Notes under the pieces: generated by a model
Database searches by the model: none
What the model saw: the letters and a program-made list of their open reading frames with translations, nothing else
Told to the model about the DNA's origin: nothing
Position numbers and translations under genes: made by a program
Assembly (NCBI GenBank): GCA_945860205.1
Contig: CAMARK010000001.1
Coordinates: 1-64,000 of the forward strand
Source of the DNA: Reyranella massiliensis 521
GTDB lineage: Bacteria; Pseudomonadota; Alphaproteobacteria; Reyranellales; Reyranellaceae
DNA length: 64,000 nt
Direction of reading: 5' to 3'
In this document: piece by piece, positions 1 through 64,000 of the stretch
Numbering within the stretch: position 1 is the first letter of the stretch
Layout: every line of letters begins with the position of its first letter

Positions 1-54
1 ATGTTCCGCGAGCAGCCCGCCGGCGAGATCGCCGCGGTCTTGCGGACGCGGTGA
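1..54 (+). CDS. C-terminal end of an upstream gene (partial)
   Basis: The window opens inside an open frame that stops with TGA at 52-54 after 17 visible codons. The tail (…EIAAVLRTR) is too short to identify. The ATG at position 1 may be internal, since the gene probably begins outside the window. The last bases, GTGA, overlap the GTG start of the next gene by 4 bases. This suggests translational coupling and is the main reason to believe this frame is real. Confidence 0.45.
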   Translation: MFREQPAGEIAAVLRTR

Positions 55-1097
55 GCGCCCTGCGCCTGCTCCTTCTGGTCGGCCTGGTCCTGACGCTCGT
101 GGCGGTCGGGGTCGGCTGGTTCGTGTTCGCGCCGCTTAGGCCATCGCCCAGCGGGCCGAAGCCGGTCGGCCGGCTGGAGGTCACGCTGAAGGGCTCGCGC
201 GGCGAGACCCTGCCGATCACGGTCTGGTATCCCATCGCAAGTCCGCTCGATGCGCGCACGCCCACTCCCCTGATCCTGTACTCGCCCGGCTGGGGCGGAG
301 TGCGCACGCAGAACAGCATCCAGACCCAGAACCTCGCCAGTCACGGCTTCGTCGTCGTGGGCTGCGACGACCTCGCCAGCGACCCCGCCACCGATCCCGA
401 CCACGGCGTCGTCATGGACCTCGCATCCGATGCCGCGACTGCCGCCACGCTGGAGCGGTTCGGCCGCCACGTCGTTGGCCAAGCCGGCCGTCTCCTCGAC
501 ATTCTCGGTGCCCTCGAAGCCGGCCAGGTGCCGCTGCTTGCCGGCCGCGTCGACCTGCAGCGCGTCGGCGTGCTCGGCAATTCGATCGGCGGCGGCTCGG
601 GGTTGCAGGCCGCGTTGACGGACCCGCGCATCACCGCCGTGTTCAATCTCGACGGCGCGCTGGTCGGCCCGCCTGCCGCCCGGATCGGGACCGAGGCCTA
701 CTTCCTGCTGTCGAGCATCGAGGCCTTCCCGTCGGATGAAGAGCTCGCCTCGCCCGATCCCTTCGTCCGTCGCTACTCGCAGATCAGCGCCATGGACATT
801 CCGGGCAACAGGCGCCGCATGGAACGACCAGGCAGCTACTGGGTACAACTGCCCAAGGTCCAGCATATCGATCTCACCGACGCGTTGTACGCGCGTTCGA
901 GGCGGACGATGTTTCGCACCAACGCCCAGCGGCGCGCCGTGAACACGGCGATCCAGGCCTTCGAAGTCGCCTTCTTCCGAAGCGCTCTTCTGGGCGAGCA
1001 CGCGCCGCTGCTTGGCCTGCTTGGCCGCAACGATCAGACCGTTCGCTGGATCAGCCCAACCTCGCCGCCGCCGGGTACCGCCAGCGCGCGGCAATAG
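51..1097 (+). CDS. Exported alpha/beta hydrolase, dienelactone/PAF-acetylhydrolase-like
   Basis: A 348-residue serine hydrolase with one N-terminal hydrophobic segment (about residues 4-27), so probably exported or membrane-anchored. The nucleophile elbow GNSIGG places the catalytic serine at residue 178. The strand ending NLDG gives the likely acid (D201), and QHIDLTD near residue 273 the likely histidine. The sequence YSPGWGG before the elbow fits the oxyanion region of chlorophyllase/PAF-acetylhydrolase-type enzymes. The GTG start overlaps the stop of the preceding frame. Its 3' end overlaps the convergent phosphopantetheinyl transferase by 64 bases. The substrate cannot be read from the sequence. 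Confidence 0.75.
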   Translation: MSALRLLLLVGLVLTLVAVGVGWFVFAPLRPSPSGPKPVGRLEVTLKGSRGETLPITVWYPIASPLDARTPTPLILYSPGWGGVRTQNSIQTQNLASHGFVVVGCDDLASDPATDPDHGVVMDLASDAATAATLERFGRHVVGQAGRLLDILGALEAGQVPLLAGRVDLQRVGVLGNSIGGGSGLQAALTDPRITAVFNLDGALVGPPAARIGTEAYFLLSSIEAFPSDEELASPDPFVRRYSQISAMDIPGNRRRMERPGSYWVQLPKVQHIDLTDALYARSRRTMFRTNAQRRAVNTAIQAFEVAFFRSALLGEHAPLLGLLGRNDQTVRWISPTSPPPGTASARQ

Positions 1098-1705
1098 CCG
1101 CCTGTCGTCTGGTACAGCCACCACCTCAGCGGCGCACCCTCGGGTGCAACGACCATGGTCGGCGGCGATGTCGCGATCGACACGTCGAACGTCTCGAGCG
1201 GGATCGAGAGGCCCTTGCCGATCGCCTTCACGACGGCCTCCTTGAGGGTCCAGATGCGGAAGAAGGCCAGGAGCTGCTCCTTCGGCGGCCCTACGCTTTC
1301 GATCGCGGCGACTTCGTTCGGGTGGAAGTAGCGCCGCGCCAGGTCGAGGTGATCGAGCGGGCGGACGCATTCGATGTCGATGCCGATCTCACGTTGGTCG
1401 CTCACGGCGAGCACGGCCTGGTCGCCTGAGTGACTGAGGCTGAAGTGCACGGACGGATGATCGGCGAGCCTCGGTTTGCCGAACGCGTTCTGGACGAAGA
1501 CGAGCGCGCGGGGATCGACGCCCAGGTGCTCGCCGAGCAGGGCGCGAAGACGCGCCCTGCCGGCCACGAAGCGGTGCCGAAGTTGAGCTGTAACGAAGCT
1601 CCGGCCACGTGCCTTCTCGTCCTCCGACAGCAGCGCCTCGGCAGGCTCGAAGGACAGCGAGGCCGCTTCCAGGCTCCACGCCCACACCATGACTTGATCT
1701 CTCAT
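1034..1705 (-). CDS. 4'-phosphopantetheinyl transferase, Sfp type
   Basis: A 223-residue enzyme that would move the phosphopantetheine arm of CoA onto a carrier-protein serine. It carries the family hallmarks: FSLSHSGD (88-95), the metal-binding GIDIE (108-112, Asp110 and Glu112) and WTLKEA (152-157) with the base Glu and Lys. Length and pseudo-dimeric layout match Sfp/EntD-type rather than the short AcpS type. The frame stays open upstream, but ATG at 1705 lies 4 bases after the GST stop and begins a normal Sfp N-terminus, so the longer frame is rejected. It is the last gene of a minus-strand set with a GST and an acyl-CoA dehydrogenase. No polyketide or peptide synthase is in the window, so its carrier protein is unknown. 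Confidence 0.88.
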   Translation of the reverse strand: MRDQVMVWAWSLEAASLSFEPAEALLSEDEKARGRSFVTAQLRHRFVAGRARLRALLGEHLGVDPRALVFVQNAFGKPRLADHPSVHFSLSHSGDQAVLAVSDQREIGIDIECVRPLDHLDLARRYFHPNEVAAIESVGPPKEQLLAFFRIWTLKEAVVKAIGKGLSIPLETFDVSIATSPPTMVVAPEGAPLRWWLYQTTGGYCRALAVPGGGEVGLIQRTV

Positions 1706-1709
1706 GGCG

Positions 1710-2714
1710 TCACGCAAGGGCGCGCAGGCAACCGGCTTCCTCGAGCACCGGGTCGAGCCGCTGGCGGACCGACGCCGGCAGCGCGGCCAGGCGCTTGCGG
1801 AGCGCGTCGAAGCATTTGCCCTGGTAGCGGAAGGGCGCCTGCGCATAGGGACGGCCGAGCAGCTCGACCTCGAAGGACGAGGCCCCCTCCTGCAGGGCGC
1901 GGGCGTTGGCGGCGAGGAACGGCAGGTAGGTCTGTCCCGCATGCTTCAGCAACGCCGCGATGCCCTGGGGCAACGGCGCCGCGGCGTCGATCCACGCGCC
2001 CTCGACGCCCGAGGCATCGTCGAGGCGCATCAGCCAGCAGAAGACATCGGGCGCGCGGGCGCGCATCTCGGCGGCGGGCGTCGGATCGACCGACAGGATC
2101 TGGAGCTGGCCGTAGAAGCCGAAGTCAGCCAGCGACGGCCGCGAGCCCAGCAGGAACGGCATGGTCCTCACATGGCGATCGAGCGTGTCGAGCACGAAGC
2201 GGTAGCTCTCCTCGATGACCGGCCGGTTCTGCTCGGTGCAGCCGACCATGGCCATGCGCCCGACCTGGCGGTCGTTGAAAGCCTGCATCTCACCGCGCCG
2301 CCTGGTCTCTTCCATGACGGGATCGCGCGAGCTCACGACCCAGAGCTGGGCGAAGTCGCGGTCGGCGGGGTAGTACCAGCGGTAATGGAACATCATCTTG
2401 GTGATCCATTCGTCGCCGAAGTCTTCCAGAAGATCGCTGAGATAGGCGAGGCCGGGGTCGTCGGGGATCACCGAGCGCTGGCCTGGATGCTCGCGTTCGA
2501 GCGCATAGGCGAGCGGTGTCGAATCGTTCATCACCCTTCCGTCGGGAAAGCCGAGCACCGGGATGACCGGCGGCAATCCCGCTGCTACCGCGACATCGCG
2601 CGGGTTGCCGGTGGCGTGCCAGACGAAGGGCAGCCGGCGATAGCGCATTAGCGCCCGCATCTTCACCGAGTAGGGTGACGGGTCGAACCCATGCAATTGA
2701 TAGACGCCGCTCAC
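1710..2714 (-). CDS. Glutathione S-transferase-like protein
   Basis: A 334-residue protein with an N-terminal thioredoxin-fold domain: SPYS near 13-16, a cis-Pro region VIPVLG at 50-55, and the glutathione-gamma-glutamyl contact NDSTP at 63-67. A helical C-terminal domain includes RPSLADFGFYGQL, typical of GST C-domains. It is longer than a standard GST (about 210 residues), with an extra C-terminal helical region. The GTG start at 2714 overlaps the acyl-CoA dehydrogenase stop by 4 bases (GTGA), so the two are probably co-translated. Catalysis on a CoA- or xenobiotic-derived electrophile is an inference from context only. Confidence 0.75.
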   Translation of the reverse strand: MSGVYQLHGFDPSPYSVKMRALMRYRRLPFVWHATGNPRDVAVAAGLPPVIPVLGFPDGRVMNDSTPLAYALEREHPGQRSVIPDDPGLAYLSDLLEDFGDEWITKMMFHYRWYYPADRDFAQLWVVSSRDPVMEETRRRGEMQAFNDRQVGRMAMVGCTEQNRPVIEESYRFVLDTLDRHVRTMPFLLGSRPSLADFGFYGQLQILSVDPTPAAEMRARAPDVFCWLMRLDDASGVEGAWIDAAAPLPQGIAALLKHAGQTYLPFLAANARALQEGASSFEVELLGRPYAQAPFRYQGKCFDALRKRLAALPASVRQRLDPVLEEAGCLRALA

Positions 2715-3919
2715 AGCCCAAGTACCGCCTTGGCGATGATGTTGCGCTGGACCTCGTTGGAGCCGGCGTAGATCGAGGCCGCGCGGTTGTTGAGGTAGAG
2801 CGGCATCGCGGTGATGCCCCACTCCGGCGTCACGGTCGGCGCATTGTGGCCGAGCAGCCGCGCCTCGGGCTCGAAGGGCGCGGCGTACCAGGCCAGCGCC
2901 TCGATCCCGAGATCGTCGATCTTCTGCGAGGTCTCGCTGCCGCGGATCTTCATCGACGACGAGGCGGCCCCCGGATTGCGGCCCTTGCTGAGGTCGGACA
3001 GCACCTGCAGCTCGATCATCTCCAGCGCCTGGATGTCCATCTCCGCCTCGGCCAGCCGCTCGGCAAAGCTGCGGTCGGTCGCGAGCTTGCCCGAGCCGTC
3101 GGCCGCCTCTTCACGGACGATGCGGCGCAGGTCGTCGAGCCTCGCATAGAGGTTGGGCGTATAGGCCTCGCCGCCGCGCTCGAACTCGAGCAGGTACTTG
3201 GCCACCGTCCAGCCGGCATTCTCCGGGCCGATGCGGTTGGCCACCGGCGTCCGCACATTATCGAAGAAGACCTGGTTGACCTCGTGGTCGCCGGCCAGGG
3301 TCACGATCGGCTTCACCGTGAGGCCCGGCACCTCCATCGAGTCGATCAGCACGAAGGAAATGCCGTCCTGCGGCTTGCCTTCCGTGGCCGTGCGCACCAG
3401 GCAGAACATGTGGTTCGCCACATGCGCGCCGGTGGTCCAGATCTTGGTGCCATTGATCACATAGTTGTCACCGTCGCGCACTGCGCGGGTCTTCAGGCTG
3501 GCAAGGTCGGAGCCCGAGCCCGGCTCGGAGTAGCCTTGGCAGAAGACGATGTCGCCCGCCACGATGCCCGGCAGGTACTTGGCCTTCTGCTCCGGCGTGC
3601 CGTACTTCATGATGACGGGCCCGACCATGCGGAGCCCCATGGCGAAAATGCGCGGCGCATCGACGGCGGTGCACTCGCGCGAGAAGATGTAGCGCTGGGT
3701 GGCACTCCAGCCGGTGCCGCCGTGCTCCCGGGGCCAGCTCGGCGCCGACCAGCCCTGGCGGGCCAGCACCTTGTGCCAGCGCACACCGGCTGCAAAGTCG
3801 GCGAAGACGCCGCCGGTCTTGCGGCCGGCCTCGCGCAGGTCCTCCGTCAGACTGTCGTCGAGGAAGCGGCGGACCTCGCCGCGAAAGGCCTCGTCCTGGG
3901 CGCTGAGTGCTAGATCCAC
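2711..3919 (-). CDS. Acyl-CoA dehydrogenase
   Basis: A 402-residue FAD enzyme that oxidises an acyl-CoA to the trans-2-enoyl-CoA. The FAD/substrate signature YSEPGSGSDLASL lies near residue 130, followed by INGTKIWTTGAH and, at the C-terminus, the helix with YAGSNEVQRNIIAKAVLGL. The frame can be read to 3985, but that extension only translates a tandem repeat (CGQTD twice). GTG at 3919 has GGAGC upstream and starts the usual N-terminal helix, so it is preferred. First gene of a probable operon with the GST-like and PPTase genes. Chain-length specificity cannot be told. Confidence 0.88.
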   Translation of the reverse strand: MDLALSAQDEAFRGEVRRFLDDSLTEDLREAGRKTGGVFADFAAGVRWHKVLARQGWSAPSWPREHGGTGWSATQRYIFSRECTAVDAPRIFAMGLRMVGPVIMKYGTPEQKAKYLPGIVAGDIVFCQGYSEPGSGSDLASLKTRAVRDGDNYVINGTKIWTTGAHVANHMFCLVRTATEGKPQDGISFVLIDSMEVPGLTVKPIVTLAGDHEVNQVFFDNVRTPVANRIGPENAGWTVAKYLLEFERGGEAYTPNLYARLDDLRRIVREEAADGSGKLATDRSFAERLAEAEMDIQALEMIELQVLSDLSKGRNPGAASSSMKIRGSETSQKIDDLGIEALAWYAAPFEPEARLLGHNAPTVTPEWGITAMPLYLNNRAASIYAGSNEVQRNIIAKAVLGL

Positions 3920-3930
3920 GGGCTTGCTCC

Positions 3931-3966
3931 GGTCAGTCTGTCCACATAGGTCGGTCTGTCCACAGA
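3931..3966. repeat. Two tandem 18-bp repeats in the acyl-CoA dehydrogenase leader
   Basis: GGTCAGTCTGTCCACATA is followed directly by GGTCGGTCTGTCCACAGA, with 15 of 18 positions identical. The pair lies 12-47 bases upstream of the GTG start of the acyl-CoA dehydrogenase, where a promoter or operator would sit. GGTC(A/G)GTC-type motifs are common in TetR/FadR-family operators, so a binding site for a fatty-acid-type repressor is a reasonable guess. The repeats are seen directly; the function is inferred. Confidence 0.6.
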
Positions 3967-4085
3967 GGCTAGCGGTGGCCGCCATCGGCCGTCCAGAGCG
4001 CGGCTGACAGAGGCTTCCGACGGGCGGTATGGTTTGTGCTTAGATCATGATGTCGGTTGATGACAGCGTTGGTTGGAGGTCGGCC

Positions 4086-5003
4086 ATGCGTATGTTGCTC
4101 TCCCTGCTTGTACTCCTGTCCCTCGCCCTGCCGGCAGCTGCGCAGGAGCGCAAGGAAGTCGACATGGCCCTGGTGATGGCCATCGACATCTCGGGCAGCG
4201 TCGACCCTGACGAGGCCCGCCTGCAACGCCAGGGCTATGTCGAAGCCTTCAGCGACCCCGTGATCGTAAAAGCCATCCTGGGCGGCAACCACGGCCGCAT
4301 CGCCGTCGCCTACTTCGAATGGGCCGACTCCTACGTCCAGAAGCTCCTCGTCGACTGGACCCTTCTCGACTCCGAGGCGGCCATCCGCGACTTCACCGCC
4401 CGCCTCGCCCGCGCGCCGATCTCGATCGCGCGCCGCACTTCGATCAGCGGCGCCATCCGCTATGCCATCCCGCTGTTCGGCCGCGCCCCTTTCGACACCG
4501 AGCGCAAGGTGCTCGACATCTCGGGCGACGGCTCGAACAACGACGGCGGCCTGGTCACCGACCTGCGGCACGACGCGCTGAAGGAGCGCATCGTGATCAA
4601 TGGCCTGCCGATCATGAACGACCGGCCCAACCCCTACGGCTTCCCGAGCGAAACCGACCTCGACAAATACTACCTCCATTGCGTGATCGGCGGCCCGCGC
4701 TCCTTCGTCGAGGTCGCCATCAACTTCGAGGACTTCCCCCGCGCCGTGCGCAAGAAGCTCCTCCAGGAAGTGGCCGACATCGGGCCCCGGCTCGAGTACG
4801 GCCACGACTTCGACATTGGCGATCTCGGCGTGCCCGCAGGCCGCGACGGCGTGCAACTCGCTCAGACCGCACCGCGCCGTGCCAGCGGCCCTCCAGAGGA
4901 CTACACGCGCTTCGTGCGGCCCGAGTACGAGCTGGGCTGCGACGTCGGCGAGCGCCGCAGCCGCGAATTCTGGCAGCGCCGCTTCGGAGTCACGCCGGAC
5001 TGA
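4086..5003 (+). CDS. DUF1194 protein, secreted von Willebrand A-like
   Basis: A 305-residue protein with a clear signal peptide (MRMLLSLLVLLSLALPAAAQ) and a vWA-like fold. The MIDAS metal-site motif DISGS is at residues 34-38, and LDISGDGSNNDGG recurs later. These match DUF1194, a family of periplasmic or secreted proteins of unknown function frequent in alphaproteobacteria. ATG at 4086 is chosen over the upstream in-frame ATGs because GGAGG sits just before it and the signal peptide begins there. It stands alone, with the acyl-CoA dehydrogenase operon divergent on its left. Confidence 0.85.
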   Translation: MRMLLSLLVLLSLALPAAAQERKEVDMALVMAIDISGSVDPDEARLQRQGYVEAFSDPVIVKAILGGNHGRIAVAYFEWADSYVQKLLVDWTLLDSEAAIRDFTARLARAPISIARRTSISGAIRYAIPLFGRAPFDTERKVLDISGDGSNNDGGLVTDLRHDALKERIVINGLPIMNDRPNPYGFPSETDLDKYYLHCVIGGPRSFVEVAINFEDFPRAVRKKLLQEVADIGPRLEYGHDFDIGDLGVPAGRDGVQLAQTAPRRASGPPEDYTRFVRPEYELGCDVGERRSREFWQRRFGVTPD

Positions 5004-5035
5004 CGGCTTCCTATCCTGCGCGGCCCTCCGCCGTC

Positions 5036-5536
5036 TCAAGCGTCTGATCCCTCTGCCTTTTCCGCCGATTCCGCGGCCTCGGAATGGGAAACATCGTGGG
5101 ACATCTTTTCGCCGGCCCGCCGGTCGAAATAGTCGAGCACTCGGATGGAGGCGAGGTGGGTGAACGTCCGCCGCCAGCCGACCTCCAGCCCCTTGTAGTA
5201 GACGGTGCGCAACTCGCCCTCCCGGACGATCGCCATCAGCCTGTCCTCGATGATGTCGCGACGCTGCAGCTGGATGGCGTCCCAGCGCGCGCGAAACCTC
5301 TTGTCCCGCTGGCGCCAGCGGTAGACGGTCGACAGCGGCACCCCGGTCCGCTTGGCGGCCAAGCTGACCTCGCCGCACAGGCGGAAGTGGCGGAGAAAAA
5401 ACACCTTGAGCCGCGGCGCGGTGCGCCGCCTCGCCGGATCGCGCAGCGCCCGGGTCAGCACCGCCGCGGCATTCCAGGATGGCGCCTCCTTCGTCGCCGG
5501 GCCACCCGGCAGTTCCGAAACTTCCCAGCTATCCAT
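5036..5536 (-). CDS. Helix-turn-helix protein of unknown role
   Basis: A 166-residue protein with a central homeodomain-like helix-turn-helix (about residues 50-80: LCGEVSLAAKRTGVPLSTVYRWR) and a charged region behind it. The layout recalls phage terminase small subunits and transposase-like HTH proteins that pair a Trp-Arg-rich recognition helix with a basic tail. No terminase large subunit or transposase is adjacent, so it may be a lone regulator or a domesticated remnant. The C-terminus is acidic and rich in Ala and Glu. Convergent with the DUF1194 gene. I do not recognise a named family. Confidence 0.65.
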   Translation of the reverse strand: MDSWEVSELPGGPATKEAPSWNAAAVLTRALRDPARRRTAPRLKVFFLRHFRLCGEVSLAAKRTGVPLSTVYRWRQRDKRFRARWDAIQLQRRDIIEDRLMAIVREGELRTVYYKGLEVGWRRTFTHLASIRVLDYFDRRAGEKMSHDVSHSEAAESAEKAEGSDA

Positions 5537-5630
5537 GGCCTTCCTTCCTTTCGTTGGATCGGATCGTAGAACGGATTAGTACATTCCTATCCTTTCGTCA
5601 ATACCTGCCGCAGCCGACGGACGCGCTTCG

Positions 5631-6578
5631 TCAAGGCCGGCGCCCGCGTGACGGCCGCAGGCGGGCGACGATGCCTATGGTGATCAGCAGGCCGGCAGTG
5701 ACCAGCACCAGCCCGGCGATCTGAAGCGGGCCCGGGACCTCGCCCACGATCGGAATGCCGACCAGGACCGAGATCGCCGGCACGATGGCGGGAAACAACA
5801 CGGCGCGACTGACGCCCAGCAGGACGACCGCCTGGCTGTAGGCGACCATCGTAACGATGCCCTGCAGCCCACCTTGGACCAGCCCCTGAAAGGCCAGCGT
5901 GCCGAGCGGCAAGGCAAGCAGATGGCCCGTTCCTTTCCACGCAAGATAGACCGGCGTGGCGATCACCATCGACAGCACGGCAACCACCGCGGTGGCGCGC
6001 AACGCGGAGAGCCGCCAGTGGCGCAGCAGAAGGGTGAAGCCGGCCCACAGCAGGCTGGACGCAAAGAACAGCAGATCGCCCAACCAGGCATGCCCGCCCG
6101 TGTCGGCCGCCGATTGCAGGATTCCGTCCCAGCCGATCAATCCGATACCGAACAAAACGACGGCGGCGCCGGCCAGGTGGGCGCGACCGAGGCGTTCGCG
6201 CAGGAAGATCGCGGCGCCGATGGTACTGACGATGGTCACGGTCGAGGGGGCGATGATCGCGCCGTGCGCCAGCGGCGCGAACTGGTAGCCGCCGGTCTGC
6301 AGCAGCGCGAACGGCGCGCCGCCCAGCAGCGTGAGAACGAGGGCGCGTCCGAGACCGATGCCGGCCAGAGTCGGCAGGCCCCAGTAAAGCAGCAGCGGCA
6401 GCATGATCGCCCCGGCGAAGAGATAGCGGGCAAAGATCAGGTCGGCCGCATCGAGGCCGCCGACGATGCCGGCGCGCGCAGCGGCGAACGACAGCGAGGC
6501 TCCCAGCGCCATGGTGAGCCCCGACAGAATGCCCCAGCGCTGGCGTCGTGCCCATTCTGCCTCCGCCGCCTGCGACAT
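5631..6578 (-). CDS. EamA/DMT-family membrane transporter
   Basis: A 315-residue integral membrane protein with about ten hydrophobic segments arranged as two EamA repeats. LIFARYLFAGAIMLPLLL marks the first repeat and a matching LQGIVTMVAYSQAVVLLGVS the second. Members of the drug/metabolite transporter superfamily export amino acids, metabolites or drugs; the substrate here is unknown. It is divergent from a TetR-family regulator with 78 bases between the starts, and a palindrome lies in that gap. Control of this exporter by that regulator is the simplest reading. Confidence 0.85.
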   Translation of the reverse strand: MSQAAEAEWARRQRWGILSGLTMALGASLSFAAARAGIVGGLDAADLIFARYLFAGAIMLPLLLYWGLPTLAGIGLGRALVLTLLGGAPFALLQTGGYQFAPLAHGAIIAPSTVTIVSTIGAAIFLRERLGRAHLAGAAVVLFGIGLIGWDGILQSAADTGGHAWLGDLLFFASSLLWAGFTLLLRHWRLSALRATAVVAVLSMVIATPVYLAWKGTGHLLALPLGTLAFQGLVQGGLQGIVTMVAYSQAVVLLGVSRAVLFPAIVPAISVLVGIPIVGEVPGPLQIAGLVLVTAGLLITIGIVARLRPSRGRRP

Positions 6579-6615
6579 GACACGGCGGTAGCACGGCCGC
6601 GACGGTATCCATAGT

Positions 6616-6639
6616 ATTTTGTAGCGAACGATCTAAAAT
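6616..6639. promoter_or_regulatory. Candidate TetR-family operator between divergent genes
   Basis: An imperfect 24-bp dyad, ATTTT…CGaaCG…AAAAT, with matched 5-bp ends and a CG-nn-CG core, centred in the 78-base gap between the EamA transporter and the TetR regulator. Size and symmetry are what a TetR dimer uses. The site could control both promoters and, through the TetR gene, the selenoprotein operon. The dyad is seen; the binding is inferred. Confidence 0.5.
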
Positions 6640-6656
6640 CATGCTTTGGTGACGGA

Positions 6657-7271
6657 ATGGGCCGCCTGAAGGAATTCGACGAAGCCAAAGCCATCGACGG
6701 CGCCGTCGATTGCTTCTGGGCGCGCGGCTACGAGGCAACCTCGGTGCGCGATCTTGCGGAACACATGGGCATCGGCGGCGCCAGCCTCTACAACGCCTAC
6801 GGCGGCAAGCGCGCCCTGTTCGTCAAGGCGCTGGAGCGTTACGCCGACCGCTCGTCGCGCGAGCGCATCGCCCGGCTGGAAGCCGGCGGACGGCCGAAGC
6901 GGGCGATCGAGGCCTTTCTCGCGGAGATCATCGAGAAGTCCCTGAACGATCGCGCGCGCAAGGGCTGCCTGCTGGTCAACTCGGCGCTCGACGTGGCGCC
7001 GCACGATGCCGAAATCGGCAAGGTGGTCGCCGGCTACCTCGACGAAATCCGTGCCTTCTTCCAGCGCAACATCGAGGCCGGCCGCCGTGCCGGCCAGATG
7101 CCGCGCAATCTCGATGCCGTCACCGTGTCCGCCCATCTGCTGGGTGTCCTGCTGGGGATCCGGGTGCTGGCACGCACCAGGCCCGACCGCACGCTCCTCG
7201 AAAGCATCGCGCGCCCGGCGCTCGACCTGCTGACCCACGGCAAGCCCGCCCCGTCCCGAACGAAGGAATAG
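6657..7271 (+). CDS. TetR/AcrR-family transcriptional regulator
   Basis: A 204-residue repressor-type protein with the N-terminal TetR helix-turn-helix (residues about 10-55). The recognition region reads VRDLAEHMGIGGASLYNAYGGK, where most family members have …SLYxHFxxK. RKGCLLVNSALD and a helical C-terminal ligand domain resemble the TetR_C group of YcdC/AcuR-like regulators. It stops 3 bases before the ATG of the peroxiredoxin-like gene, so the two are co-transcribed, and it is divergent from the EamA transporter. Its inducer may be an electrophile or oxidant that the peroxiredoxin-like protein handles; that is an inference from context. Confidence 0.88.
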   Translation: MGRLKEFDEAKAIDGAVDCFWARGYEATSVRDLAEHMGIGGASLYNAYGGKRALFVKALERYADRSSRERIARLEAGGRPKRAIEAFLAEIIEKSLNDRARKGCLLVNSALDVAPHDAEIGKVVAGYLDEIRAFFQRNIEAGRRAGQMPRNLDAVTVSAHLLGVLLGIRVLARTRPDRTLLESIARPALDLLTHGKPAPSRTKE

Positions 7272-7274
7272 ATC

Positions 7275-7928
7275 ATGTCATTGGCAGAAAAGCTGGAAGC
7301 GACACGCAAGGCGAGCGCCGGCAGAATCCCGCCGGAGCGCGCGGCCATCATGGAGCGGGCGACGGACGATCTGCGAAAGTCCGGCATCCTCGACCGCATC
7401 GTGGCCGTGGGCAAACCCGCGCCAGCCTTCGAACTCGCCAACCACGACGGCCGCAGGGTCGCGTCCGCCGATCTTCTGGCCGGCGGGCCGCTCGTGCTGT
7501 CCTTCTTCCGAGGGTCGTGGTGACCCTATTGCAGGCATGAGCTGGACGCTCTGCAGACCATCTACGCCGGCGTTGCGGGCCTTGGTGCCTCGCTGGTCGT
7601 GATCTCGCCCGAGTTGCCGGCACGCACGGCGGAGATGGCGGGCAAACAAAAGCTCACCTATCCCATCCTCTGGGACGAAAACTCGGCGGTTGCCGCTGCT
7701 TTCGGACTCGCCTTCTCGCTGCCCGACGACCTCACGGCCGTCTACAAGGGCTTCGGCGTCGATCTCCCGGCGGCCATCGGGGATCCTTCGTGGCGCCTGC
7801 CGGTTCCCTCGCGGTTCGTCATCGACCAGGACGGCATCGTGCGCTCCGTGGAAGCCGATCCGGACTACAAGTACCGGCCGGAACCCGAGACAACGCTCGA
7901 TGCGCTGCGGAAGGTCGTCGGCGGTTGA
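7275..7928 (+). CDS. Peroxiredoxin-like selenoprotein, in-frame TGA read as Sec (U83)
   Basis: The frame from ATG 7275 meets TGA at 7521-7523 and then continues without another stop to TGA 7926-7928. Read through, it is a 217-residue AhpC/TSA thioredoxin-fold protein with all family features in register: KPAPAFELANHDG (47-59), LVLSFFRGSW then the TGA codon then PYCRHEL, LVVISPELP, and RFVIDQDGIV. In Cys homologues this site is RGSWCPYC, so TGA replaces exactly the peroxidatic Cys, giving a UxxC redox motif. A SECIS-like hairpin follows the TGA. A thiol/selenol peroxidase or thiol-disulfide role is expected. Co-transcribed with the TetR gene. A plain nonsense mutation is the alternative but would be a remarkable coincidence. 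selABCD must be elsewhere; none are in this window. Confidence 0.82.
7530..7555 (+). promoter_or_regulatory. SECIS-like hairpin downstream of the Sec TGA
   Basis: The lower stem TGCA/TGCA (7530-7533 with 7552-7555) and the upper stem GAGC/GCTC (7539-7542 with 7548-7551) close a 5-base loop TGGAC, with a 5' bulge GGCAT. The apical loop starts 20 bases past the TGA and has G at its second and third positions, and a bulged T lies just below the upper stem. Bacterial SECIS elements, bound by SelB, have a short upper stem, a small loop with an early G, and roughly this spacing. The fold was made by eye and has not been computed. Confidence 0.65.
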
Positions 7929-8317
7929 CGAAGGCCACCGCCAGGAAGAAGGTCACGGCGCGGAGCGACTCGATCGCTCTCTGCCGTGGCCAACATGTCG
8001 GACTGTACGACAGCGCGGGACGGCCGCGGCGGATCGTCGACCATCCCACCAACGCCCAGCTCCTAGGCACGCGGCCCGAGGTCTGCGTGGTGCGCGCGCC
8101 CGACGTCGCCCTCGACCCGGGCGACGCCATGGTTGTCGTCTATGCCGGCCAGGGCGGCGCCGCCTCTCGCGTTGCGGCGGCCACGACCATTCGCGGCAAC
8201 GGCGACGTCATGGGCCTCATCGAATGGCGGGTCGAGCCGGGCTTTGACCATGTCGCCAACACCGAAGATGGGCGCACGGTTCACCGTCTCACGCGAACGC
8301 CCGACTCGCAGCGCTGA
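7925..8317 (+). CDS. Hypothetical protein coupled to the selenoprotein stop
   Basis: A frame of 130 codons from TTG at 7925, overlapping the selenoprotein stop in TTGA. The product is a soluble basic-then-mixed protein with a beta-rich central part (GLYDSAGRPRRIVDHPTNAQ, then AMVVVYAGQGG) and no signal or membrane segment. I do not recognise a family. The 4-base overlap, the absence of a competing frame and the 4-base gap to the convergent ABC-F gene argue that it is real. If translation is coupled, ribosomes reach it only after decoding the TGA as Sec, which would tie its synthesis to selenium supply. Confidence 0.55.
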   Translation: MTKATARKKVTARSDSIALCRGQHVGLYDSAGRPRRIVDHPTNAQLLGTRPEVCVVRAPDVALDPGDAMVVVYAGQGGAASRVAAATTIRGNGDVMGLIEWRVEPGFDHVANTEDGRTVHRLTRTPDSQR

Positions 8318-8321
8318 AGCA

Positions 8322-9854
8322 TCACCCCTGCGCGTCGAAGAAGGCGTCGGCGCTCTCGACCTCGACCAGCCGGCCTTTTCGAATCTCCAGGAAGCGCGTC
8401 GCCGCGGTGCGCGTGAAGTAGCGGTCGTGGGAGACGAAGAGGCAGGACACCTCGCCCTGCTCCAGCTCGGCCTCCAGCGCCTCCTGCCCCTCGATGTCGA
8501 GATGGTTGGTCGGCTCGTCCAGCAGGTAGATGTTGGGCCGCAGCAGCTTCAGGCGCAGGAACACCAGCCGCGCGCGCTCGCCGTGGCTCAAGAGGCCGAT
8601 CGGCTGGCGCACCCGGGCAAAGGCGAAGCCCGCCTGGGCGAGCAGCCGGATCGCCTCCTTCTCGGTGGCGCCCTCGGCACCGGCGACATAGTCGAGCAGC
8701 ACCATGTCGAGTGGCAGGTCGCGCATGCTCTGGTCGAAGTAAACCAGCCGGCAGGACGGGTTGAAGCGGATCGCGGCCTGGCTGTCGTAATGCTCCAGTG
8801 CCGGATCGTAGGCAGCGGCAAGCGCTGACAGCAGCGTCGACTTGCCCGCCCCGTTCACGCCCAGCACCGCCACGCGGTCGCCGGCAGCCACCGTCAGCCG
8901 ATCGATGGTCAGCAGCTTGCGGCCGCCGCCCGGCACCGAGACATCGAGGTTGGCGAGCCTGAGCGCCACCTTGGCGTCGATCTCGCCCTCGCTCAGTTCA
9001 AGACGGCGCTCGCGCGTCGTGTAGGTCTGGGTCCGCTCGGCCTCGATCCTCGCGATCCGCGACTCGACGGCGTTCTTGCGCTTGTTGAGGTCGGGATTCT
9101 TGACCGCCCAGACCTTGTAGCGCGCCGCCGCCCGCTCCAGCCGCTCGATCTCCTTGGCTTCGAGGCGGCTGCGCGCCGCCGCCGTCGCATCGCGGCGCAG
9201 CAGCTCCTCGCGGGCCAGCGAGAAGCGGGTCTTGAAGGCGTGGACGCCGTCCGAGCGCAGGAACAGCGTACGTTCCGTCACCCGGTCGAGGCACTCGCGG
9301 TCATGGCTAACGATCAGCATCGGGATCTTGAACTCGACCGTGAGCCAGCGCTCCAGCGTGTTGATGTTCGCGAGGTCGAGATGGTTGGTCGGCTCGTCGA
9401 GGATGAGGAGGTCGGGCTCCTCCAGCCGCGCCGCCGCCGCGATCAGCATCAGCCGCTGCCAGCCGCCCGACAGGGTGCCGAAGACCTGCTCGGCGATTTC
9501 CGGGGCAACACCGATCTCGTCCAACAGCACGTCGATGCGCCAGTCCTCGCCACCGAGGCCGGCACGCTCCAGCGAGGCGCCCAGCACCTCACGCACCGTT
9601 TGCCCGGCCAGCCCCTCGGGAATGTCCTGTGGCAGGGTGCCGACGCGCAGCCCCCTGGAGCGGATGACCTGGCCGGCGTTCAGCTCGAGCTCGCCGGTCA
9701 GGCATTTCAGCAGGGTGGACTTGCCCGCGCCGTTCTCACCGACCAGCGCCGTGCGCGCGTCGTCGAGCAGGAACGACACGTCCTCGAAGACGCGCCCTGC
9801 CCCGTAGTAGAAACTGGCATTCTCCATGCCCAGCACGGCCTGACGCGGCGCCAT
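8322..9854 (-). CDS. ABC-F family ATPase
   Basis: A 510-residue soluble protein with two ABC ATPase domains in tandem and no membrane domain, the ABC-F layout of ribosome-associated translation factors. Domain 1 has Walker A GENGAGKST (39-47), the signature LSGGWQRLM and LILDEPTNHLD. Domain 2 has GVNGAGKST and YLLDEPTNHLD. The charged linker between them (about residues 230-290, with ERLERAAARYKVWAVKNPDLNKRK in pieces) is the P-site tRNA interaction motif region. Function may be rescue of stalled ribosomes or antibiotic protection; the subfamily cannot be fixed by eye. The start at 9854 is conservative, and MENASF nine codons later is possible. Confidence 0.85.
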   Translation of the reverse strand: MAPRQAVLGMENASFYYGAGRVFEDVSFLLDDARTALVGENGAGKSTLLKCLTGELELNAGQVIRSRGLRVGTLPQDIPEGLAGQTVREVLGASLERAGLGGEDWRIDVLLDEIGVAPEIAEQVFGTLSGGWQRLMLIAAAARLEEPDLLILDEPTNHLDLANINTLERWLTVEFKIPMLIVSHDRECLDRVTERTLFLRSDGVHAFKTRFSLAREELLRRDATAAARSRLEAKEIERLERAAARYKVWAVKNPDLNKRKNAVESRIARIEAERTQTYTTRERRLELSEGEIDAKVALRLANLDVSVPGGGRKLLTIDRLTVAAGDRVAVLGVNGAGKSTLLSALAAAYDPALEHYDSQAAIRFNPSCRLVYFDQSMRDLPLDMVLLDYVAGAEGATEKEAIRLLAQAGFAFARVRQPIGLLSHGERARLVFLRLKLLRPNIYLLDEPTNHLDIEGQEALEAELEQGEVSCLFVSHDRYFTRTAATRFLEIRKGRLVEVESADAFFDAQG

Positions 9855-9994
9855 GATCGCTCTCGCAAGTCTCCCGGTTCAAACAGAGCGGCGGTTTTGA
9901 GGGGCGAGCCCGCGCACGTCAATAGACCCCGCCGGCCATTGTCTTTCACCGCCCGGCGCGTCAGCCTGCCGGCCTGGATTTTGAGGAGAAGAAA

Positions 9995-10795
9995 ATGGCC
10001 ATCGTAGAAACCGAACGTCACGGGCAGGTGCTCGTGGTCCGCATGAACCGGCCCGAGCGGCTGAACGCGCTCAGCCACGAGATGCGCACCGAACTGTCCA
10101 AGGCCTGGAACGATTTCCGGCACAGCAAGGAGGTCGAGGTCGCCATCTTCACCGGCACCGGCCGCGGCTTCTGCGCCGGCGAGGACATGAAGGAGTCGCT
10201 GCAGACGGGCGTGGCCGGCGGGCAGCGGCCGGCGATCGAGGATCCGTTCATGTCGGGCAAGCTCGAGAAGCCGGTGATCGCCGCGATCAACGGCTTCGCC
10301 ATGGGCGGCGGCTTCATGCTGGTCGAGCGCACCGACCTCCGCGTCGCCGTGCGCGAGGCAGTGTTCGAGGTCTCCGAGGCCAAGCGCTGGCTGCTGGGCG
10401 GCTACAACCACGGCCATATCGCCAACGTGCCCTATCCCATCGCCATGGAAATGGCGCTCGGCTTCCGCTTCACCGCCCAGCGCTTCTATGAGGTGGGCTT
10501 CATCAACCGCCTGGTCGAGGCCGACCAGCTCATGCCGACCGCGCTCTCCATGGCCGAGCATCTGCTGACCTTGCCGCCGGCGTCGCGCGTCAACACCGTG
10601 CACATGATGCGCCAGATGCGTCCCGCCGCGGGTGCCGACATGGAGCGTCTGGCCGACGCCCTGCACGACCATGGCGCCAAGAGCGATCTGATGGAATCGC
10701 GCGCGGCCTTCGCCGAGAAGCGCAAGCCCAACTTCAAGGGCTGGAACGATCCCGAGGACCGCTACAAGCTGCCGACGCTCGATTCGATCAAGTGA
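9995..10795 (+). CDS. Enoyl-CoA hydratase/isomerase (crotonase) family protein
   Basis: A 266-residue crotonase-fold enzyme acting on an acyl-CoA thioester. Oxyanion-hole elements are visible: GRGFCAGEDMKE (about 53-64) and INGFAMGGGFML (about 99-110), together with the N-terminal RMNRPERLNALS. The usual hydratase glutamates are not clear in EVSEAKRWLLGG, so a substrate outside classical beta-oxidation is possible. The start is supported by GAGGAGAAG right before ATG 9995. Monocistronic, followed by a large palindromic repeat that separates it from a convergent transport gene. Confidence 0.82.
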   Translation: MAIVETERHGQVLVVRMNRPERLNALSHEMRTELSKAWNDFRHSKEVEVAIFTGTGRGFCAGEDMKESLQTGVAGGQRPAIEDPFMSGKLEKPVIAAINGFAMGGGFMLVERTDLRVAVREAVFEVSEAKRWLLGGYNHGHIANVPYPIAMEMALGFRFTAQRFYEVGFINRLVEADQLMPTALSMAEHLLTLPPASRVNTVHMMRQMRPAAGADMERLADALHDHGAKSDLMESRAAFAEKRKPNFKGWNDPEDRYKLPTLDSIK

Positions 10796-10802
10796 CCGTA
10801 TT

Positions 10803-10932
10803 CCCCTCCCCTTGCGCAGCAAGGGGAGGTGTCGTCGTCTTACGACGACGGAGGGGTCATGAATCGTCGCTGATCCTTATGACCCCTCCGCCCCGTAAGA
10901 CGGGGCACCTCCCCCGATGACGGGGGAGGAGG
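10803..10932. repeat. Composite palindromic intergenic repeat between convergent genes
   Basis: About 130 bases forming nested inverted repeats. CCTCCCC…GGGGAGGTG and GTCGTCGTC…GACGAC on the left, then GGAGGGGTCAT, mirrored by ATGACCCCTCC, GCCCCGT…ACGGGGC and CACCTCCCCC…GGGGGAGG on the right. Each arm also folds on itself. It fills the gap between the stop codons of two convergent genes, so it probably acts as a bidirectional terminator. The architecture resembles the mobile REP/MITE-like intergenic elements known in alphaproteobacterial genomes. Confidence 0.75.
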
Positions 10933-10942
10933 ATGATCTTTT

Positions 10943-11944
10943 CTACTCGAGCTTGACGTTGGCGACGCGGATGACTTCGCTGTAGCGGGCGGCGTCCTCG
11001 GCGAGCACCTTGGCGAAATCCGCCGATGACGTGGCCACGACGATCAGGCCGAAGTCCGTCAGACGTTTCACGATTTCCGGCCGGCGCACGGCCGCCCGGT
11101 AGACTTCCTCCAGCCGCGCCTTGATCGGGGCCGGGGTGTCGGCCCTGATCGCGATGCCGAAGTCGTTGCTCGCCCGGACAGTGGGATAGCCCGCTTCCGC
11201 GAAGGTCGGCAGGTCGGGAAATTCCGGCATCCGCTCGGTATAGCTGAGGGCGAGGCCGCGCAGCTGCCCCGAGGCGATGTACTGCCGGCAGTCCGCCACG
11301 CCCAGAACGGACATCTGGATGCGATTTTCCAGGAGGTCGGCCACGATCGCCGGCGTGGCCCGATAAGGGACGTGAGCGAGGTCGACGCCGGCGGCCATCT
11401 TGAAGAGTTCACCCCCCAGATGCACCGATGTGCCGATGCCCGAGCTGCCGAACGACCATTTGCCCGGCTGCGCCTTCGCCGCAGTGACGAATTCGGCCAT
11501 GGTCTTGACGCCGAGCTGGGGCGGCACGGCCAGGAGCGTCGGCCCGACGGTCAGCCGCGAGAGCGGCGTGAAGGCGTCCATGCTGAAGGGAAGATTGCGC
11601 ATCAACAGGGCGATGATGGAGTAGCTGCTTCCCGTGAACATCAGCGTGTAGCCGTCGGCCGGGGCCGCTGCCACCGCCGCCATCGTCACCGTGCCGGTGG
11701 CGCCCGCACGGTTCTCGACGACGACCTGCTGGCCGAGCTGTTCCGACACGATCGGGGCGAGCAGCCGCGACAGCACGTCCATCGAGCCGCCGGCGCCGAA
11801 CGGCATGATGACGCGGATCGGCTTGGTCGGCCACGGATCGGCCGTCTGCGCGCCGGCGCCTGATATGCTTGCTGGCACGCTTGCCGCCACGACACCGCTG
11901 CCCGTCGTCGCCAGCAGCTTACGCCTCGTCAGTCGGTTGAGCAT
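10943..11944 (-). CDS. Tripartite tricarboxylate transporter (Bug/TctC) substrate-binding protein
   Basis: A 333-residue periplasmic binding protein. The signal region contains twin arginines (TRRKLLAT at 6-13) and ends near AGAQ, so Tat export is likely. The mature protein has the Bug-family motifs WPTKPIRVIMPFGAGGSMD, VVENRAGATGT and YNxYG-like hinge segments. Family members bind carboxylates or similar small ligands for TctAB, but no TctA or TctB gene is here, as is usual for the many orphan Bug genes. ATG at 11944 has GGGAGG ahead of it and the signal peptide starts there. It follows an amidohydrolase by 43 bases, so the two probably serve the same substrate. Confidence 0.88.
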   Translation of the reverse strand: MLNRLTRRKLLATTGSGVVAASVPASISGAGAQTADPWPTKPIRVIMPFGAGGSMDVLSRLLAPIVSEQLGQQVVVENRAGATGTVTMAAVAAAPADGYTLMFTGSSYSIIALLMRNLPFSMDAFTPLSRLTVGPTLLAVPPQLGVKTMAEFVTAAKAQPGKWSFGSSGIGTSVHLGGELFKMAAGVDLAHVPYRATPAIVADLLENRIQMSVLGVADCRQYIASGQLRGLALSYTERMPEFPDLPTFAEAGYPTVRASNDFGIAIRADTPAPIKARLEEVYRAAVRRPEIVKRLTDFGLIVVATSSADFAKVLAEDAARYSEVIRVANVKLE

Positions 11945-11987
11945 CGCTTGTCCTCCCAGGAGTTCGCTTGGCTTTATTGGCCGTGTT

Positions 11988-12932
11988 TCACGGCAGTTGG
12001 ATCGGCATGCGATAGAAGCGGATGGCGTTGTGCGCAAAGAACTTGGCGAGCGTTTCCGGCGTCTCCCTGGACAGCGCCTCGCGCATGACGGCAACGATGC
12101 CGGGAAAATCCGTGGTCAGAGTCGAGACCGGCAGGTTGCTGCCGAAGATGATGCGGTCCGCGCCGAAGACGGCGGCAGCTTCCCGCACCACCGTGATATT
12201 GCTCGGAACGTCCCATTTGCCGTGCGGCAGGCCAAGCTCCGAGAGCTTGATGACGACGTTGGGGCAGTCGGCAAGCGCTACAAGACCGCGCCGCCAGATC
12301 ACGAGGCCTTCCTCGGAGCGATCGAGCGGCAGGCCGGTGTGGTTCACGATCATGGGGATGCCCGGGAAGCTCCGCGCGACCTCGGCACCTTCCTCCAGGT
12401 GCCAGTAAGGGATGCGCATGTCCCAGGACATGCCGTGCTTTTCCAGCAGGGCGAAGTTCCGGCGCCAATGGTCGTCCTGCATGGTGCCGGGGGCGCCGGC
12501 GATCGACACGTTGGGCCCGGACGATGTCACCGGCCGCGAGCGGATGCCGCGCATCATGGGCGATCGCGCGTGGCCGGCCAGCACCTCGGCGCAATCCGGT
12601 TGGGTGAAGGTGACGTGGCCGACCGCCACCGAGGGCAGGCCGTGCTTCAGGTTCACCGTCTCCAGCCACTCGGTTTCCGCGACCTGTTCGTTGGCGGCGC
12701 GGCCGGCCTGGATATGGACGCTGCCCACGATCTTGTAGCCTAAGAGGTCGCCGACATAATCCGCCGGCAGGTAGTCGCGGCAGATCTTGCGATAGTCGCC
12801 GAGGAAGAAATTCTTGTCGTACTGGTCCTGCTTGGTGGGATAGCGCCCGGCCTTCAGGTCCCAGAGATGATGATGGGCATCGACGATCGGAATCGCGAAA
12901 TCACGCGCTGCCAAAGTGCTGAGAAGGTTCAT
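11988..12932 (-). CDS. Amidohydrolase family protein (amidohydro_2, COG3618-like)
   Basis: A 314-residue TIM-barrel metal hydrolase. The N-terminal metal motif VDAHHHLWD (17-25) is typical of the amidohydrolase-2 group that cleaves lactones such as 2-pyrone-4,6-dicarboxylate or sugar lactones. Further metal or substrate positions are MIVNHTGLPLD and the C-terminal IIFGSNLP, which occupies the usual (F/M)GSDWP position. The aspartate of that motif is replaced by Asn, as in several members. It is transcribed toward the Bug binding protein 43 bases downstream, suggesting uptake plus hydrolysis of one aromatic-derived acid or lactone. Confidence 0.82.
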   Translation of the reverse strand: MNLLSTLAARDFAIPIVDAHHHLWDLKAGRYPTKQDQYDKNFFLGDYRKICRDYLPADYVGDLLGYKIVGSVHIQAGRAANEQVAETEWLETVNLKHGLPSVAVGHVTFTQPDCAEVLAGHARSPMMRGIRSRPVTSSGPNVSIAGAPGTMQDDHWRRNFALLEKHGMSWDMRIPYWHLEEGAEVARSFPGIPMIVNHTGLPLDRSEEGLVIWRRGLVALADCPNVVIKLSELGLPHGKWDVPSNITVVREAAAVFGADRIIFGSNLPVSTLTTDFPGIVAVMREALSRETPETLAKFFAHNAIRFYRMPIQLP

Positions 12933-13030
12933 TTTTTCCGCCCGCCATTTTCACTGCCTCGATGAAGCTGGCGCGCCGGGCCGATGTCAATAATTCTCGC
13001 TCGTCCGTCGAAATGCTCACGCCCCCAAGA

Positions 13031-13468
13031 TCACCCAATGGGGTAGTCGTATCGGATGAAGCCGACGTGGCGCGCAACCTTGTCGTAGAGGAGGCGGGCG
13101 CGGCTGTTGTCCTGCTTGGTGAGCCAGTAATAGCGCGGGCAGCCGCGCGCCCGGGCGACGGCCGCCACCGCCTCGATCAGCTTGCGGGCAGCCCCCTGCC
13201 CGCGCACCCGCTCGTCAACGAAAAGGTCGGCCAGGTAGCAGACGTCGTCGAACCAGATGCTGGCCTGGAACGTATAGTGGGCGATGCCAATCACGCTTCC
13301 GTCGAGCCGCGCGGCGAGGCCGTGCAACTCTTCGGCCTTGAGCAGGCGGCTAAAAGTGCGGTCGTAGGCGGCGTCGGGTAGCACCCGCTCGTAGAAAGCG
13401 TTGTAGCCAACCGCGAGCGGCTGCCAGCCGGCGCGGTCATCGGGTCGAAGCGGCGAGATCTCGATCAT
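13031..13468 (-). CDS. GNAT-family N-acetyltransferase
   Basis: A 145-residue acetyltransferase with the GNAT acetyl-CoA site at VDERVRGQGAARKLIEAV (R/QxxGxG/A loop) after the beta strand CYLADLFV. The C-terminal PRYYWLTKQDNSRARLLYDKVA fits the family's substrate strand and Tyr-containing helix. Full length for a single-domain GNAT. The acceptor amine is unknown. It stands between the amidohydrolase and DUF1428 genes, all on the minus strand, but gaps of 98 and 31 bases do not prove an operon. Confidence 0.85.
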   Translation of the reverse strand: MIEISPLRPDDRAGWQPLAVGYNAFYERVLPDAAYDRTFSRLLKAEELHGLAARLDGSVIGIAHYTFQASIWFDDVCYLADLFVDERVRGQGAARKLIEAVAAVARARGCPRYYWLTKQDNSRARLLYDKVARHVGFIRYDYPIG

Positions 13469-13499
13469 GCCGCCTTGTAGCGCAGGCGGCGGACGTCGC

Positions 13500-13856
13500 C
13501 TACACCTCGACGAAGGTCCTGAAGCCGCCGCACGACATGCGCTTCATGTCGAACGGCATCTTCTTGTTCATGGTGGCGGTGATGCGCTTGTCGGCCATCA
13601 CCTTGGCGTTGACCTTGTCGCGGTGCGCGCGCGACTTGTAGAGGATGTAGGAGAACACGATCGCTTCGCCCGGCTTGGGCTTGGCAAGCTTGGGGAAGGG
13701 CCGGCCGAACTTGACGTCGAGGTCGTCACCGACGCACTCGCGGTAATCGAGCGCGCCGTGCTCGCGCCAGACCTTGCCGGCCGCGGTCGAGATGTGCTTG
13801 TAGGCAGCCAGGCTCTTCTTCGGCACCAGCAGCACGAAGCCATCGACGTAAGACAT
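13500..13856 (-). CDS. DUF1428 family protein (YbaA-like)
   Basis: A 118-residue protein matching the DUF1428 family throughout: the start MSYVDGFVLLVP, ALDYRECVGDDLDVKFG, and the C-terminal KRMSCGGFRTFVEV. The fold is a ferredoxin-like dimeric alpha/beta barrel and the biochemical role is unknown. A perfect 7-bp inverted repeat lies 17 bases upstream of the start, so the gene is probably repressed by a dimeric regulator, perhaps of the ArsR type that often accompanies such genes. Confidence 0.88.
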   Translation of the reverse strand: MSYVDGFVLLVPKKSLAAYKHISTAAGKVWREHGALDYRECVGDDLDVKFGRPFPKLAKPKPGEAIVFSYILYKSRAHRDKVNAKVMADKRITATMNKKMPFDMKRMSCGGFRTFVEV

Positions 13857-13872
13857 GCGTTACCTCCCGATA

Positions 13873-13890
13873 CTTAACTTGATAGTTAAG
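13873..13890. promoter_or_regulatory. Candidate operator upstream of DUF1428
   Basis: CTTAACT-TGAT-AGTTAAG is a perfect 7-bp inverted repeat with a 4-base spacer, 17 bases before the DUF1428 start codon and AT-rich in a GC-rich setting. The form fits winged-helix regulators of the ArsR type. No ArsR gene is in the window, so the regulator would act in trans. Confidence 0.55.
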
Positions 13891-13956
13891 CGGTAGGGAG
13901 CCGCACACGGTGTGTCAATCCGGTCGGGGTACGTTTCGTTACCTGTCACGCTCATA

Positions 13957-14091
13957 CATCCAACACACCTCATGCTGAGGAGCCGCGCAAAGCGCGGCGT
14001 CTCGAAGCATGGGCAGCAAACATCCGTGCCTGTTGCCCATCCTTCGAGACGGCCACTGCGTGGCCTCCTCAGGATGAGGATCTGTTGGATG
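13957..14091. repeat. Large palindromic repeat element (about 135 bp)
   Basis: The outer arms CATCCAACA (13957-13965) and TGTTGGATG (14083-14091) enclose CCTCAT-CTGAGGAG / CTCCTCAGGATGAGG and CGTCTCGAAGCATGGGC / GCCCATCCTTCGAGACG. Each arm carries its own small hairpin (CCGCGCaaaGCGCGG and GGCCActgcGTGGCC). The motif CCTCAT-CTGAGGAG next to TCTCGAAG-ATG is a repeat type widespread in alphaproteobacteria. It follows the lysR stop by 12 bases and probably ends that transcript. Confidence 0.8.
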
Positions 14092-14103
14092 GGTCCAACC
14101 AGA

Positions 14104-15000
14104 TCAACTTTCCCGCAGCACTGGAAAAGCCAGCAACCGCTTTGCCGCGAACTCCAGGAAGGCCTCGATCTTGGGCGCGCGATGGGCACGGCCCTTGGTG
14201 ACGAGATGGACCGGCAGCGGCGGCCGTTCCCAGGCTTGCAGCAGACGGACCAGCCGGCCGGCCGCGAGATCCTCGGCCACCTGGTAGGACAGGAGCTGGG
14301 CGATGCCGCGGCCGTCGCGCGCCGCGCGCAGGCGTGTCTCGACATCGTCGACACGCAGCCGCCCGGTCATATGCGCCGGCGCGCCGCGCCGTGCCCCGGC
14401 GAAGGCCCAGTCGATCGTGCTGCGCGACGTGCCGAACAGAGCCTCGTGCCCGGCCAGTTCGGCCGGCGTCCGCGGCGTGCCGCGCCGCTTGAGATAGGCA
14501 GGGCTCGCGACCCACAGCCGGCGCACATGACCTACCGGCCGCACCGTCAGCGTCGAATCGGCGAGCTGGCCGATGCGCAACGCGACGTCGATCCCCTCCT
14601 CGATCAGGTCGATGTTGCGGTCGTTCAGCAGCAGTTCGACCTCGACCCCGTCGTGGGCATCGAGGAAACGCGAGACCACCGGCGCGACATGGCGGCGGCC
14701 GAACTGCACCGGCGCGGTGATCCGCAGCAGGCCACGCACCGGCGCCTCGCGGGCGCCCACGGTCGCGGCCTCGTAGTCGGCCACCAGGGTGCACGCCTTG
14801 TCGTAGAGCGCGCGGCCGGCCTCGGTGGGCGCGAGGCGGCGCGTCGTGCGGTCGACCAGGCGGACGCCGAGACGGTCCTCCAGGGCCGCGAGCGCGCGCG
14901 TCACGGCGGGCGGCGAGCGCCGCAACCTTTTGGCGGCACGCACCAGGCTGCCCTCCTCCACGATGCGCACGAAGACGCCGAGCTCGTCGAGACGGTCCAT
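14104..15000 (-). CDS. LysR-family transcriptional regulator
   Basis: A 298-residue regulator with the N-terminal winged HTH (residues 1-60: ELGVFVRIVEEGSLVRAAKR, then SPPAVTRALAALEDRLGVRL) and a periplasmic-binding-like effector domain from about residue 90 (GLLRITAPVQFG). The …VTRALAALE…LVDRTTRRLAPTEAG pattern is that of the DhcR/PA0477-type group with a shortened co-inducer domain. Divergent from the GFA gene with a 103-base gap. LysR proteins usually control the divergent gene, so the GFA/PNPOx pair is the likely target. Confidence 0.9.
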   Translation of the reverse strand: MDRLDELGVFVRIVEEGSLVRAAKRLRRSPPAVTRALAALEDRLGVRLVDRTTRRLAPTEAGRALYDKACTLVADYEAATVGAREAPVRGLLRITAPVQFGRRHVAPVVSRFLDAHDGVEVELLLNDRNIDLIEEGIDVALRIGQLADSTLTVRPVGHVRRLWVASPAYLKRRGTPRTPAELAGHEALFGTSRSTIDWAFAGARRGAPAHMTGRLRVDDVETRLRAARDGRGIAQLLSYQVAEDLAAGRLVRLLQAWERPPLPVHLVTKGRAHRAPKIEAFLEFAAKRLLAFPVLRES

Positions 15001-15103
15001 CTTATTCTTCCATAATATGGAATTATGACTTTATCATTCGTGCTCTATCCGGCGCAATCGCCGGGACGTAATCTTCTGAAGACCACATCGAGGAGGTCGC
15101 AAC

Positions 15104-15496
15104 ATGCTGACGGGAAGCTGCCTCTGCGGCGGTGTCGCCTACGAGGCCGACGCGCCCCTGGAGCGCATCGTGCACTGCCATTGCCAGACCTGCCGCAAGA
15201 CCCACGGCACCGCCTTCGGGTCAGTGACGGCAGTACCGCGTGAAAAATTCCGCTGGGTGCGCGGCCAGGAACTGCTCGGCGCCTTCGAATCCTCCTCCGG
15301 CAAGTTCCGCCGCTTCTGCACCAAATGTGGCTCGCACATCATGGCCGAGCGCACCGCCCAGCCCAATGTGCTGCTGCGGCTGGGCTGTCTCGACACGAAA
15401 GTTGCCGACCGGCCGCAGGTCCATATCTGGCGTTCCGACGCGGCCTCCTGGTACGACCCCAAGGCGCAGTTTCCAGAGAAGCCGGAGGGCTTTTAA
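15104..15496 (+). CDS. GFA/CENP-V family zinc protein
   Basis: A 130-residue protein of the glutathione-dependent formaldehyde-activating (GFA) fold. The zinc-binding cysteines are all present: CLCGG (6-10), HCHCQTC (about 24-30) and RFCTKCGSH. Despite the family name, most single-domain members are of uncertain activity. AGGAGGTCGC precedes the ATG, a strong ribosome site. The stop overlaps the next ATG by one base (TAATG), so it is translationally coupled to the PNPOx-like gene. Probably under the divergent LysR regulator. Confidence 0.85.
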   Translation: MLTGSCLCGGVAYEADAPLERIVHCHCQTCRKTHGTAFGSVTAVPREKFRWVRGQELLGAFESSSGKFRRFCTKCGSHIMAERTAQPNVLLRLGCLDTKVADRPQVHIWRSDAASWYDPKAQFPEKPEGF

Positions 15497-16410
15497 TGAG
15501 CCCGCAGGATGGCTCGGAAGAGTTCCTCGCCTTTCATGGCGACGAGCTGGCGGCGCAGGCGCTCGGCGGCGCCGGTCCCAAGAGCGCCCGCATGCGCCCC
15601 TTCATGCCCGACCAGCATAGAGAATTCTTCGCCGGCCTGCCCTATCTGTTCGTCGCCACGATGGATGAACAGGGTTGGCCCGTGGCCTCGGTGCTTTCAG
15701 GACAGCCGGGATTCGTCCAGTCGCCCGATCCGGTCACGCTGCGCATCGATGGGGGTTACGATGCCGAGGGCCTTGCTGCGGGTCGCAACATCGGGCTGCT
15801 CGGCCTCGATCTCACCAACCGGCGACGCAACCGTGCCAACGGGTACGTCAGCGCCATCGACGAGCGCGGCCTCACCGTGCGAGTGGCCCAAAGTTTCGGC
15901 AATTGCGCCCAGTACATCCAGACGCGGCAACCGACGGCGGTGGCGCGGGCAGCGGTGCCAGTCGAGCGCTTCGACGGGCTGGACGATGCCGCACGGGCGC
16001 TTGTGCATGCGGCGGACACGTTCTTCGTGGCCAGCCGCTCGCGCGCGGAAGCTGGTCCCGACGGCGGCCTCGACATGTCGCATCGCGGCGGACGGCCGGG
16101 CTTCGTCGGCATCGACGGCAACACGCTGGCCATTCCCGACTTTCGCGGCAACCGCTTCTACAACACCCTGGGCAACCTGCTGGGCGAGCCGCGGGCGGGG
16201 CTGCTGTTCATCGACTTCGCCACCGGCGATCTTCTGCAACTGCAAGGCCATGCGGAGATCGACTGGATGCCGGGCGGCGTGGGCCCTGAAGGCGCGGAAC
16301 GGCTCTGGCGCGTTAATATCGAGCGCGGCTGGCGCCGGCGCGGTGCCTTCCCGTTCGCCTGGGCCTTCGGCGACTATGCGCCGACGACGCTCAGGACGGG
16401 CGTGTGGTGA
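15496..16410 (+). CDS. Pyridoxamine 5'-phosphate oxidase-family flavoprotein
   Basis: A 304-residue protein with a split-barrel flavin-binding fold: FFAGLPYLFVATMDEQGWP near residues 43-61, then a second barrel strand set with NRFYNTLGNLLGEPRAGLLF. This larger, two-part PNPOx-like architecture is often annotated as oxidase or flavin reductase, with FMN or F420 as cofactor. Translation starts at ATG 15496 inside the GFA stop. The longer upstream frame is only GFA read in another phase. The 3' end overlaps aroQ by 20 bases, convergent. Confidence 0.82.
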   Translation: MSPQDGSEEFLAFHGDELAAQALGGAGPKSARMRPFMPDQHREFFAGLPYLFVATMDEQGWPVASVLSGQPGFVQSPDPVTLRIDGGYDAEGLAAGRNIGLLGLDLTNRRRNRANGYVSAIDERGLTVRVAQSFGNCAQYIQTRQPTAVARAAVPVERFDGLDDAARALVHAADTFFVASRSRAEAGPDGGLDMSHRGGRPGFVGIDGNTLAIPDFRGNRFYNTLGNLLGEPRAGLLFIDFATGDLLQLQGHAEIDWMPGGVGPEGAERLWRVNIERGWRRRGAFPFAWAFGDYAPTTLRTGVW

Positions 16411-16846
16411 CCTGTTTCTCGCGACGCAACCGGGAGACCATCGCGTCCAGCGCAAGGACATAGGAGTCGACGCCGAAGCCCGCGATCATGCCGATCGCGG
16501 CCTCCGAGGTGATCGAGCCGTAGCCGCGCTTCTCAATGTTGGTGATGTGGATTTCCAGCGCCGGCGCGTTGATCGAGCGCAGGCAGTCGCGCAGCGCGTG
16601 GCCGGCATGGAGGAAGCCCGCCGGGTTGAACAGGATGCCGTCGATCCTCGCGCGGTCGGCCTTGTAGATCGCCGACACCGCGGCGCCTTCGGTGTTGGTG
16701 TAGAGGATGTCGAGCGACACGCCGAGCGCCTTCGCCTGGCGGCGCAGCATGTTGTCGAGTTCCTTGGCGGTCGTGGTCCCGTAAAGCTCGGGCTGGCGCC
16801 GGCCCAGATATTCCATGTTGGCGCCCTGAATCAGCAGCAGCTTCAT
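16391..16846 (-). CDS. aroQ: Type II 3-dehydroquinate dehydratase-like protein
   Basis: A 151-residue AroQ homologue; the enzyme converts 3-dehydroquinate to 3-dehydroshikimate in the shikimate pathway or in quinate use. The key residues can be placed: Asn10, Arg17 and Tyr22 in LGRRQPELYG, Asn74 and His80 in FNPAGFLHAG, His100 in EIHITNIEKR, and Arg107. The motifs differ from the housekeeping type (GPNLNLLG and NPGAYTHTS are the usual forms, here GANMEYLG and NPAGFLHAG). It may be a second, catabolic or specialised copy. Not in an aro operon. Confidence 0.78.
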   Translation of the reverse strand: MKLLLIQGANMEYLGRRQPELYGTTTAKELDNMLRRQAKALGVSLDILYTNTEGAAVSAIYKADRARIDGILFNPAGFLHAGHALRDCLRSINAPALEIHITNIEKRGYGSITSEAAIGMIAGFGVDSYVLALDAMVSRLRREKQVTTRPS

Positions 16847-16916
16847 CGCGTCCCCAAGTGCCCGGCACGGTTGTCTCGGAGAAACCTATAACAATTTGCC
16901 GAACGACTGAAAAACT

Positions 16917-18353
16917 TTATCGCGGCAGGGTCGTCACGCCCATCAGCGTCTGGTCGATCGAGCGCGCGCACTGGCGGCCTTCGCGGATCGCCCACACAAC
17001 CAGCGACTGGCCACGGCGCATGTCGCCGGCGGCGAACAACTTGGGCACCGAGGTCTTGTAGTCGACGACATTGGCCGCGACGTTGCCGCGTGGATCGAGG
17101 GCGACGGTTGCCTGCTCGACCATGCCGGGCTGGCGCGGACCCAGGAACCCCATCGCCAGCAGCACCAGATCTGCCTTGAGCTGGAAGGCGCTGCCCGCGA
17201 CCTCCTGCATCCGGCCCTTGTCGAAAGTGACGCGCACGCATTCCAGTGCCTCGACCTTGCCGTCCTTGCCGACAGCGCGCTTGGTGAGGACGGCGAAGTC
17301 GCGTTCCGCACCTTCCTCCTGAGAGGATGAGGTGCGCATTTTCAGGGGCCAATCCGGCCAGGTCAGCGCCTTGTTCTCGCGCTCCGGCGGCTGCGGCATG
17401 ACTTCGAGTTGGGTGACCGAGGCGGCGCCCTGGCGGTTCGACGTGCCGATGCAGTCCGAGCCGGTGTCGCCGCCGCCGATCACGACGACATGCTTGCCCT
17501 TGGCCGTGAGCGTGCCCCTGGGTGCGGCGCGGGCCTCGTCGTCGCCGGCGACGCGCTTGTTCTGCTGCGTCAGGAAATCCATGGCGTAGTGGATGCCGTC
17601 CAGCTCGCGGCCCGGCACGTCGAGATCGCGCGGCAGCTCGGCGCCGCCGGTCAGCGCCACCGCGTCATAGCCTTCGAGCAGCGACTTGATCGAGAGCGTG
17701 GCCCCGACTTCGACGCCGGTGCGGAATTCTACGCCCTCGGCTTCCATCTGGCGCATGCGCCGGTCGATCAGGCGCTTCTCCATCTTGAAGTCGGGAATGC
17801 CGTAGCGCAGCAGCCCGCCGATGCGGTCGGCCTTCTCGAACAGCGCCACCGAATGGCCGGCGCGCGCAAGCTGCTGGGCGCAGGCCATGCCGGCCGGGCC
17901 CGAGCCCACGACGGCGATCCTCTTGCCGGTCTTCTTCGCGGGCACGAGCGGAACCACCCAGCCTTCTTCCCAGCCGCGATCGACGATGGCGCACTCGATC
18001 GATTTGATGGTGACGGGGTTGTCGTCGATGTTCAGCGTGCACGACGCCTCGCAGGGCGCGGGGCAGATGCGGCCGGTGAACTCCGGGAAGTTGTTGGTCG
18101 AGTGCAGCATCTCGAGCGCATCCTGCCAGCGGTCGCGGCGCACGAGGTCGTTCCAGTCGGGGATCAGGTTGTTGACCGGACAGCCGTTGTGACAGAACGG
18201 AATGCCGCAATCCATGCAGCGCGCGCCCTGCTTGCCGATCTCGGCCGGCGGCAGCGGCAGCACGAATTCCTTCCAGTTCTTGAGCCGCTTCTCGACCTTC
18301 TCGTAGGGCCGGTCCTTGCGCTCGATCTCGAGAAACCCTGTCGGCAGACCCAT
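16917..18353 (-). CDS. gltD: Glutamate synthase (NADPH) small subunit
   Basis: A 478-residue subunit that feeds NADPH electrons through FAD and iron-sulfur clusters to GltB. N-terminal cysteines for two 4Fe-4S clusters are in [14 protein letters not shown] and [10 protein letters not shown]. The FAD site is [13 protein letters not shown] and the NADPH site [13 protein letters not shown]. The frame runs further upstream, but ATG 18353, 5 bases after the gltB stop, begins the normal [13 protein letters not shown]-terminus. Second gene of the gltBD operon; the product works in ammonia assimilation. Confidence 0.96.
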
Positions 18354-18358
18354 CGACG

Positions 18359-23002
<4,644 letters not shown>

Positions 23003-23154
23003 CAACTCTGTCCTGCTGGCGCTCGGCGCAGCATCCCCCCGGATGCGTCCGTCCGGGCATTATTAGCCCGGCAGCGGGGCCGGGTGAAAGCAATTGTTGC
23101 GGCGCAAAAGGCCCTGTAACTTGGTCGCAGTCGTCCTCGAAGGTGTGAAAGAAG

Positions 23155-23439
23155 ATGTCGGTCTGGTCCATTCGTCGCCTGTCGGCTTTTGCCAGCACCC
23201 TGTCGCTGGTCGCCACCCTGGCCGCCTGCTCCGGAAAGGGCGCGAGCGAGGCTTATACCGGGCCGGGTTGGTACCTGGAGAAGCCCTACCTGCTCGTGGT
23301 CGCCGGGCCGAGAGTCTTCGCCGGGCCCTTCTCCTACGACAAGTGCGAGGAAGAGCGCGCCAAGATCGGTGGCGACGCCGCCACCCAGATGCTCTGCGTC
23401 CAGCATGTCGGCAAGCCCACCAAGCACGGGCTCTACTAG
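23155..23439 (+). CDS. Small putative lipoprotein
   Basis: A 94-residue protein with a lipoprotein signal peptide: RR at 7-8, a hydrophobic stretch and the lipobox TLAAC with Cys25. The mature part, about 70 residues, is small and mixed (GWYLEKPYLLVVAGPRVFAGPFSYDKCEEER) with two more cysteines at its C-terminal half that could form a disulfide. No family is recognised. Divergent from gltB with about 150 bases between, and followed 72 bases later by the ABC transporter operon. It may be independent of both. Confidence 0.7.
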   Translation: MSVWSIRRLSAFASTLSLVATLAACSGKGASEAYTGPGWYLEKPYLLVVAGPRVFAGPFSYDKCEEERAKIGGDAATQMLCVQHVGKPTKHGLY

Positions 23440-23511
23440 CGAAACCGCGACCGCATAGCGGCTGTAACGCAAATCGGCTAAGCCTGCCCCAGCTTGGGGA
23501 GTGATTGGGGC

Positions 23512-24559
<1,048 letters not shown>

Positions 24560-24567
<8 letters not shown>

Positions 24568-25447
24568 CGGCGGCAATCCGGGCGAGCGCCGCGCCGCCTA
24601 TGCGCTGATCTCGCCGGCATGGACGATGTTCGTCGTGCTGCTGGCGGGGCCGTCGCTGGCGGTGGTCGTGCTGTCGCTCACCGACTGGCAACTCGGCGCG
24701 CCGACCCTGAATTTCATCGGCCTCGGCAACTATGCCCAGCTCTTCGCCGACCGCGTGTTCTGGAAGTCGTTCAGCAACACCTTTGTCTATTGCCTGGTGG
24801 TCGTACCGGGCTCGGTATTCCTGGGACTTGGCCTCGCTCTGCTGATCGAGGGTGCCACCTTCGGCCGCGCCTTCTACCGCGCCGCCTATTTCCTGCCAGT
24901 GACCTCGACCCTGATCGCCATGGCGGTGGTCTGGGAGTTTCTGCTCCATCCCAGCGTCGGGCTGATCAACATCGTGCTCGAGCAGGTCGGCATCACCGGC
25001 GGCGACTGGCTGAAGAACCCCAACAAGGCCCTGTTCACCCTGGCCGGCATCGGCATCTGGCAGTCGGCCGGGCTCAACATGGTCCTGTTCATGGCGGGCT
25101 TGAAGGCGATCCCGCCCGATCTCTACGAGGCGGCAGAGATCGACGGCGCTTCCTCGGTCTGGGAGCGATTCCGCTGTGTCACCTGGCCAATGCTGGGGCC
25201 GGCGACGCTGTTCGTCACCGTGGTGTCGGGCATCCGCTCGTTTCAGGTCTTCGACACCGTCGAGGTGCTGACCAAGGGCGGACCGAACAAGTCGACCGAG
25301 GTGCTGCTCTATACGATGTACACCGAGGCCTTCAATTTCTTCCGCACCGGCTACGGCTCCGCGATCACCGTGGTGTTCCTGGTGGTAGTGCTGGCGCTCA
25401 CGCTCCTGCAGGTGAAGGCCGGCGAGAAGAGGACGCACTATTCATGA
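24560..25447 (+). CDS. ABC transporter permease, UgpA/MalF type
   Basis: A 295-residue permease with six hydrophobic segments and the EAA loop YEAAEIDGASSVWERFRCV, which contacts the ATPase. The start overlaps the preceding gene by 8 bases and the stop overlaps the next gene by 4. Together with the following permease it forms the CUT1-type channel for a sugar, polyol or glycerol-phosphate-like ligand. Confidence 0.9.
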
Positions 25448-26280
25448 CCCGGCGCGGCTCCCTTCTCGGCCACGTGCTGCGCCATGCGGTCCTGCTCGCG
25501 GGGCTGGTGATCATGCTGGCGCCGTTCGTCTGGATGATCTCGACGTCGCTAAAGCCGCCGAACGAGATCTTCTCGACCAAGCTCAGCCTGCTGCCGACCA
25601 ACTGGGCGGCCGTCGAGAACTACACCAAGGCCTTCACCAAGGTGCCGCTGCTGCGCTACCTGCTGAACGGCGTCATCGTGACCGGCGGCATCTTCTTCCT
25701 GCAGCTCCTCGTGGCGCTGCCGGCTGCCTATGCGTTGGCCAAGCTGCGCTTCCGGGGCCGCGACATCCTGTTCACCATGGTGCTGATCGGCCTGATGATC
25801 CCGGCCCAGGCGCCGGCCATCCCGCGCTACGTCATGCTCTATCAGGTCGGGCTGCTCGACACCTACGCCGCCCTGATCCTGCCCTTCGTCTTCTCCGCCT
25901 TCGGCATTTTCCTGATGCGGCAGTTTTTCAAAACCGTGCCCGACGACCTGATGCACGCCGCCCGCCTCGATGGATTGGGCGAATTCGAGATCCTGTGGCG
26001 CATCATTCTGCCGCTGGCGATGCCCGCCATGCTGGCTTTCGGGGTGATCTCGATCGTGACCCACTGGAACGATTTCTTCTGGCCATTGATCGTTATCCAG
26101 ACCGGAGACCTCGCCACGCCGCCTCTAGGCACGCTATTCTTCCGCAACGAGGAGGCCGGCAGCGATTTCGGGCCTCTGATGGCCGGCACCGTCGTGATCA
26201 CCGCGCCGCTGGTCTTGCTCTTCCTGGCCGCACAACGACGCTTCATCGAGGGAGTTACACTCAGCGGCATCAAGGGCTGA
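25444..26280 (+). CDS. ABC transporter permease, UgpE/MalG type
   Basis: A 278-residue permease with six membrane segments (the first at LAGLVIMLAPFVWMIS) and the EAA loop MHAARLDGLGEFEILWRII. The C-terminal end RRFIEGVTLSGIKG is the classic MalG/UgpE tail. The ATG at 25444 overlaps the previous stop (ATGA). The much longer frame that extends upstream is an overlap artefact. Partner of the UgpA-like permease. Confidence 0.92.
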   Translation: MTRRGSLLGHVLRHAVLLAGLVIMLAPFVWMISTSLKPPNEIFSTKLSLLPTNWAAVENYTKAFTKVPLLRYLLNGVIVTGGIFFLQLLVALPAAYALAKLRFRGRDILFTMVLIGLMIPAQAPAIPRYVMLYQVGLLDTYAALILPFVFSAFGIFLMRQFFKTVPDDLMHAARLDGLGEFEILWRIILPLAMPAMLAFGVISIVTHWNDFFWPLIVIQTGDLATPPLGTLFFRNEEAGSDFGPLMAGTVVITAPLVLLFLAAQRRFIEGVTLSGIKG

Positions 26281-26339
26281 AAGAAAACGGCAACACAGCC
26301 GTGTGTAATGGAGGAACGCTTCAGACAGGGAGACGAAGA

Positions 26340-27611
26340 ATGCGCAAGTTCATGGTATTGGCGGCTGCGACCGCCGCATTCGCCGCGGGGCCCTTCGTCG
26401 GGACGGCCGGGGCACAGACCGAAATCGTCGTGCAGTACCCGATCCCCGACCTCTTCAAAGAGGTGCACGAGGAAGTCGCCAAGCAGTTCATGGCGGCCAA
26501 TCCGAACATCAAGGTGAAGTTCACCCAGCCGACCAAGGAATACGAGGACGCCACCCAGCAGGTGCTGCGCAACGCCGTCACCGGCCAGTTGCCCGACGTC
26601 ACCTTCCAGGGCCTCAACCGCCAGCGCATCCTGGCCGACCGCAACATCGCCCAGCCGCTCGACGGGCTGATCGCCGCCGAGAAGGATTGGGCCAAAGCAG
26701 GCTACGACGGCGCGCTGCTGACGCTGGGCCAGGTCAAGGGCAAGCAGTACGGCATGGGCTTCTCGCTCTCGACGCCGATCATCTACTTCAACGCCGACCT
26801 GGTGAAGAAGGCCGGCGGCGATCCCGACACCTTCCCCAAGACCTGGGAAGGCATCTTTGCGCTGGCCAAGAAGATCAACGACCCGGCCAACAAGATCGCG
26901 GGCTTCCATTTCGACTGGGACATCACCGGCAACTGGATGTGGCAGGCGCTGGTCTTCTCCAACGGCGGCACCATGCTGACGCCCGACGAGACGAAGGTGG
27001 CGTTCGACGGCCCGGCCGGCCAGAAGGCGATCAATACGCTCCGCCTGATGATGACCGACGGCGGCATGCGTGACGTGAGCCAGGCCACGGCGCTGCAGGA
27101 CTTCGTGTCTGGCCGCCTCGGCATCTGGGCGCATTCGACCTCGCGGCTGGGCGGCGTCACCAAACAGAGCCAGGGCGTGTTCCCGCTCCGCACCGCGACC
27201 TTCCCGCTGGGCGCCGGCGCCGACTCCCGCCTGCCGGCCGGCGGCAACGTCGCCATGATGCTGGCCAAGGATCCGGCCAAGCAGAAGGCGGCCTGGGAAT
27301 ACATCAAGTTCGCCACTGGCCCGGTCGGCGCCACGATCATGGTCAAGGGCACTGGCTACTTCCCGGCCAATGCGCTCCCGGCCAAGAACGCCGCGATGCT
27401 GGGTGACTTCTACACTCAGAACCCCAACCACCGCGTCGCCATCGGCCAGCTCCCGAGCATGACCGCCTGGTACGCCTTCCCCGGCGAGAACGGCCTGAAG
27501 ATCACCGACGTGATCAAGGATCATCTTCAGAGCGTCGTGAACGGCAGCGCCAAGCCGGAAGACGCGCTGAAGAAGATGACGACGGATACGCAGGCGCTGC
27601 TTCCCAAGTAA
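26340..27611 (+). CDS. Extracellular solute-binding protein, UgpB-like
   Basis: A 423-residue family-1 binding protein with a cleavable signal peptide (through about residue 26, …GTAGAQ). Motifs include VVQYPIPDLFKEVHEEVAKQ at the start of the mature protein, ITGNWMWQALVFSNGG, and WEYIKFATGP…GTGYFPANA, the pattern found in UgpB-type glycerol-3-phosphate binders. The ATG at 26340 begins the signal peptide after GGGAGACGAAG. The 59-base gap from the permease and a hairpin after the stop suggest differential expression, as is usual for binding proteins. Confidence 0.88.
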   Translation: MRKFMVLAAATAAFAAGPFVGTAGAQTEIVVQYPIPDLFKEVHEEVAKQFMAANPNIKVKFTQPTKEYEDATQQVLRNAVTGQLPDVTFQGLNRQRILADRNIAQPLDGLIAAEKDWAKAGYDGALLTLGQVKGKQYGMGFSLSTPIIYFNADLVKKAGGDPDTFPKTWEGIFALAKKINDPANKIAGFHFDWDITGNWMWQALVFSNGGTMLTPDETKVAFDGPAGQKAINTLRLMMTDGGMRDVSQATALQDFVSGRLGIWAHSTSRLGGVTKQSQGVFPLRTATFPLGAGADSRLPAGGNVAMMLAKDPAKQKAAWEYIKFATGPVGATIMVKGTGYFPANALPAKNAAMLGDFYTQNPNHRVAIGQLPSMTAWYAFPGENGLKITDVIKDHLQSVVNGSAKPEDALKKMTTDTQALLPK

Positions 27612-27626
27612 CGCCTCCCGCCCTTA

Positions 27627-27653
27627 CCCTCTCCCCGCGCTACGGGGAGAGGG
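27627..27653. terminator. Strong intercistronic hairpin after the binding-protein gene
   Basis: CCCTCTCCCCG-CGCTA-CGGGGAGAGGG is an 11-bp perfect stem with a 5-base loop, lying 15 bases past the binding-protein stop and 11 bases before the phosphodiesterase start. No T-run follows, so it more likely stabilises the 3' end of the binding-protein message or attenuates read-through than fully terminates it. Confidence 0.6.
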
Positions 27654-27664
27654 CCAAGGAAGAC

Positions 27665-28453
27665 ATGCAAAAGTTCATTCACATCACCGACACGCACTTC
27701 GTTCCGCCGGGCAACCTGCTCTATGGGTTGAACCCGATCGACCGGCTGGCGCTCTGCGTCGCCGACGTGAACCGCAATCACCCGGATGCGGCTTTCGCGA
27801 TCCTGACCGGCGACCTCGCCCACAAGGGCGAACCGGAGGCCTATGCGGCGCTGAGGCGTGAACTCGACAAGCTGGTGATCCCCTACCACCTGCTGGTCGG
27901 CAATCACGACGACCGCGCCAATTTCCACGCGACATTCCCCGAGGCCAAGTTCGACGAGAACGGCTTCGTTCAATACACGCTGGAGATGGGCGAAGGCGTG
28001 ACCGGCGTCTGCCTCGACACCAACGAGCCCGGCAAGCCGTGGGGCACCTTCTGCGAAACGCGCGCCGCCTGGCTGAAAGCCACGCTCGACAAGCTCGGCA
28101 ACGAACCAGTGATCATCTTCATCCACCATCCACCCTTCAAGGTGCGGATCCGGCGCATGGACGACATCTCGCTGCTGGAACCGAAGCATCTCGTCGCCGC
28201 CCTCGAGGGACGACGCAACATCCGCCACATGTTCTTCGGCCACCTGCACCGGCCGGTGGCCGGAAGCTGGCGTGGCATCCCGATCTCGACCCTGCGGGCC
28301 ACCAGCCACCAGGTGGCGCTCGACTTCGTCATCGAAGGCCGCATCCCCGGCAGCCACGAGCCGCCGGCCTACGGCGTCTGCCTGCTCGAGGAGGACCAGA
28401 TGATCGTGCATATGCACGACTATCTCGACCGGACGCACACGTTCCTGCTGTAG
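27665..28453 (+). CDS. Metallophosphoesterase, GpdQ-like glycerophosphodiesterase
   Basis: A 262-residue calcineurin-type phosphoesterase with the full dinuclear metal set: ITDTHF (Asp9, His11), LTGDLAHKG, VGNHDDR, IHHPP and GHLHRP. The D-T-H-F start, NLLYGL and the PYHLLVGNHDDRANF region closely follow the GpdQ group of glycerophosphodiesterases rather than CpdA (which has …DxHL). Placed last in an operon with a Ugp-like importer, it would cleave imported glycerophosphodiesters to glycerol-3-phosphate and an alcohol. A cyclic-nucleotide substrate is the alternative. Confidence 0.85.
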   Translation: MQKFIHITDTHFVPPGNLLYGLNPIDRLALCVADVNRNHPDAAFAILTGDLAHKGEPEAYAALRRELDKLVIPYHLLVGNHDDRANFHATFPEAKFDENGFVQYTLEMGEGVTGVCLDTNEPGKPWGTFCETRAAWLKATLDKLGNEPVIIFIHHPPFKVRIRRMDDISLLEPKHLVAALEGRRNIRHMFFGHLHRPVAGSWRGIPISTLRATSHQVALDFVIEGRIPGSHEPPAYGVCLLEEDQMIVHMHDYLDRTHTFLL

Positions 28454-28514
28454 GGCGGTGGCTGAAATGGGCTAACATAGCGAGCAGGACGAGCGATCAG
28501 CAGGAGAGTTCGCC

Positions 28515-29801
28515 ATGGACATCCGACACGACGCGTCTGTTCACGAACCCGCCACCACGCCGCATAGCCACATTCCTCACGGGCCATGGCCCGAGGACTC
28601 GCTCGCCCGCGTCCCCTACTGGGTCTACCAGGACCCCGACAACTACACCCTTGAGCAGCGCCGCATCTTCGAGGGCGCCACCTGGAACTTCGTCTGCCTG
28701 GAAACCGACATTCCCGAAAAGGGCGACTATCGCACCAACCAGGTGGGCGGCATGCCCGTCATCGTGGTCCGCGCCGCCGATGGCTCGATCAACTGCTTCG
28801 AGAACCGCTGCGCTCACCGCGGCGCGCTGATCGCCTTCGACGACGGCGGCAACGTCCAGAACAACTTCAAGTGCATCTATCACGCCTGGAGCTACGACCT
28901 CGCCGGCAATCTCCGCGGCATCGCCTTCGAGCACGGCGTCAACGGCGCCGGCGGCATGCCCAAGGACTTCAAGCGCGAGACGCACAGCCCGCGCAAGCTG
29001 CGCACGACGAGCCTGTGCGGCCTGGTGTTCGCCACCCTCTCCGATGACACGCCGCCGATCGAAGAATATCTCGGCACCGAGATCACCGGCCGCGTGCGCC
29101 GCGTGCTCAACCGCCCGATCCGCATCATGGGCCGCTTCACCCAGCCGCTGCCCAACAACTGGAAGCTCTACGTCGAGAACGTCAAGGACACCTATCACGC
29201 GAGCTTGCTGCATCTCTTCTTTGCGACCTTCCGCATCACGCGCCTGACCCAGGCTGGCGGCGTGCTGGTCAGCCCCGACGGCGGCCATCATGCGAGCTAC
29301 ACCATCGGCAGCGAGGACGCGCCCGGCGCCGCCGCCTTTCGCGAGAAGGACCTCAGATCCGAGCGCGACGACTACAAGCTCGCCGATCCCAGCATGCTCG
29401 ATCCCGTCGACGAATTCGGCGACCGCATCCAGCTCCAGATGCTGACGATCTTCCCCTGCACCGTGCTGCAGCAGGTCCACAACTGCCTCGCCGTGCGCCA
29501 GGTGGTACCCAAGGGCACCGGCAGCATGGAACTGCGATGGACCTACTTCGGCTTCGCCGACGATACGGCGGAAATGAACAAGCGGCGCCTGAAGCAGCAG
29601 AATCTCGTGGGCCCGGCCGGGCTGGTGTCGATGGAGGACGGCTGCGTCGGCGGCTTCGTCCAGCGCGGCATCGCCGAGGCCGGCGACAAGGTCTCCGTCG
29701 TCGAGATGGGCGGCGACACCGCCGAAAGCCAGGCGACGCGCGCCACCGAGTCCGCCGTGCGCGGCTTCTGGCAGGCCTACCGCCGCCACATGAACTACTA
29801 G
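28515..29801 (+). CDS. Aromatic ring-hydroxylating dioxygenase, alpha subunit
   Basis: A 428-residue Rieske oxygenase. The 2Fe-2S ligands are Cys99-His101 and Cys120-His123 (CAH and CIYH). The mononuclear iron site shows in ENVKDTYHASLLH with His228 and His233. The long insert between domains and the small subunit gene directly after it indicate an alpha3beta3 enzyme. CAGGAGAG lies before the ATG. Electrons must come from a ferredoxin or reductase encoded elsewhere. The aromatic substrate is not predictable; salicylate- or anthranilate-type oxygenases have this layout. Confidence 0.9.
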   Translation: MDIRHDASVHEPATTPHSHIPHGPWPEDSLARVPYWVYQDPDNYTLEQRRIFEGATWNFVCLETDIPEKGDYRTNQVGGMPVIVVRAADGSINCFENRCAHRGALIAFDDGGNVQNNFKCIYHAWSYDLAGNLRGIAFEHGVNGAGGMPKDFKRETHSPRKLRTTSLCGLVFATLSDDTPPIEEYLGTEITGRVRRVLNRPIRIMGRFTQPLPNNWKLYVENVKDTYHASLLHLFFATFRITRLTQAGGVLVSPDGGHHASYTIGSEDAPGAAAFREKDLRSERDDYKLADPSMLDPVDEFGDRIQLQMLTIFPCTVLQQVHNCLAVRQVVPKGTGSMELRWTYFGFADDTAEMNKRRLKQQNLVGPAGLVSMEDGCVGGFVQRGIAEAGDKVSVVEMGGDTAESQATRATESAVRGFWQAYRRHMNY

Positions 29802-29813
29802 GAGAGCACCGGC

Positions 29814-30278
29814 ATGGACGTCGCGCGACTGGTCGAGCTGAATGCCGCCTACGCGCGCACCATCGACAACGAGCAATTCGAGCAGTGGCCCGAGCTGTTC
29901 ACCGATCCCTGCCTCTACAAGGTGACCACGGCGGAGAATGTCGCCAAGGGCTACGAGGCCGGCATCATCTACGCCGATTCGCGCGCCATGCTGCAGGACC
30001 GCGTGTCGGCGCTGCGCAAGGCCAACATCTACGAGCAGCAGCGCTACCGCCACATTGTCGGCCTGCCGGTGGTGCTGGGCCAGGAGGGCGGCGCGGCCGT
30101 CACCGAGACGCCGTTCCTGATCGTGCGCATCATGCGCGACGGGACGATGGCGCTGTTCGCCACCGGCTGCTACCGCGACAAGGTTACCGCCGGCGCCGCC
30201 GGCGCCCTCAGGTTTGCCGAGCGCATCGTGGTGTGCGACGGCGCCCGCTTCGACACGCTGGTCGCCATCCCGCTCTAG
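29814..30278 (+). CDS. Aromatic ring-hydroxylating dioxygenase, beta subunit
   Basis: A 154-residue NTF2-like small subunit. The start RLVELNAAYARTIDNEQFEQWPELF and the central YADSRAMLQDRVSALR segment are typical of ring-hydroxylating beta subunits. It lies 12 bases behind the alpha-subunit stop with GGAGAGC before its ATG, so the two are co-translated. It has a structural role in the hexamer. Confidence 0.9.
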   Translation: MDVARLVELNAAYARTIDNEQFEQWPELFTDPCLYKVTTAENVAKGYEAGIIYADSRAMLQDRVSALRKANIYEQQRYRHIVGLPVVLGQEGGAAVTETPFLIVRIMRDGTMALFATGCYRDKVTAGAAGALRFAERIVVCDGARFDTLVAIPL

Positions 30279-30305
30279 GCTTGAAAATAGCTCTTGAGAA
30301 TAGCA

Positions 30306-30334
30306 ATATGGGTACCCATATCTATATACCCATA
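30306..30334. promoter_or_regulatory. VapBC operator: palindrome plus extra half-site
   Basis: ATATGGGTACCCATAT (30306-30321) is a perfect 16-bp palindrome. A further ACCCATA half-site follows at 30328-30334, which can also pair with the first TATGGGT. The set ends 11 bases before the vapB ATG. VapB-VapC complexes bind such paired sites and repress their own operon, so this is the probable autoregulatory operator. The region is AT-rich against its surroundings. Confidence 0.72.
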
Positions 30335-30345
30335 CGGATGGCTTC

Positions 30346-30591
30346 ATGAAAACGACCGTCGATATTTCCGATCCCCTGTTGCGCGAGGCACGCAAGGTCG
30401 CCGCGCGGGAAGGCGTTACGCTGCGAACGCTGATCGAGCGCGGCCTACATCGCGTCGTTGCCGAGACCCAGCAAGGCAAGCCCTTCAAGCTGCCTCGCGC
30501 CAGTTTCAAGGGGAAGGGTCTTCAGCCCGCACTCCGCGACGCCGACTGGGAGAAGTTGCGTGACCTCGCCTATGAGGGTCGCGGCACTTGA
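30346..30591 (+). CDS. vapB: VapB-type antitoxin (DUF2191)
   Basis: An 81-residue antitoxin with an N-terminal ribbon-helix-helix DNA-binding fold (MKTTVDISDPLLREARKVA, then GVTLRTLIERGL) and a charged C-terminal tail (DADWEKLRDLAYEGRG) that would wrap around the toxin. It overlaps vapC by 4 bases in TTGA. The ribosome site is weak, and the palindromic operator directly upstream explains its control. Confidence 0.88.
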   Translation: MKTTVDISDPLLREARKVAAREGVTLRTLIERGLHRVVAETQQGKPFKLPRASFKGKGLQPALRDADWEKLRDLAYEGRGT

Positions 30592-31025
30592 TTGCCGTCG
30601 ACACCAACATCCTCGTCTATGCTCATCGCGAGGATTCGCCCTTTCACAAGGCAGCACTTGCACGGGTGACCGAACTGGCGGAAGGGTCGTCGAACTGGGC
30701 GATCCCGTGGCCCTGCCTGCACGAGTTCCTGGCCATCGTCACCCATTCCCGCATCTATGTACCGCCGACGCCGCTGGAGCGGGCGACCGAGCAGGTCGAT
30801 GCGTGGCTTGGCTCGCCCACGGTGGCGCTGCTGACTGAATCGGCAACGCACTGGGCGACGCTGCGAGCCATGCTTTTGGAAGGTCGAATTTCCGGTCCGC
30901 GCGTGCACGATGCGCGTGTCGCGGCGCTCTGTCGCCAGCACGGCGTCCGGCAACTCTGGTCGGCCGATCGCGACTTCAGCCGGTTCGCCGGCTTCTCGGT
31001 CGTCAATCCCTTGATCGATTCTTGA
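30588..31025 (+). CDS. vapC: VapC-type PIN-domain ribonuclease toxin
   Basis: A 145-residue PIN-domain RNase. The four acidic catalytic residues are placeable: Asp5 (AVDTNIL), Glu46 (CLHEFL), Asp108 (RVHDARVAAL) and Asp127 (WSADRDF). They would bind Mg2+ and cut tRNA or rRNA when VapB is lost. The TTG start lies inside the vapB stop, and its own stop lies inside the TTG start of hrpB, so three genes are translationally chained. Confidence 0.9.
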   Translation: MIAVDTNILVYAHREDSPFHKAALARVTELAEGSSNWAIPWPCLHEFLAIVTHSRIYVPPTPLERATEQVDAWLGSPTVALLTESATHWATLRAMLLEGRISGPRVHDARVAALCRQHGVRQLWSADRDFSRFAGFSVVNPLIDS

Positions 31026-33472
31026 CCGACCTTCCCGTCGATGAGGCCCTGCCGCGCCTAAAGGAGGCGCTGGCCGGACGCAATGCCGCCGTGCTGGTCG
31101 CCCCGCCCGGCGCCGGCAAGACGACGCGCGTGCCGCTGGCGCTGCTCGACGCGCCGTGGCTCGGCGGCCGCCGGATCGTCATGCAGGAGCCGCGGCGGCT
31201 GGCCGCCCGCGCCGCCGCACGCCGCATGGCGGCGACGCTGGGCGAGGCGGTGGGCGAGACCGTGGGCTATCGCGTGCGTTTCGACAGCAAGGTCGGGCCA
31301 CGCACGCGCATCGAAGTCGTGACCGACGGTTTGTTCCTGCGCATGCTGCAGGACGATCCGTCGCTGGACGGCATCGGCTGCGTGATCTTCGACGAGTTGC
31401 ACGAACGCGGACTGGATTCCGACCTGTCGTTCGCCCTGGTGCGCGAGGCGCAGACGGCGCTGCGCGAGGACCTCCGTGTCGTCGCCATGTCGGCGACCCT
31501 CGATCCCGGACCGGTCGCCGAGCGGCTGGGCGGCGCGGCGGTGGTCGAAAGTGCGGGCCGCATGTTCCCGGTCGTGACGCGCCATCTCGATCGCGAAGCG
31601 GCGGGCCGGATCGAGGACACGGTCGCGATCGCAATCCGACGGGCACTGGACGAGGAGAGCGGCAGCGCCCTTGTGTTCCTGCCGGGCGTCGGCGAGATCC
31701 GCCGTGTCGAGGAGCGGTTGCAGGGGCTGGGGCCCAACATCGACATCGCGCCGCTTTATGGCGATCTCTCAGCCCAGGACCAGGACCGCGCCATCGCGCC
31801 ATCGCCCCCAGGCCGGCGCAAGGTCGTGCTGGCGACCGCGATCGCCGAGACCAGCCTCACCATCGAGGGCGTGCGGATCGTGATCGACTCCGGCCTGATG
31901 CGGGTGCCGCGCTTCTCGCCGCGCTCGGGCATGACGCGGCTCGAGACGGTGCGCGTCAGCCAGGCCTCGGCCGACCAGCGCCGTGGCCGTGCCGGCCGCC
32001 TCGAGCCCGGCGTGTGCTACCGGCTGTGGACGGCAGAAGCCGAACGCGGCCTGCTGCCGTTCACACCGCCGGAAATTCTCGATGCCGATCTGGCACCATT
32101 GGCGCTGGAGCTCGCCGCCTGGGGTGTGGGCGATGCGGCGGGCCTGCCGTGGTTGACGCCGCCACCGGCTGCCTCTCTTGCCGCGGCACGGTCGCTGCTG
32201 GCCGATCTCGGCGCGATCGATGACTCCGATGCCATCACGCCGCACGGCCGCGCCATGGCGCGCCTCGGCCAGCATCCGCGCCTCGCCCATCTCGTCCTCA
32301 AGGGCCGCGCGCTGGGCCAGGGCAAGGTGGCCGCCCTGCTGGTGGCCATCCTGGGCGAGCGCGATTTCCTGCGCCTGCCGCCGGGGCAACGCGATGCCGA
32401 CCTGCGCCACAGGGTCGACATCGCCCTGTCGGGCAAGGCGCCGCGACAAATCCTCGAAGTCGCTCGGCGCCTGACACAGGGCAAGGATTCCGACAGCTCG
32501 ATGACCGGCGCACTGCTGGCGCTGGCCTATCCCGATCGCATCGGCCGCCGCCGCGCCGGCACGGCGGGACGCTACCTGCTGTCGGGCGGCCGCGGCGCGG
32601 CGCTGTCCGAGGGTGATCCGATGGCCAACGAGGAGTTCCTGGTCGTGGCCGACCTCGACGGAGCGACCCAGGACTCGCGCATCTTCCTCGCCGCCCCCAT
32701 CACCGCGGGCGAGATCGAGGACCTCTACGCCGACCGCATCGTGGCCGAGGAGATCGTGCGCTGGAGCCCGCGCGACGGCGCGGTGCTGGCCCGCCGGCGG
32801 CGGCGCCTCGCCGCGCTGCTGCTGGAGGACAAGCCGCTCCAGAAGCCCGATGCGGAAAAACTGAAGGCCGCCATGATCGACGGCATCCGCCAGCTCGGGT
32901 CAAGCGCCCTCCCGTGGAGCGACGATCTCGCCAGATGGCGGGAGCGCGTGGCGTTCATGCGCAGCCACGACGAGAGCTGGGCCGATCTTTCCGACGCGCC
33001 TCTGCTTGCCTCCCTGGAGGAGTGGCTGGGTCCGTTCCTCGACGGCGTGTCGCGCCGCGACCACCTGGCGCGTGTCGATCTCGCCGCCGCACTGAAAGCG
33101 CTGGTGCCGTGGGACCGGCAGCGTGACCTCGACCGGCTGGTGCCGACCCACATCGAGGTGCCGAGCGGCAGCCACGTTGCCGTCGACTACAGCAATCCGG
33201 CCGAGCCTTCCCTGTCCGTGCGCCTACAGGAGATGTTTGGCCTCAGCGACACGCCGCGGATCGCCGGCGGCAAGGTCGCGCTTACCGTCCACCTGCTGTC
33301 GCCGGCGCGGCGGCCGGTGCAGGTGACGCGCGACCTCGCGAGCTTCTGGGCGACCGGCTACAAATCCGTGAAGGCCGAACTGAAAGGCCGCTACCCGCGC
33401 CACTACTGGCCGGACGATCCGCTGATCGCCGAGCCGACCGCCCGCGTCCGACACCCTCGGCCACGCCCTTAG
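31022..33472 (+). CDS. hrpB: ATP-dependent helicase HrpB
   Basis: An 816-residue DEAH-type RNA helicase: Walker A APPGAGKTT (27-35), DELHERG as motif II, MSATLD as motif III, and the C-terminal motifs ETSLTIEGV and QRRGRAGR. The HrpB-specific C-terminal domain follows (ending near FWATGYKSVKAELKGRYPRHYWPDDP). Its RNA substrate in bacteria is not well defined. The TTG start overlaps the vapC stop (TTGA), so expression is partly tied to the toxin-antitoxin operon; an internal promoter within vapC is possible. Its stop overlaps the convergent DUF2798 stop by 4 bases. Confidence 0.94.
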   Translation: MTDLPVDEALPRLKEALAGRNAAVLVAPPGAGKTTRVPLALLDAPWLGGRRIVMQEPRRLAARAAARRMAATLGEAVGETVGYRVRFDSKVGPRTRIEVVTDGLFLRMLQDDPSLDGIGCVIFDELHERGLDSDLSFALVREAQTALREDLRVVAMSATLDPGPVAERLGGAAVVESAGRMFPVVTRHLDREAAGRIEDTVAIAIRRALDEESGSALVFLPGVGEIRRVEERLQGLGPNIDIAPLYGDLSAQDQDRAIAPSPPGRRKVVLATAIAETSLTIEGVRIVIDSGLMRVPRFSPRSGMTRLETVRVSQASADQRRGRAGRLEPGVCYRLWTAEAERGLLPFTPPEILDADLAPLALELAAWGVGDAAGLPWLTPPPAASLAAARSLLADLGAIDDSDAITPHGRAMARLGQHPRLAHLVLKGRALGQGKVAALLVAILGERDFLRLPPGQRDADLRHRVDIALSGKAPRQILEVARRLTQGKDSDSSMTGALLALAYPDRIGRRRAGTAGRYLLSGGRGAALSEGDPMANEEFLVVADLDGATQDSRIFLAAPITAGEIEDLYADRIVAEEIVRWSPRDGAVLARRRRRLAALLLEDKPLQKPDAEKLKAAMIDGIRQLGSSALPWSDDLARWRERVAFMRSHDESWADLSDAPLLASLEEWLGPFLDGVSRRDHLARVDLAAALKALVPWDRQRDLDRLVPTHIEVPSGSHVAVDYSNPAEPSLSVRLQEMFGLSDTPRIAGGKVALTVHLLSPARRPVQVTRDLASFWATGYKSVKAELKGRYPRHYWPDDPLIAEPTARVRHPRPRP

Positions 33473-33702
33473 CCCGGGGTAATCACTCGATCGAGCAAGC
33501 GGCGGACCATCGGCATCACGAAATACATCGTGGGTGCAGCGATGACCCAGGAGATCATCCACGAGGCCATCCAGTTGGTGATCATGCGCTCGTCCCAGCC
33601 CAGGACGCGATAGGTCACCACGCCCGAGACCAGGAAGGTCATGAAAAAGGTCGTGCAGAGCGGCAGGGCGAATTTATGGGTGCGGTCGGGGAGTTTCTTC
33701 AC
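33469..33702 (-). CDS. DUF2798 small membrane protein
   Basis: A 77-residue protein with two hydrophobic helices (FALPLCTTFFMTFLVSGVV and MISWVIAAPTMYFVMPMV) and a basic N-terminus with the typical KxxxLPxRTHK start. This matches DUF2798, small inner-membrane proteins of unknown role. The stop codon is shared in part with hrpB from the opposite strand. Confidence 0.85.
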   Translation of the reverse strand: MKKLPDRTHKFALPLCTTFFMTFLVSGVVTYRVLGWDERMITNWMASWMISWVIAAPTMYFVMPMVRRLLDRVITPG

Positions 33703-33764
33703 GTCGGGCGGGACAATATGGTACGGGCTTAGATCTCGTCCATCGTCCGCACGGAATACCGCAC

Positions 33765-35222
33765 ATGTCCCTCGCCCTCCCGTTCCAGACCGCCAAGCAG
33801 CTCGCCGCCGCGGTCCGGAAGAAGAAGATCGGCTGCGTCGAGCTTCTCGACCTCTATCTCAAGCGGGTCGAGGCCTATAATCCCGAACTCAACGCCATCA
33901 TCGCCACCGACATCGAGGGCGCCCGCAAGCAGGCCAAGGCGGCCGACAAGGCGGTGAAGGCCGGCAAGAAGCTGGGACCGCTGCACGGCGTGCCGATGAC
34001 CATCAAGGAATCATTCGATATCTCGGGCTATCCGACGACCTGGGGCGACCCGGCCTTCAAGGACGCCGTGGTCAAGACCGACTCGCTGGTCGTGCAGCGC
34101 ATGAAGAAGGCCGGCGTGACGCTGTTCGGCAAGACCAACATCCCGCTGAACCTCGCCGACTGGCAGAGCTACAACGAGGTCTATGGCTCGACCAACAACC
34201 CGTGGGACCTTGGCCGCACGCCGGGCGGCTCGTCGGGCGGCTCGGGCGCGGCGCTGGCCGCCGGCCTCACCGGCATCGAGGCCGGCAGCGACATCGGCGC
34301 CTCGATCCGCAACCCCGCCCATTATTGTGGCGTCTGGGGCCACAAGCCGAGCTGGGGCGTCGTCTCACCCAAGGGCCATGCGCTGGCCGGTGCCGTGGCC
34401 TATGGCGACATCGGCGTCGTGGGCCCGCTGGCGCGCGGCGCGCAGGATCTCGAGATCGCCATGGACGCGATGGCCGGCCCCGACGCGCTCGACGGCCGCG
34501 GCTGGACGCTCAGCCTGCCGCGTTCGAAGAAGACCAAGCTGCGTGACTTCAAGGTCGCCGTGCTGCTGACCGACCCCAACGCCGAGGTCGACGATTCGGT
34601 GCAGGAGCAGATATCGAAGCTTGCGTCGTTCCTCGCCAAGAACAAGGCCAAGGTCAGCGACAAGGCGCGGCCCCGGATCGACACGGCGGAGCTGAACGAC
34701 GTCTACATTCGCCTGCTGCGCGCGGCGACCTCGGCCCGCATGACCGATGCCGTCTACGAGCAGGCCGTCAAGGACGCGGCCACCCTGCCGCCCGATGACA
34801 TGAGCTATTTCGCCCAGATGCAGCGCGGCAATTCGCTGGCACATCGCGAATGGTTGGGGCTCAACGAGAAGCGCCACAAGGTGCGCTGGGCCTGGGACGA
34901 GTTCTTCAAGGACTACGACCTGATGCTGTGCCCGGTGGCCGTGACGGCAGCCTTCCCGCACGACCAGGCGGGTCTGCGCCACAAGCGGACGATCGTGGTC
35001 AACAACAAGAAGGTGCCGGTGGTCGACCAGATTTTCTGGGCGGGCTATTCCGGCGTCACCTGGCTGCCCTCGACGGCCGCTCCGATCGGCCAGAGCAAGG
35101 AAGGGCTGCCGATCGGCGTGCAGATCATCGGGCCGCAGTACGGCGACTACAGCTGCATCGAGTTCGCCAAGCTGCTGGAGAAGGAATACCGCAGCTTCGA
35201 ACCGCCCCCCGCCTACAGCTGA
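33765..35222 (+). CDS. Amidase signature-family hydrolase
   Basis: A 485-residue amidase with the Ser-cisSer-Lys triad: Lys81 in MTIKESFD, cis-Ser156 in TPGGSSGGSG and nucleophile Ser180 in GSDIGASIRNPA. The glycine-rich signature is intact and the length is normal for the family. Substrates range from aryl and alkyl amides to urea-type compounds, and none can be assigned here. The ATG is 13 bases ahead of a hydrophobic start; no export signal. Followed by apt after 12 bases, but a shared function is not evident. Confidence 0.88.
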   Translation: MSLALPFQTAKQLAAAVRKKKIGCVELLDLYLKRVEAYNPELNAIIATDIEGARKQAKAADKAVKAGKKLGPLHGVPMTIKESFDISGYPTTWGDPAFKDAVVKTDSLVVQRMKKAGVTLFGKTNIPLNLADWQSYNEVYGSTNNPWDLGRTPGGSSGGSGAALAAGLTGIEAGSDIGASIRNPAHYCGVWGHKPSWGVVSPKGHALAGAVAYGDIGVVGPLARGAQDLEIAMDAMAGPDALDGRGWTLSLPRSKKTKLRDFKVAVLLTDPNAEVDDSVQEQISKLASFLAKNKAKVSDKARPRIDTAELNDVYIRLLRAATSARMTDAVYEQAVKDAATLPPDDMSYFAQMQRGNSLAHREWLGLNEKRHKVRWAWDEFFKDYDLMLCPVAVTAAFPHDQAGLRHKRTIVVNNKKVPVVDQIFWAGYSGVTWLPSTAAPIGQSKEGLPIGVQIIGPQYGDYSCIEFAKLLEKEYRSFEPPPAYS

Positions 35223-35234
35223 TCAGGAAGCGTC

Positions 35235-35762
35235 ATGAGCAAGGACATCGACCTCAAGAAGCACATCCGCTCGATCCCGGATTTCCCCAAGCCGGGCATC
35301 CTGTTCTACGACATCTCGACCCTGCTGGCGCACGCCAAGGCCTGGCACGCCACCATCGAGCGGATGGCCGACATGCTGCGGCCCTACAAGCCCGACGTGC
35401 TGGCCGGCATCGAATCGCGCGGCTTCCTTTTGGCGGCACCGCTGGCGCTGGCGCTGGGCACCGGCTTCGTGATGATGCGCAAGCAGGGCAAGCTGCCCGG
35501 CACGACGATTCGGCACACCTATGCACTGGAGTACGGCACGGACACGATCGAGATCCAGAATGACGCCATCCGGAAGGGCGCGCGCGTCGTGCTGGTCGAC
35601 GACCTGCTGGCCACTGGCGGTACCCTGGCGGCAGCGGTGAAGCTGCTGGAGCAGGTCGGCGGCGTGGTGCCGGCGGCGGCCTGCGTGATCGAACTCACCT
35701 TCCTTGAAGGCCGCAAACGGCTGAATGTGCCGGTCGAAACGCTGCTCAAGTACGACAGCTAG
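35235..35762 (+). CDS. apt: Adenine phosphoribosyltransferase
   Basis: A 175-residue salvage enzyme making AMP from adenine and PRPP. The PRPP-binding motif [17 protein letters not shown] lies near 117-133. The N-terminal [21 protein letters not shown] and the flexible-loop region [14 protein letters not shown] are diagnostic of Apt; the usual FRDIT is FYDIS here. The C-terminus [11 protein letters not shown] is also typical. It follows the amidase gene by 12 bases on the same strand. Confidence 0.95.
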
Positions 35763-35819
35763 GCGCAGCCGCTTCCCGCGCCACCGCCAAACCGGCTACG
35801 ATGGCGGCGGGAGGAATAA

Positions 35820-36911
35820 ATGACGTCTGTTCCAGAGTGCTTTTCCGAAAGCTATGCCGACGCGCGCCCCAAGTTCTGTGCCGCGGCGGCACAGGCGGGA
35901 GGAGCGCTGCGCTCTTGGCTCAATCCCAAGACGCGCGGGCCTAACGGCGAAGCCCTCTATCTCGACACGGCGCGGTTCGGCCCGGCGGATACCGCCAACA
36001 TGCTGGTGCTGATCGCCGGCACGCATGGCGTCGAGGGCCATTGCGGTTCCGGCGCCGAGATCGCCTGGCTGCGGACCGGCGGCGCCGGCCGGCTGCCCAA
36101 GGATACCGGGGCGCTGGTGATCCACGCCCTCAATCCCCACGGCTTCGCCTGGAGCCGCCGGGTGACCGAGGACAATGTCGACCTCAACCGCAACTTCGTC
36201 GACCACGACAAGGCCTATCCGGCCAACGACGGTTACCTCGCCATCGCCGAGGCAGTCCTGCCCCGCGACTGGAACGAGGCCAGCACGGTAAAGTCCGAAG
36301 CGGTGTTCGCGGCCTACGCCCAGAAACACGGCGCCTTCGGGCTGCAGAGCGCGATCAGCGCCGGTCAATACAGCCATCCCGACGGCGTCTTCTTCGGCGG
36401 CAGCGCGCCGACCTGGAGCAACCGCACCATCCGTGCCATCGCCCGCGAGGAACTCGCGCGCGCGCGCCGCGTCGGGATCATCGACTTCCACACCGGCCTC
36501 GGCCCGTTCGGCCATGGCGAGTTGATCTGCGCCGTGTCGCCCCAGGCCAAATCGTTCGCCCGTTCGAAGGCTTGGTACGGCGACGAGATGACCTCGCCGG
36601 AAGGCGGCACCTCGACCTCGGCGGTGGTGGTGGGCTGCATGACGGATGCCTTTCCGCAGGAACTGCCTGACGCCGAAGTGACGTCGATCGCGTTGGAATA
36701 CGGCACCTATTCAGTGCCCGAGGTATTGCGCGCGGTGCGGGCCGACAACTGGCTGCACCAGCGCGGCGACCTTGCCTCGGCGCAGGGCCGCGCGCTGAAG
36801 GCCGACATGAAGGAGCGCTTCTTCCCATCGGGCGACAAATGGCGGGAGATGGTGTGGGCCCGCGCCGACCAGACGATCGGCTGGGCCCTGAAGGGCCTCA
36901 CCGGGCCATGA
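35820..36911 (+). CDS. DUF2817 protein, zinc-carboxypeptidase-like
   Basis: A 363-residue member of DUF2817, related to M14 carboxypeptidases and aspartoacylases. Zinc ligands are likely His69 and Glu72 in GTHGVEG and a later His in IIDFHTGLG. NPHGFAWSRRVTEDNVDLNRNF is the substrate-binding core with Arg and Asn, and IALEYGTY probably carries the catalytic Glu. No signal peptide. The physiological amide substrate is unknown. Confidence 0.85.
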   Translation: MTSVPECFSESYADARPKFCAAAAQAGGALRSWLNPKTRGPNGEALYLDTARFGPADTANMLVLIAGTHGVEGHCGSGAEIAWLRTGGAGRLPKDTGALVIHALNPHGFAWSRRVTEDNVDLNRNFVDHDKAYPANDGYLAIAEAVLPRDWNEASTVKSEAVFAAYAQKHGAFGLQSAISAGQYSHPDGVFFGGSAPTWSNRTIRAIAREELARARRVGIIDFHTGLGPFGHGELICAVSPQAKSFARSKAWYGDEMTSPEGGTSTSAVVVGCMTDAFPQELPDAEVTSIALEYGTYSVPEVLRAVRADNWLHQRGDLASAQGRALKADMKERFFPSGDKWREMVWARADQTIGWALKGLTGP

Positions 36912-36921
36912 GCAGCCGCCG

Positions 36922-38733
36922 GTGAGCATCGTCGCATCGAGCGAGGACGCCTCCCGGCTGCGGCTCCGCCGGGCGCTTCAGCACGCGCCCCTGTTCGCCG
37001 ACCTCGACACCAAGAGCCTGATGGCCGTCGAGCACCAGCTCACGTTGCTCGTCCTGCCGGGTGGCGCGCCGCTGTTCCGCCAGGGCGAGGCCGCCGACGC
37101 CGTCTATCTGGTCGCGAGCGGCTGCCTCGGCGTGTTCCGGCACGAGGACGGCGAGGGCGAAGAGCCGATCCTGATCGCCGAGATCACGCCCGGCAACATC
37201 GTCGGCGAGATGTCCCTGCTGTCCGAAAGCGAGCGCACCCGCAGCGTCGCGGCGCTGCGCGACAGTGAGGTCTGGCGCCTGGCGCGGGCCGATTTCGACA
37301 CCCTGACCGCGCTGCACCACGAGGTGTTGCCGGCGCTCATGCGATATGTCGCGGCGCGCAACGCCGTCCCGCCCGGCAAGCGCCGGCGGCAGCCCAGGAC
37401 GTTTGCCATCCTGCCATCGGGTCCCGATGTGCCGGCGGCGCGGTTCGCGGTGCTGCTGGCCGGCGCCCTCGGCCAGATCGGCAACCAGGTCCAACTGCTG
37501 GGCGCTGAATCCCTGGGCCAGGAGCCGGAGTGGTTCGCGCGCTGCGAGATGGAATCGTCCTTCGTCCTCTATCGCGCCGACCCTACACTCACGCCCTGGA
37601 CCGAACTCTGCCTGCGCCAGGCCGACTGTCTGGTGGTGGTGCGCAGCGCCGACTCCGACCTGCCGACCAAGCTTCCGTTCGAGATCGAGATGGCGCGGGC
37701 CGGCGCGGTGTTCCATCGCCGCCGCGAGCTGGTGCTGCTGCACGAGGGCCATGAGCCCTCGCCCGGCTCGACGGCCCCCCTGCTGGCGGGCGGACTCTAT
37801 GGTCAGCATCATCATGTACGGCTCGACCTGCACGCCGACATCGACCGGCTGGGCCGGCTCCTGACCGGCCATGCCGTCGGTCTCGTGATGGCCGGCGGCG
37901 GCGCGCGGGCTTTTACCCATATCGGGGTCGTCAAGGCCATGCGAGCCTCGGGCGTGCCGATCGACCTGATCGGTGGCACTAGCATGGGCGCCATCGTGGC
38001 TGCCGGCGTGGCGTCGCGCTGGACCGACGAAGAACTGGTAACCCGGTTCAGGCGGTCGTTCGTCGATACCAATCCGCTGAGCGACTACACCATCCCGGCG
38101 ATCTCGCTGTTCGCCGGGCGTCGCGTCGCAGCCCTGCTGCGCACGGCGTTCGACGAGCAGGACATCGAGGACCTGGCGCTGCCCTTCTTCTGCGTCACGG
38201 CCAACCTCACGACCTCCAGCGCCGACATCCACACGGTCGGCCGCCTGTGGCGCTGGCTGCGCGCCAGCGTGTCGATCCCCGGTGTCCTGCCGCCTTTCAA
38301 CCAGGCCGGCGAAGTCCATGTCGACGGCGGCGTGATCGACAATTTCCCGGTGCGCGCGATGCGCCGCATGGGCCGTGGAGTCACCATCGGCGTCGACATC
38401 GACACCGGCGGCGCGCTGGCGGCGGGCGCCGACGTCATGGAGCCCTGGTCGGCCTGGCAGTTCTTCCGGCGCCTGCTGTGGAAGCGCGACGAGACGCTGC
38501 CGATCCCTTCGATCGTGCGCATCCTGCTGCGCTCGGCCCTGGTCGCCAGCACGGAGCGGGCGCAGGAGGATCGTGCCGCCGCCGACCTGCTGATCGTGCC
38601 GCCGATGAACCACATCGACCTGCTCGACTGGACGAGCTTCGATGCCGCCGTCGAGGTCGGCTACCGCACCACCATGGAATGTCTCGACAAGGCTCGTGCC
38701 TCGCCAACCGGTGCCCGCCTCTTCCTGGCCTGA
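36922..38733 (+). CDS. Cyclic-nucleotide-binding domain fused to patatin phospholipase
   Basis: A 603-residue fusion. Residues about 10-135 form a cNMP-binding-like domain (GAPLFRQGEAADAVYLVASG, then GNIVGEMSLLSESERTRSVAAL). Residues about 320-520 form a patatin domain: oxyanion GGGARAFTHIG, nucleophile GTSMG with Ser354, and the dyad Asp468 in VDGGVIDNFPV. The layout resembles eukaryotic neuropathy target esterase and its bacterial relatives, in which ligand binding may gate the lipase. GTG 36922 is used because an upstream ATG stops after five codons. Confidence 0.9.
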   Translation: MSIVASSEDASRLRLRRALQHAPLFADLDTKSLMAVEHQLTLLVLPGGAPLFRQGEAADAVYLVASGCLGVFRHEDGEGEEPILIAEITPGNIVGEMSLLSESERTRSVAALRDSEVWRLARADFDTLTALHHEVLPALMRYVAARNAVPPGKRRRQPRTFAILPSGPDVPAARFAVLLAGALGQIGNQVQLLGAESLGQEPEWFARCEMESSFVLYRADPTLTPWTELCLRQADCLVVVRSADSDLPTKLPFEIEMARAGAVFHRRRELVLLHEGHEPSPGSTAPLLAGGLYGQHHHVRLDLHADIDRLGRLLTGHAVGLVMAGGGARAFTHIGVVKAMRASGVPIDLIGGTSMGAIVAAGVASRWTDEELVTRFRRSFVDTNPLSDYTIPAISLFAGRRVAALLRTAFDEQDIEDLALPFFCVTANLTTSSADIHTVGRLWRWLRASVSIPGVLPPFNQAGEVHVDGGVIDNFPVRAMRRMGRGVTIGVDIDTGGALAAGADVMEPWSAWQFFRRLLWKRDETLPIPSIVRILLRSALVASTERAQEDRAAADLLIVPPMNHIDLLDWTSFDAAVEVGYRTTMECLDKARASPTGARLFLA

Positions 38734-38756
38734 TCGCCGAACACGGGGGAAAAGAC

Positions 38757-39110
38757 ATGAGCGACATGACCGTCCTGGCCGACCTCAACCGCAACTACAT
38801 CCGCTCCGTCGACGAGGCCGATGTGCGCTGGTTCGACACGCACCTGGCCGTCGACTTCCATAACACCAATCCCGACGGCACCCTGATCGACCGGACCGCC
38901 TTCCTGGCCCAGATCGGGCGCGGTTCGCCCGTCACCGACATCCGTGAGCATGACGTGAAGATCCGGCTGCTCGGGGACTTCGCCATCATTCACGCACGCA
39001 CGACTTACCGGAAGCCCGACGGCACGACGGGTGCGGGACGTTACACCGACGACTGGCAGCGGCGACCCGAAGGCTGGCGCTGCGTGTCGGCCCACGTCAG
39101 CCGCTTTTGA
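38757..39110 (+). CDS. NTF2-like (SnoaL/DUF4440-type) protein
   Basis: A 117-residue protein with the cystatin-like NTF2 fold: the start LADLNRNYIRSVDEADVRWF with LAVDFHNTNPDGTLIDRTAFL, and the C-terminal TDDWQRRPEGWRCVSAHVSRF. DUF4440/SnoaL proteins include ketosteroid-isomerase-like enzymes and binding proteins, and no catalytic role can be fixed. GGGGGAAAAG precedes the ATG 38757. It follows the patatin fusion by 23 bases and may be co-transcribed. Confidence 0.82.
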   Translation: MSDMTVLADLNRNYIRSVDEADVRWFDTHLAVDFHNTNPDGTLIDRTAFLAQIGRGSPVTDIREHDVKIRLLGDFAIIHARTTYRKPDGTTGAGRYTDDWQRRPEGWRCVSAHVSRF

Positions 39111-39158
39111 GCGCGCCTACGCGCTGCAAGGTTAATTGCCCTACCGCTGTCTTCCGGT

Positions 39159-39201
39159 CAGAGTCCCGTGGCTCTGAGCGCTTACAAATATCCGCTCAGA
39201 G
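39159..39201 (+). promoter_or_regulatory. Competing hairpins in the leader of the cupin-like gene
   Basis: CTCTGAGCG (39172-39180) can pair perfectly with CGCTCAGAG (39193-39201), a 9-bp stem with a 12-base loop. Its first five bases can instead pair with CAGAG upstream (39159-39163). The stems are mutually exclusive, and the second lies just before the ribosome site of the gene at 39220. It may be an attenuator or simply a terminator for the upstream genes. Confidence 0.35.
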
Positions 39202-39219
39202 ACAAATGGGAGGCGCGCT

Positions 39220-39597
39220 ATGTCGAGGTTCTTATCCTTGCTGGCTTTTGTACTCACCGGCACGACCGCATGGGCGCAGAATCCGATTGCGACCGACGGA
39301 GACAAGTACAAGGTTGTCTTCGAAAACGAGCGCGTGCGCGTGCTTGAGTATCACGATCTCCCCGGCGAGAAGACGAACCAGCACTATCACCCGGCGTTCG
39401 TGCTCTATGCGCTGAGCCCGTTCAAACGGACGCTTACATTGCCTGATGGGAAGGTGCTGACGCGCGAATTCAAGGTGGGCGACGTGTTGTGGTCCGAGGC
39501 GCAGACACATATTGGCACGAACATAGGACAGACTCCCACCCATGTGATCATGGTCGAACTCAAGGAGAATGCGCCTGCGGCGGCTCCGAAGAAGTGA
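39220..39597 (+). CDS. Secreted small cupin-like protein
   Basis: A 125-residue protein with a signal peptide (MSRFLSLLAFVLTGTTAWAQ) and a single small beta-barrel of cupin type: HDLPGEKTNQHYHPAF carries the first-motif histidines (HYH), and FKVGDVLWSEAQTHIGTNIG the second motif with its His. A metal-binding periplasmic protein is likely; the role is unknown. GGGAGG precedes the ATG. Two competing hairpins lie in the leader. Confidence 0.8.
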   Translation: MSRFLSLLAFVLTGTTAWAQNPIATDGDKYKVVFENERVRVLEYHDLPGEKTNQHYHPAFVLYALSPFKRTLTLPDGKVLTREFKVGDVLWSEAQTHIGTNIGQTPTHVIMVELKENAPAAAPKK

Positions 39598-39606
39598 CCC
39601 GGGACC

Positions 39607-40017
39607 CTAGGACAGGAACTTCAGCCCGTTCACGATCTTGTCGATGGTCTTGCGCGGGCCATGGACGCCGACACCGACGAAATCCAGTGCGTCGGCAGGC
39701 GCTGCCGCCACGACGGCGCGGTTGTCGGCGTCGTTGGTGGTGACGAACATCGGCTCGATATAGATCGCGGGCACCAGCTCGCGCGACAGGATCCGCTGAT
39801 GCGTGCGCCGGAGTTCCTCGAGTGTGGCGCCGTAGACGAACACCGGCTCTCGGATCAGCGGCGTGTAGGTCCGGCCGCCACTGTCACGATAAGGCTCGCC
39901 GACGATGTGCGGATGGGCCCCGGCGAGGCCGCCGGCCAGGAAGGCCGCGACGTTGGCCGCCTGCCAGCCGGCAAGGTCTCGACGCAGGACGAGAATGGTC
40001 TTGGTTTCGTAGATCAT
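39607..40017 (-). CDS. DUF2000 family protein
   Basis: A 136-residue protein matching DUF2000: KTILVLRRDLAGWQAANVAAFLAGGLAG at its start and a central region ending RELVPAIYIEPMFVTTNDADNR. The family has an alpha/beta fold related to peptidyl-tRNA hydrolase II-like proteins, with no established function. Convergent with the cupin-like gene; 50 bases downstream of the amidase on the same strand. Confidence 0.82.
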   Translation of the reverse strand: MIYETKTILVLRRDLAGWQAANVAAFLAGGLAGAHPHIVGEPYRDSGGRTYTPLIREPVFVYGATLEELRRTHQRILSRELVPAIYIEPMFVTTNDADNRAVVAAAPADALDFVGVGVHGPRKTIDKIVNGLKFLS

Positions 40018-40067
40018 GCTGCCTTATCGGCCATCGCCGGCCGCCCGTCTTGAAGGTTTGTGCGGGC

Positions 40068-41456
40068 CTACAGGATGGGCCGCTTATCGCGCCACGGCGT
40101 CGCCTTTTCGTAGGCGTCGCCCGCGCGCAGGACGGTGGCGTCGTCGAACAGCCGGCCGACGATCTGCAGGGAGAACGGCAGGCTGTTGGCGGCGAAGCCG
40201 CAGCAGACCGACAGAGCGGGATTGCCGCCGACGTTGAACGGCGTGGTGAGCGACGCCTTCGTGAACAGGGCGGAGGGCGGCAGCGGCTCCAGCTTCCCCG
40301 CCGGCTCAGCCGTCGGCAGCATCAGCAGGTCGACCGTCGCCATGACCTTCTGCATCGCCCGCGCCAGATCGGTCCGCAGGCGCTGGGCCTGGATGTAATC
40401 CTCGGCGCGCACCAGGCCGCCGGCAATGATCCGGTAGCGCAGGCTGGCGCCGAACAGCTCGGGCCGGGTCCGCAGATCCTGGCCGTGGATGGTGAACAGT
40501 TCGGCGACGGCAATGGTCCTCTTGGCATCGTCGAATTGCTGCAGCGGCGGCAAGGCGACCGGCCGCACCGTGGCGCCCAGTCCACGGAACACCTCCAGCG
40601 CGGCATCGAAGGCGGCCCTGGTGGCCGGCGCCAGCGGCAACTCCATCTCCAGCCAGTCCGCCGGCACGCCAATCACCAGCCCTTTCACGTCGCCGGTCAG
40701 CGCCACCTCGTAGTCGGGAATCGGCACGTCGGCCGAGCCCGGATCCTCCGGGTCGTGGCCGGCGATGACCTGCATCAGGATCGCAACATCCTCGGTCGTC
40801 CAGGCGAGCGGCCCGGCATGATCGTGGGTAAAGCAGTTCGGGATGACGCCGCGCCGGCTGACCAAACCATAGGTTGGCTTCAGGCCGGCAATGCCGCAGG
40901 CTGCGGCCGGACCGCGGATCGACCCGCCGGTGTCGCTGCCCAGCGTAGCCGGCGAGAAGCCCGCCGCGACGGCGGCCGCGGAGCCGGAAGACGAACCGGC
41001 GGGTGAATGGTCGCGGTGCCAGGGATTGCGTGCCGGCGGAAACAGCACATCCCACGACGGGCCACCATGGGCGAATTCCCAAGTGGCGTTCTTGCCCAGC
41101 AGGACGCCGCCCGCCGCCGCCATCTTCTCCTGGCAGTACGAATCCCGCGCCGGAACATTGTCGGCCAGCAGCTTCGACATCGCGGTCGTGCGGATGCCGG
41201 CCGTTTCGTAGATGTCTTTCAGGCAATAGGGGATGCCGTGCAGCCGGCCGATCGGCTGGCCGGCCATGACGGCGGCTTCGGCCGCCTTGGCCTCGTAGCG
41301 CGCGCGCTCGGCCGTCAAGGTCACGAAGCTGTCGAGCAGGTGATCGAGCTTCGCGATCCGGCCGAGGTACGCCTCAGTCAGCTCGACGGGCGACAGTTTT
41401 CGCGCGGCAATCAGCTTCGACGCCTCGGCGATGGTCAGGAAAGCCGGATCCGACAC
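40068..41456 (-). CDS. Amidase, AtzE/GatA-like
   Basis: A 462-residue amidase-signature enzyme with Lys80 (PYCLKDIYETAG), cis-Ser155 (SPAGSSSGSA) and nucleophile Ser179 (GSDTGGSIRGPA), a complete triad. The upstream 67-codon gene is a DUF4089/AtzG-like protein that would be its small partner, as AtzG is for the biuret-pathway amidase AtzE and GatC for GatA. A substrate such as 1-carboxybiuret is possible, but specificity cannot be read. The genes lie 3 bases apart, in one transcript. Confidence 0.9.
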   Translation of the reverse strand: MSDPAFLTIAEASKLIAARKLSPVELTEAYLGRIAKLDHLLDSFVTLTAERARYEAKAAEAAVMAGQPIGRLHGIPYCLKDIYETAGIRTTAMSKLLADNVPARDSYCQEKMAAAGGVLLGKNATWEFAHGGPSWDVLFPPARNPWHRDHSPAGSSSGSAAAVAAGFSPATLGSDTGGSIRGPAAACGIAGLKPTYGLVSRRGVIPNCFTHDHAGPLAWTTEDVAILMQVIAGHDPEDPGSADVPIPDYEVALTGDVKGLVIGVPADWLEMELPLAPATRAAFDAALEVFRGLGATVRPVALPPLQQFDDAKRTIAVAELFTIHGQDLRTRPELFGASLRYRIIAGGLVRAEDYIQAQRLRTDLARAMQKVMATVDLLMLPTAEPAGKLEPLPPSALFTKASLTTPFNVGGNPALSVCCGFAANSLPFSLQIVGRLFDDATVLRAGDAYEKATPWRDKRPIL

Positions 41457-41459
41457 GAT

Positions 41460-41663
41460 CTACTCTTTTGCCGGCAGGAACTTCTGCGGCACGAAGATGT
41501 GCGCAGGCTCGTCGCCATGTGGCCGTCCCGCGGGCAGGCGCGCGACCATCGCCCGGACATGGCCATAGGCCTCGACCAGCTCGTCGAGATAGGCCGGTGG
41601 CAGATCGAGGCCGGCCTGGCGGGCGAGGCGGACGATTTCATCTTGAGATGGCGCGTCGGTCAT
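41460..41663 (-). CDS. DUF4089 / AtzG-like small amidase partner
   Basis: A 67-residue protein, MTDAPSQDEIVRLARQAGLD onward, with LPPAYLDELVEAYGHVRAMVARLP, the helical-hairpin pattern of DUF4089, the AtzG family. In the AtzE-AtzG complex the small protein holds the amidase assembly together, as GatC does. ATG 41663 is preferred to the upstream ATG, which lacks the conserved start. It ends 3 bases before the amidase ATG, so co-translated. Divergent from a broken AraC gene, with the starts about 50 bases apart. Confidence 0.8.
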   Translation of the reverse strand: MTDAPSQDEIVRLARQAGLDLPPAYLDELVEAYGHVRAMVARLPAGRPHGDEPAHIFVPQKFLPAKE

Positions 41664-41712
41664 GCTGTCTGATCCTGCAATGGCGATGCCAGAGTGCATG
41701 AGGCAGTCCATC

Positions 41713-42543
41713 ATGTCGACGATCGCACCCGACCAGATCCGTTTCGACGAACCGCACGCCGGGTTGCAGCGCCTGGCGGCACGATTTGGCGGCCACGCCT
41801 ACGACCTGCACCGCCACGAGACCTATGGAATCGGACTGACGTTGCGCGGCGTGCAGGCCTTCCATTATCGCGGCGCGCGCACGGCGAGCCGGGCCGGACA
41901 GGTCATCGTGCTTCATCCCGACGAGGCGCATGACGGTCACGCCGGCGTCGCCGACGGTTTCGCCTACCGCATGCTCTACATCGATCCTGCGGCGATCTCG
42001 GCAGCGCTCGGCGATGTGCCGCCGCCCTTCGTGCCCGATGCCGTCGCCGCCGATCCCGCTCTCGCGGCCGTCCTGCACGAAGCCTTCGCCGATTTTCCGC
42101 GCAGCCTGGAGCCGCTGGCCGTCGATGCCGTCGTTGGCCGGCTGGCCGAAGGCCTGGCGGCACGCGCCGACTCCGGACGACCGCTGCCGCGTGAGGCAAC
42201 CGCCAACCGTGCCGTCGCCTTTCGCGCTGTCGGGCGCGTTCGCGACCTTCTTGCAGCCGAAGCGCCGCGCACGATCGCGTCGGAATAACTCGAACGTCTG
42301 AGCGGCCTCGACCGCTTCACGCTCGCCCGGCACTTCCGCGCCGCCTTCAGCACCTCGCCGCATCGCTTCCAGATCGGGCAGCGGCTCGTGCGGGCACGGA
42401 CGATGATCGCCGGCGGGATGGCGCTTTCGGAGGCCGCCGCCGCGGCGGGCTTTGCCGACCAGAGCCACCTCACCCGGCATTTCTCGGCACGCTTCGGACT
42501 GACACCAGGCCGCTGGGCCGCGCTGTCTCTCGCCAGCGCCTAG
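41713..42543 (+). pseudogene. AraC-family regulator interrupted by an ochre codon
   Basis: From ATG 41713 the frame encodes an AraC-type cupin sensor domain (residues about 1-190: HRHETYGIGLTLRGVQAF, HPDEAHDGHAG), then stops at TAA 42286-42288. The same frame continues without a break to TAG 42541-42543 and encodes the two HTH elements of an AraC protein: LERLSGLDRFTLARHFRAAF, then LSEAAAAAGFADQSHLTRHF. A single base change in a sense codon explains this. The truncated product would lack DNA binding. The ochre codon is not a selenocysteine signal. The stop overlaps the convergent monooxygenase stop in CTAG. Recent decay or a sequencing error are both possible. Confidence 0.82.
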
Positions 42544-43766
42544 GAGCCGAGCGGGTAGCGGCCCTCAGCATCGAGCGCATCAGCCGACAACCAGCCGCGA
42601 CGCAGGCCGGCCAACGTCGACGTCATCATCGGACGCAGACCCGGCGCGCGGCAAGTGACGCCCATCAGCGCGTCCCTCACCAACCCGAGCAGCGGTTGAC
42701 GGGATTGGAAGAACGGCGTCAGCAGATGGCTGGCCTGGCGATAGAAGCGCACGGGCGGCCCGCGCCGGCGCGCAAACGAGGCCAGCGCCGCGGCAAGATC
42801 GTCGCTGGCAGCCAACGCCCGCGACAAGGCATGGGCATCGAGCAGCCCGAGATTGGCACCCTGGCCGAGTTGCGGGCTGGTGCCGTGCGCGGCATCGCCG
42901 ATGAACAGGATTGGTCCATCGTTCCAGCGCGGCAAGGCGACGTGCCGGTAGGTGGCGCGGGCGAAGTTGTCGGCGTCGGCTGCCTGCTCGATCATCGCCG
43001 CCGCCTCCGGCCAAAGATCCAGCGCCGCCATCCGCCACGCTTCGACGTCGATCGACCGGCCGGCCTCCAGTTCTTCGACCGGCAGGCTCCAGAACAGCGT
43101 GACCTGATTCTGTCCCACCGGCAGCAGTCCCATCATGGTCGTGGTGCCACGGACACGCTGCTGCAACATGGCGGGCGCGGTGATGAAGTCCCGGCTATCG
43201 GCCACCGTCGCCCAGATGCAGCCCCAGGGATAAAGCGGTGCCCGCGCCTGCGGCATGAGCCGGTCGCGCAGTCGCGAGTGTGCGCCGTCGGCCACCACGA
43301 CGAGATCGAACGGACCGTGCCGGCCACCCGCCTTTTCCACCGCCGTCGCACGGCCGCCATCGCGCACGATGTCGACGATTTCCGCGCCGGTGATCACGCG
43401 GGCCGTCGATTGCCGCAACCGGCCGTGCAGCAGCCCGAACAGCGTGCCTCGGTGGATGCCCAGACCATAGGCCTCGGGATGCAGGTCGCCGTAGGCGAGA
43501 TCGAGGACCGTGTGCTTGAGGTGATTGAGGCTCAGCAGCCCGTCGATGCGGGCGCCCTGCCACTCGGCCTGTTCGTCAAGGCCGAGCCGGCGCAGCACCG
43601 CGAGGCCGGTCGGCTGCAGCAGCAAGCCGGCTCCCGACGGTTTGGGCTCGGTGAAGCGCTCGAAGACGGTGACGCGATGGCCGGCATCGGCGAGCAGCGT
43701 CGCGGCAGCCTGGCCGGCGACACCGCATCCGACAACGCCGACCTCGAGCGCTCCAACGGAGGTCAA
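42540..43766 (-). CDS. FAD-dependent monooxygenase, group A type
   Basis: A 408-residue flavin hydroxylase with the Rossmann motif GVVGCGVAGQAAATLLADAG at the start, the DG-motif LVVVADGAHSRLRDRL, and the FAD ribityl motif FIGDAAHGTSPQLGQGANLG. This is the p-hydroxybenzoate hydroxylase/UbiH superfamily. TTG 43766 in TTGA overlaps the SDR stop and starts right before the Rossmann strand. The alternative ATG at 43790 would overlap the SDR gene by 28 bases. Last gene of the operon that begins with the HMGCS-like gene at 48286. Substrate unknown. Confidence 0.85.
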   Translation of the reverse strand: MTSVGALEVGVVGCGVAGQAAATLLADAGHRVTVFERFTEPKPSGAGLLLQPTGLAVLRRLGLDEQAEWQGARIDGLLSLNHLKHTVLDLAYGDLHPEAYGLGIHRGTLFGLLHGRLRQSTARVITGAEIVDIVRDGGRATAVEKAGGRHGPFDLVVVADGAHSRLRDRLMPQARAPLYPWGCIWATVADSRDFITAPAMLQQRVRGTTTMMGLLPVGQNQVTLFWSLPVEELEAGRSIDVEAWRMAALDLWPEAAAMIEQAADADNFARATYRHVALPRWNDGPILFIGDAAHGTSPQLGQGANLGLLDAHALSRALAASDDLAAALASFARRRGPPVRFYRQASHLLTPFFQSRQPLLGLVRDALMGVTCRAPGLRPMMTSTLAGLRRGWLSADALDAEGRYPLGS

Positions 43767-44587
43767 AGGCCGCCGTTGACCACCAGGCATTGGCCGCTGA
43801 CATAGTCGCTGTCGGGGCTGCAGAAAAGATAGACCGAGCCCGCGGCCTCTTCCGGCAGGCCGCCGCGGCCGAGCGGGATCATCTGGTTCATGGCGGCGAT
43901 CCGGCCGCCCTGGACACCGATCTTGACCTTGCGGCCCTGCACTTCGATCTCACCCGACTCGCCCTGCGACAGCGGCTTGGTGAGGCGCGTCTGGATATAG
44001 CCGAAGGCGACGGCATTCACGGTGACGTCGTAGCGGCCGAACTCCTTGGCCAGCGTCTTGGTGAGGCCGACGATGCCGGCCTTGCCGGCGGAGTAGTTCG
44101 ACTGGCCGGCATTGCCGTTGACGCCCGAGGTCGAGGAGATGTTCACGACCTTGCGCACGATCCGCTTGCCCGCCGCCCGCTCCTTCTCGACCGCCTCCTT
44201 CAGGTGGATCTGGAAAGCGCGCAGGATGCGGAACGGCGCCGTCAGGTGAACGTCGAGGATGGCGTACCACTGCTCGTCGCTCATCTTCTGGATGACGCTG
44301 TCCCACGTGTAACCGGCGTTGTTGACCACGACATGGCAGTCGCCGAAGGCGTCGACCGCCGTCTTCACGATGCGGTCGCCGAAGTCGGGCTTGGCGACGT
44401 CGCCGTTGCAGGCCACCGCCTTGCCGCCCATCTTCACGATCTCGGCCACGGTCTCCTGGGCCGGGGCATCGTCGATGTCGTTGATCACTACACTGGCGCC
44501 GTCGCGCACCAGGCGGAGCGCGATCTCCTTGCCGATACCGCGGCCCGAACCGGTGACGATCGCCACCTTGCCATCCATCTGACCCAT
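43763..44587 (-). CDS. SDR-family dehydrogenase, 3-hydroxyacyl-CoA dehydrogenase-like
   Basis: A 274-residue short-chain dehydrogenase with the cofactor motif VTGSGRGIGKEIA, NNAG, and the active site ISSTSGVNGNAGQSNYSAGKAG with Ser, Tyr and Lys in place. The insert KRIVRKVVNIS before the serine and the C-terminal …NQMIPLGRGGLPEEAAGSVYLFCS resemble the dehydrogenase domain of the bifunctional enzyme HSD17B4/FadB-like proteins. Next to two MaoC hydratases it would oxidise the (3R)-hydroxyacyl-CoA they produce. CAGGAGAAGTC precedes the ATG 44587. Confidence 0.87.
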   Translation of the reverse strand: MGQMDGKVAIVTGSGRGIGKEIALRLVRDGASVVINDIDDAPAQETVAEIVKMGGKAVACNGDVAKPDFGDRIVKTAVDAFGDCHVVVNNAGYTWDSVIQKMSDEQWYAILDVHLTAPFRILRAFQIHLKEAVEKERAAGKRIVRKVVNISSTSGVNGNAGQSNYSAGKAGIVGLTKTLAKEFGRYDVTVNAVAFGYIQTRLTKPLSQGESGEIEVQGRKVKIGVQGGRIAAMNQMIPLGRGGLPEEAAGSVYLFCSPDSDYVSGQCLVVNGGL

Positions 44588-44608
44588 CTGACTTCTCCTG
44601 AAACTTTT

Positions 44609-45031
44609 TTAGGCCGCGGCCACGGTGGCGCTGCCCTGCAGCGTGTCCTGGCCGTTCTGGTTGGTGCACTTGACCTCGAGGTCGATCAGCTTCTCGCCGT
44701 TCTCCTCGCGCTTGCCCGTGACCTTGCCGCTGACGGTGATGACGTCGCCCACCCAGGTGATCGAGGTGAAGCGCGTGCCGAGCTTGCGCACCTTGTTCGA
44801 CGGCGCATAGCTGGTCACGAGCCGGCCGAGGAAAGCCATCGACAGCATGCCGTGCGCGAACACATCCTTGAAGCCGAACTTCTTGGCGAAGTCGAGGTCG
44901 ACGTGGATCGGGTTGTGGTCGCCCGAGCCGCCACAATAAAGTGCGAGCTGGTGGCGGCTGACCGGCGGCAGCACCAGCGGCTTCAGCTCGTCGCCAACCT
45001 TGACCTGGTCGAACTTCGGAATGGTTGCCAT
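44609..45031 (-). CDS. MaoC-like hydratase, (R)-hydratase type
   Basis: A 140-residue hotdog-fold protein with the hydratase-2 motif YCGGSGDHNPIHVD, whose Asp and His activate water across a trans-2-enoyl-CoA. VFAHGMLSMAFLGRLV follows, as in PhaJ-like enzymes. The frame opens further upstream, but ATG 45031 begins the normal N-terminus. It is placed after another MaoC-like gene; the pair may form a heterodimeric hydratase, in which one subunit supplies the catalytic motif and the other supports it. Confidence 0.88.
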   Translation of the reverse strand: MATIPKFDQVKVGDELKPLVLPPVSRHQLALYCGGSGDHNPIHVDLDFAKKFGFKDVFAHGMLSMAFLGRLVTSYAPSNKVRKLGTRFTSITWVGDVITVSGKVTGKREENGEKLIDLEVKCTNQNGQDTLQGSATVAAA

Positions 45032-45042
45032 TTCTGCCTCCC

Positions 45043-45504
45043 TCACTTCTTCGCAGCGTCGGGGTTGCGCACGACGGTCACGCCCTTGCCCTTGGCCACG
45101 AGCTTGCCCGTCTGGTCCTTCATCTCCATCTCCTGGACGACGAACCACAGCGCGCCGCCCTTCTTGTCGTAGATGTCGACCACCTTCTCCTGGCAGGTCA
45201 CCTTGTCGCCGACCACGACCGGCGCGAAATACTCGAAGTGCTGCTCGCCGTGCAGGATCAGGCCGATGTCGACGTTGAGCAGGCGCAGCAGCCCACCCTT
45301 GTTGGGATCGTCGGCCTGCAGCGCGCGCAGGAAGGTGGGCGGCGCGGTGACGCCACGATAGCCCGCGGCCTTGGCCGCCGCCTCGTCGCTGTAGATCTCG
45401 TCTTCCTCGCCGATGGCCTTGCAGAACAGGCGGATCTTGCCGGCCTCGACGGTCGTCGTGAACGGCTTGAACGTATGGCCGATAAGTTTCTTGTCGAGTT
45501 CCAT
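45043..45504 (-). CDS. MaoC-like FAS1-dehydratase N-domain protein
   Basis: A 153-residue hotdog protein of the MaoC_dehydrat_N/FAS1_DH type: GHTFKPFTTTVEAGKIRLFCKAIGE, PPTFLRALQ, and HGEQHFEYFAPVVVGDKVTC. It lacks the D-x-N-P-x-H hydratase motif of its neighbour, so it is probably the non-catalytic partner, as in split hydratases of steroid and fatty acid side-chain degradation (ChsH1/ChsH2 type). Ends 11 bases before the next gene. Confidence 0.85.
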   Translation of the reverse strand: MELDKKLIGHTFKPFTTTVEAGKIRLFCKAIGEEDEIYSDEAAAKAAGYRGVTAPPTFLRALQADDPNKGGLLRLLNVDIGLILHGEQHFEYFAPVVVGDKVTCQEKVVDIYDKKGGALWFVVQEMEMKDQTGKLVAKGKGVTVVRNPDAAKK

Positions 45505-45536
45505 GGCAGCTCCCTCCCGGGCTGATTCAAAGAAAA

Positions 45537-45573
45537 GCCCTCTCCCCGACTACGCCGAGTCGAGAGAGAGGGC
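45537..45573. terminator. Intercistronic hairpin between thiolase and MaoC genes
   Basis: GCCCTCTC pairs with GAGAGGGC, and inside them GACT pairs with AGTC around the loop ACGCCG. The hairpin sits between the thiolase stop (45588) and the MaoC start (45504) in a minus-strand operon. There is no T-run on the relevant strand, so partial termination or message processing is more likely than full termination. The arm sequence resembles that of the hairpin at 27627. Confidence 0.55.
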
Positions 45574-45587
45574 CCTGTCGTTCGTGG

Positions 45588-46787
45588 TTACTCGTAGCGG
45601 CCGACGATGGCCACGCTGGAAATGTTCTCGCGCGGCGCGCCGCCCAGATTGTGCGTCATGCCGATGCGCGGGTTCTTGAGCTGGCGCGCGCCGGCCTTGC
45701 CCTGGATCTGCAGGTACATCTCGTAGAGCATGCGCAGGCCCGAGGCGCCGATCGGATGGCCGAAGCATTTTAGGCCGCCGTCGATCTGGCAGGGAATCTT
45801 GCCGTCGGCGTCGTAGAAGCCGTCTAGCACGTCCTTCCAGCCCTTGCCGGTCTCGGAGATGTGCAGGTCTTCCATGGTGACGAGCTCGGTGACCGAGAAG
45901 CAGTCATGGACCTCGAACATCGACACTTCGTCGCGCGGGCTCTTGATGCCGGCTTCCTCGTAGGCCTTCTTCGAGGCGATGCGCGTGGTGTGGAAGTAGC
46001 TGCCGTCCCATGAATTGTGGCCCGACTCGGATCCGTTCGAGACCGAGAGCTGCAGCGCCTTGACCGAGACGATGTCTTTCTTGCCGAGCGCCTTGGCGAT
46101 CTCGGGCGTGGTGACGATGGCGGCGGCCGCACCGTCCGACACGCCGCAGCAGTCGAACAGGCCGAGCGGCGAGGCGATCATCGGCGCGTTCAGGATGGTC
46201 TCCATCTCGACGGCCTTCTGCAGATGGGCCTTCGGATTCTTGGCGCCGTTCTGGTGGCTCTTCCATGACACGTGGCCGATCGCCTTCTTGAGGTCCTCGC
46301 CGCTCACGCCGTGGGCGGTCATGTAGGCGGTGGCGAGCTGGGCGAAGTTGCCCGGCGCCGTGCCGCTGGCATTCCACAGCGCCTGCAACGGGCCGCCGCG
46401 GCCGCCGGGAAGGCCGCCGTAGCCGGTGTCCTTCAGTTTCTCGACGCCGAGGGCCAGCGCGAAGTCGGCCGCACCAGACGCCACCGCATAGCAGGCGCCG
46501 CGGAAGGCCTCGGTGCCCGAGGCGCACATGTTCTCGACATGCGTCACCGGGATGTTGGGCAGGCGCAGCGTCGTGCTGAGCGGGATGCCCGACTTGCCGA
46601 CGTGAACCTCGTCGATGGCGGTGGAGAACCAGGCCGCCTGGAGCTGGTTCTGGTCGATGCCGGCGTCGGCCAGGCACTCCTTGTAGGCTTCGAGCATCAG
46701 CTCCTCGGCGCCGCTGTCCCAGCGTTCGCCGAACTTCGAGCAGCCCATGCCGAGAATAGCGACCTTGTCCTTGATGCCCCGAGCCAT
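45588..46787 (-). CDS. Thiolase, SCP2/lipid-transfer type
   Basis: A 399-residue thiolase-fold enzyme. The acylating Cys88 is in VENMCASGTEAF and the histidine in CFGHPIGASG. The C-terminal NLGGAPRENIS lacks the second thiolase cysteine, as in SCP2-type thiolases and Ltp2 aldolases. ATG 46787 has CAGGAGG upstream; the longer frame reads into the gene ahead. It is paired with a DUF35-containing gene just upstream. Ltp2 aldolases need a DUF35 partner, so the reaction may be a retro-aldol cleavage rather than thiolysis. Only the fold is certain. Confidence 0.87.
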   Translation of the reverse strand: MARGIKDKVAILGMGCSKFGERWDSGAEELMLEAYKECLADAGIDQNQLQAAWFSTAIDEVHVGKSGIPLSTTLRLPNIPVTHVENMCASGTEAFRGACYAVASGAADFALALGVEKLKDTGYGGLPGGRGGPLQALWNASGTAPGNFAQLATAYMTAHGVSGEDLKKAIGHVSWKSHQNGAKNPKAHLQKAVEMETILNAPMIASPLGLFDCCGVSDGAAAAIVTTPEIAKALGKKDIVSVKALQLSVSNGSESGHNSWDGSYFHTTRIASKKAYEEAGIKSPRDEVSMFEVHDCFSVTELVTMEDLHISETGKGWKDVLDGFYDADGKIPCQIDGGLKCFGHPIGASGLRMLYEMYLQIQGKAGARQLKNPRIGMTHNLGGAPRENISSVAIVGRYE

Positions 46788-46843
46788 GGCAGGCCTCCTG
46801 TAGTGGGGTTGGAATTCTAGACCTTTGACCGGTGGAAGGCGAT

Positions 46844-48286
46844 TTAGACCGGAGCCGCCTTCCAGAAGTAACGCTTGAAGCCGCCGCGCATCGTGTCGTT
46901 GTCGCGGATGCGGAAGGTCATGCGCATCTTGGCGCCGACCTTGACCTGATCCTTGTCGCTGTCGGTGAAGTCGGCCATGAAGCGGCCACCCTCGGGGAAG
47001 GTGATCATGCCGTAGTAGCCCGGCGGATCGGGTGAATAGACCAGCGAGTCGGCGGTGAACGACATGACCGCGCATTCGAGGCCGGCCATCGCGTAGGGAT
47101 CCTGGCTGTCGATGGCGTGGCAGTTGGGATTGACGCAGACCTGGCTGCGCGGAAACTGCACCGTGCCGCAGACCTTGCACTTGCCGCCGACCAGGCCGTA
47201 GATCATGTCGCGCTTGCGCCACAGCACCGAGAGCGCCGTCTTCTTGTCGAACTCCGCGCGCATGCCCTTGTCGATCGGCAGCATGTCGTTGAAGGCGAGG
47301 AACTTCATGTAGTTCTTCTCTTCCTTGCGACGCGCCATCCAGCCCGATAGGCCCTTGCGCTTGGCAAGCTTAGCGTTCTCGGCCGTGACCTCGAACACCA
47401 GGATGTCGACGCCCTGGCCGAACGCCACGACCATGATCTTGTCGCCGGCCTTGGCGCTCTCGAGCGCGTCGACCAGCATGACCAGCGCGTGGGCGGCGCC
47501 GGTGTCGCCGAGCGAGGCGCCCAGCAGGTCGCGCACCGCGCCCTCGCCGATGCCCGCCATCTTGGCCATCAGCTTCGGCACCGCCGGCATCAGGCTCGGC
47601 ATGATGAAGTGGGTGATGTCGGCGCCCTTGAGCTTGCAGGCGGCGAGGCCGGCCTTGATCGCGGGCGGCACGATCTTCGAGTAGCCCTCGTCGCGGATCC
47701 AGCGCTCTTCCCAGCCGTAGTCGAACTCCGACTCCTCGCCGCGGAAGTGATCGACGAAATCCATCGACACCGAATGATGGCCGACCAGCTTGGCGATCAC
47801 GTTCTCGGTGCCGCACAGCAGCGCCGCGGCGCCGTCGCCATAGTTGAGTTCGTTGGCCGAGGCGACGCGCGCCATGCGCTTGTCGGCCGCCGCCACCAGC
47901 GACGGCGCGCCGTCCTTGGAGGCGTTGAGGCCGGCGATCAGCGCCGAGGTGCCGGCCTTCAGCGAGCCGCCGATGTCGGTGGCCGAGAGGTTCTGCTCGA
48001 CATTCAGCGCCGTGCCGATCACGCCGGCGTTCTGGCGGTCCTTGAAGGGATGCGTCGTCGAGGCAAAGTAGATGTTGCGGACGTCTTCTGCCTTGTGGCT
48101 GGAGAGGCAGTCGCGCGACGCCTCGACCGCCATGGTGATCGCATCCTCGTCCCAGTTGGCCATCGAGCGCTCGCCCTTGGCGAGGCCGCGCAGGCCGGGG
48201 GCGAACCACTTGTTGGCGTCGTACGCCGCCTGACGGTTGAGGCGCAGGCGCGGCACATAGGCGCCGAAGGCGACGATTCCGACCAT
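46844..48286 (-). CDS. HMG-CoA synthase-like protein with C-terminal DUF35 (Zn ribbon/OB fold)
   Basis: A 480-residue protein. The N-terminal about 330 residues are a thiolase-like HMG-CoA synthase module (GIVAFGAYVPRLRL at the start). At the position of the catalytic cysteine the sequence reads DIGGSLKAGTSAL, with Leu109 where HMGCS and FabH have Cys, so condensation chemistry is unlikely. The C-terminal part has a zinc ribbon CKVCGTVQFPRSQVC…C and an OB fold of DUF35 type, the domain that partners thiolase-like aldolases. First gene of the operon; GGAGG lies before ATG 48286. Its role is probably acyl-CoA binding or channelling, not HMG-CoA synthesis. Confidence 0.8.
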   Translation of the reverse strand: MVGIVAFGAYVPRLRLNRQAAYDANKWFAPGLRGLAKGERSMANWDEDAITMAVEASRDCLSSHKAEDVRNIYFASTTHPFKDRQNAGVIGTALNVEQNLSATDIGGSLKAGTSALIAGLNASKDGAPSLVAAADKRMARVASANELNYGDGAAALLCGTENVIAKLVGHHSVSMDFVDHFRGEESEFDYGWEERWIRDEGYSKIVPPAIKAGLAACKLKGADITHFIMPSLMPAVPKLMAKMAGIGEGAVRDLLGASLGDTGAAHALVMLVDALESAKAGDKIMVVAFGQGVDILVFEVTAENAKLAKRKGLSGWMARRKEEKNYMKFLAFNDMLPIDKGMRAEFDKKTALSVLWRKRDMIYGLVGGKCKVCGTVQFPRSQVCVNPNCHAIDSQDPYAMAGLECAVMSFTADSLVYSPDPPGYYGMITFPEGGRFMADFTDSDKDQVKVGAKMRMTFRIRDNDTMRGGFKRYFWKAAPV

Positions 48287-48409
48287 TCTTGTCTTTCCTC
48301 CGATTGCCCGGCGGGAGCCCGCCGGCTCATGAATGCTTGTTCACTGGCTCTTAGCGCGCCGGCCCGCCCGGTGCGAGCCGGTTTTGGCATGGCTGCCCAG
48401 AGCGCAAAA

Positions 48410-49255
48410 TTATCTTCCGGTCTGCGGAACTGCGCCCGGCTGGGCTGGCATCTCGCGCGACAGGCCGCGGTAGCCGGCGTCGGGCGGGAGGTGCAGGTAG
48501 CGCTTGCCGTCCCTGGTCTCGACCCAGGGCTGGACGGTGACGATCTTGCGCACCGCCGCTGCCGCGATGGCGCCGGCGACCGTGCCACCCTCGGCCAGCA
48601 GCTCGAGGTTCTTTTGCGTCGCATGGACCAGCGTGCGCTTGCCCGCCGTGGCCTCGTCGATCGCCTCCTGGGCGCCGATCCAGACCGAGTCGGTTGATTC
48701 CGATCCGTCGTGCAGCGCGACCTGGTCCTCCGGCGCCTCGGCCAGGAAGAACCAGGTGTCGAAGCGCTTCGGGACAAAAGTCGGCGTGATCCAGTGCGCG
48801 TAGGGCGTCATGAGATCGGTCGCGAGTTCGAGATCCTCGGCCTCGACGAGATCGAGGATGCTCGCCTCGTCCTTGGCGAGCTTGGCACGCCAGCGATCCT
48901 CGATCGGCTTCAGATCGGCGGCGGCGATCAGCGCCTTCTGCCCGCGCTTGCGCGCCAGCAGCACGCCGCATTCCTCGAACGCCTCGCGCACGCCGGCGAT
49001 CCGGAATTTTAGTTCATCGTCGCTGATCGTGTCGGGACCACCCGAGCGGGCGCGCAGCCGCTTGTCGCCATCGGCCTCCTCGAGCTTGCCGCCGGGGAAC
49101 ACGATCGCACCGGAGAAGGAATCGATCTGGTGATGGCGCACCACCATGAAGACCTCGAGCGGGGAAGCCCTGTCACCGCGCTTGGAAGGCCGCAGCAGCA
49201 GGACGGTGGTGGCGGGACGCGGCGGTGCCGGTTCCTTCTTTTGTGTGTCGGTCAT
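48410..49255 (-). CDS. NUDIX hydrolase, NUDT19-like
   Basis: A 281-residue NUDIX protein. The box is split by an insertion: FPGGKLEEAD, then about 30 residues, then AGVREAFEECGVLLARK. Such an insertion and the overall length match NUDT7/NUDT19 acyl-CoA and CoA diphosphatases. It could trim CoA pools next to the acyl-CoA operon that starts 123 bases downstream. ATG 49255 (MTDTQKKEPAPPRP) is the best start; the frame opens further but without a ribosome site. Divergent from the HdeD-like gene. Confidence 0.85.
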   Translation of the reverse strand: MTDTQKKEPAPPRPATTVLLLRPSKRGDRASPLEVFMVVRHHQIDSFSGAIVFPGGKLEEADGDKRLRARSGGPDTISDDELKFRIAGVREAFEECGVLLARKRGQKALIAAADLKPIEDRWRAKLAKDEASILDLVEAEDLELATDLMTPYAHWITPTFVPKRFDTWFFLAEAPEDQVALHDGSESTDSVWIGAQEAIDEATAGKRTLVHATQKNLELLAEGGTVAGAIAAAAVRKIVTVQPWVETRDGKRYLHLPPDAGYRGLSREMPAQPGAVPQTGR

Positions 49256-49362
49256 TTGTATCTGTTGTCTCCGTGAGGCGCCGAGCTTCCCATACAACCG
49301 GCGACAGAGTCATCGACCGAGTGTATTCTTGGTGCGTGCGTTTCGCACTGAAGGAGGACGCG

Positions 49363-49941
49363 ATGTCCATCACGGCAGACAAATCGGGACCCCAGAGCCT
49401 GGCCGACGGCCTCAAGGCGCTACGCGGCAAATGGGGTTGGATCGTCGCCCTTGGAGCAGTCTTCCTGGTCGCCGGCGTCATCGCGCTGGGCAGCGTCGTT
49501 GCCGCCACCGAAACGGCCGTGCTGGTCGTCGGCATCATGATGATGCTGGGCGGCGTCGCCGAGATCATCGCCGCCTTTGGCGTAAAAAGCTGGGGCAAGT
49601 TCCTGTTCTGGCTGCTGCTGGGCGTGCTCTATGTCGCTGCCGGCGTCATCGCCATCATGAACCCGCTGCTCGCTGCCGTTTACCTCACCCTGATGCTGGG
49701 CGTCGCACTCGCGGTCGGCGGCATCCTCCGCATCTTCCTCGCCTTCAACATGAAGAGTGCCGGCGGACCTTGGGCCTGGGTCGCGCTCTCGGGCGTCATC
49801 ACCTTTGCGCTCGGCTGCATGATCATCGCCCAGTGGCCGGCCTCGAGCCTGTTCGTGCTCGGCGTCTTCCTCGGTATCGACCTGATCTTCATCGGCGCCG
49901 GCTGGATCACCATGGGCCTGGCGCTCAAGAAGCGCGCGTAA
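49363..49941 (+). CDS. HdeD-family membrane protein
   Basis: A 192-residue membrane protein with six hydrophobic segments in three helical hairpins, the DUF308/HdeD layout (GWIVALGAVFLVAGVIALGS, FWLLLGVLYVAAGVIAIMNP). E. coli HdeD is linked to acid resistance; the role in this bacterium is unknown. AAGGAGGA lies 6 bases before ATG 49363, a near-perfect ribosome site. Its stop directly abuts the convergent MDR gene. Confidence 0.88.
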   Translation: MSITADKSGPQSLADGLKALRGKWGWIVALGAVFLVAGVIALGSVVAATETAVLVVGIMMMLGGVAEIIAAFGVKSWGKFLFWLLLGVLYVAAGVIAIMNPLLAAVYLTLMLGVALAVGGILRIFLAFNMKSAGGPWAWVALSGVITFALGCMIIAQWPASSLFVLGVFLGIDLIFIGAGWITMGLALKKRA

Positions 49942-50964
49942 CTACTTCCGGGTCGGGTCTTCGGCAACCTGCACTAGCAGTTTGCCGAAGTTCCTGCCCT
50001 TCAGCAGGCCCATGAAGGCCTCGGGCGCGTTCTCGATGCCCTGCACGATGTCCTCGCGATACTTGATCTTGCCGGCCTTCACAGCGGCGGGCACTTCCTT
50101 CCAGAAATCAGCCATCTGGCCGAAGTGATCCGACACGATGAAGCCTGTCACCATGGCGCGCTTGACCAGCAGCAGGCGCCAGTCGGGACCGGGGTTCATC
50201 TGCATCTCGTTGTATTGCGAGATCAGGCCGCACAACGGTACGCGGGCGAAGTCGTTGAGCTGCGGCACGACGGCGGCCTGCACGGCGCCACCTACATTCT
50301 CGAAGTAGACATCGATGCCCTTGGGTGCTGCGGCGCGGATCTCCTTGAAGAGGTTGGCGCCCGCGGCGCGGTAATCCACGCAGGCGTCGAAGCCCAATTC
50401 CTTCACCACGTAATCGCACTTGTCCTTGCCGCCGGCGAGGCCCACGGCACGGCAACCGTGCAGCTTCGCGAGCTGGCCCACCACCGAGCCGACGGCGCCT
50501 GATGCCGCCGAGACGACGACGGTCTCGCCCGCCTTGGGCTTGCCGATCTGCATCAGGCCCCACCAGGCCGTCATGCCCGGCATGCCGAGCACGGAAAGCG
50601 CCAGCGACAGCGGCGCGGCGTTGGGGTCGAGCTTCATGCTCATCGCGCCATCGGACACGGCGTAGCTCTGCCAGCCGGCATATTCGGCGACATAGTCGCC
50701 TTCCTTGAACCGGGGGTTCTTCGACTTCACGACCTGGCCGACGGTGCCGCCGACCATCGCATCGCCCAGCTTGACGTTGGCGGCGTAACCCTTGGTCTCG
50801 GCCATGCGCCCGCGCATGTAGGGATCGAGCGACATCCAGATGGTGCGCGAGAGATACTCGCCTTCCTTGGGCTCGGGGATCGGATGGTCGACCACGTCAA
50901 AATTGGCGTGGGTCGGCTCGCCCTCGGGGCGCGACTTCAGCAGCACGCGGCGATTTGTGGCCAT
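49942..50964 (-). CDS. NADP-dependent MDR oxidoreductase (curA/YncB-like)
   Basis: A 340-residue zinc-independent medium-chain reductase. RTIWMSLDPYMRGRM at the start and the cofactor region VVSAASGAVGSVVGQLAKLHG are those of the leukotriene-B4 12-hydroxydehydrogenase/prostaglandin reductase group, to which E. coli curcumin reductase CurA belongs. Probable reaction: NADPH reduction of an alpha,beta-unsaturated ketone. It lies between two plus-strand genes and is probably monocistronic. Confidence 0.88.
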   Translation of the reverse strand: MATNRRVLLKSRPEGEPTHANFDVVDHPIPEPKEGEYLSRTIWMSLDPYMRGRMAETKGYAANVKLGDAMVGGTVGQVVKSKNPRFKEGDYVAEYAGWQSYAVSDGAMSMKLDPNAAPLSLALSVLGMPGMTAWWGLMQIGKPKAGETVVVSAASGAVGSVVGQLAKLHGCRAVGLAGGKDKCDYVVKELGFDACVDYRAAGANLFKEIRAAAPKGIDVYFENVGGAVQAAVVPQLNDFARVPLCGLISQYNEMQMNPGPDWRLLLVKRAMVTGFIVSDHFGQMADFWKEVPAAVKAGKIKYREDIVQGIENAPEAFMGLLKGRNFGKLLVQVAEDPTRK

Positions 50965-51015
50965 GGAATCCTCCGTTGGTTTCAGTCACGCTAGCATGAC
51001 GGAAAGGGAGAAACG

Positions 51016-52074
51016 ATGCGGACCGTGTTCCTTGCGCTTGTCGTTCTGCTATGGAGTGGCGCCGTGTCCGCCCAATCCTTGTCCGACAACGACCGCGCCT
51101 TGATCGACGCCGCTTGGCGCAACGACGTGGCCGCGGCGCGCGACCTGATTGCCCGCGGCGCCAATGTGAACGCCAAGGATCATACACAGCAGAGCGCCTA
51201 CCTGATCGCCACCTCGGACGGCTACACCGAACTTCTGCGCCTGACACTCGCACATGGTGCGGACGTACACGCAACCGACAGCTACAACGGCACCGGCCTG
51301 ATCCGCGCCGCCGACCGCGGCCACGCCGAGGTCATCCGCGAGCTCCTGAAGACGCCGATCAGGATCGATCATGTGAATCGGCTGGGCTGGACCGCTCTCC
51401 TCGAGGCGGTGATCCTGGGCGACGGCGGATCGCAACACACCGAAACTGTGCGGCTGCTCGTGCAGGCCGGGGCCAATGTCAACGTCGTCGATCCCAGCGG
51501 ACTGACCGCCCTGCAGCACGCGCGCAACAAGGGCTTTCGCGAAATCGAGGCGATCCTCACCGGCAAGGACACCGCAGCAGCTCTGGGCCACGCCCTGATC
51601 GACTCCACGCGCCGCAACGACGTCGAGGCGGCGCGGCGCCTGATTGCCGCCGGCGCCAGCGTCAACGCCCAGGACGAGAATCGCGACAGCGCCTTCCTGC
51701 TGGCCGGCGCCGAGGGACGGCTGGAAATCCTGAAGCTCACGCTGCAGGCGGGCGCCGACCTCAAGAGCACCAACCGCTACGGCGGCACGGCGCTGATCCC
51801 GGCCTGCCATCACGGCCATGTCGAGACGGTGCGCGAGCTGCTGAAGACTGGGATCGACGTGAACCACGTCAACCGGCTCGGCTGGACCGCCTTGCTCGAG
51901 ACGGTGATCCTGGGCAACGGCAGCGCACCCTATGTCGAGATCGCGCGCCTGCTGGTCGCCCACAAGGCCGACGTCAATCTCGCCGACGAGCAGGGCCTCA
52001 CGCCGCTCGCTCATGCCCGCCAGCGTAACCATCGCGAGATCGTGGCGATCCTCGAAGCCGCAGGCGGCCGCTGA
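51016..52074 (+). CDS. Exported ankyrin-repeat protein with internal duplication
   Basis: A 352-residue protein with a signal peptide (MRTVFLALVVLLWSGAVSAQ) and about eight ankyrin repeats. The N-terminal half (about 28-178) and C-terminal half (about 198-350) are near-copies of each other: HVNRLGWTALLEAVILGDGGS in one and HVNRLGWTALLETVILGNGSA in the other, with DAAWRNDVAAARDLIARGANV against DSTRRNDVEAARRLIAAGASV. It is probably a periplasmic binding platform. The next gene starts on the base after its stop, so the two are coupled. Confidence 0.88.
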   Translation: MRTVFLALVVLLWSGAVSAQSLSDNDRALIDAAWRNDVAAARDLIARGANVNAKDHTQQSAYLIATSDGYTELLRLTLAHGADVHATDSYNGTGLIRAADRGHAEVIRELLKTPIRIDHVNRLGWTALLEAVILGDGGSQHTETVRLLVQAGANVNVVDPSGLTALQHARNKGFREIEAILTGKDTAAALGHALIDSTRRNDVEAARRLIAAGASVNAQDENRDSAFLLAGAEGRLEILKLTLQAGADLKSTNRYGGTALIPACHHGHVETVRELLKTGIDVNHVNRLGWTALLETVILGNGSAPYVEIARLLVAHKADVNLADEQGLTPLAHARQRNHREIVAILEAAGGR

Positions 52075-52797
52075 ATGACCCAGCGCCGCACCTATGTCTG
52101 CCTGCCTGGCGCCTGGATGGGCGCCTGGACGTGGAAGCTCGTCGTCGAGCGCCTCGCGGCAGTTGGACACGACGTCCACGCGCTGCCCTTCCGCGGCGTC
52201 GGCGAACGCGCCTCGGAACTGTCGCCCGATATCGACAACGACGTGCTGCTGGCCGACACGATCGATTATCTCGAGACGGAAGACCTGCGCGACGTCGTGC
52301 TGGTCGGCCACAGCTTCGGCAGCCTGATCGCCAGCCTCACGACCGACCGCGTGCCCGAGCGCATCGGCCACCTGGCGATCATCGACGGCGGCATCGCGCA
52401 GGATGGCCAATCGATCTTCGGCCGCATCCCGGCGGAGATCGTGGCCAAGCGGAAGAAGCTGGTGAAGATCGTCGACGGCACCGAGGTCCTGCCCTTTGCG
52501 CCGGTCGGCAGCCTGATCATCGACGATCCCGAGCTCGCCGCCTGGACGCACCGTCAGCTCACGCCGCATCCGCTCGCCTGCTACACCAAGCCGATCCGCC
52601 TGTTCCATCCCGCCGGCAACGGTCGGCCGATGACCTACATCGCCTGCACCAGGCCACGCTATCCTGTTTCGGCAGGCATGCACGAGAAGGTCCAGGCGAT
52701 GCCGCACGTCCGCTACAGGCCGATCGAGGCCGGCCACAACTGCATCCTCTCCGCGCCCGACCTGGTGGCGCGCGAGCTGCTGGAGATCCCGCGATGA
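52075..52797 (+). CDS. Alpha/beta hydrolase
   Basis: A 240-residue cytosolic hydrolase with nucleophile motif GHSFGS (Ser near 80), an early oxyanion region CLPGAWMGAWTWKL and a late His in EAGHNCILSAP. The …PGAWMGAWTW… start is that of the plant-esterase-like (MES/HNL-type) alpha/beta hydrolases. Its ATG adjoins the ankyrin stop (TGAATG), and its stop overlaps the next ATG by 4 bases, so it sits in a four-gene operon. Confidence 0.87.
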   Translation: MTQRRTYVCLPGAWMGAWTWKLVVERLAAVGHDVHALPFRGVGERASELSPDIDNDVLLADTIDYLETEDLRDVVLVGHSFGSLIASLTTDRVPERIGHLAIIDGGIAQDGQSIFGRIPAEIVAKRKKLVKIVDGTEVLPFAPVGSLIIDDPELAAWTHRQLTPHPLACYTKPIRLFHPAGNGRPMTYIACTRPRYPVSAGMHEKVQAMPHVRYRPIEAGHNCILSAPDLVARELLEIPR

Positions 52798-53165
52798 GCG
52801 GACAGATGATGATCCTGGTCGCCGGCCCCTATCGCTCCGGCACCAACGACGATCCCGTCCTGATCCAGCGCAACGTCGATGCCATGGAAGACATGGCGCT
52901 GGCCGTCTTCCGGCGCGGCCATCTGCCGGTCCTCGGAGAATGGTTCGCCCTGCCGCTGCTGAAGCACGCCGGATCGAAGAAGATCGGCGATGCGGTGTTC
53001 GACGAGATCTTCCACCCCATCGCCCGCGAACTGATCGGCAAATGCGATGCCGTGCTGCGCATCGGCGGGCCTTCGACCGGTGCCGACGACATGGTGGCAA
53101 CGGGCGAGCGTCTCGGGAAACGCATCTTCCGCAACCTGTCGGAAATTCCGGAGCGCCACCGATGA
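52794..53165 (+). CDS. DUF4406-like / nucleoside 2-deoxyribosyltransferase-like protein
   Basis: A 123-residue Rossmann-like protein: MILVAGPYRSGTNDD near the N-terminus and, later, CDAVLRIGGPSTGADDMVATGERLGKRIF, the pattern of DUF4406 and of the nucleoside 2-deoxyribosyltransferase fold (…AGPM…, D…SxGA). Transferases of this fold have a catalytic Glu in GAxxExxxA; here GERLGKRI may supply it. ATGA overlaps link it to the neighbouring genes on both sides. Confidence 0.7.
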   Translation: MSGQMMILVAGPYRSGTNDDPVLIQRNVDAMEDMALAVFRRGHLPVLGEWFALPLLKHAGSKKIGDAVFDEIFHPIARELIGKCDAVLRIGGPSTGADDMVATGERLGKRIFRNLSEIPERHR

Positions 53166-54415
53166 GCTGGCGCAGCGACCCCCTGGTCATCTCCGTCAAT
53201 GCGCTCGGCATCAGCCAGATCACGGCCTGGGGCACGAGCTACTACTGCCTGGGCGTGCTGGCCAAGCCGATCGCCACCGAGACCGGCTGGAGCATGAGCA
53301 CGATCTTCCTCGGCTTCAGCGTCGCACTGGTGACGATGGGCCTGACCTCGACCTCGGTTGGGCGACTGATCGACCGCATCGGCGCCCGCTCGGTGATGTC
53401 GATCGGCACGATCATCGTCTCCGCGGGCCTGCTCGGCCTGTCGCAGGTTCGCGACGTCGCCTCTTATTTCGTGGCCTGGCTGGTGATCGGCGTGGGCATG
53501 CGCTGCTGCCTCTACGACGCGGCATTCGCCGCCCTGGTCCAGGCTGTGCCGAGCCGGGGGCGCGCCGCCATCTCCTATCTCACGCTCTATGGCGCCTATG
53601 CCTCGACGGTCTTCTGGGTGATTGGCCACTATGTGAACGAAGCCTACGGCTGGCGTGGGACGCTGCTGATCTTCGCGGGCATCAACCTCGCCATCTGCCT
53701 GCCGCTCAACTGGCTGGGCCTTTCACGCCGCGAGCAGGCGACGGACACCGAAACGACAAAGGCGCCCGAGCGAGCGCAGGACGGCCCCGCGCTGGAGGGC
53801 CGGCGGCGCAAGGTCGGTATCGCGCTATTTGCGCTCATCATGTCGCTCAACGGGTTCGTGTTCGGCGTCGTGTCGCTGCAGCTCGTGCCCCTGCTGGAGG
53901 CGGCGGGTCTGGCCGGCGCGGCGGCGGTGTGGGTCGCCTCGCTCAAAGGCCATGGGCAGTTCGGTGGCCGTCTGGTCGAGATCTTCTTTGGAAAGAACCT
54001 CAAGGCCATGACCGTGGCGCGCATCGCCATCGGCGTCCTGCCGCCGGCACTGCTGTTGCTCATGCTGGCGCGCGGCGAGTTCTGGCTGCTCGTCACCTTC
54101 ACTTTGCTACTCGGAGCCTCGCAAGGCGTGATCACCATCGTGCGCGGCGCCGTGCCGCTGGCACTTTTCGGTACCCAGGGTTATGGCGCGGTGCTGGGCC
54201 TGATCGCGACGCCGATCCTGCTGGTCAATGCCTTCTCGCCGGCGCTGTTCGCGCTGATCGTCGACCAGGTCGGCTGGCAGAATGCGCTGTATGCGCTGCT
54301 CGCCTGCGCGATCCTGACCTGGCTGGCCATCGAGATGATGTCGCGCTGGTACGAGAGTGCCCGCCAACAGCGTGGCGCAGGCGTTCAGGCTCCGGACTCT
54401 CCCCGCCGCAGGTGA
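53162..54415 (+). CDS. MFS transporter
   Basis: A 417-residue permease with twelve hydrophobic segments. The start SQITAWGTSYYCLGVLAKPI and the loop motif GRLIDRIGARSVMSIG after TM2 are those of the monocarboxylate/oxalate-formate-type MFS group. A central loop (about 185-215) rich in charged residues separates the two halves. ATG 53162 overlaps the previous stop (ATGA), so this is the fourth gene of the ankyrin-protein operon. Confidence 0.88.
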   Translation: MSWRSDPLVISVNALGISQITAWGTSYYCLGVLAKPIATETGWSMSTIFLGFSVALVTMGLTSTSVGRLIDRIGARSVMSIGTIIVSAGLLGLSQVRDVASYFVAWLVIGVGMRCCLYDAAFAALVQAVPSRGRAAISYLTLYGAYASTVFWVIGHYVNEAYGWRGTLLIFAGINLAICLPLNWLGLSRREQATDTETTKAPERAQDGPALEGRRRKVGIALFALIMSLNGFVFGVVSLQLVPLLEAAGLAGAAAVWVASLKGHGQFGGRLVEIFFGKNLKAMTVARIAIGVLPPALLLLMLARGEFWLLVTFTLLLGASQGVITIVRGAVPLALFGTQGYGAVLGLIATPILLVNAFSPALFALIVDQVGWQNALYALLACAILTWLAIEMMSRWYESARQQRGAGVQAPDSPRRR

Positions 54416-54509
54416 CCCTGCACGGCGGCCTCGATCGTCGGAAAAAACGCTCCTCGCCGAAGTGACCGAGCGGGCCGAAGCGCCTGAGCTTTTCCTGCGC
54501 CCGACCCAG

Positions 54510-55169
54510 TCAAGCAGGAGCGGTCGCTCGTTGCCCGGGGCCTGGTGTCGGCGTTTTCAGGAAGCAATAGGCAGCGAACGCCAGCAGGGAAGCCATCCAC
54601 AGATAGAAGCCGAGGCCAAGGCGGTCGAGAGGGTTGAGATTGTCGGCAGCGGACAACCCTCCGGTAAACGGCACGCCATCGAAGGCGTACGACTGCAGGC
54701 CGAGAACGATCGCGAGCACGGACAGGATCTTTGCCGCCGGGCGATTGGCGCCGAGCCCCGATATCAACACAGCGATGAGCATCAGCGGATTTGCAAGCCA
54801 TGCCAATGTGCCGTCAAAGATGACCACCCAGCCCATCAGCAGGGGCTCGTAGCCATAGGACGAACGGGCCATGGGGATGTCCCAACCCTTGCAATAGTCG
54901 AGTATCTTTGCCTTATCGATGTAGGTCTTGGCGGGCTTGGCATCCTCATCGCATATCAGCGAGCCGTCGCCGCCGAAGGGGAACGCCTCGCAGTTGACGT
55001 TGTCTTTGACGATGGAAGCGCATACGCCGTACTTGGGATTGGACCGTACGTCGGACTTGTAAATGATCGCCGGCGCGACCAGCGCCGCGGCATACAGGGC
55101 CAGCCCGGCAATCAGAGAAATAAGTCGCAACCTGCCCTCATCTGCCCAGTCTAGGACGGCACCATGCAA
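54510..55169 (-). CDS. Hypothetical membrane protein
   Basis: A 219-residue protein with about four hydrophobic segments (ISLIAGLALYAAALVAPAII; ANPLMLIAVLISGL; a helix around SVLAIVLGLQSYAF; LWMASLLAFAAYCFL) and a large extracytoplasmic loop after the first, with several cysteines (VCASIVKDNVNCEAF, LICDE, DYCKGW) that could form disulfides. I do not recognise a family. Convergent with the MFS gene across a 94-base gap. ATG 55169 is the only good start; GTG five codons later is possible. Confidence 0.65.
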   Translation of the reverse strand: MHGAVLDWADEGRLRLISLIAGLALYAAALVAPAIIYKSDVRSNPKYGVCASIVKDNVNCEAFPFGGDGSLICDEDAKPAKTYIDKAKILDYCKGWDIPMARSSYGYEPLLMGWVVIFDGTLAWLANPLMLIAVLISGLGANRPAAKILSVLAIVLGLQSYAFDGVPFTGGLSAADNLNPLDRLGLGFYLWMASLLAFAAYCFLKTPTPGPGQRATAPA

Positions 55170-55237
55170 CCGGCAATGTTGGACGCCCGACCTGCGTGCT
55201 GGCGTCAGCGAGCGACCGCCTCTTGCTGCTGGAGCGG

Positions 55238-55981
55238 CTAGAAGGACTCCTTATAGGGCCTGAGATCGATCTCGTGGCTCCAGGCGCTGCGCGGCTGGCG
55301 ATGGATATGCCAGTAATTCTCGACGATCGCTTCGATGCCCAGCAGGCCATCGGGACCGGCCTTGTCCTTGCGGTCGGGCATGCGCGACAGCAATCGCTCG
55401 CCCTCGATACCGCCGTCGATGATGACGTGCGCGACATGGATTCCCTGCGGCCCGAACTCGCGGGCCATCGACTGGACCATGAGCCGCAGCCCGCCCTTGG
55501 TGGCGTTGAAGGCAGCGAAGCGAGGCCGGCCGCGCAGCGAGCCCGAGGCGCCGGTGAAGATCACCGTGCCGCGGCCGAGCGGCGCCAGCCGGCGCGCCGC
55601 CTCGCGGGCGAACAGGAAGCCGGCGAAGCAGCCGACGCGCCAGGAGTCCTCGAAATGCTGGGCCGTCATCTCGCGGAAATCGACGGCCTGGTTGTTGCCC
55701 ATGTTGAACACCAGCAGGTCGGCGGGCGACCCCTCGGCATCGTCGGCCATCGCGCGGTCGAACAGGGCGACCACGTCGGCTTCCCTGGTGCCATCGGTCA
55801 CGACGGCCGTGGCCGAGCCGCCGGCGGTCCGAATGGTCTCGACGACCTTCTCGATCTTGGCCGCGGTGCGCCCGGCGACCAGCACGTGATATCCCTCTTT
55901 CGCAAAGCGACGGCTGAGCCCCGCGCCCACGCCGCGTTCCGCGCCAACACCCAGGACCACGGCTTTCGGCTTCTTGGCCAT
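55238..55981 (-). CDS. SDR-family protein with Tyr-to-Phe at the active site
   Basis: A 247-residue SDR: VVLGVGAERGVGAGLSRRF as cofactor loop and VFTGASGSLRGRPRFAAFNATKGGLRLM at the active site. The usual YxxxK is FNATK, so the catalytic Tyr is Phe (codon TTC) while Lys remains. This replacement is seen in several alphaproteobacterial SDRs of the FAAF…K type with a GPQGIHVAHVIIDG continuation, so it is probably a family trait. An altered activity or a non-catalytic role is likely. Divergent from the thioesterase pair. Confidence 0.82.
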   Translation of the reverse strand: MAKKPKAVVLGVGAERGVGAGLSRRFAKEGYHVLVAGRTAAKIEKVVETIRTAGGSATAVVTDGTREADVVALFDRAMADDAEGSPADLLVFNMGNNQAVDFREMTAQHFEDSWRVGCFAGFLFAREAARRLAPLGRGTVIFTGASGSLRGRPRFAAFNATKGGLRLMVQSMAREFGPQGIHVAHVIIDGGIEGERLLSRMPDRKDKAGPDGLLGIEAIVENYWHIHRQPRSAWSHEIDLRPYKESF

Positions 55982-56064
55982 CTCGACACTCCCCGAAACG
56001 ATGATTGAAACGACGATGGAGAGAACTTGCGGGGCGCATGGGCTGTTCGCTACGGTCCCGCCGC

Positions 56065-56577
56065 ATGAAATTAGCTCCCTACCCCATGATCGAACTCGAT
56101 CTGAGCGCGCCGCTCGATCGTCATCGCGCCACCGTCAAGCCGGACTGGATCGACTGGAACGGCCACATGAACGTCGGCTACTACGTCGTGGCCTTCGACC
56201 AGGCGACCGACACGCTTTGCCAGCAGTTCGCCTGCGGTTTCGAGTACACGCGCGACAAGATCGGCATGACCTTCGTGCTCGAGGCGCACGTCACCTACGA
56301 TCGCGAGGTCAAGGAGGGCGATGCGCTCAGGATCACCACCCAGATCCTCGACCATGACGCCAAGCGCATCCACTACATCCACGCCATGTATCACGCCGAC
56401 GAGGGATACCTCGCCGCCACCAACGAGCTCATGCTGATGAACATCGACTATGTGAGCCGCCGCTCCGCCCCCTGGCCCGACTTCGCCATGGAACGCATCG
56501 AGCGGCTGGCGGCGGCACACGCCGCGCTGCCCAAGCCCCGACAGGCCGGGCGTCTCATCGGCATCAAGAAGAAGTAG
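56065..56577 (+). CDS. Thioesterase (hotdog fold), first of a tandem pair
   Basis: A 170-residue 4HBT-like thioesterase: DWIDWNGHMNVGYYVVAFDQA carries the D-x-N-G-H-M-N catalytic Asp region, GMTFVLEAHVTYDREVKEGD the following strands. Likely hydrolyses an acyl-CoA such as a carnitine or dicarboxylic ester; the betainyl-CoA thioesterases have this form. ATG 56065 is chosen; MIEL seven codons in is possible. It is followed 5 bases later by a close paralogue. Confidence 0.87.
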   Translation: MKLAPYPMIELDLSAPLDRHRATVKPDWIDWNGHMNVGYYVVAFDQATDTLCQQFACGFEYTRDKIGMTFVLEAHVTYDREVKEGDALRITTQILDHDAKRIHYIHAMYHADEGYLAATNELMLMNIDYVSRRSAPWPDFAMERIERLAAAHAALPKPRQAGRLIGIKKK

Positions 56578-56582
56578 CATCC

Positions 56583-57098
56583 ATGATCGAGTCACTGCCC
56601 TACGAACTGCCCGACCTCGTCACACGCGCCCCGCTCGACACACATCGCTCGACCGTGCTGCCGGAATGGGTCGACTGGAACGGCCACATGAACGTGGCCT
56701 TCTATGTCACGGCCTTCGACCAGGCCTCGGGCGCCTTCATGCGTAACATGGGACTGGGCCGGCGCTACGTCGACGGCAAGCTCGGCATGACCTTCGTGCT
56801 CGAAACCCACGTCACTTACGATCGCGAGATGAGGGAAGGCGCGCCGATGCGCTTTGCCACCCAGCTGCTCGAGCGCGACGCCAAGAAGGTCCATCTCTTC
56901 CACGAGATGTTCCACGCCGAGCAGGGCTACCTGGCGGCGACCAACGAAACCATCGTGATGAACATCGATTACGCTACGCGCCGCTCCGCGCCCTGGCCGG
57001 TGCCGGTGACCGGGCGCCTGGAGTCGCTATGGGCAACCCACCAGTTGCTGCCCACGCCGGCGAAAGCCGGCCGGGTCATGGGACTTTCGAAGAAGTAG
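56583..57098 (+). CDS. Thioesterase (hotdog fold), second of a tandem pair
   Basis: A 171-residue paralogue of the preceding gene, alignable end to end without large gaps: VDWNGHMNVAFYVTAFDQAS, GMTFVLETHVTYDREMREG and the C-terminal NIDYATRRSAPWPVPVTGRLE. The catalytic region is intact. A tandem duplication with some divergence, perhaps giving two chain-length or head-group specificities or a heteromer. Its 3' end overlaps the convergent GNAT gene by 23 bases. Confidence 0.87.
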   Translation: MIESLPYELPDLVTRAPLDTHRSTVLPEWVDWNGHMNVAFYVTAFDQASGAFMRNMGLGRRYVDGKLGMTFVLETHVTYDREMREGAPMRFATQLLERDAKKVHLFHEMFHAEQGYLAATNETIVMNIDYATRRSAPWPVPVTGRLESLWATHQLLPTPAKAGRVMGLSKK

Positions 57099-57606
57099 AG
57101 GGCGAAGAAGTAGCGAGCGCCGCCACCGCCTCGCCGCTCAAGCGATAGGGCAGCCAGTTGCGGATCCATTTGAAGCCGATGCGCTCGTAGAAGCCGCGCG
57201 CCGGATTCCAGTCGAGCACATTGAGATCCATGCGCTTAAAACTTTTGGCGGCGCACTCACGCGCCAGCGCCACCATCAGCGCGCGGGCAACGCCGCCACG
57301 GCGCTCCTCGGGCACGACCCAGATATCTTCGATGAAGATGCCACGGGCGGCGGTCCAGACCGAGTAGTTGAAGGTGTAAATCGCGAAGCCGACCGGCACG
57401 CCGCCGCGTTCGGCGATCAAGGCCACAAATTTTGGATCGGCGCCGAAGCCGTCGCGGGCCAGCGTCTGCGGCGTCGAGGTGACGGCGTCGGGCTCGTCCT
57501 CATAGGTCGCGAGGTCGATCGAGAAGCGATGGAGGAGATCGACGTCGTCGACGGTTGCGGGACGAACGACGACCGAGGCTTGCTTAGCCGGCACGGGAAC
57601 CTCCAT
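57076..57606 (-). CDS. GNAT-family N-acetyltransferase
   Basis: A 176-residue acetyltransferase with the acetyl-CoA loop VVPEERRGGVARALMVALA (RxxGxA) after strand IFIEDIWV, and the C-terminal DLNVLDWNPARGFYERIGF typical of diamine- and polyamine-type GNATs. It starts 23 bases inside the DUF2783 gene, so it belongs to the same transcript as DUF2783 and the flavin monooxygenase. It overlaps the thioesterase 3' end. Confidence 0.87.
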   Translation of the reverse strand: MEVPVPAKQASVVVRPATVDDVDLLHRFSIDLATYEDEPDAVTSTPQTLARDGFGADPKFVALIAERGGVPVGFAIYTFNYSVWTAARGIFIEDIWVVPEERRGGVARALMVALARECAAKSFKRMDLNVLDWNPARGFYERIGFKWIRNWLPYRLSGEAVAALATSSPSTSSKVP

Positions 57607-57814
57607 TCAGCGACAGACGGGCGGCGACCAGGGCCTCGCCGATGACATCGGCGTCGCCGACATGGTTGGCGAGCAGCAGGATCAACCCGGCATCGAAGGC
57701 GCGGCACTGGTCGTCATTCAGATCTCGATGCGCGTCAATGATGGCGTTGTAGACTTCGTCGGGCCGCCTGAGATTGAGCGTGCGCCGGAGCGCCCCTGTT
57801 GCCGCGTCCGCCAT
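57584..57814 (-). CDS. DUF2783 protein
   Basis: A 76-residue protein: LNLRRPDEVYNAIIDAHRDL and LLANHVGDADVIGEALVAAR are the recurring segments of DUF2783. Members occur next to flavin monooxygenases and MBL-fold proteins, as here, which suggests a small partner in the same pathway. Function unknown. ATG 57814 is taken because GAGGGAG lies ahead of it; the frame opens a few codons earlier. The start is 11 bases past the monooxygenase stop. Confidence 0.82.
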   Translation of the reverse strand: MADAATGALRRTLNLRRPDEVYNAIIDAHRDLNDDQCRAFDAGLILLLANHVGDADVIGEALVAARLSLNGGSRAG

Positions 57815-57825
57815 TGCCTTCTCCC

Positions 57826-59469
57826 TCAACCCTGGCCCGTAGCGCGCTGCAGCGCTGCCGCCAGTTCCCGCGCGTCGGGCCGGCGCCAGCGCGCCGCGAC
57901 ATAGCGATCCGGACGAATCAGGTAAGCCGTGCCGGCGCGGCCGTCGTAGCGCTGCCGTACCAGCCCGTCGCGGTCCTGCAGCGCCGTCCAGCCAAGCGGT
58001 GCCGCGCCCTCGCGCGCCACCATCACGCCCGCCATTCCAGCCGGCAGCGCAGGCAGGTCGGCGGCGCGGGCAGCGAAGGCGATCAACGTGAAATCAGGGC
58101 CGACATGATCGACCAGGAAGCCGCCGCGGCCATTTACGACAGGCGCATCGACCATCGCCGTCCCGGGCGCAGGCCCCCGCAGCCAATCGGTGTCGCCTTC
58201 AGGCGTATCGATGGACGAGCCGGGCTGGACGGTCGGCACCGAGAGCCGGCCGCTGTTGACCAGGGACCGGGCGAACGGAAACTCCCGCGCCAGCGCCAGC
58301 GTGGCGTCGCGAAAAGCGCGTGAGGCCGGGAACTTGGGCGTGATGAAATCGGTGCTGCGGGTGGAGTTCAGGATGTTTTCCTGCGCTGCGGCGCGGCGTT
58401 CGTTGCAGTAGCTTTCCAGCAGCGAGGCCGGTGACGTGCCCGCCAGCACGCGCGCCAGTTTCCAGGCGAGGTTGTCGACATCGGCCACCGCTGCATTGCC
58501 GCCGCGCGCGCCAAACGGCGAGACGACATGGGCGGCGTCGCCGGCGAAGATCACGCGGCCCTGCACGAAGCGGTCCATCATGCGGCAAGTGAAAGTGTAG
58601 ACGCTGCTCCACTCATGCTCCCAGGTGGCGTCGGGGCCGAACATCTGGCGCAGGCGTCGATCGACGTTCTCCGGCTTCTTCTCCTCCTCCGGATCGGCAT
58701 CGCGGCCGAGCTGGAAGTCGACCCGCAGCACATTGTCGGCCTGGCGGTGCAACAGCACGGAATTGGTCGGGTGAAATGACGGATAGAACCAGAAGCGCCG
58801 CTCTTTCGGCAATTCGCTGGTGAAACGGATATCGGCGATCAGGAATTGGTCGTGGAAGACCTCGCCGGGGAACGGCAGGTCGAGCAGGTGCCGCACGGCG
58901 CTCCGCACGCCATCGCAGGCGACCAGCCAGTCCGCTTCGAGCGTGTAGCGCCCGTCCGGCGTCTCGACATCGAGCACGACGCCTTTGGAGTCCGGCCGGA
59001 CGCCCACGACCTTGTTGCGGAAGCGCAGGTCGATCAGTTTTTCGTCGAGGCAGCGGTCGAACAGGTATTCCTCGACATAGTACTGCTGCAGATTCACGAA
59101 GGCCGGGAACTTGTGGCCGGGCTCAGGCGCCAGGTTGAAGTGGTAGATCGGCGTGTCGTGTAGATAGACCTCGCCCTGCTCCCAGGTGATGCCCTTGTCG
59201 ACCATGCGCTGGGCGATACCGAAGCGGTCCCAGGTTTCCAGGCTGTGCTGGGCCTGGCAGATCGACCGGCTGCCGTTGCTGACCGTGTCGTCCTCGTCGA
59301 GCAGCACCGAGGCCACGCCACGCACCGCGAGCGCCAGCGCCAATGTCGGGCCGGCAAGCCCCGCGCCCACGATCACGACCGGCCGACGCTTGCTCTTGCC
59401 GTCAAGGTCCGGGCCGTCGAGTTCGGTTGGCCGGCGATAAGGATAATGGCGGTACTGGTACGAACTCAT
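57826..59469 (-). CDS. FAD-dependent aromatic hydroxylase, MhpA/phenol-hydroxylase-like
   Basis: A 547-residue flavin monooxygenase: Rossmann motif VIVGAGLAGPTLALALAVRG (32-51), DG-motif VACDGVRSAVRHLL, ribityl motif GDAAHVVSPFGARGGNAAV, and a C-terminal thioredoxin-like domain of about 110 residues that ends in a conserved RPDRYVAARW. This is the layout of MhpA, PgaE and related hydroxylases of phenolic acids. Followed by DUF2783 and GNAT genes and preceded by an MBL-fold gene 25 bases upstream. Confidence 0.88.
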   Translation of the reverse strand: MSSYQYRHYPYRRPTELDGPDLDGKSKRRPVVIVGAGLAGPTLALALAVRGVASVLLDEDDTVSNGSRSICQAQHSLETWDRFGIAQRMVDKGITWEQGEVYLHDTPIYHFNLAPEPGHKFPAFVNLQQYYVEEYLFDRCLDEKLIDLRFRNKVVGVRPDSKGVVLDVETPDGRYTLEADWLVACDGVRSAVRHLLDLPFPGEVFHDQFLIADIRFTSELPKERRFWFYPSFHPTNSVLLHRQADNVLRVDFQLGRDADPEEEKKPENVDRRLRQMFGPDATWEHEWSSVYTFTCRMMDRFVQGRVIFAGDAAHVVSPFGARGGNAAVADVDNLAWKLARVLAGTSPASLLESYCNERRAAAQENILNSTRSTDFITPKFPASRAFRDATLALAREFPFARSLVNSGRLSVPTVQPGSSIDTPEGDTDWLRGPAPGTAMVDAPVVNGRGGFLVDHVGPDFTLIAFAARAADLPALPAGMAGVMVAREGAAPLGWTALQDRDGLVRQRYDGRAGTAYLIRPDRYVAARWRRPDARELAAALQRATGQG

Positions 59470-59494
59470 TGTCTTCCGGACCGGAAGAGCATGA

Positions 59495-60451
59495 TCAGTC
59501 CGCCTTTTCCAGCGCCGCCCACATCTCGATGTCGCGCTCGGCGGTCCAGATGCGCGGATGGTCGAGGCCCTTGGCCTCGTCGTAGGCCCGCGACACGTCG
59601 AACGGCATACAGTGCTCGAAGATCACCCAGTTGCCGTAGCGTGGCTGCAGCGCCGCCATCGCCTTATCGTAGGCGAGCTTCAGCGAATCTCCGGCCTCGG
59701 CGCTCTGCGACACGGCCTTGTAGAGGTCGGCCAGGAACGCCTGGGTGCCGGCGATGCCTTCCTCCACGGCGCCGGCGCCCATCAGCGCATCGCCGCGGCC
59801 GGGCACCAGCGCGTCGGCCTTGAGGTCGCGCAGCTTCTGCAGCGTCTCGGGCCAGTCCTTGTAGTGGGCGTCGCCGGCATAGGGCGTGGCGCCGTATTCC
59901 ACGAGGTCGCCGCTGAACAGGGTGCGCTCCTCGGGCAGCCAGACGATCGTGTCGCCCTTGGTGTGACCGCGCCCGGCGTGGATGATGTCGACCTGCAGCT
60001 TGCCCAGCCACAGGGTCATGCGGTCATTGAAGGTGATGGTGGGCCAGGTGAGGCCGGGAATGGTCTCGGCGGCCTGGAACAGGCGCGGGAAGCGCTGGAG
60101 CTCGGACTTGTAGTCCTGGGCGCCGCGCTCGACGATCATCTCGCGCGTCGCCTCGCTGCAGATAATGTGCTCGGGACTGTAGCCGCTGGCGCCCAACACG
60201 CGGACCGCATGATAGTGCGACAGCACGACGTATTTGATCGGCTTGTCGGTGACGGTGCGGATGCGCTCGATCACCTGCTCGGCCATCTTCGGTGTCGCCT
60301 GGGCATCGATCACCATGACCGCGTCGTCGCCGACCACGATCCCGGTGTTGGGATCGCCCTCGGCCGTGAAGGCATAGGCGTGCTCGGACAGACGGCTGAA
60401 GGTGATCTTCTTGTCCACCATGTCCGCCTGCGAGGCGAAGGCCCTGGCCAT
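59495..60451 (-). CDS. MBL-fold protein with altered metal motif
   Basis: A 318-residue metallo-beta-lactamase-fold protein. The first metal motif, usually HxHxDH, reads SHYHAVRVLGAS: both histidines kept, Asp and His replaced by Val and Arg. Later ligands remain: GRGHTKGD (His) and LFSGDLVE (Asp). Only the first metal site appears complete, so a single-metal or non-hydrolytic form is suggested. It heads the set with the hydroxylase, DUF2783 and GNAT genes (25-base gap). GGGGAGA precedes ATG 60451. Confidence 0.85.
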   Translation of the reverse strand: MARAFASQADMVDKKITFSRLSEHAYAFTAEGDPNTGIVVGDDAVMVIDAQATPKMAEQVIERIRTVTDKPIKYVVLSHYHAVRVLGASGYSPEHIICSEATREMIVERGAQDYKSELQRFPRLFQAAETIPGLTWPTITFNDRMTLWLGKLQVDIIHAGRGHTKGDTIVWLPEERTLFSGDLVEYGATPYAGDAHYKDWPETLQKLRDLKADALVPGRGDALMGAGAVEEGIAGTQAFLADLYKAVSQSAEAGDSLKLAYDKAMAALQPRYGNWVIFEHCMPFDVSRAYDEAKGLDHPRIWTAERDIEMWAALEKAD

Positions 60452-60578
60452 CGGTGTGTCTCCCCTGCGCGTTCGATGTTCGCAAGGAACCTATGCAGCG
60501 TGCGCGGGCCAAGTCAAAGCGCGCCGCGCCGGACTATTCACAGGTCGCTGGTCACAGGCCACCTGCAGTGCCGCAGCG

Positions 60579-61595
60579 TCAGTCGGAACCGTACTTGTGA
60601 TAGCTCCCCCGATCGCCCGAACGAACCGCGACTTCGAAGGCATCGTTGTCGCGTTCCATGCGCAGTCTGATCGTCGTGCCGGCGGGGCCGCTCTCCCACA
60701 GCTTGCGATAGAAGTCGGCGACGTCGTCCAGCACCTCGTCGTTCAGGGCGTGGAGAACGTCGCCACGCTGGAGCCCGGCGCGATCGGCCGGACCGCCGTC
60801 GGAAATGCCGCCGATCACGAGCTGGCCCATGTGCTCGACGGTATAGACGCCGAGCCAGGGCCGCGGCGGCGTCGACAGCCGGCCTTTGGTGACCAGCTCA
60901 GAAAAAATCGGTTTTAGCCGGTTGATCGGCACGTACATGTTGCCGGGGAAGGCCGGCGCGCCCGGCCCCAGCGCCTCCTGCACCAGCAGCGAGCCGACGC
61001 CCAGCAGCGCGCCATCCGGGCCGACCAGCGCGGAGCCGCCCCATAGTGGATAGGCGGGGACGGTGAAGATCGCGTTGTCGAGCAGGTATTCCCAGTAGCC
61101 CGCGAACTCACGGCGGCTGGCGACCTTGACCTTGAGCGTCGCCTTCTCGCCGCCATAGCCTACGACCACGGCCTCGCTGCGCAGCGACAGCGTGTCGGAA
61201 TCGCCGAAGTGCATCGGCTTCACCGGGAGCGGTACATCGGTCCGCACCAGGCCGAAGCCGCTTTCATAGTCGGAGCCCACGATGTGGGCGGGCCATTCAT
61301 TGCCCTCGATGTCGGTGACGGTGACGGTATCGGCTTCCATGATCAGGTAGCCGATGGTGACGATCAGGCCTTCGTCGTCGATCACGATGCCATGGCCCTC
61401 GCGTTCGGAACCCAGGGTCTGGGCCGAGCGGCGGTCCTCCGGAATGGTGGTTTTCAGCCCGACCAAGGCCGGCAGCACCTCGGCGATGGCCGACGGCACG
61501 TTCGACGACCGGCCGGGGATCCGCGCCTCGACGCCTTCCTGGCCGGCCGGAAAGTGACCCGTACCGTTGGCGGAACCGTTCAACCCTCGGGCCAT
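60579..61595 (-). CDS. HtrA/DegP-like protein with degenerate active site, PDZ domain
   Basis: A 338-residue protein with a trypsin-like S1C domain (about 45-240) and one PDZ domain (about 250-335: GQLVIGGISDGGPADRAGL). All three catalytic positions are changed by alignment with HtrA motifs: His of TNxHV is Tyr83 (VTIGYLI), Asp of DxxTDLA is Gly113 (YESGFGLV), and Ser of GNSGGPL is Gly186 (LWGGSALV). It lacks a signal peptide, so it is probably cytoplasmic. A binding or scaffold function is likely. Alone, upstream of no close partner. Confidence 0.83.
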   Translation of the reverse strand: MARGLNGSANGTGHFPAGQEGVEARIPGRSSNVPSAIAEVLPALVGLKTTIPEDRRSAQTLGSEREGHGIVIDDEGLIVTIGYLIMEADTVTVTDIEGNEWPAHIVGSDYESGFGLVRTDVPLPVKPMHFGDSDTLSLRSEAVVVGYGGEKATLKVKVASRREFAGYWEYLLDNAIFTVPAYPLWGGSALVGPDGALLGVGSLLVQEALGPGAPAFPGNMYVPINRLKPIFSELVTKGRLSTPPRPWLGVYTVEHMGQLVIGGISDGGPADRAGLQRGDVLHALNDEVLDDVADFYRKLWESGPAGTTIRLRMERDNDAFEVAVRSGDRGSYHKYGSD

Positions 61596-61678
61596 TGCCT
61601 ACACCCCTACATTTACAGTGGGCGCGTCCACAGTCTGGAAGATAGGCGTCCGCCGCGCCGATTGCTATATGACGGTGC

Positions 61679-63973
61679 ATGGCGCCCCCCGCCGACCCGT
61701 TCGAAATCACCGACGATCCCGCTCCGGCCACGCCTGAGCCGGCGCGGCGCGCCGTTGCGTCCACGGCCCATCTCGACGGGCTGAACGAGGAACAGCGGGT
61801 GGCCGTGACCCACCGGGGCGGGCCGCTGCTGGTGCTGGCGGGCGCCGGGACAGGCAAAACGCGCGTGCTGACCTCGCGCATCGCCCATCTGCTGATTACC
61901 GGAAGGGCCCGGACCTCGCAGATCCTGTCCGTCACCTTTACCAACAAGGCGGCGCGCGAAATGCTCGACCGCGTGGCAAGCCTGATCGGTGGCGCCGCCG
62001 ATGGCATGTGGCTGGGCACCTTCCACGCCATCGGCGTGCGCGTGCTGCGCCGCCATGCCGAGCTGATCGGTCTGAAAAGCAACTTCACCATCCTCGACAC
62101 CGACGACCAGACGCGGCTGATCAAGCAGCTCCTGCAGGCCGAGGGCATCGACGACAAGAAATGGCCGGCGCGGGTGCTGAGCGGCATCATCCAGCGCTGG
62201 AAGGACCGCGCGCTCCCCCCCGACAAGGTCTCGGGCGAGGATGCCGGTGAATTCGCCGGCGGCAAGGCGGCCGAAATCTACCGCCAGTACCAGGAACGCC
62301 TGGCCGAAGTGAACGCCGTCGATTTCGGCGACCTCGTCATGCACTGCGTGACCCTGTGGCAAAAGCACCCCGACGTCCTGGCGATGTATCACCGCCGCTT
62401 CCGCCACATCCTGGTCGACGAGTACCAGGACACCAACGTTGCCCAGTACCTCTGGCTTCGCCTGCTGGCGCAAGGCACTGAGGACGTCTGCTGCGTCGGC
62501 GACGACGACCAGTCGATCTACGGCTGGCGCGGTGCCGAGGTCGGCAACATCCTGCGCTTCGAGAAGGATTTCCCCGGCGCCACGATCGTCCGGCTGGAGC
62601 GCAACTACCGCTCGACACCGCATATCCTGGCCGCCGCCTCGCATCTCATCTCGCATAACGAGGGCCGCCTCGGAAAGACGCTGTGGACGGAGATGAAGGA
62701 AGGCGAGCGCATCGCGGTGCGCGGCGTGTGGGACGGTGAGGAAGAGGCGCGCGGCATCGGCGAGGAGATCGAGGCGCTGCAGCGCGACAAACATCGGCTG
62801 TCGCAGATCGCCATCCTGGTGCGCGCCGGCTTCCAGACCCGCGAGTTCGAGGAACGTTTCATCACCATGGGCCTGCCCTACCGCGTGATCGGCGGCCCGC
62901 GCTTCTACGAGCGCCAGGAGATCCGCGACGCGCTGGCCTATTGCCGCGTCACGGTGCAGCACGACGACGACCTCGCCTTCGAGCGCATTTACAACACGCC
63001 GCGGCGAGGCCTGGGCGAATCGGCGCTGCGCACGCTCCGGCAGATCCAGCGCAGCCAGAAGATCTCGCTGTTCGAGGCGACCCGGCGCGCGCTCGAAACC
63101 GACGAGCTGAAGGCCCGGCCACGCAAGTCGCTGGGTGACCTGATCCGCAACTTCGAACGCTGGCGAGCAATGCTCGACGGCATCGGCCATGTCGAGGTGG
63201 TCGAGACCCTGCTCGACGAGTCGGGCTATACCGGCATGCTGCAGCTCGACCGCTCGCCGGAGGCCGAGGGCCGGCTGGAGAACCTGAAGGAACTCACCAA
63301 CGCCCTGCAGGAATTCGAGTCCCTGCCCGCCTTCCTCGAACACGTGGCCCTGCTGACCGACATGGCCGACCGCAGCGACACCGACATGGTGAGCCTCATG
63401 ACGCTCCACGCCGCCAAGGGCCTGGAGTTCGACACCATCTTCTTGCCGGGCTGGGAGGAAGGTCTGTTTCCCAACCAGCGCGCGCTCGACGACAAGGGCC
63501 TGGCCGGGCTCGAGGAGGAGCGTCGCCTCGCCTATGTCGGCCTGACCCGCGCGCGCCGGCGGGCCTATGTCTCCTTCGCCGCCAACCGGCGCATCTTCAA
63601 CCAGTGGCAGGCCGCGATCCCCTCGCGCTTCCTGCGCGAGCTGCCGACGGACCGTTTGGCCGAAAGCAGCGACGCCGGCCTCTACGCCACCTATTCCGCC
63701 GGCCATCACGGCGGCCTGCGCGACCAGGCGAGCGGCTTCGACTACGAGAGCCTCGGCACCGGCGGCGCGCGGCGCACGCGTTATCGCGACGAGACGGTGG
63801 ACGATCGACGTGCGGTGGAGGGCGACAAGCCCGACCTCAATGTCGGCCAGCGCGTGTTCCACCAGAAGTTCGGCTATGGCCGCATCGTCGCGGTCGATGG
63901 CAACAAGCTCGACATCGACTTCGAGAAGGCCGGCCCCAAGAAGGTGCTCGACAGCTTCATCGAGGCCGCGTGA
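61679..63973 (+). CDS. ATP-dependent DNA helicase, UvrD/PcrA/Rep superfamily
   Basis: A 764-residue SF1A helicase: Q-motif LDGLNEEQRVAVTH, Walker A LAGAGTGKT (about 55-63), motif Ia SVTFTNKAAREM, Walker B ILVDEYQDTN, motif III DDDQSIYGWRGAE, motif IV LERNYRST, motif V MTLHAAKGLEFD and motif VI AYVGLTRARRRAYV. The C-terminal tail VGQRVFHQKFGYGRIVAVDG is a Tudor-like domain like that of PcrA/UvrD, which contacts RNA polymerase. Role: repair and transcription-coupled processes. Its stop overlaps a possible GTG start and the next gene's leader. Confidence 0.95.
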   Translation: MAPPADPFEITDDPAPATPEPARRAVASTAHLDGLNEEQRVAVTHRGGPLLVLAGAGTGKTRVLTSRIAHLLITGRARTSQILSVTFTNKAAREMLDRVASLIGGAADGMWLGTFHAIGVRVLRRHAELIGLKSNFTILDTDDQTRLIKQLLQAEGIDDKKWPARVLSGIIQRWKDRALPPDKVSGEDAGEFAGGKAAEIYRQYQERLAEVNAVDFGDLVMHCVTLWQKHPDVLAMYHRRFRHILVDEYQDTNVAQYLWLRLLAQGTEDVCCVGDDDQSIYGWRGAEVGNILRFEKDFPGATIVRLERNYRSTPHILAAASHLISHNEGRLGKTLWTEMKEGERIAVRGVWDGEEEARGIGEEIEALQRDKHRLSQIAILVRAGFQTREFEERFITMGLPYRVIGGPRFYERQEIRDALAYCRVTVQHDDDLAFERIYNTPRRGLGESALRTLRQIQRSQKISLFEATRRALETDELKARPRKSLGDLIRNFERWRAMLDGIGHVEVVETLLDESGYTGMLQLDRSPEAEGRLENLKELTNALQEFESLPAFLEHVALLTDMADRSDTDMVSLMTLHAAKGLEFDTIFLPGWEEGLFPNQRALDDKGLAGLEEERRLAYVGLTRARRRAYVSFAANRRIFNQWQAAIPSRFLRELPTDRLAESSDAGLYATYSAGHHGGLRDQASGFDYESLGTGGARRTRYRDETVDDRRAVEGDKPDLNVGQRVFHQKFGYGRIVAVDGNKLDIDFEKAGPKKVLDSFIEAA

Positions 63974-63986
63974 TCAAGAAATGCAC

Positions 63987-64000
63987 GGGAGAAACACCAT
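63987..64000 (+). promoter_or_regulatory. Ribosome site and truncated start of the next gene
   Basis: GGGAGAA (63987-63993), five bases, then AT at the very end of the window. If the next base is G this is the start of a gene 25 bases behind the helicase, with a spacing typical of a functional ribosome site. Nothing of the product can be seen. Confidence 0.4.

Follow-up and report, generated by a model that had tools for sequence, protein, structure and literature searches.

Comparative sequence evidence for a selenocysteine-containing, peroxiredoxin-like protein with a predicted thioredoxin-type active site in Reyranella massiliensis

One described kind of bacterial selenoprotein comprises the Prx-like thiol:disulfide oxidoreductases, in which a PF00578 domain carries a UxxC or UxxU site (Zhang and Gladyshev; PMC13188914, PMC1088965, PMC2398784) and for which oxidoreductase activity is a prediction in that literature too. 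Within the Alphaproteobacteria, a 2006 survey listed FdhA, the formate dehydrogenase alpha subunit, as the sole selenoprotein (PMC1794560). Here we analyze a window consisting of the first 64,000 nucleotides of contig CAMARK010000001.1 from Reyranella massiliensis 521, and describe a gene whose read-through product scores above the PF00578 gathering threshold and bears a UxxC site, U83-P-Y-C86. The gene is a further example of this already known selenoprotein kind, and adds to FdhA as an alphaproteobacterial selenoprotein relative to the 2006 survey; a partial literature search turned up no report of this gene in the genus, and three papers that mention both Reyranella and selenoproteins do not, judging by their titles, appear to include a selenoproteome study. 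The features of the locus are collected in Table 1.

Table 1. Features of the Sec gene and its surroundings, in window coordinates
Feature	Position	Strand	Basis or remark
TetR-family regulator	6657..7271	+	TetR_N E 2.5e-12; 3 nt gap upstream of Sec gene
Sec-containing peroxiredoxin-like gene (predicted)	7275..7928	+	217 aa read through, U83-P-Y-C86
In-frame UGA, predicted to be decoded as selenocysteine (residue 83)	7521..7523	+	TGA in 40/40 distinct UGA-clade members; outgroup homologues TGC/TGT
Cys86, predicted partner of Sec83 (UxxC)	7530..7532	+	Invariant, 15/15 aligned proteins
Putative bacterial SECIS hairpin GCA-(U)-GAGC-UGGAC-GCUC-UGC	7535..7554	+	Fold, synonymous conservation, UGA vs Cys comparison
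Pro178, ResA-type Pro position, replaces peroxiredoxin catalytic Arg	7806..7808	+	Invariant in 15-protein alignment; alignment to solved proteins
Small ORF, no family	7925..8317	+	TTG start overlaps Sec gene stop

The initial annotation of the locus had proposed that an in-frame TGA interrupts a single AhpC/TSA-like frame, such that the product would read U-P-Y-C, and both the frame and its domain matches agree with this description. The frame opens with an ATG at 7275 and closes with a TGA at 7926-7928, and its single internal TGA lies in the local context FFRGSW-U-PYCRHELDALQ. The read-through product matches Pfam AhpC-TSA (PF00578) over residues 45-191 with 95.8 bits (E 2.3e-27), as compared to a gathering cut-off of 26 bits, and also matches Redoxin (E 6.4e-21); because the AhpC-TSA match extends to both sides of the TGA, the domain spans the codon. 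No NCBIfam model reaches its own cut-off on the read-through protein, so annotation may truncate the gene, and pipelines may more generally split or miss UGA genes of this type. That the frame closes on a TGA, as it does in most orthologues, rules out a general reassignment of UGA in the organism, to which we assign practically no probability.

Comparison of the source gene with 24 Reyranella orthologues indicates that the frame is maintained throughout. Downstream of the TGA, dN ranges from 0.03 to 0.28 and dS from 0.23 to 1.26, with similar values upstream; dN/dS thus lies well below 1 on either side, indicative of purifying selection, and the proposal that the frame is conserved both before and after the TGA stands. 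These values bear on a competing account, namely that a nonsense mutation or a sequencing error has struck a Cys gene now decaying in the source strain. A lone TGA splitting an otherwise normal frame is what such an account would predict; against it, the frame is otherwise undamaged and the part downstream of the TGA remains under purifying selection.

The distribution of the codon bears on the same question. We surveyed 61 genomes (the source and its relatives), 37 of which belong to Reyranella, together with 385 genomes of the class Alphaproteobacteria. The gene has an orthologue in 20 of the 37 Reyranella genomes, the source included, and all 20 carry TGA at the codon, as do loci from named Reyranella genomes. 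Close relatives with TGC or TGT at this position, with TGA and other decay confined to the source strain, would have favored a nonsense mutation; no Cys orthologue was found in any surveyed member of the genus, the Cys proteins that do occur there being paralogues (33-38%). Other TGA-containing relatives, which the initial annotation had suggested seeking, are present beyond the genus: 13 genomes outside Reyranella among the 385 have TGA at the codon in proteins of 38-53% identity, the other homologues having TGC or TGT, bringing the tally of sampled genomes with the UGA gene to at least 33 (20 from Reyranella and 13 from other alphaproteobacterial families). Across 40 distinct homologous sequences the codon is TGA and never TAA or TAG, with TGC or TGT in the others, a pattern that excludes chance. 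The recurrence of the same TGA in 40 distinct sequences from several alphaproteobacterial families, in genomes independent of the source, rules out a nonsense mutation, and we regard this account, sequencing error included, as extremely improbable.

In a tree of 88 rows, the 40 UGA proteins form one clade (support 98/98, 99% of bootstraps), and 11 Cys homologues make up the neighboring clade; homologues further off also have Cys at the codon. On this tree the UGA form has a single origin. Its occurrence is associated with that of the decoding factor: SelB scores above cut-off in 13/13 of the non-Reyranella UGA genomes, all 13 of which also have SelA, versus 5/31 of the Cys genomes (Fisher p 2e-7, computed with 5/30; the 5/31 count would be slightly stronger). 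The presence of SelB in five Cys genomes is expected if it is kept there for other selenoproteins such as FdhA. In one UGA genome (G127; L152, G127:C73), the UGA gene shares a contig with selA-selB and adjoins them, 284 bp separating it from selB; in another (G333; L162), the Prx-like UGA gene occurs twice in tandem, some 0.3 kb apart.

The source genome itself (5.0 Mb, 210 contigs, 100% complete) contains the full set of Sec genes. The initial annotation had supposed that the organism possesses this machinery, and had taken absence of selB or tRNA-Sec as favoring a nonsense mutation; a search of the genome recovers selA (559 bits), selB (453 bits), selD (300 bits) and a tRNA-Sec with anticodon UCA (71.4 bits). 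In other Alphaproteobacteria, tRNA-Sec has been reported nested inside selB (PMC8124441); in the source genome it instead follows the selB stop at a distance of about 30 nt. The selD gene (G000:C50:24840-25751, L138) is fused behind a domain that, from reading its sequence, we take to be NADH-dehydrogenase-like, yielding a protein of ~754 aa in which Cys takes the place of Sec. The genome also has a second UGA gene, fdhA (G000:C67:5273-8323, L142), with an in-frame TGA in a Sec context and clustered with the other fdh genes and selA, which, together with the sel genes, indicates that UGA-Sec is in use independently of the Prx-like gene. One relative (G019) has two UGA redox genes, the Prx-like gene among them, and neither selA nor selB was detected in its assembly (89% complete, 240 contigs); the sel cluster may fall in an assembly gap or may have been lost.

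The mRNA segment that follows the UGA has the properties of a bacterial SECIS element. The published bSECIS model (PMC13188914) allows a loop of 3-9 nt with a G in its first two positions, an upper stem of 4-16 bp, a spacing of 16-37 nt and a minimum free energy of -7.5 kcal/mol or lower. The hairpin at 7535-7554 falls within these limits: it has an upper stem of 4 bp above a further 3 bp, a 5-nt apical loop (7543-7547) whose second and third positions are both G, a spacing of 19 nt between UGA and loop, and an energy of -8.8 kcal/mol. Among the UGA genes the loop reads UGGA- or UGUA-, which fits the G[G/U] rule. Folding energy was rejected as evidence for a SECIS, since the hairpin is no more stable than shuffled sequence (z 0.03); relative to synonymous recoding, mean z is -1.2 for UGA sequences and -0.4 for Cys sequences, a weak signal for any one sequence.

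Support for the element comes from comparison across homologues. Over the 12 codons that follow the UGA (84-95), synonymous conservation is 0.79, as compared to 0.61 at other conserved codons (p 6e-4). The upper four pairs of the hairpin can form in 21 of 24 distinct UGA sequences versus 1 of 49 Cys homologues over the corresponding segment, and Ala92, whose third-position T makes one of the stem pairs, is encoded by GCT in 39/40 UGA genes, versus 5% at their other Ala codons and 4/50 at the equivalent position of Cys homologues; relatedness inflates these counts, though several families are represented among the sequences. Variation in the upper stem is slight, and no pair among the 24 sequences shows a two-sided compensatory change, such that support for the SECIS comes from synonymous constraint rather than covariation. 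The SECIS-like hairpin noted at the outset is therefore borne out by this constraint and by its presence in UGA, not Cys, homologues, its energy being ordinary. The case shows how a Cys site can become Sec even as a SECIS is accommodated in the mRNA over some 10 codons of coding sequence.

These observations also address whether the UGA could act as a regulated stop, giving a short product of 82 residues, with read-through by a near-cognate tRNA without selenium. The modest energy of the hairpin would be compatible with such an arrangement, as would the genome noted above in which the gene occurs with no selA or selB found in an 89% complete assembly. An 82-residue piece would, however, break off immediately ahead of the active site. 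Homologues have either UGA or a Cys codon at this position, with UGA following SelB in its occurrence, and the geometry of the hairpin fits the published SECIS model (PMC13188914); we accordingly judge a regulated stop to be very improbable. Selenocysteine decoding is, by contrast, strongly supported by comparative sequence evidence, and the gene is almost certainly an intact selenoprotein gene rather than a broken one, its UGA being read as selenocysteine in the predicted active site.

An AlphaFold2 model of the product (pLDDT 94.7) is closest among solved structures to Bcp4 and AhpE (Z 22 over 150-158 residues), and its sequence matches peroxiredoxins and ResA-type thioredoxins alike. In the model, Sec83 directly precedes a long helix (84-102). 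When the protein is aligned to those of known structure, U83 coincides with the Thr of the peroxiredoxin PxxxTxxC motif and C86 with the peroxidatic Cys, the motif Pro is replaced by R79, and P178 aligns with an Arg of 2ywn and 3hjp, which we take to be the catalytic Arg of peroxiredoxins, but with the Pro of ResA. Across the family, positions 79, 83 and 178 are invariant or, at 83, Sec/Cys. The initial annotation had held that Sec replaces the catalytic Cys; this view is sustained insofar as Sec is the first residue of UxxC and is Cys in homologues, and needs correction insofar as U83 sits at the peroxiredoxin Thr, the peroxidatic position being that of C86.

The arrangement of these residues bears on what the enzyme does. 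With C86 aligned to the peroxidatic Cys and peroxiredoxins (Bcp4, AhpE) as the top structural matches, the UGA-Sec product might be a true peroxiredoxin that acts mainly as a peroxidase, Cys86 being peroxidatic and Sec83 resolving. The protein does not, however, have the PxxxTxxC motif and catalytic Arg of a peroxiredoxin proper, carrying R79 for Pro, U83 for Thr and P178 for Arg, and we consider a mainly peroxidatic role rather unlikely. Instead, the placement of U83 at the Thr, R79 at the Pro and P178 at the ResA Pro indicates that the active site is, as read from the alignments, of thioredoxin type (UxxC plus Pro) and carried by a peroxiredoxin scaffold. Because the protein has no Cys besides C86, a U83-C86 Se-S bond would be its sole intramolecular redox pair. 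We predict that the protein is probably a disulfide oxidoreductase (selenol/thiol-disulfide) by mechanism.

Taken together, the locus can very confidently be read as a Sec gene decoded by SelB, whose product combines a thioredoxin-type site with a peroxiredoxin fold and whose chemistry and substrate we infer. In this scheme, SelB with Sec-tRNA(Sec) would recognize the mRNA hairpin and decode the UGA at 7521 as selenocysteine, yielding a protein of peroxiredoxin fold in which Sec83 would lie at the N-terminal end of helix 84-102 and Cys86 three positions further along, with Pro178 corresponding to the thioredoxin cis-proline. The selenocysteine would most likely attack a disulfide, a peroxide being a less likely target; Cys86 would then resolve the intermediate as a Se-S bond, which a cellular thiol reductant would reduce.

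At most Reyranella loci of the Sec gene a TetR gene lies upstream on the same strand, and the regulator is a probable operon partner. The small downstream ORF is kept at part of the Reyranella loci (37-54% identity). Several Reyranella loci (L052, L033, L026) have an extra gene of ~140 aa between TetR and the Sec gene, of the DUF1330 family in L052, that is absent from the source locus; a PADLOC search for anti-phage defence gave no match. We tentatively suggest, as a possibility, that the UGA genes constitute a distinct, hitherto uncatalogued alphaproteobacterial selenoprotein subfamily, arisen once from a CPYC 'peroxiredoxin-like family protein' in lineages already using Sec for formate dehydrogenase, and coupled to TetR in Reyranella; if so, selenol enzyme and regulator together would amount to a small module for redox response. 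Relatives (L132, L133, L134 and L141 of G011, G023, G019 and G029) have a second PF00578 family, of shorter proteins (~160 aa), with the context FYRGHW-UGA-PYC and a hairpin (loop AGUUG) immediately after the UGA. It is probably another UxxC selenoprotein of the genus; it was not found in the source genome, and a TAG also interrupts the frame of the G029 copy.

Several known systems offer points of comparison. The Sec peroxiredoxin PrxU (TxxU; NF040737) shares the peroxiredoxin fold and matches weakly (24.1 bits against a cut-off of 270), but the Sec of the Reyranella protein sits at the Thr position, not the peroxidatic one; the match to the SelL-related redox protein (NF040769) is likewise weak (residues 47-148, 39 bits against a cut-off of 120). 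ResA and related thioredoxin-like thiol-disulfide oxidoreductases have a CxxC at a helix N-terminus and a Pro in the cis-Pro position, resembling UxxC and Pro178, whereas the Reyranella protein has additional helices at its N-terminus (3-41) and is longer at the C-terminal end. 'Peroxiredoxin-like family protein' is the NCBI name of most of the nearest Cys homologues among those borne on plasmids (44-50% identity; putatively of cd02970 type), and a selenoprotein listed under that name in PMC13188914 is UxxS, whereas the Reyranella gene is UxxC. The closest likeness is to the Prx-like UxxC/UxxU selenoproteins, with which the gene shares the PF00578 domain, the UxxC site, common Cys homologues and a UGA with a SECIS directly downstream; compared by description, the examples reported in the papers cited for this kind come mostly from Deltaproteobacteria, marine metagenomes or clostridia, whereas the Reyranella gene belongs to an alphaproteobacterial clade.
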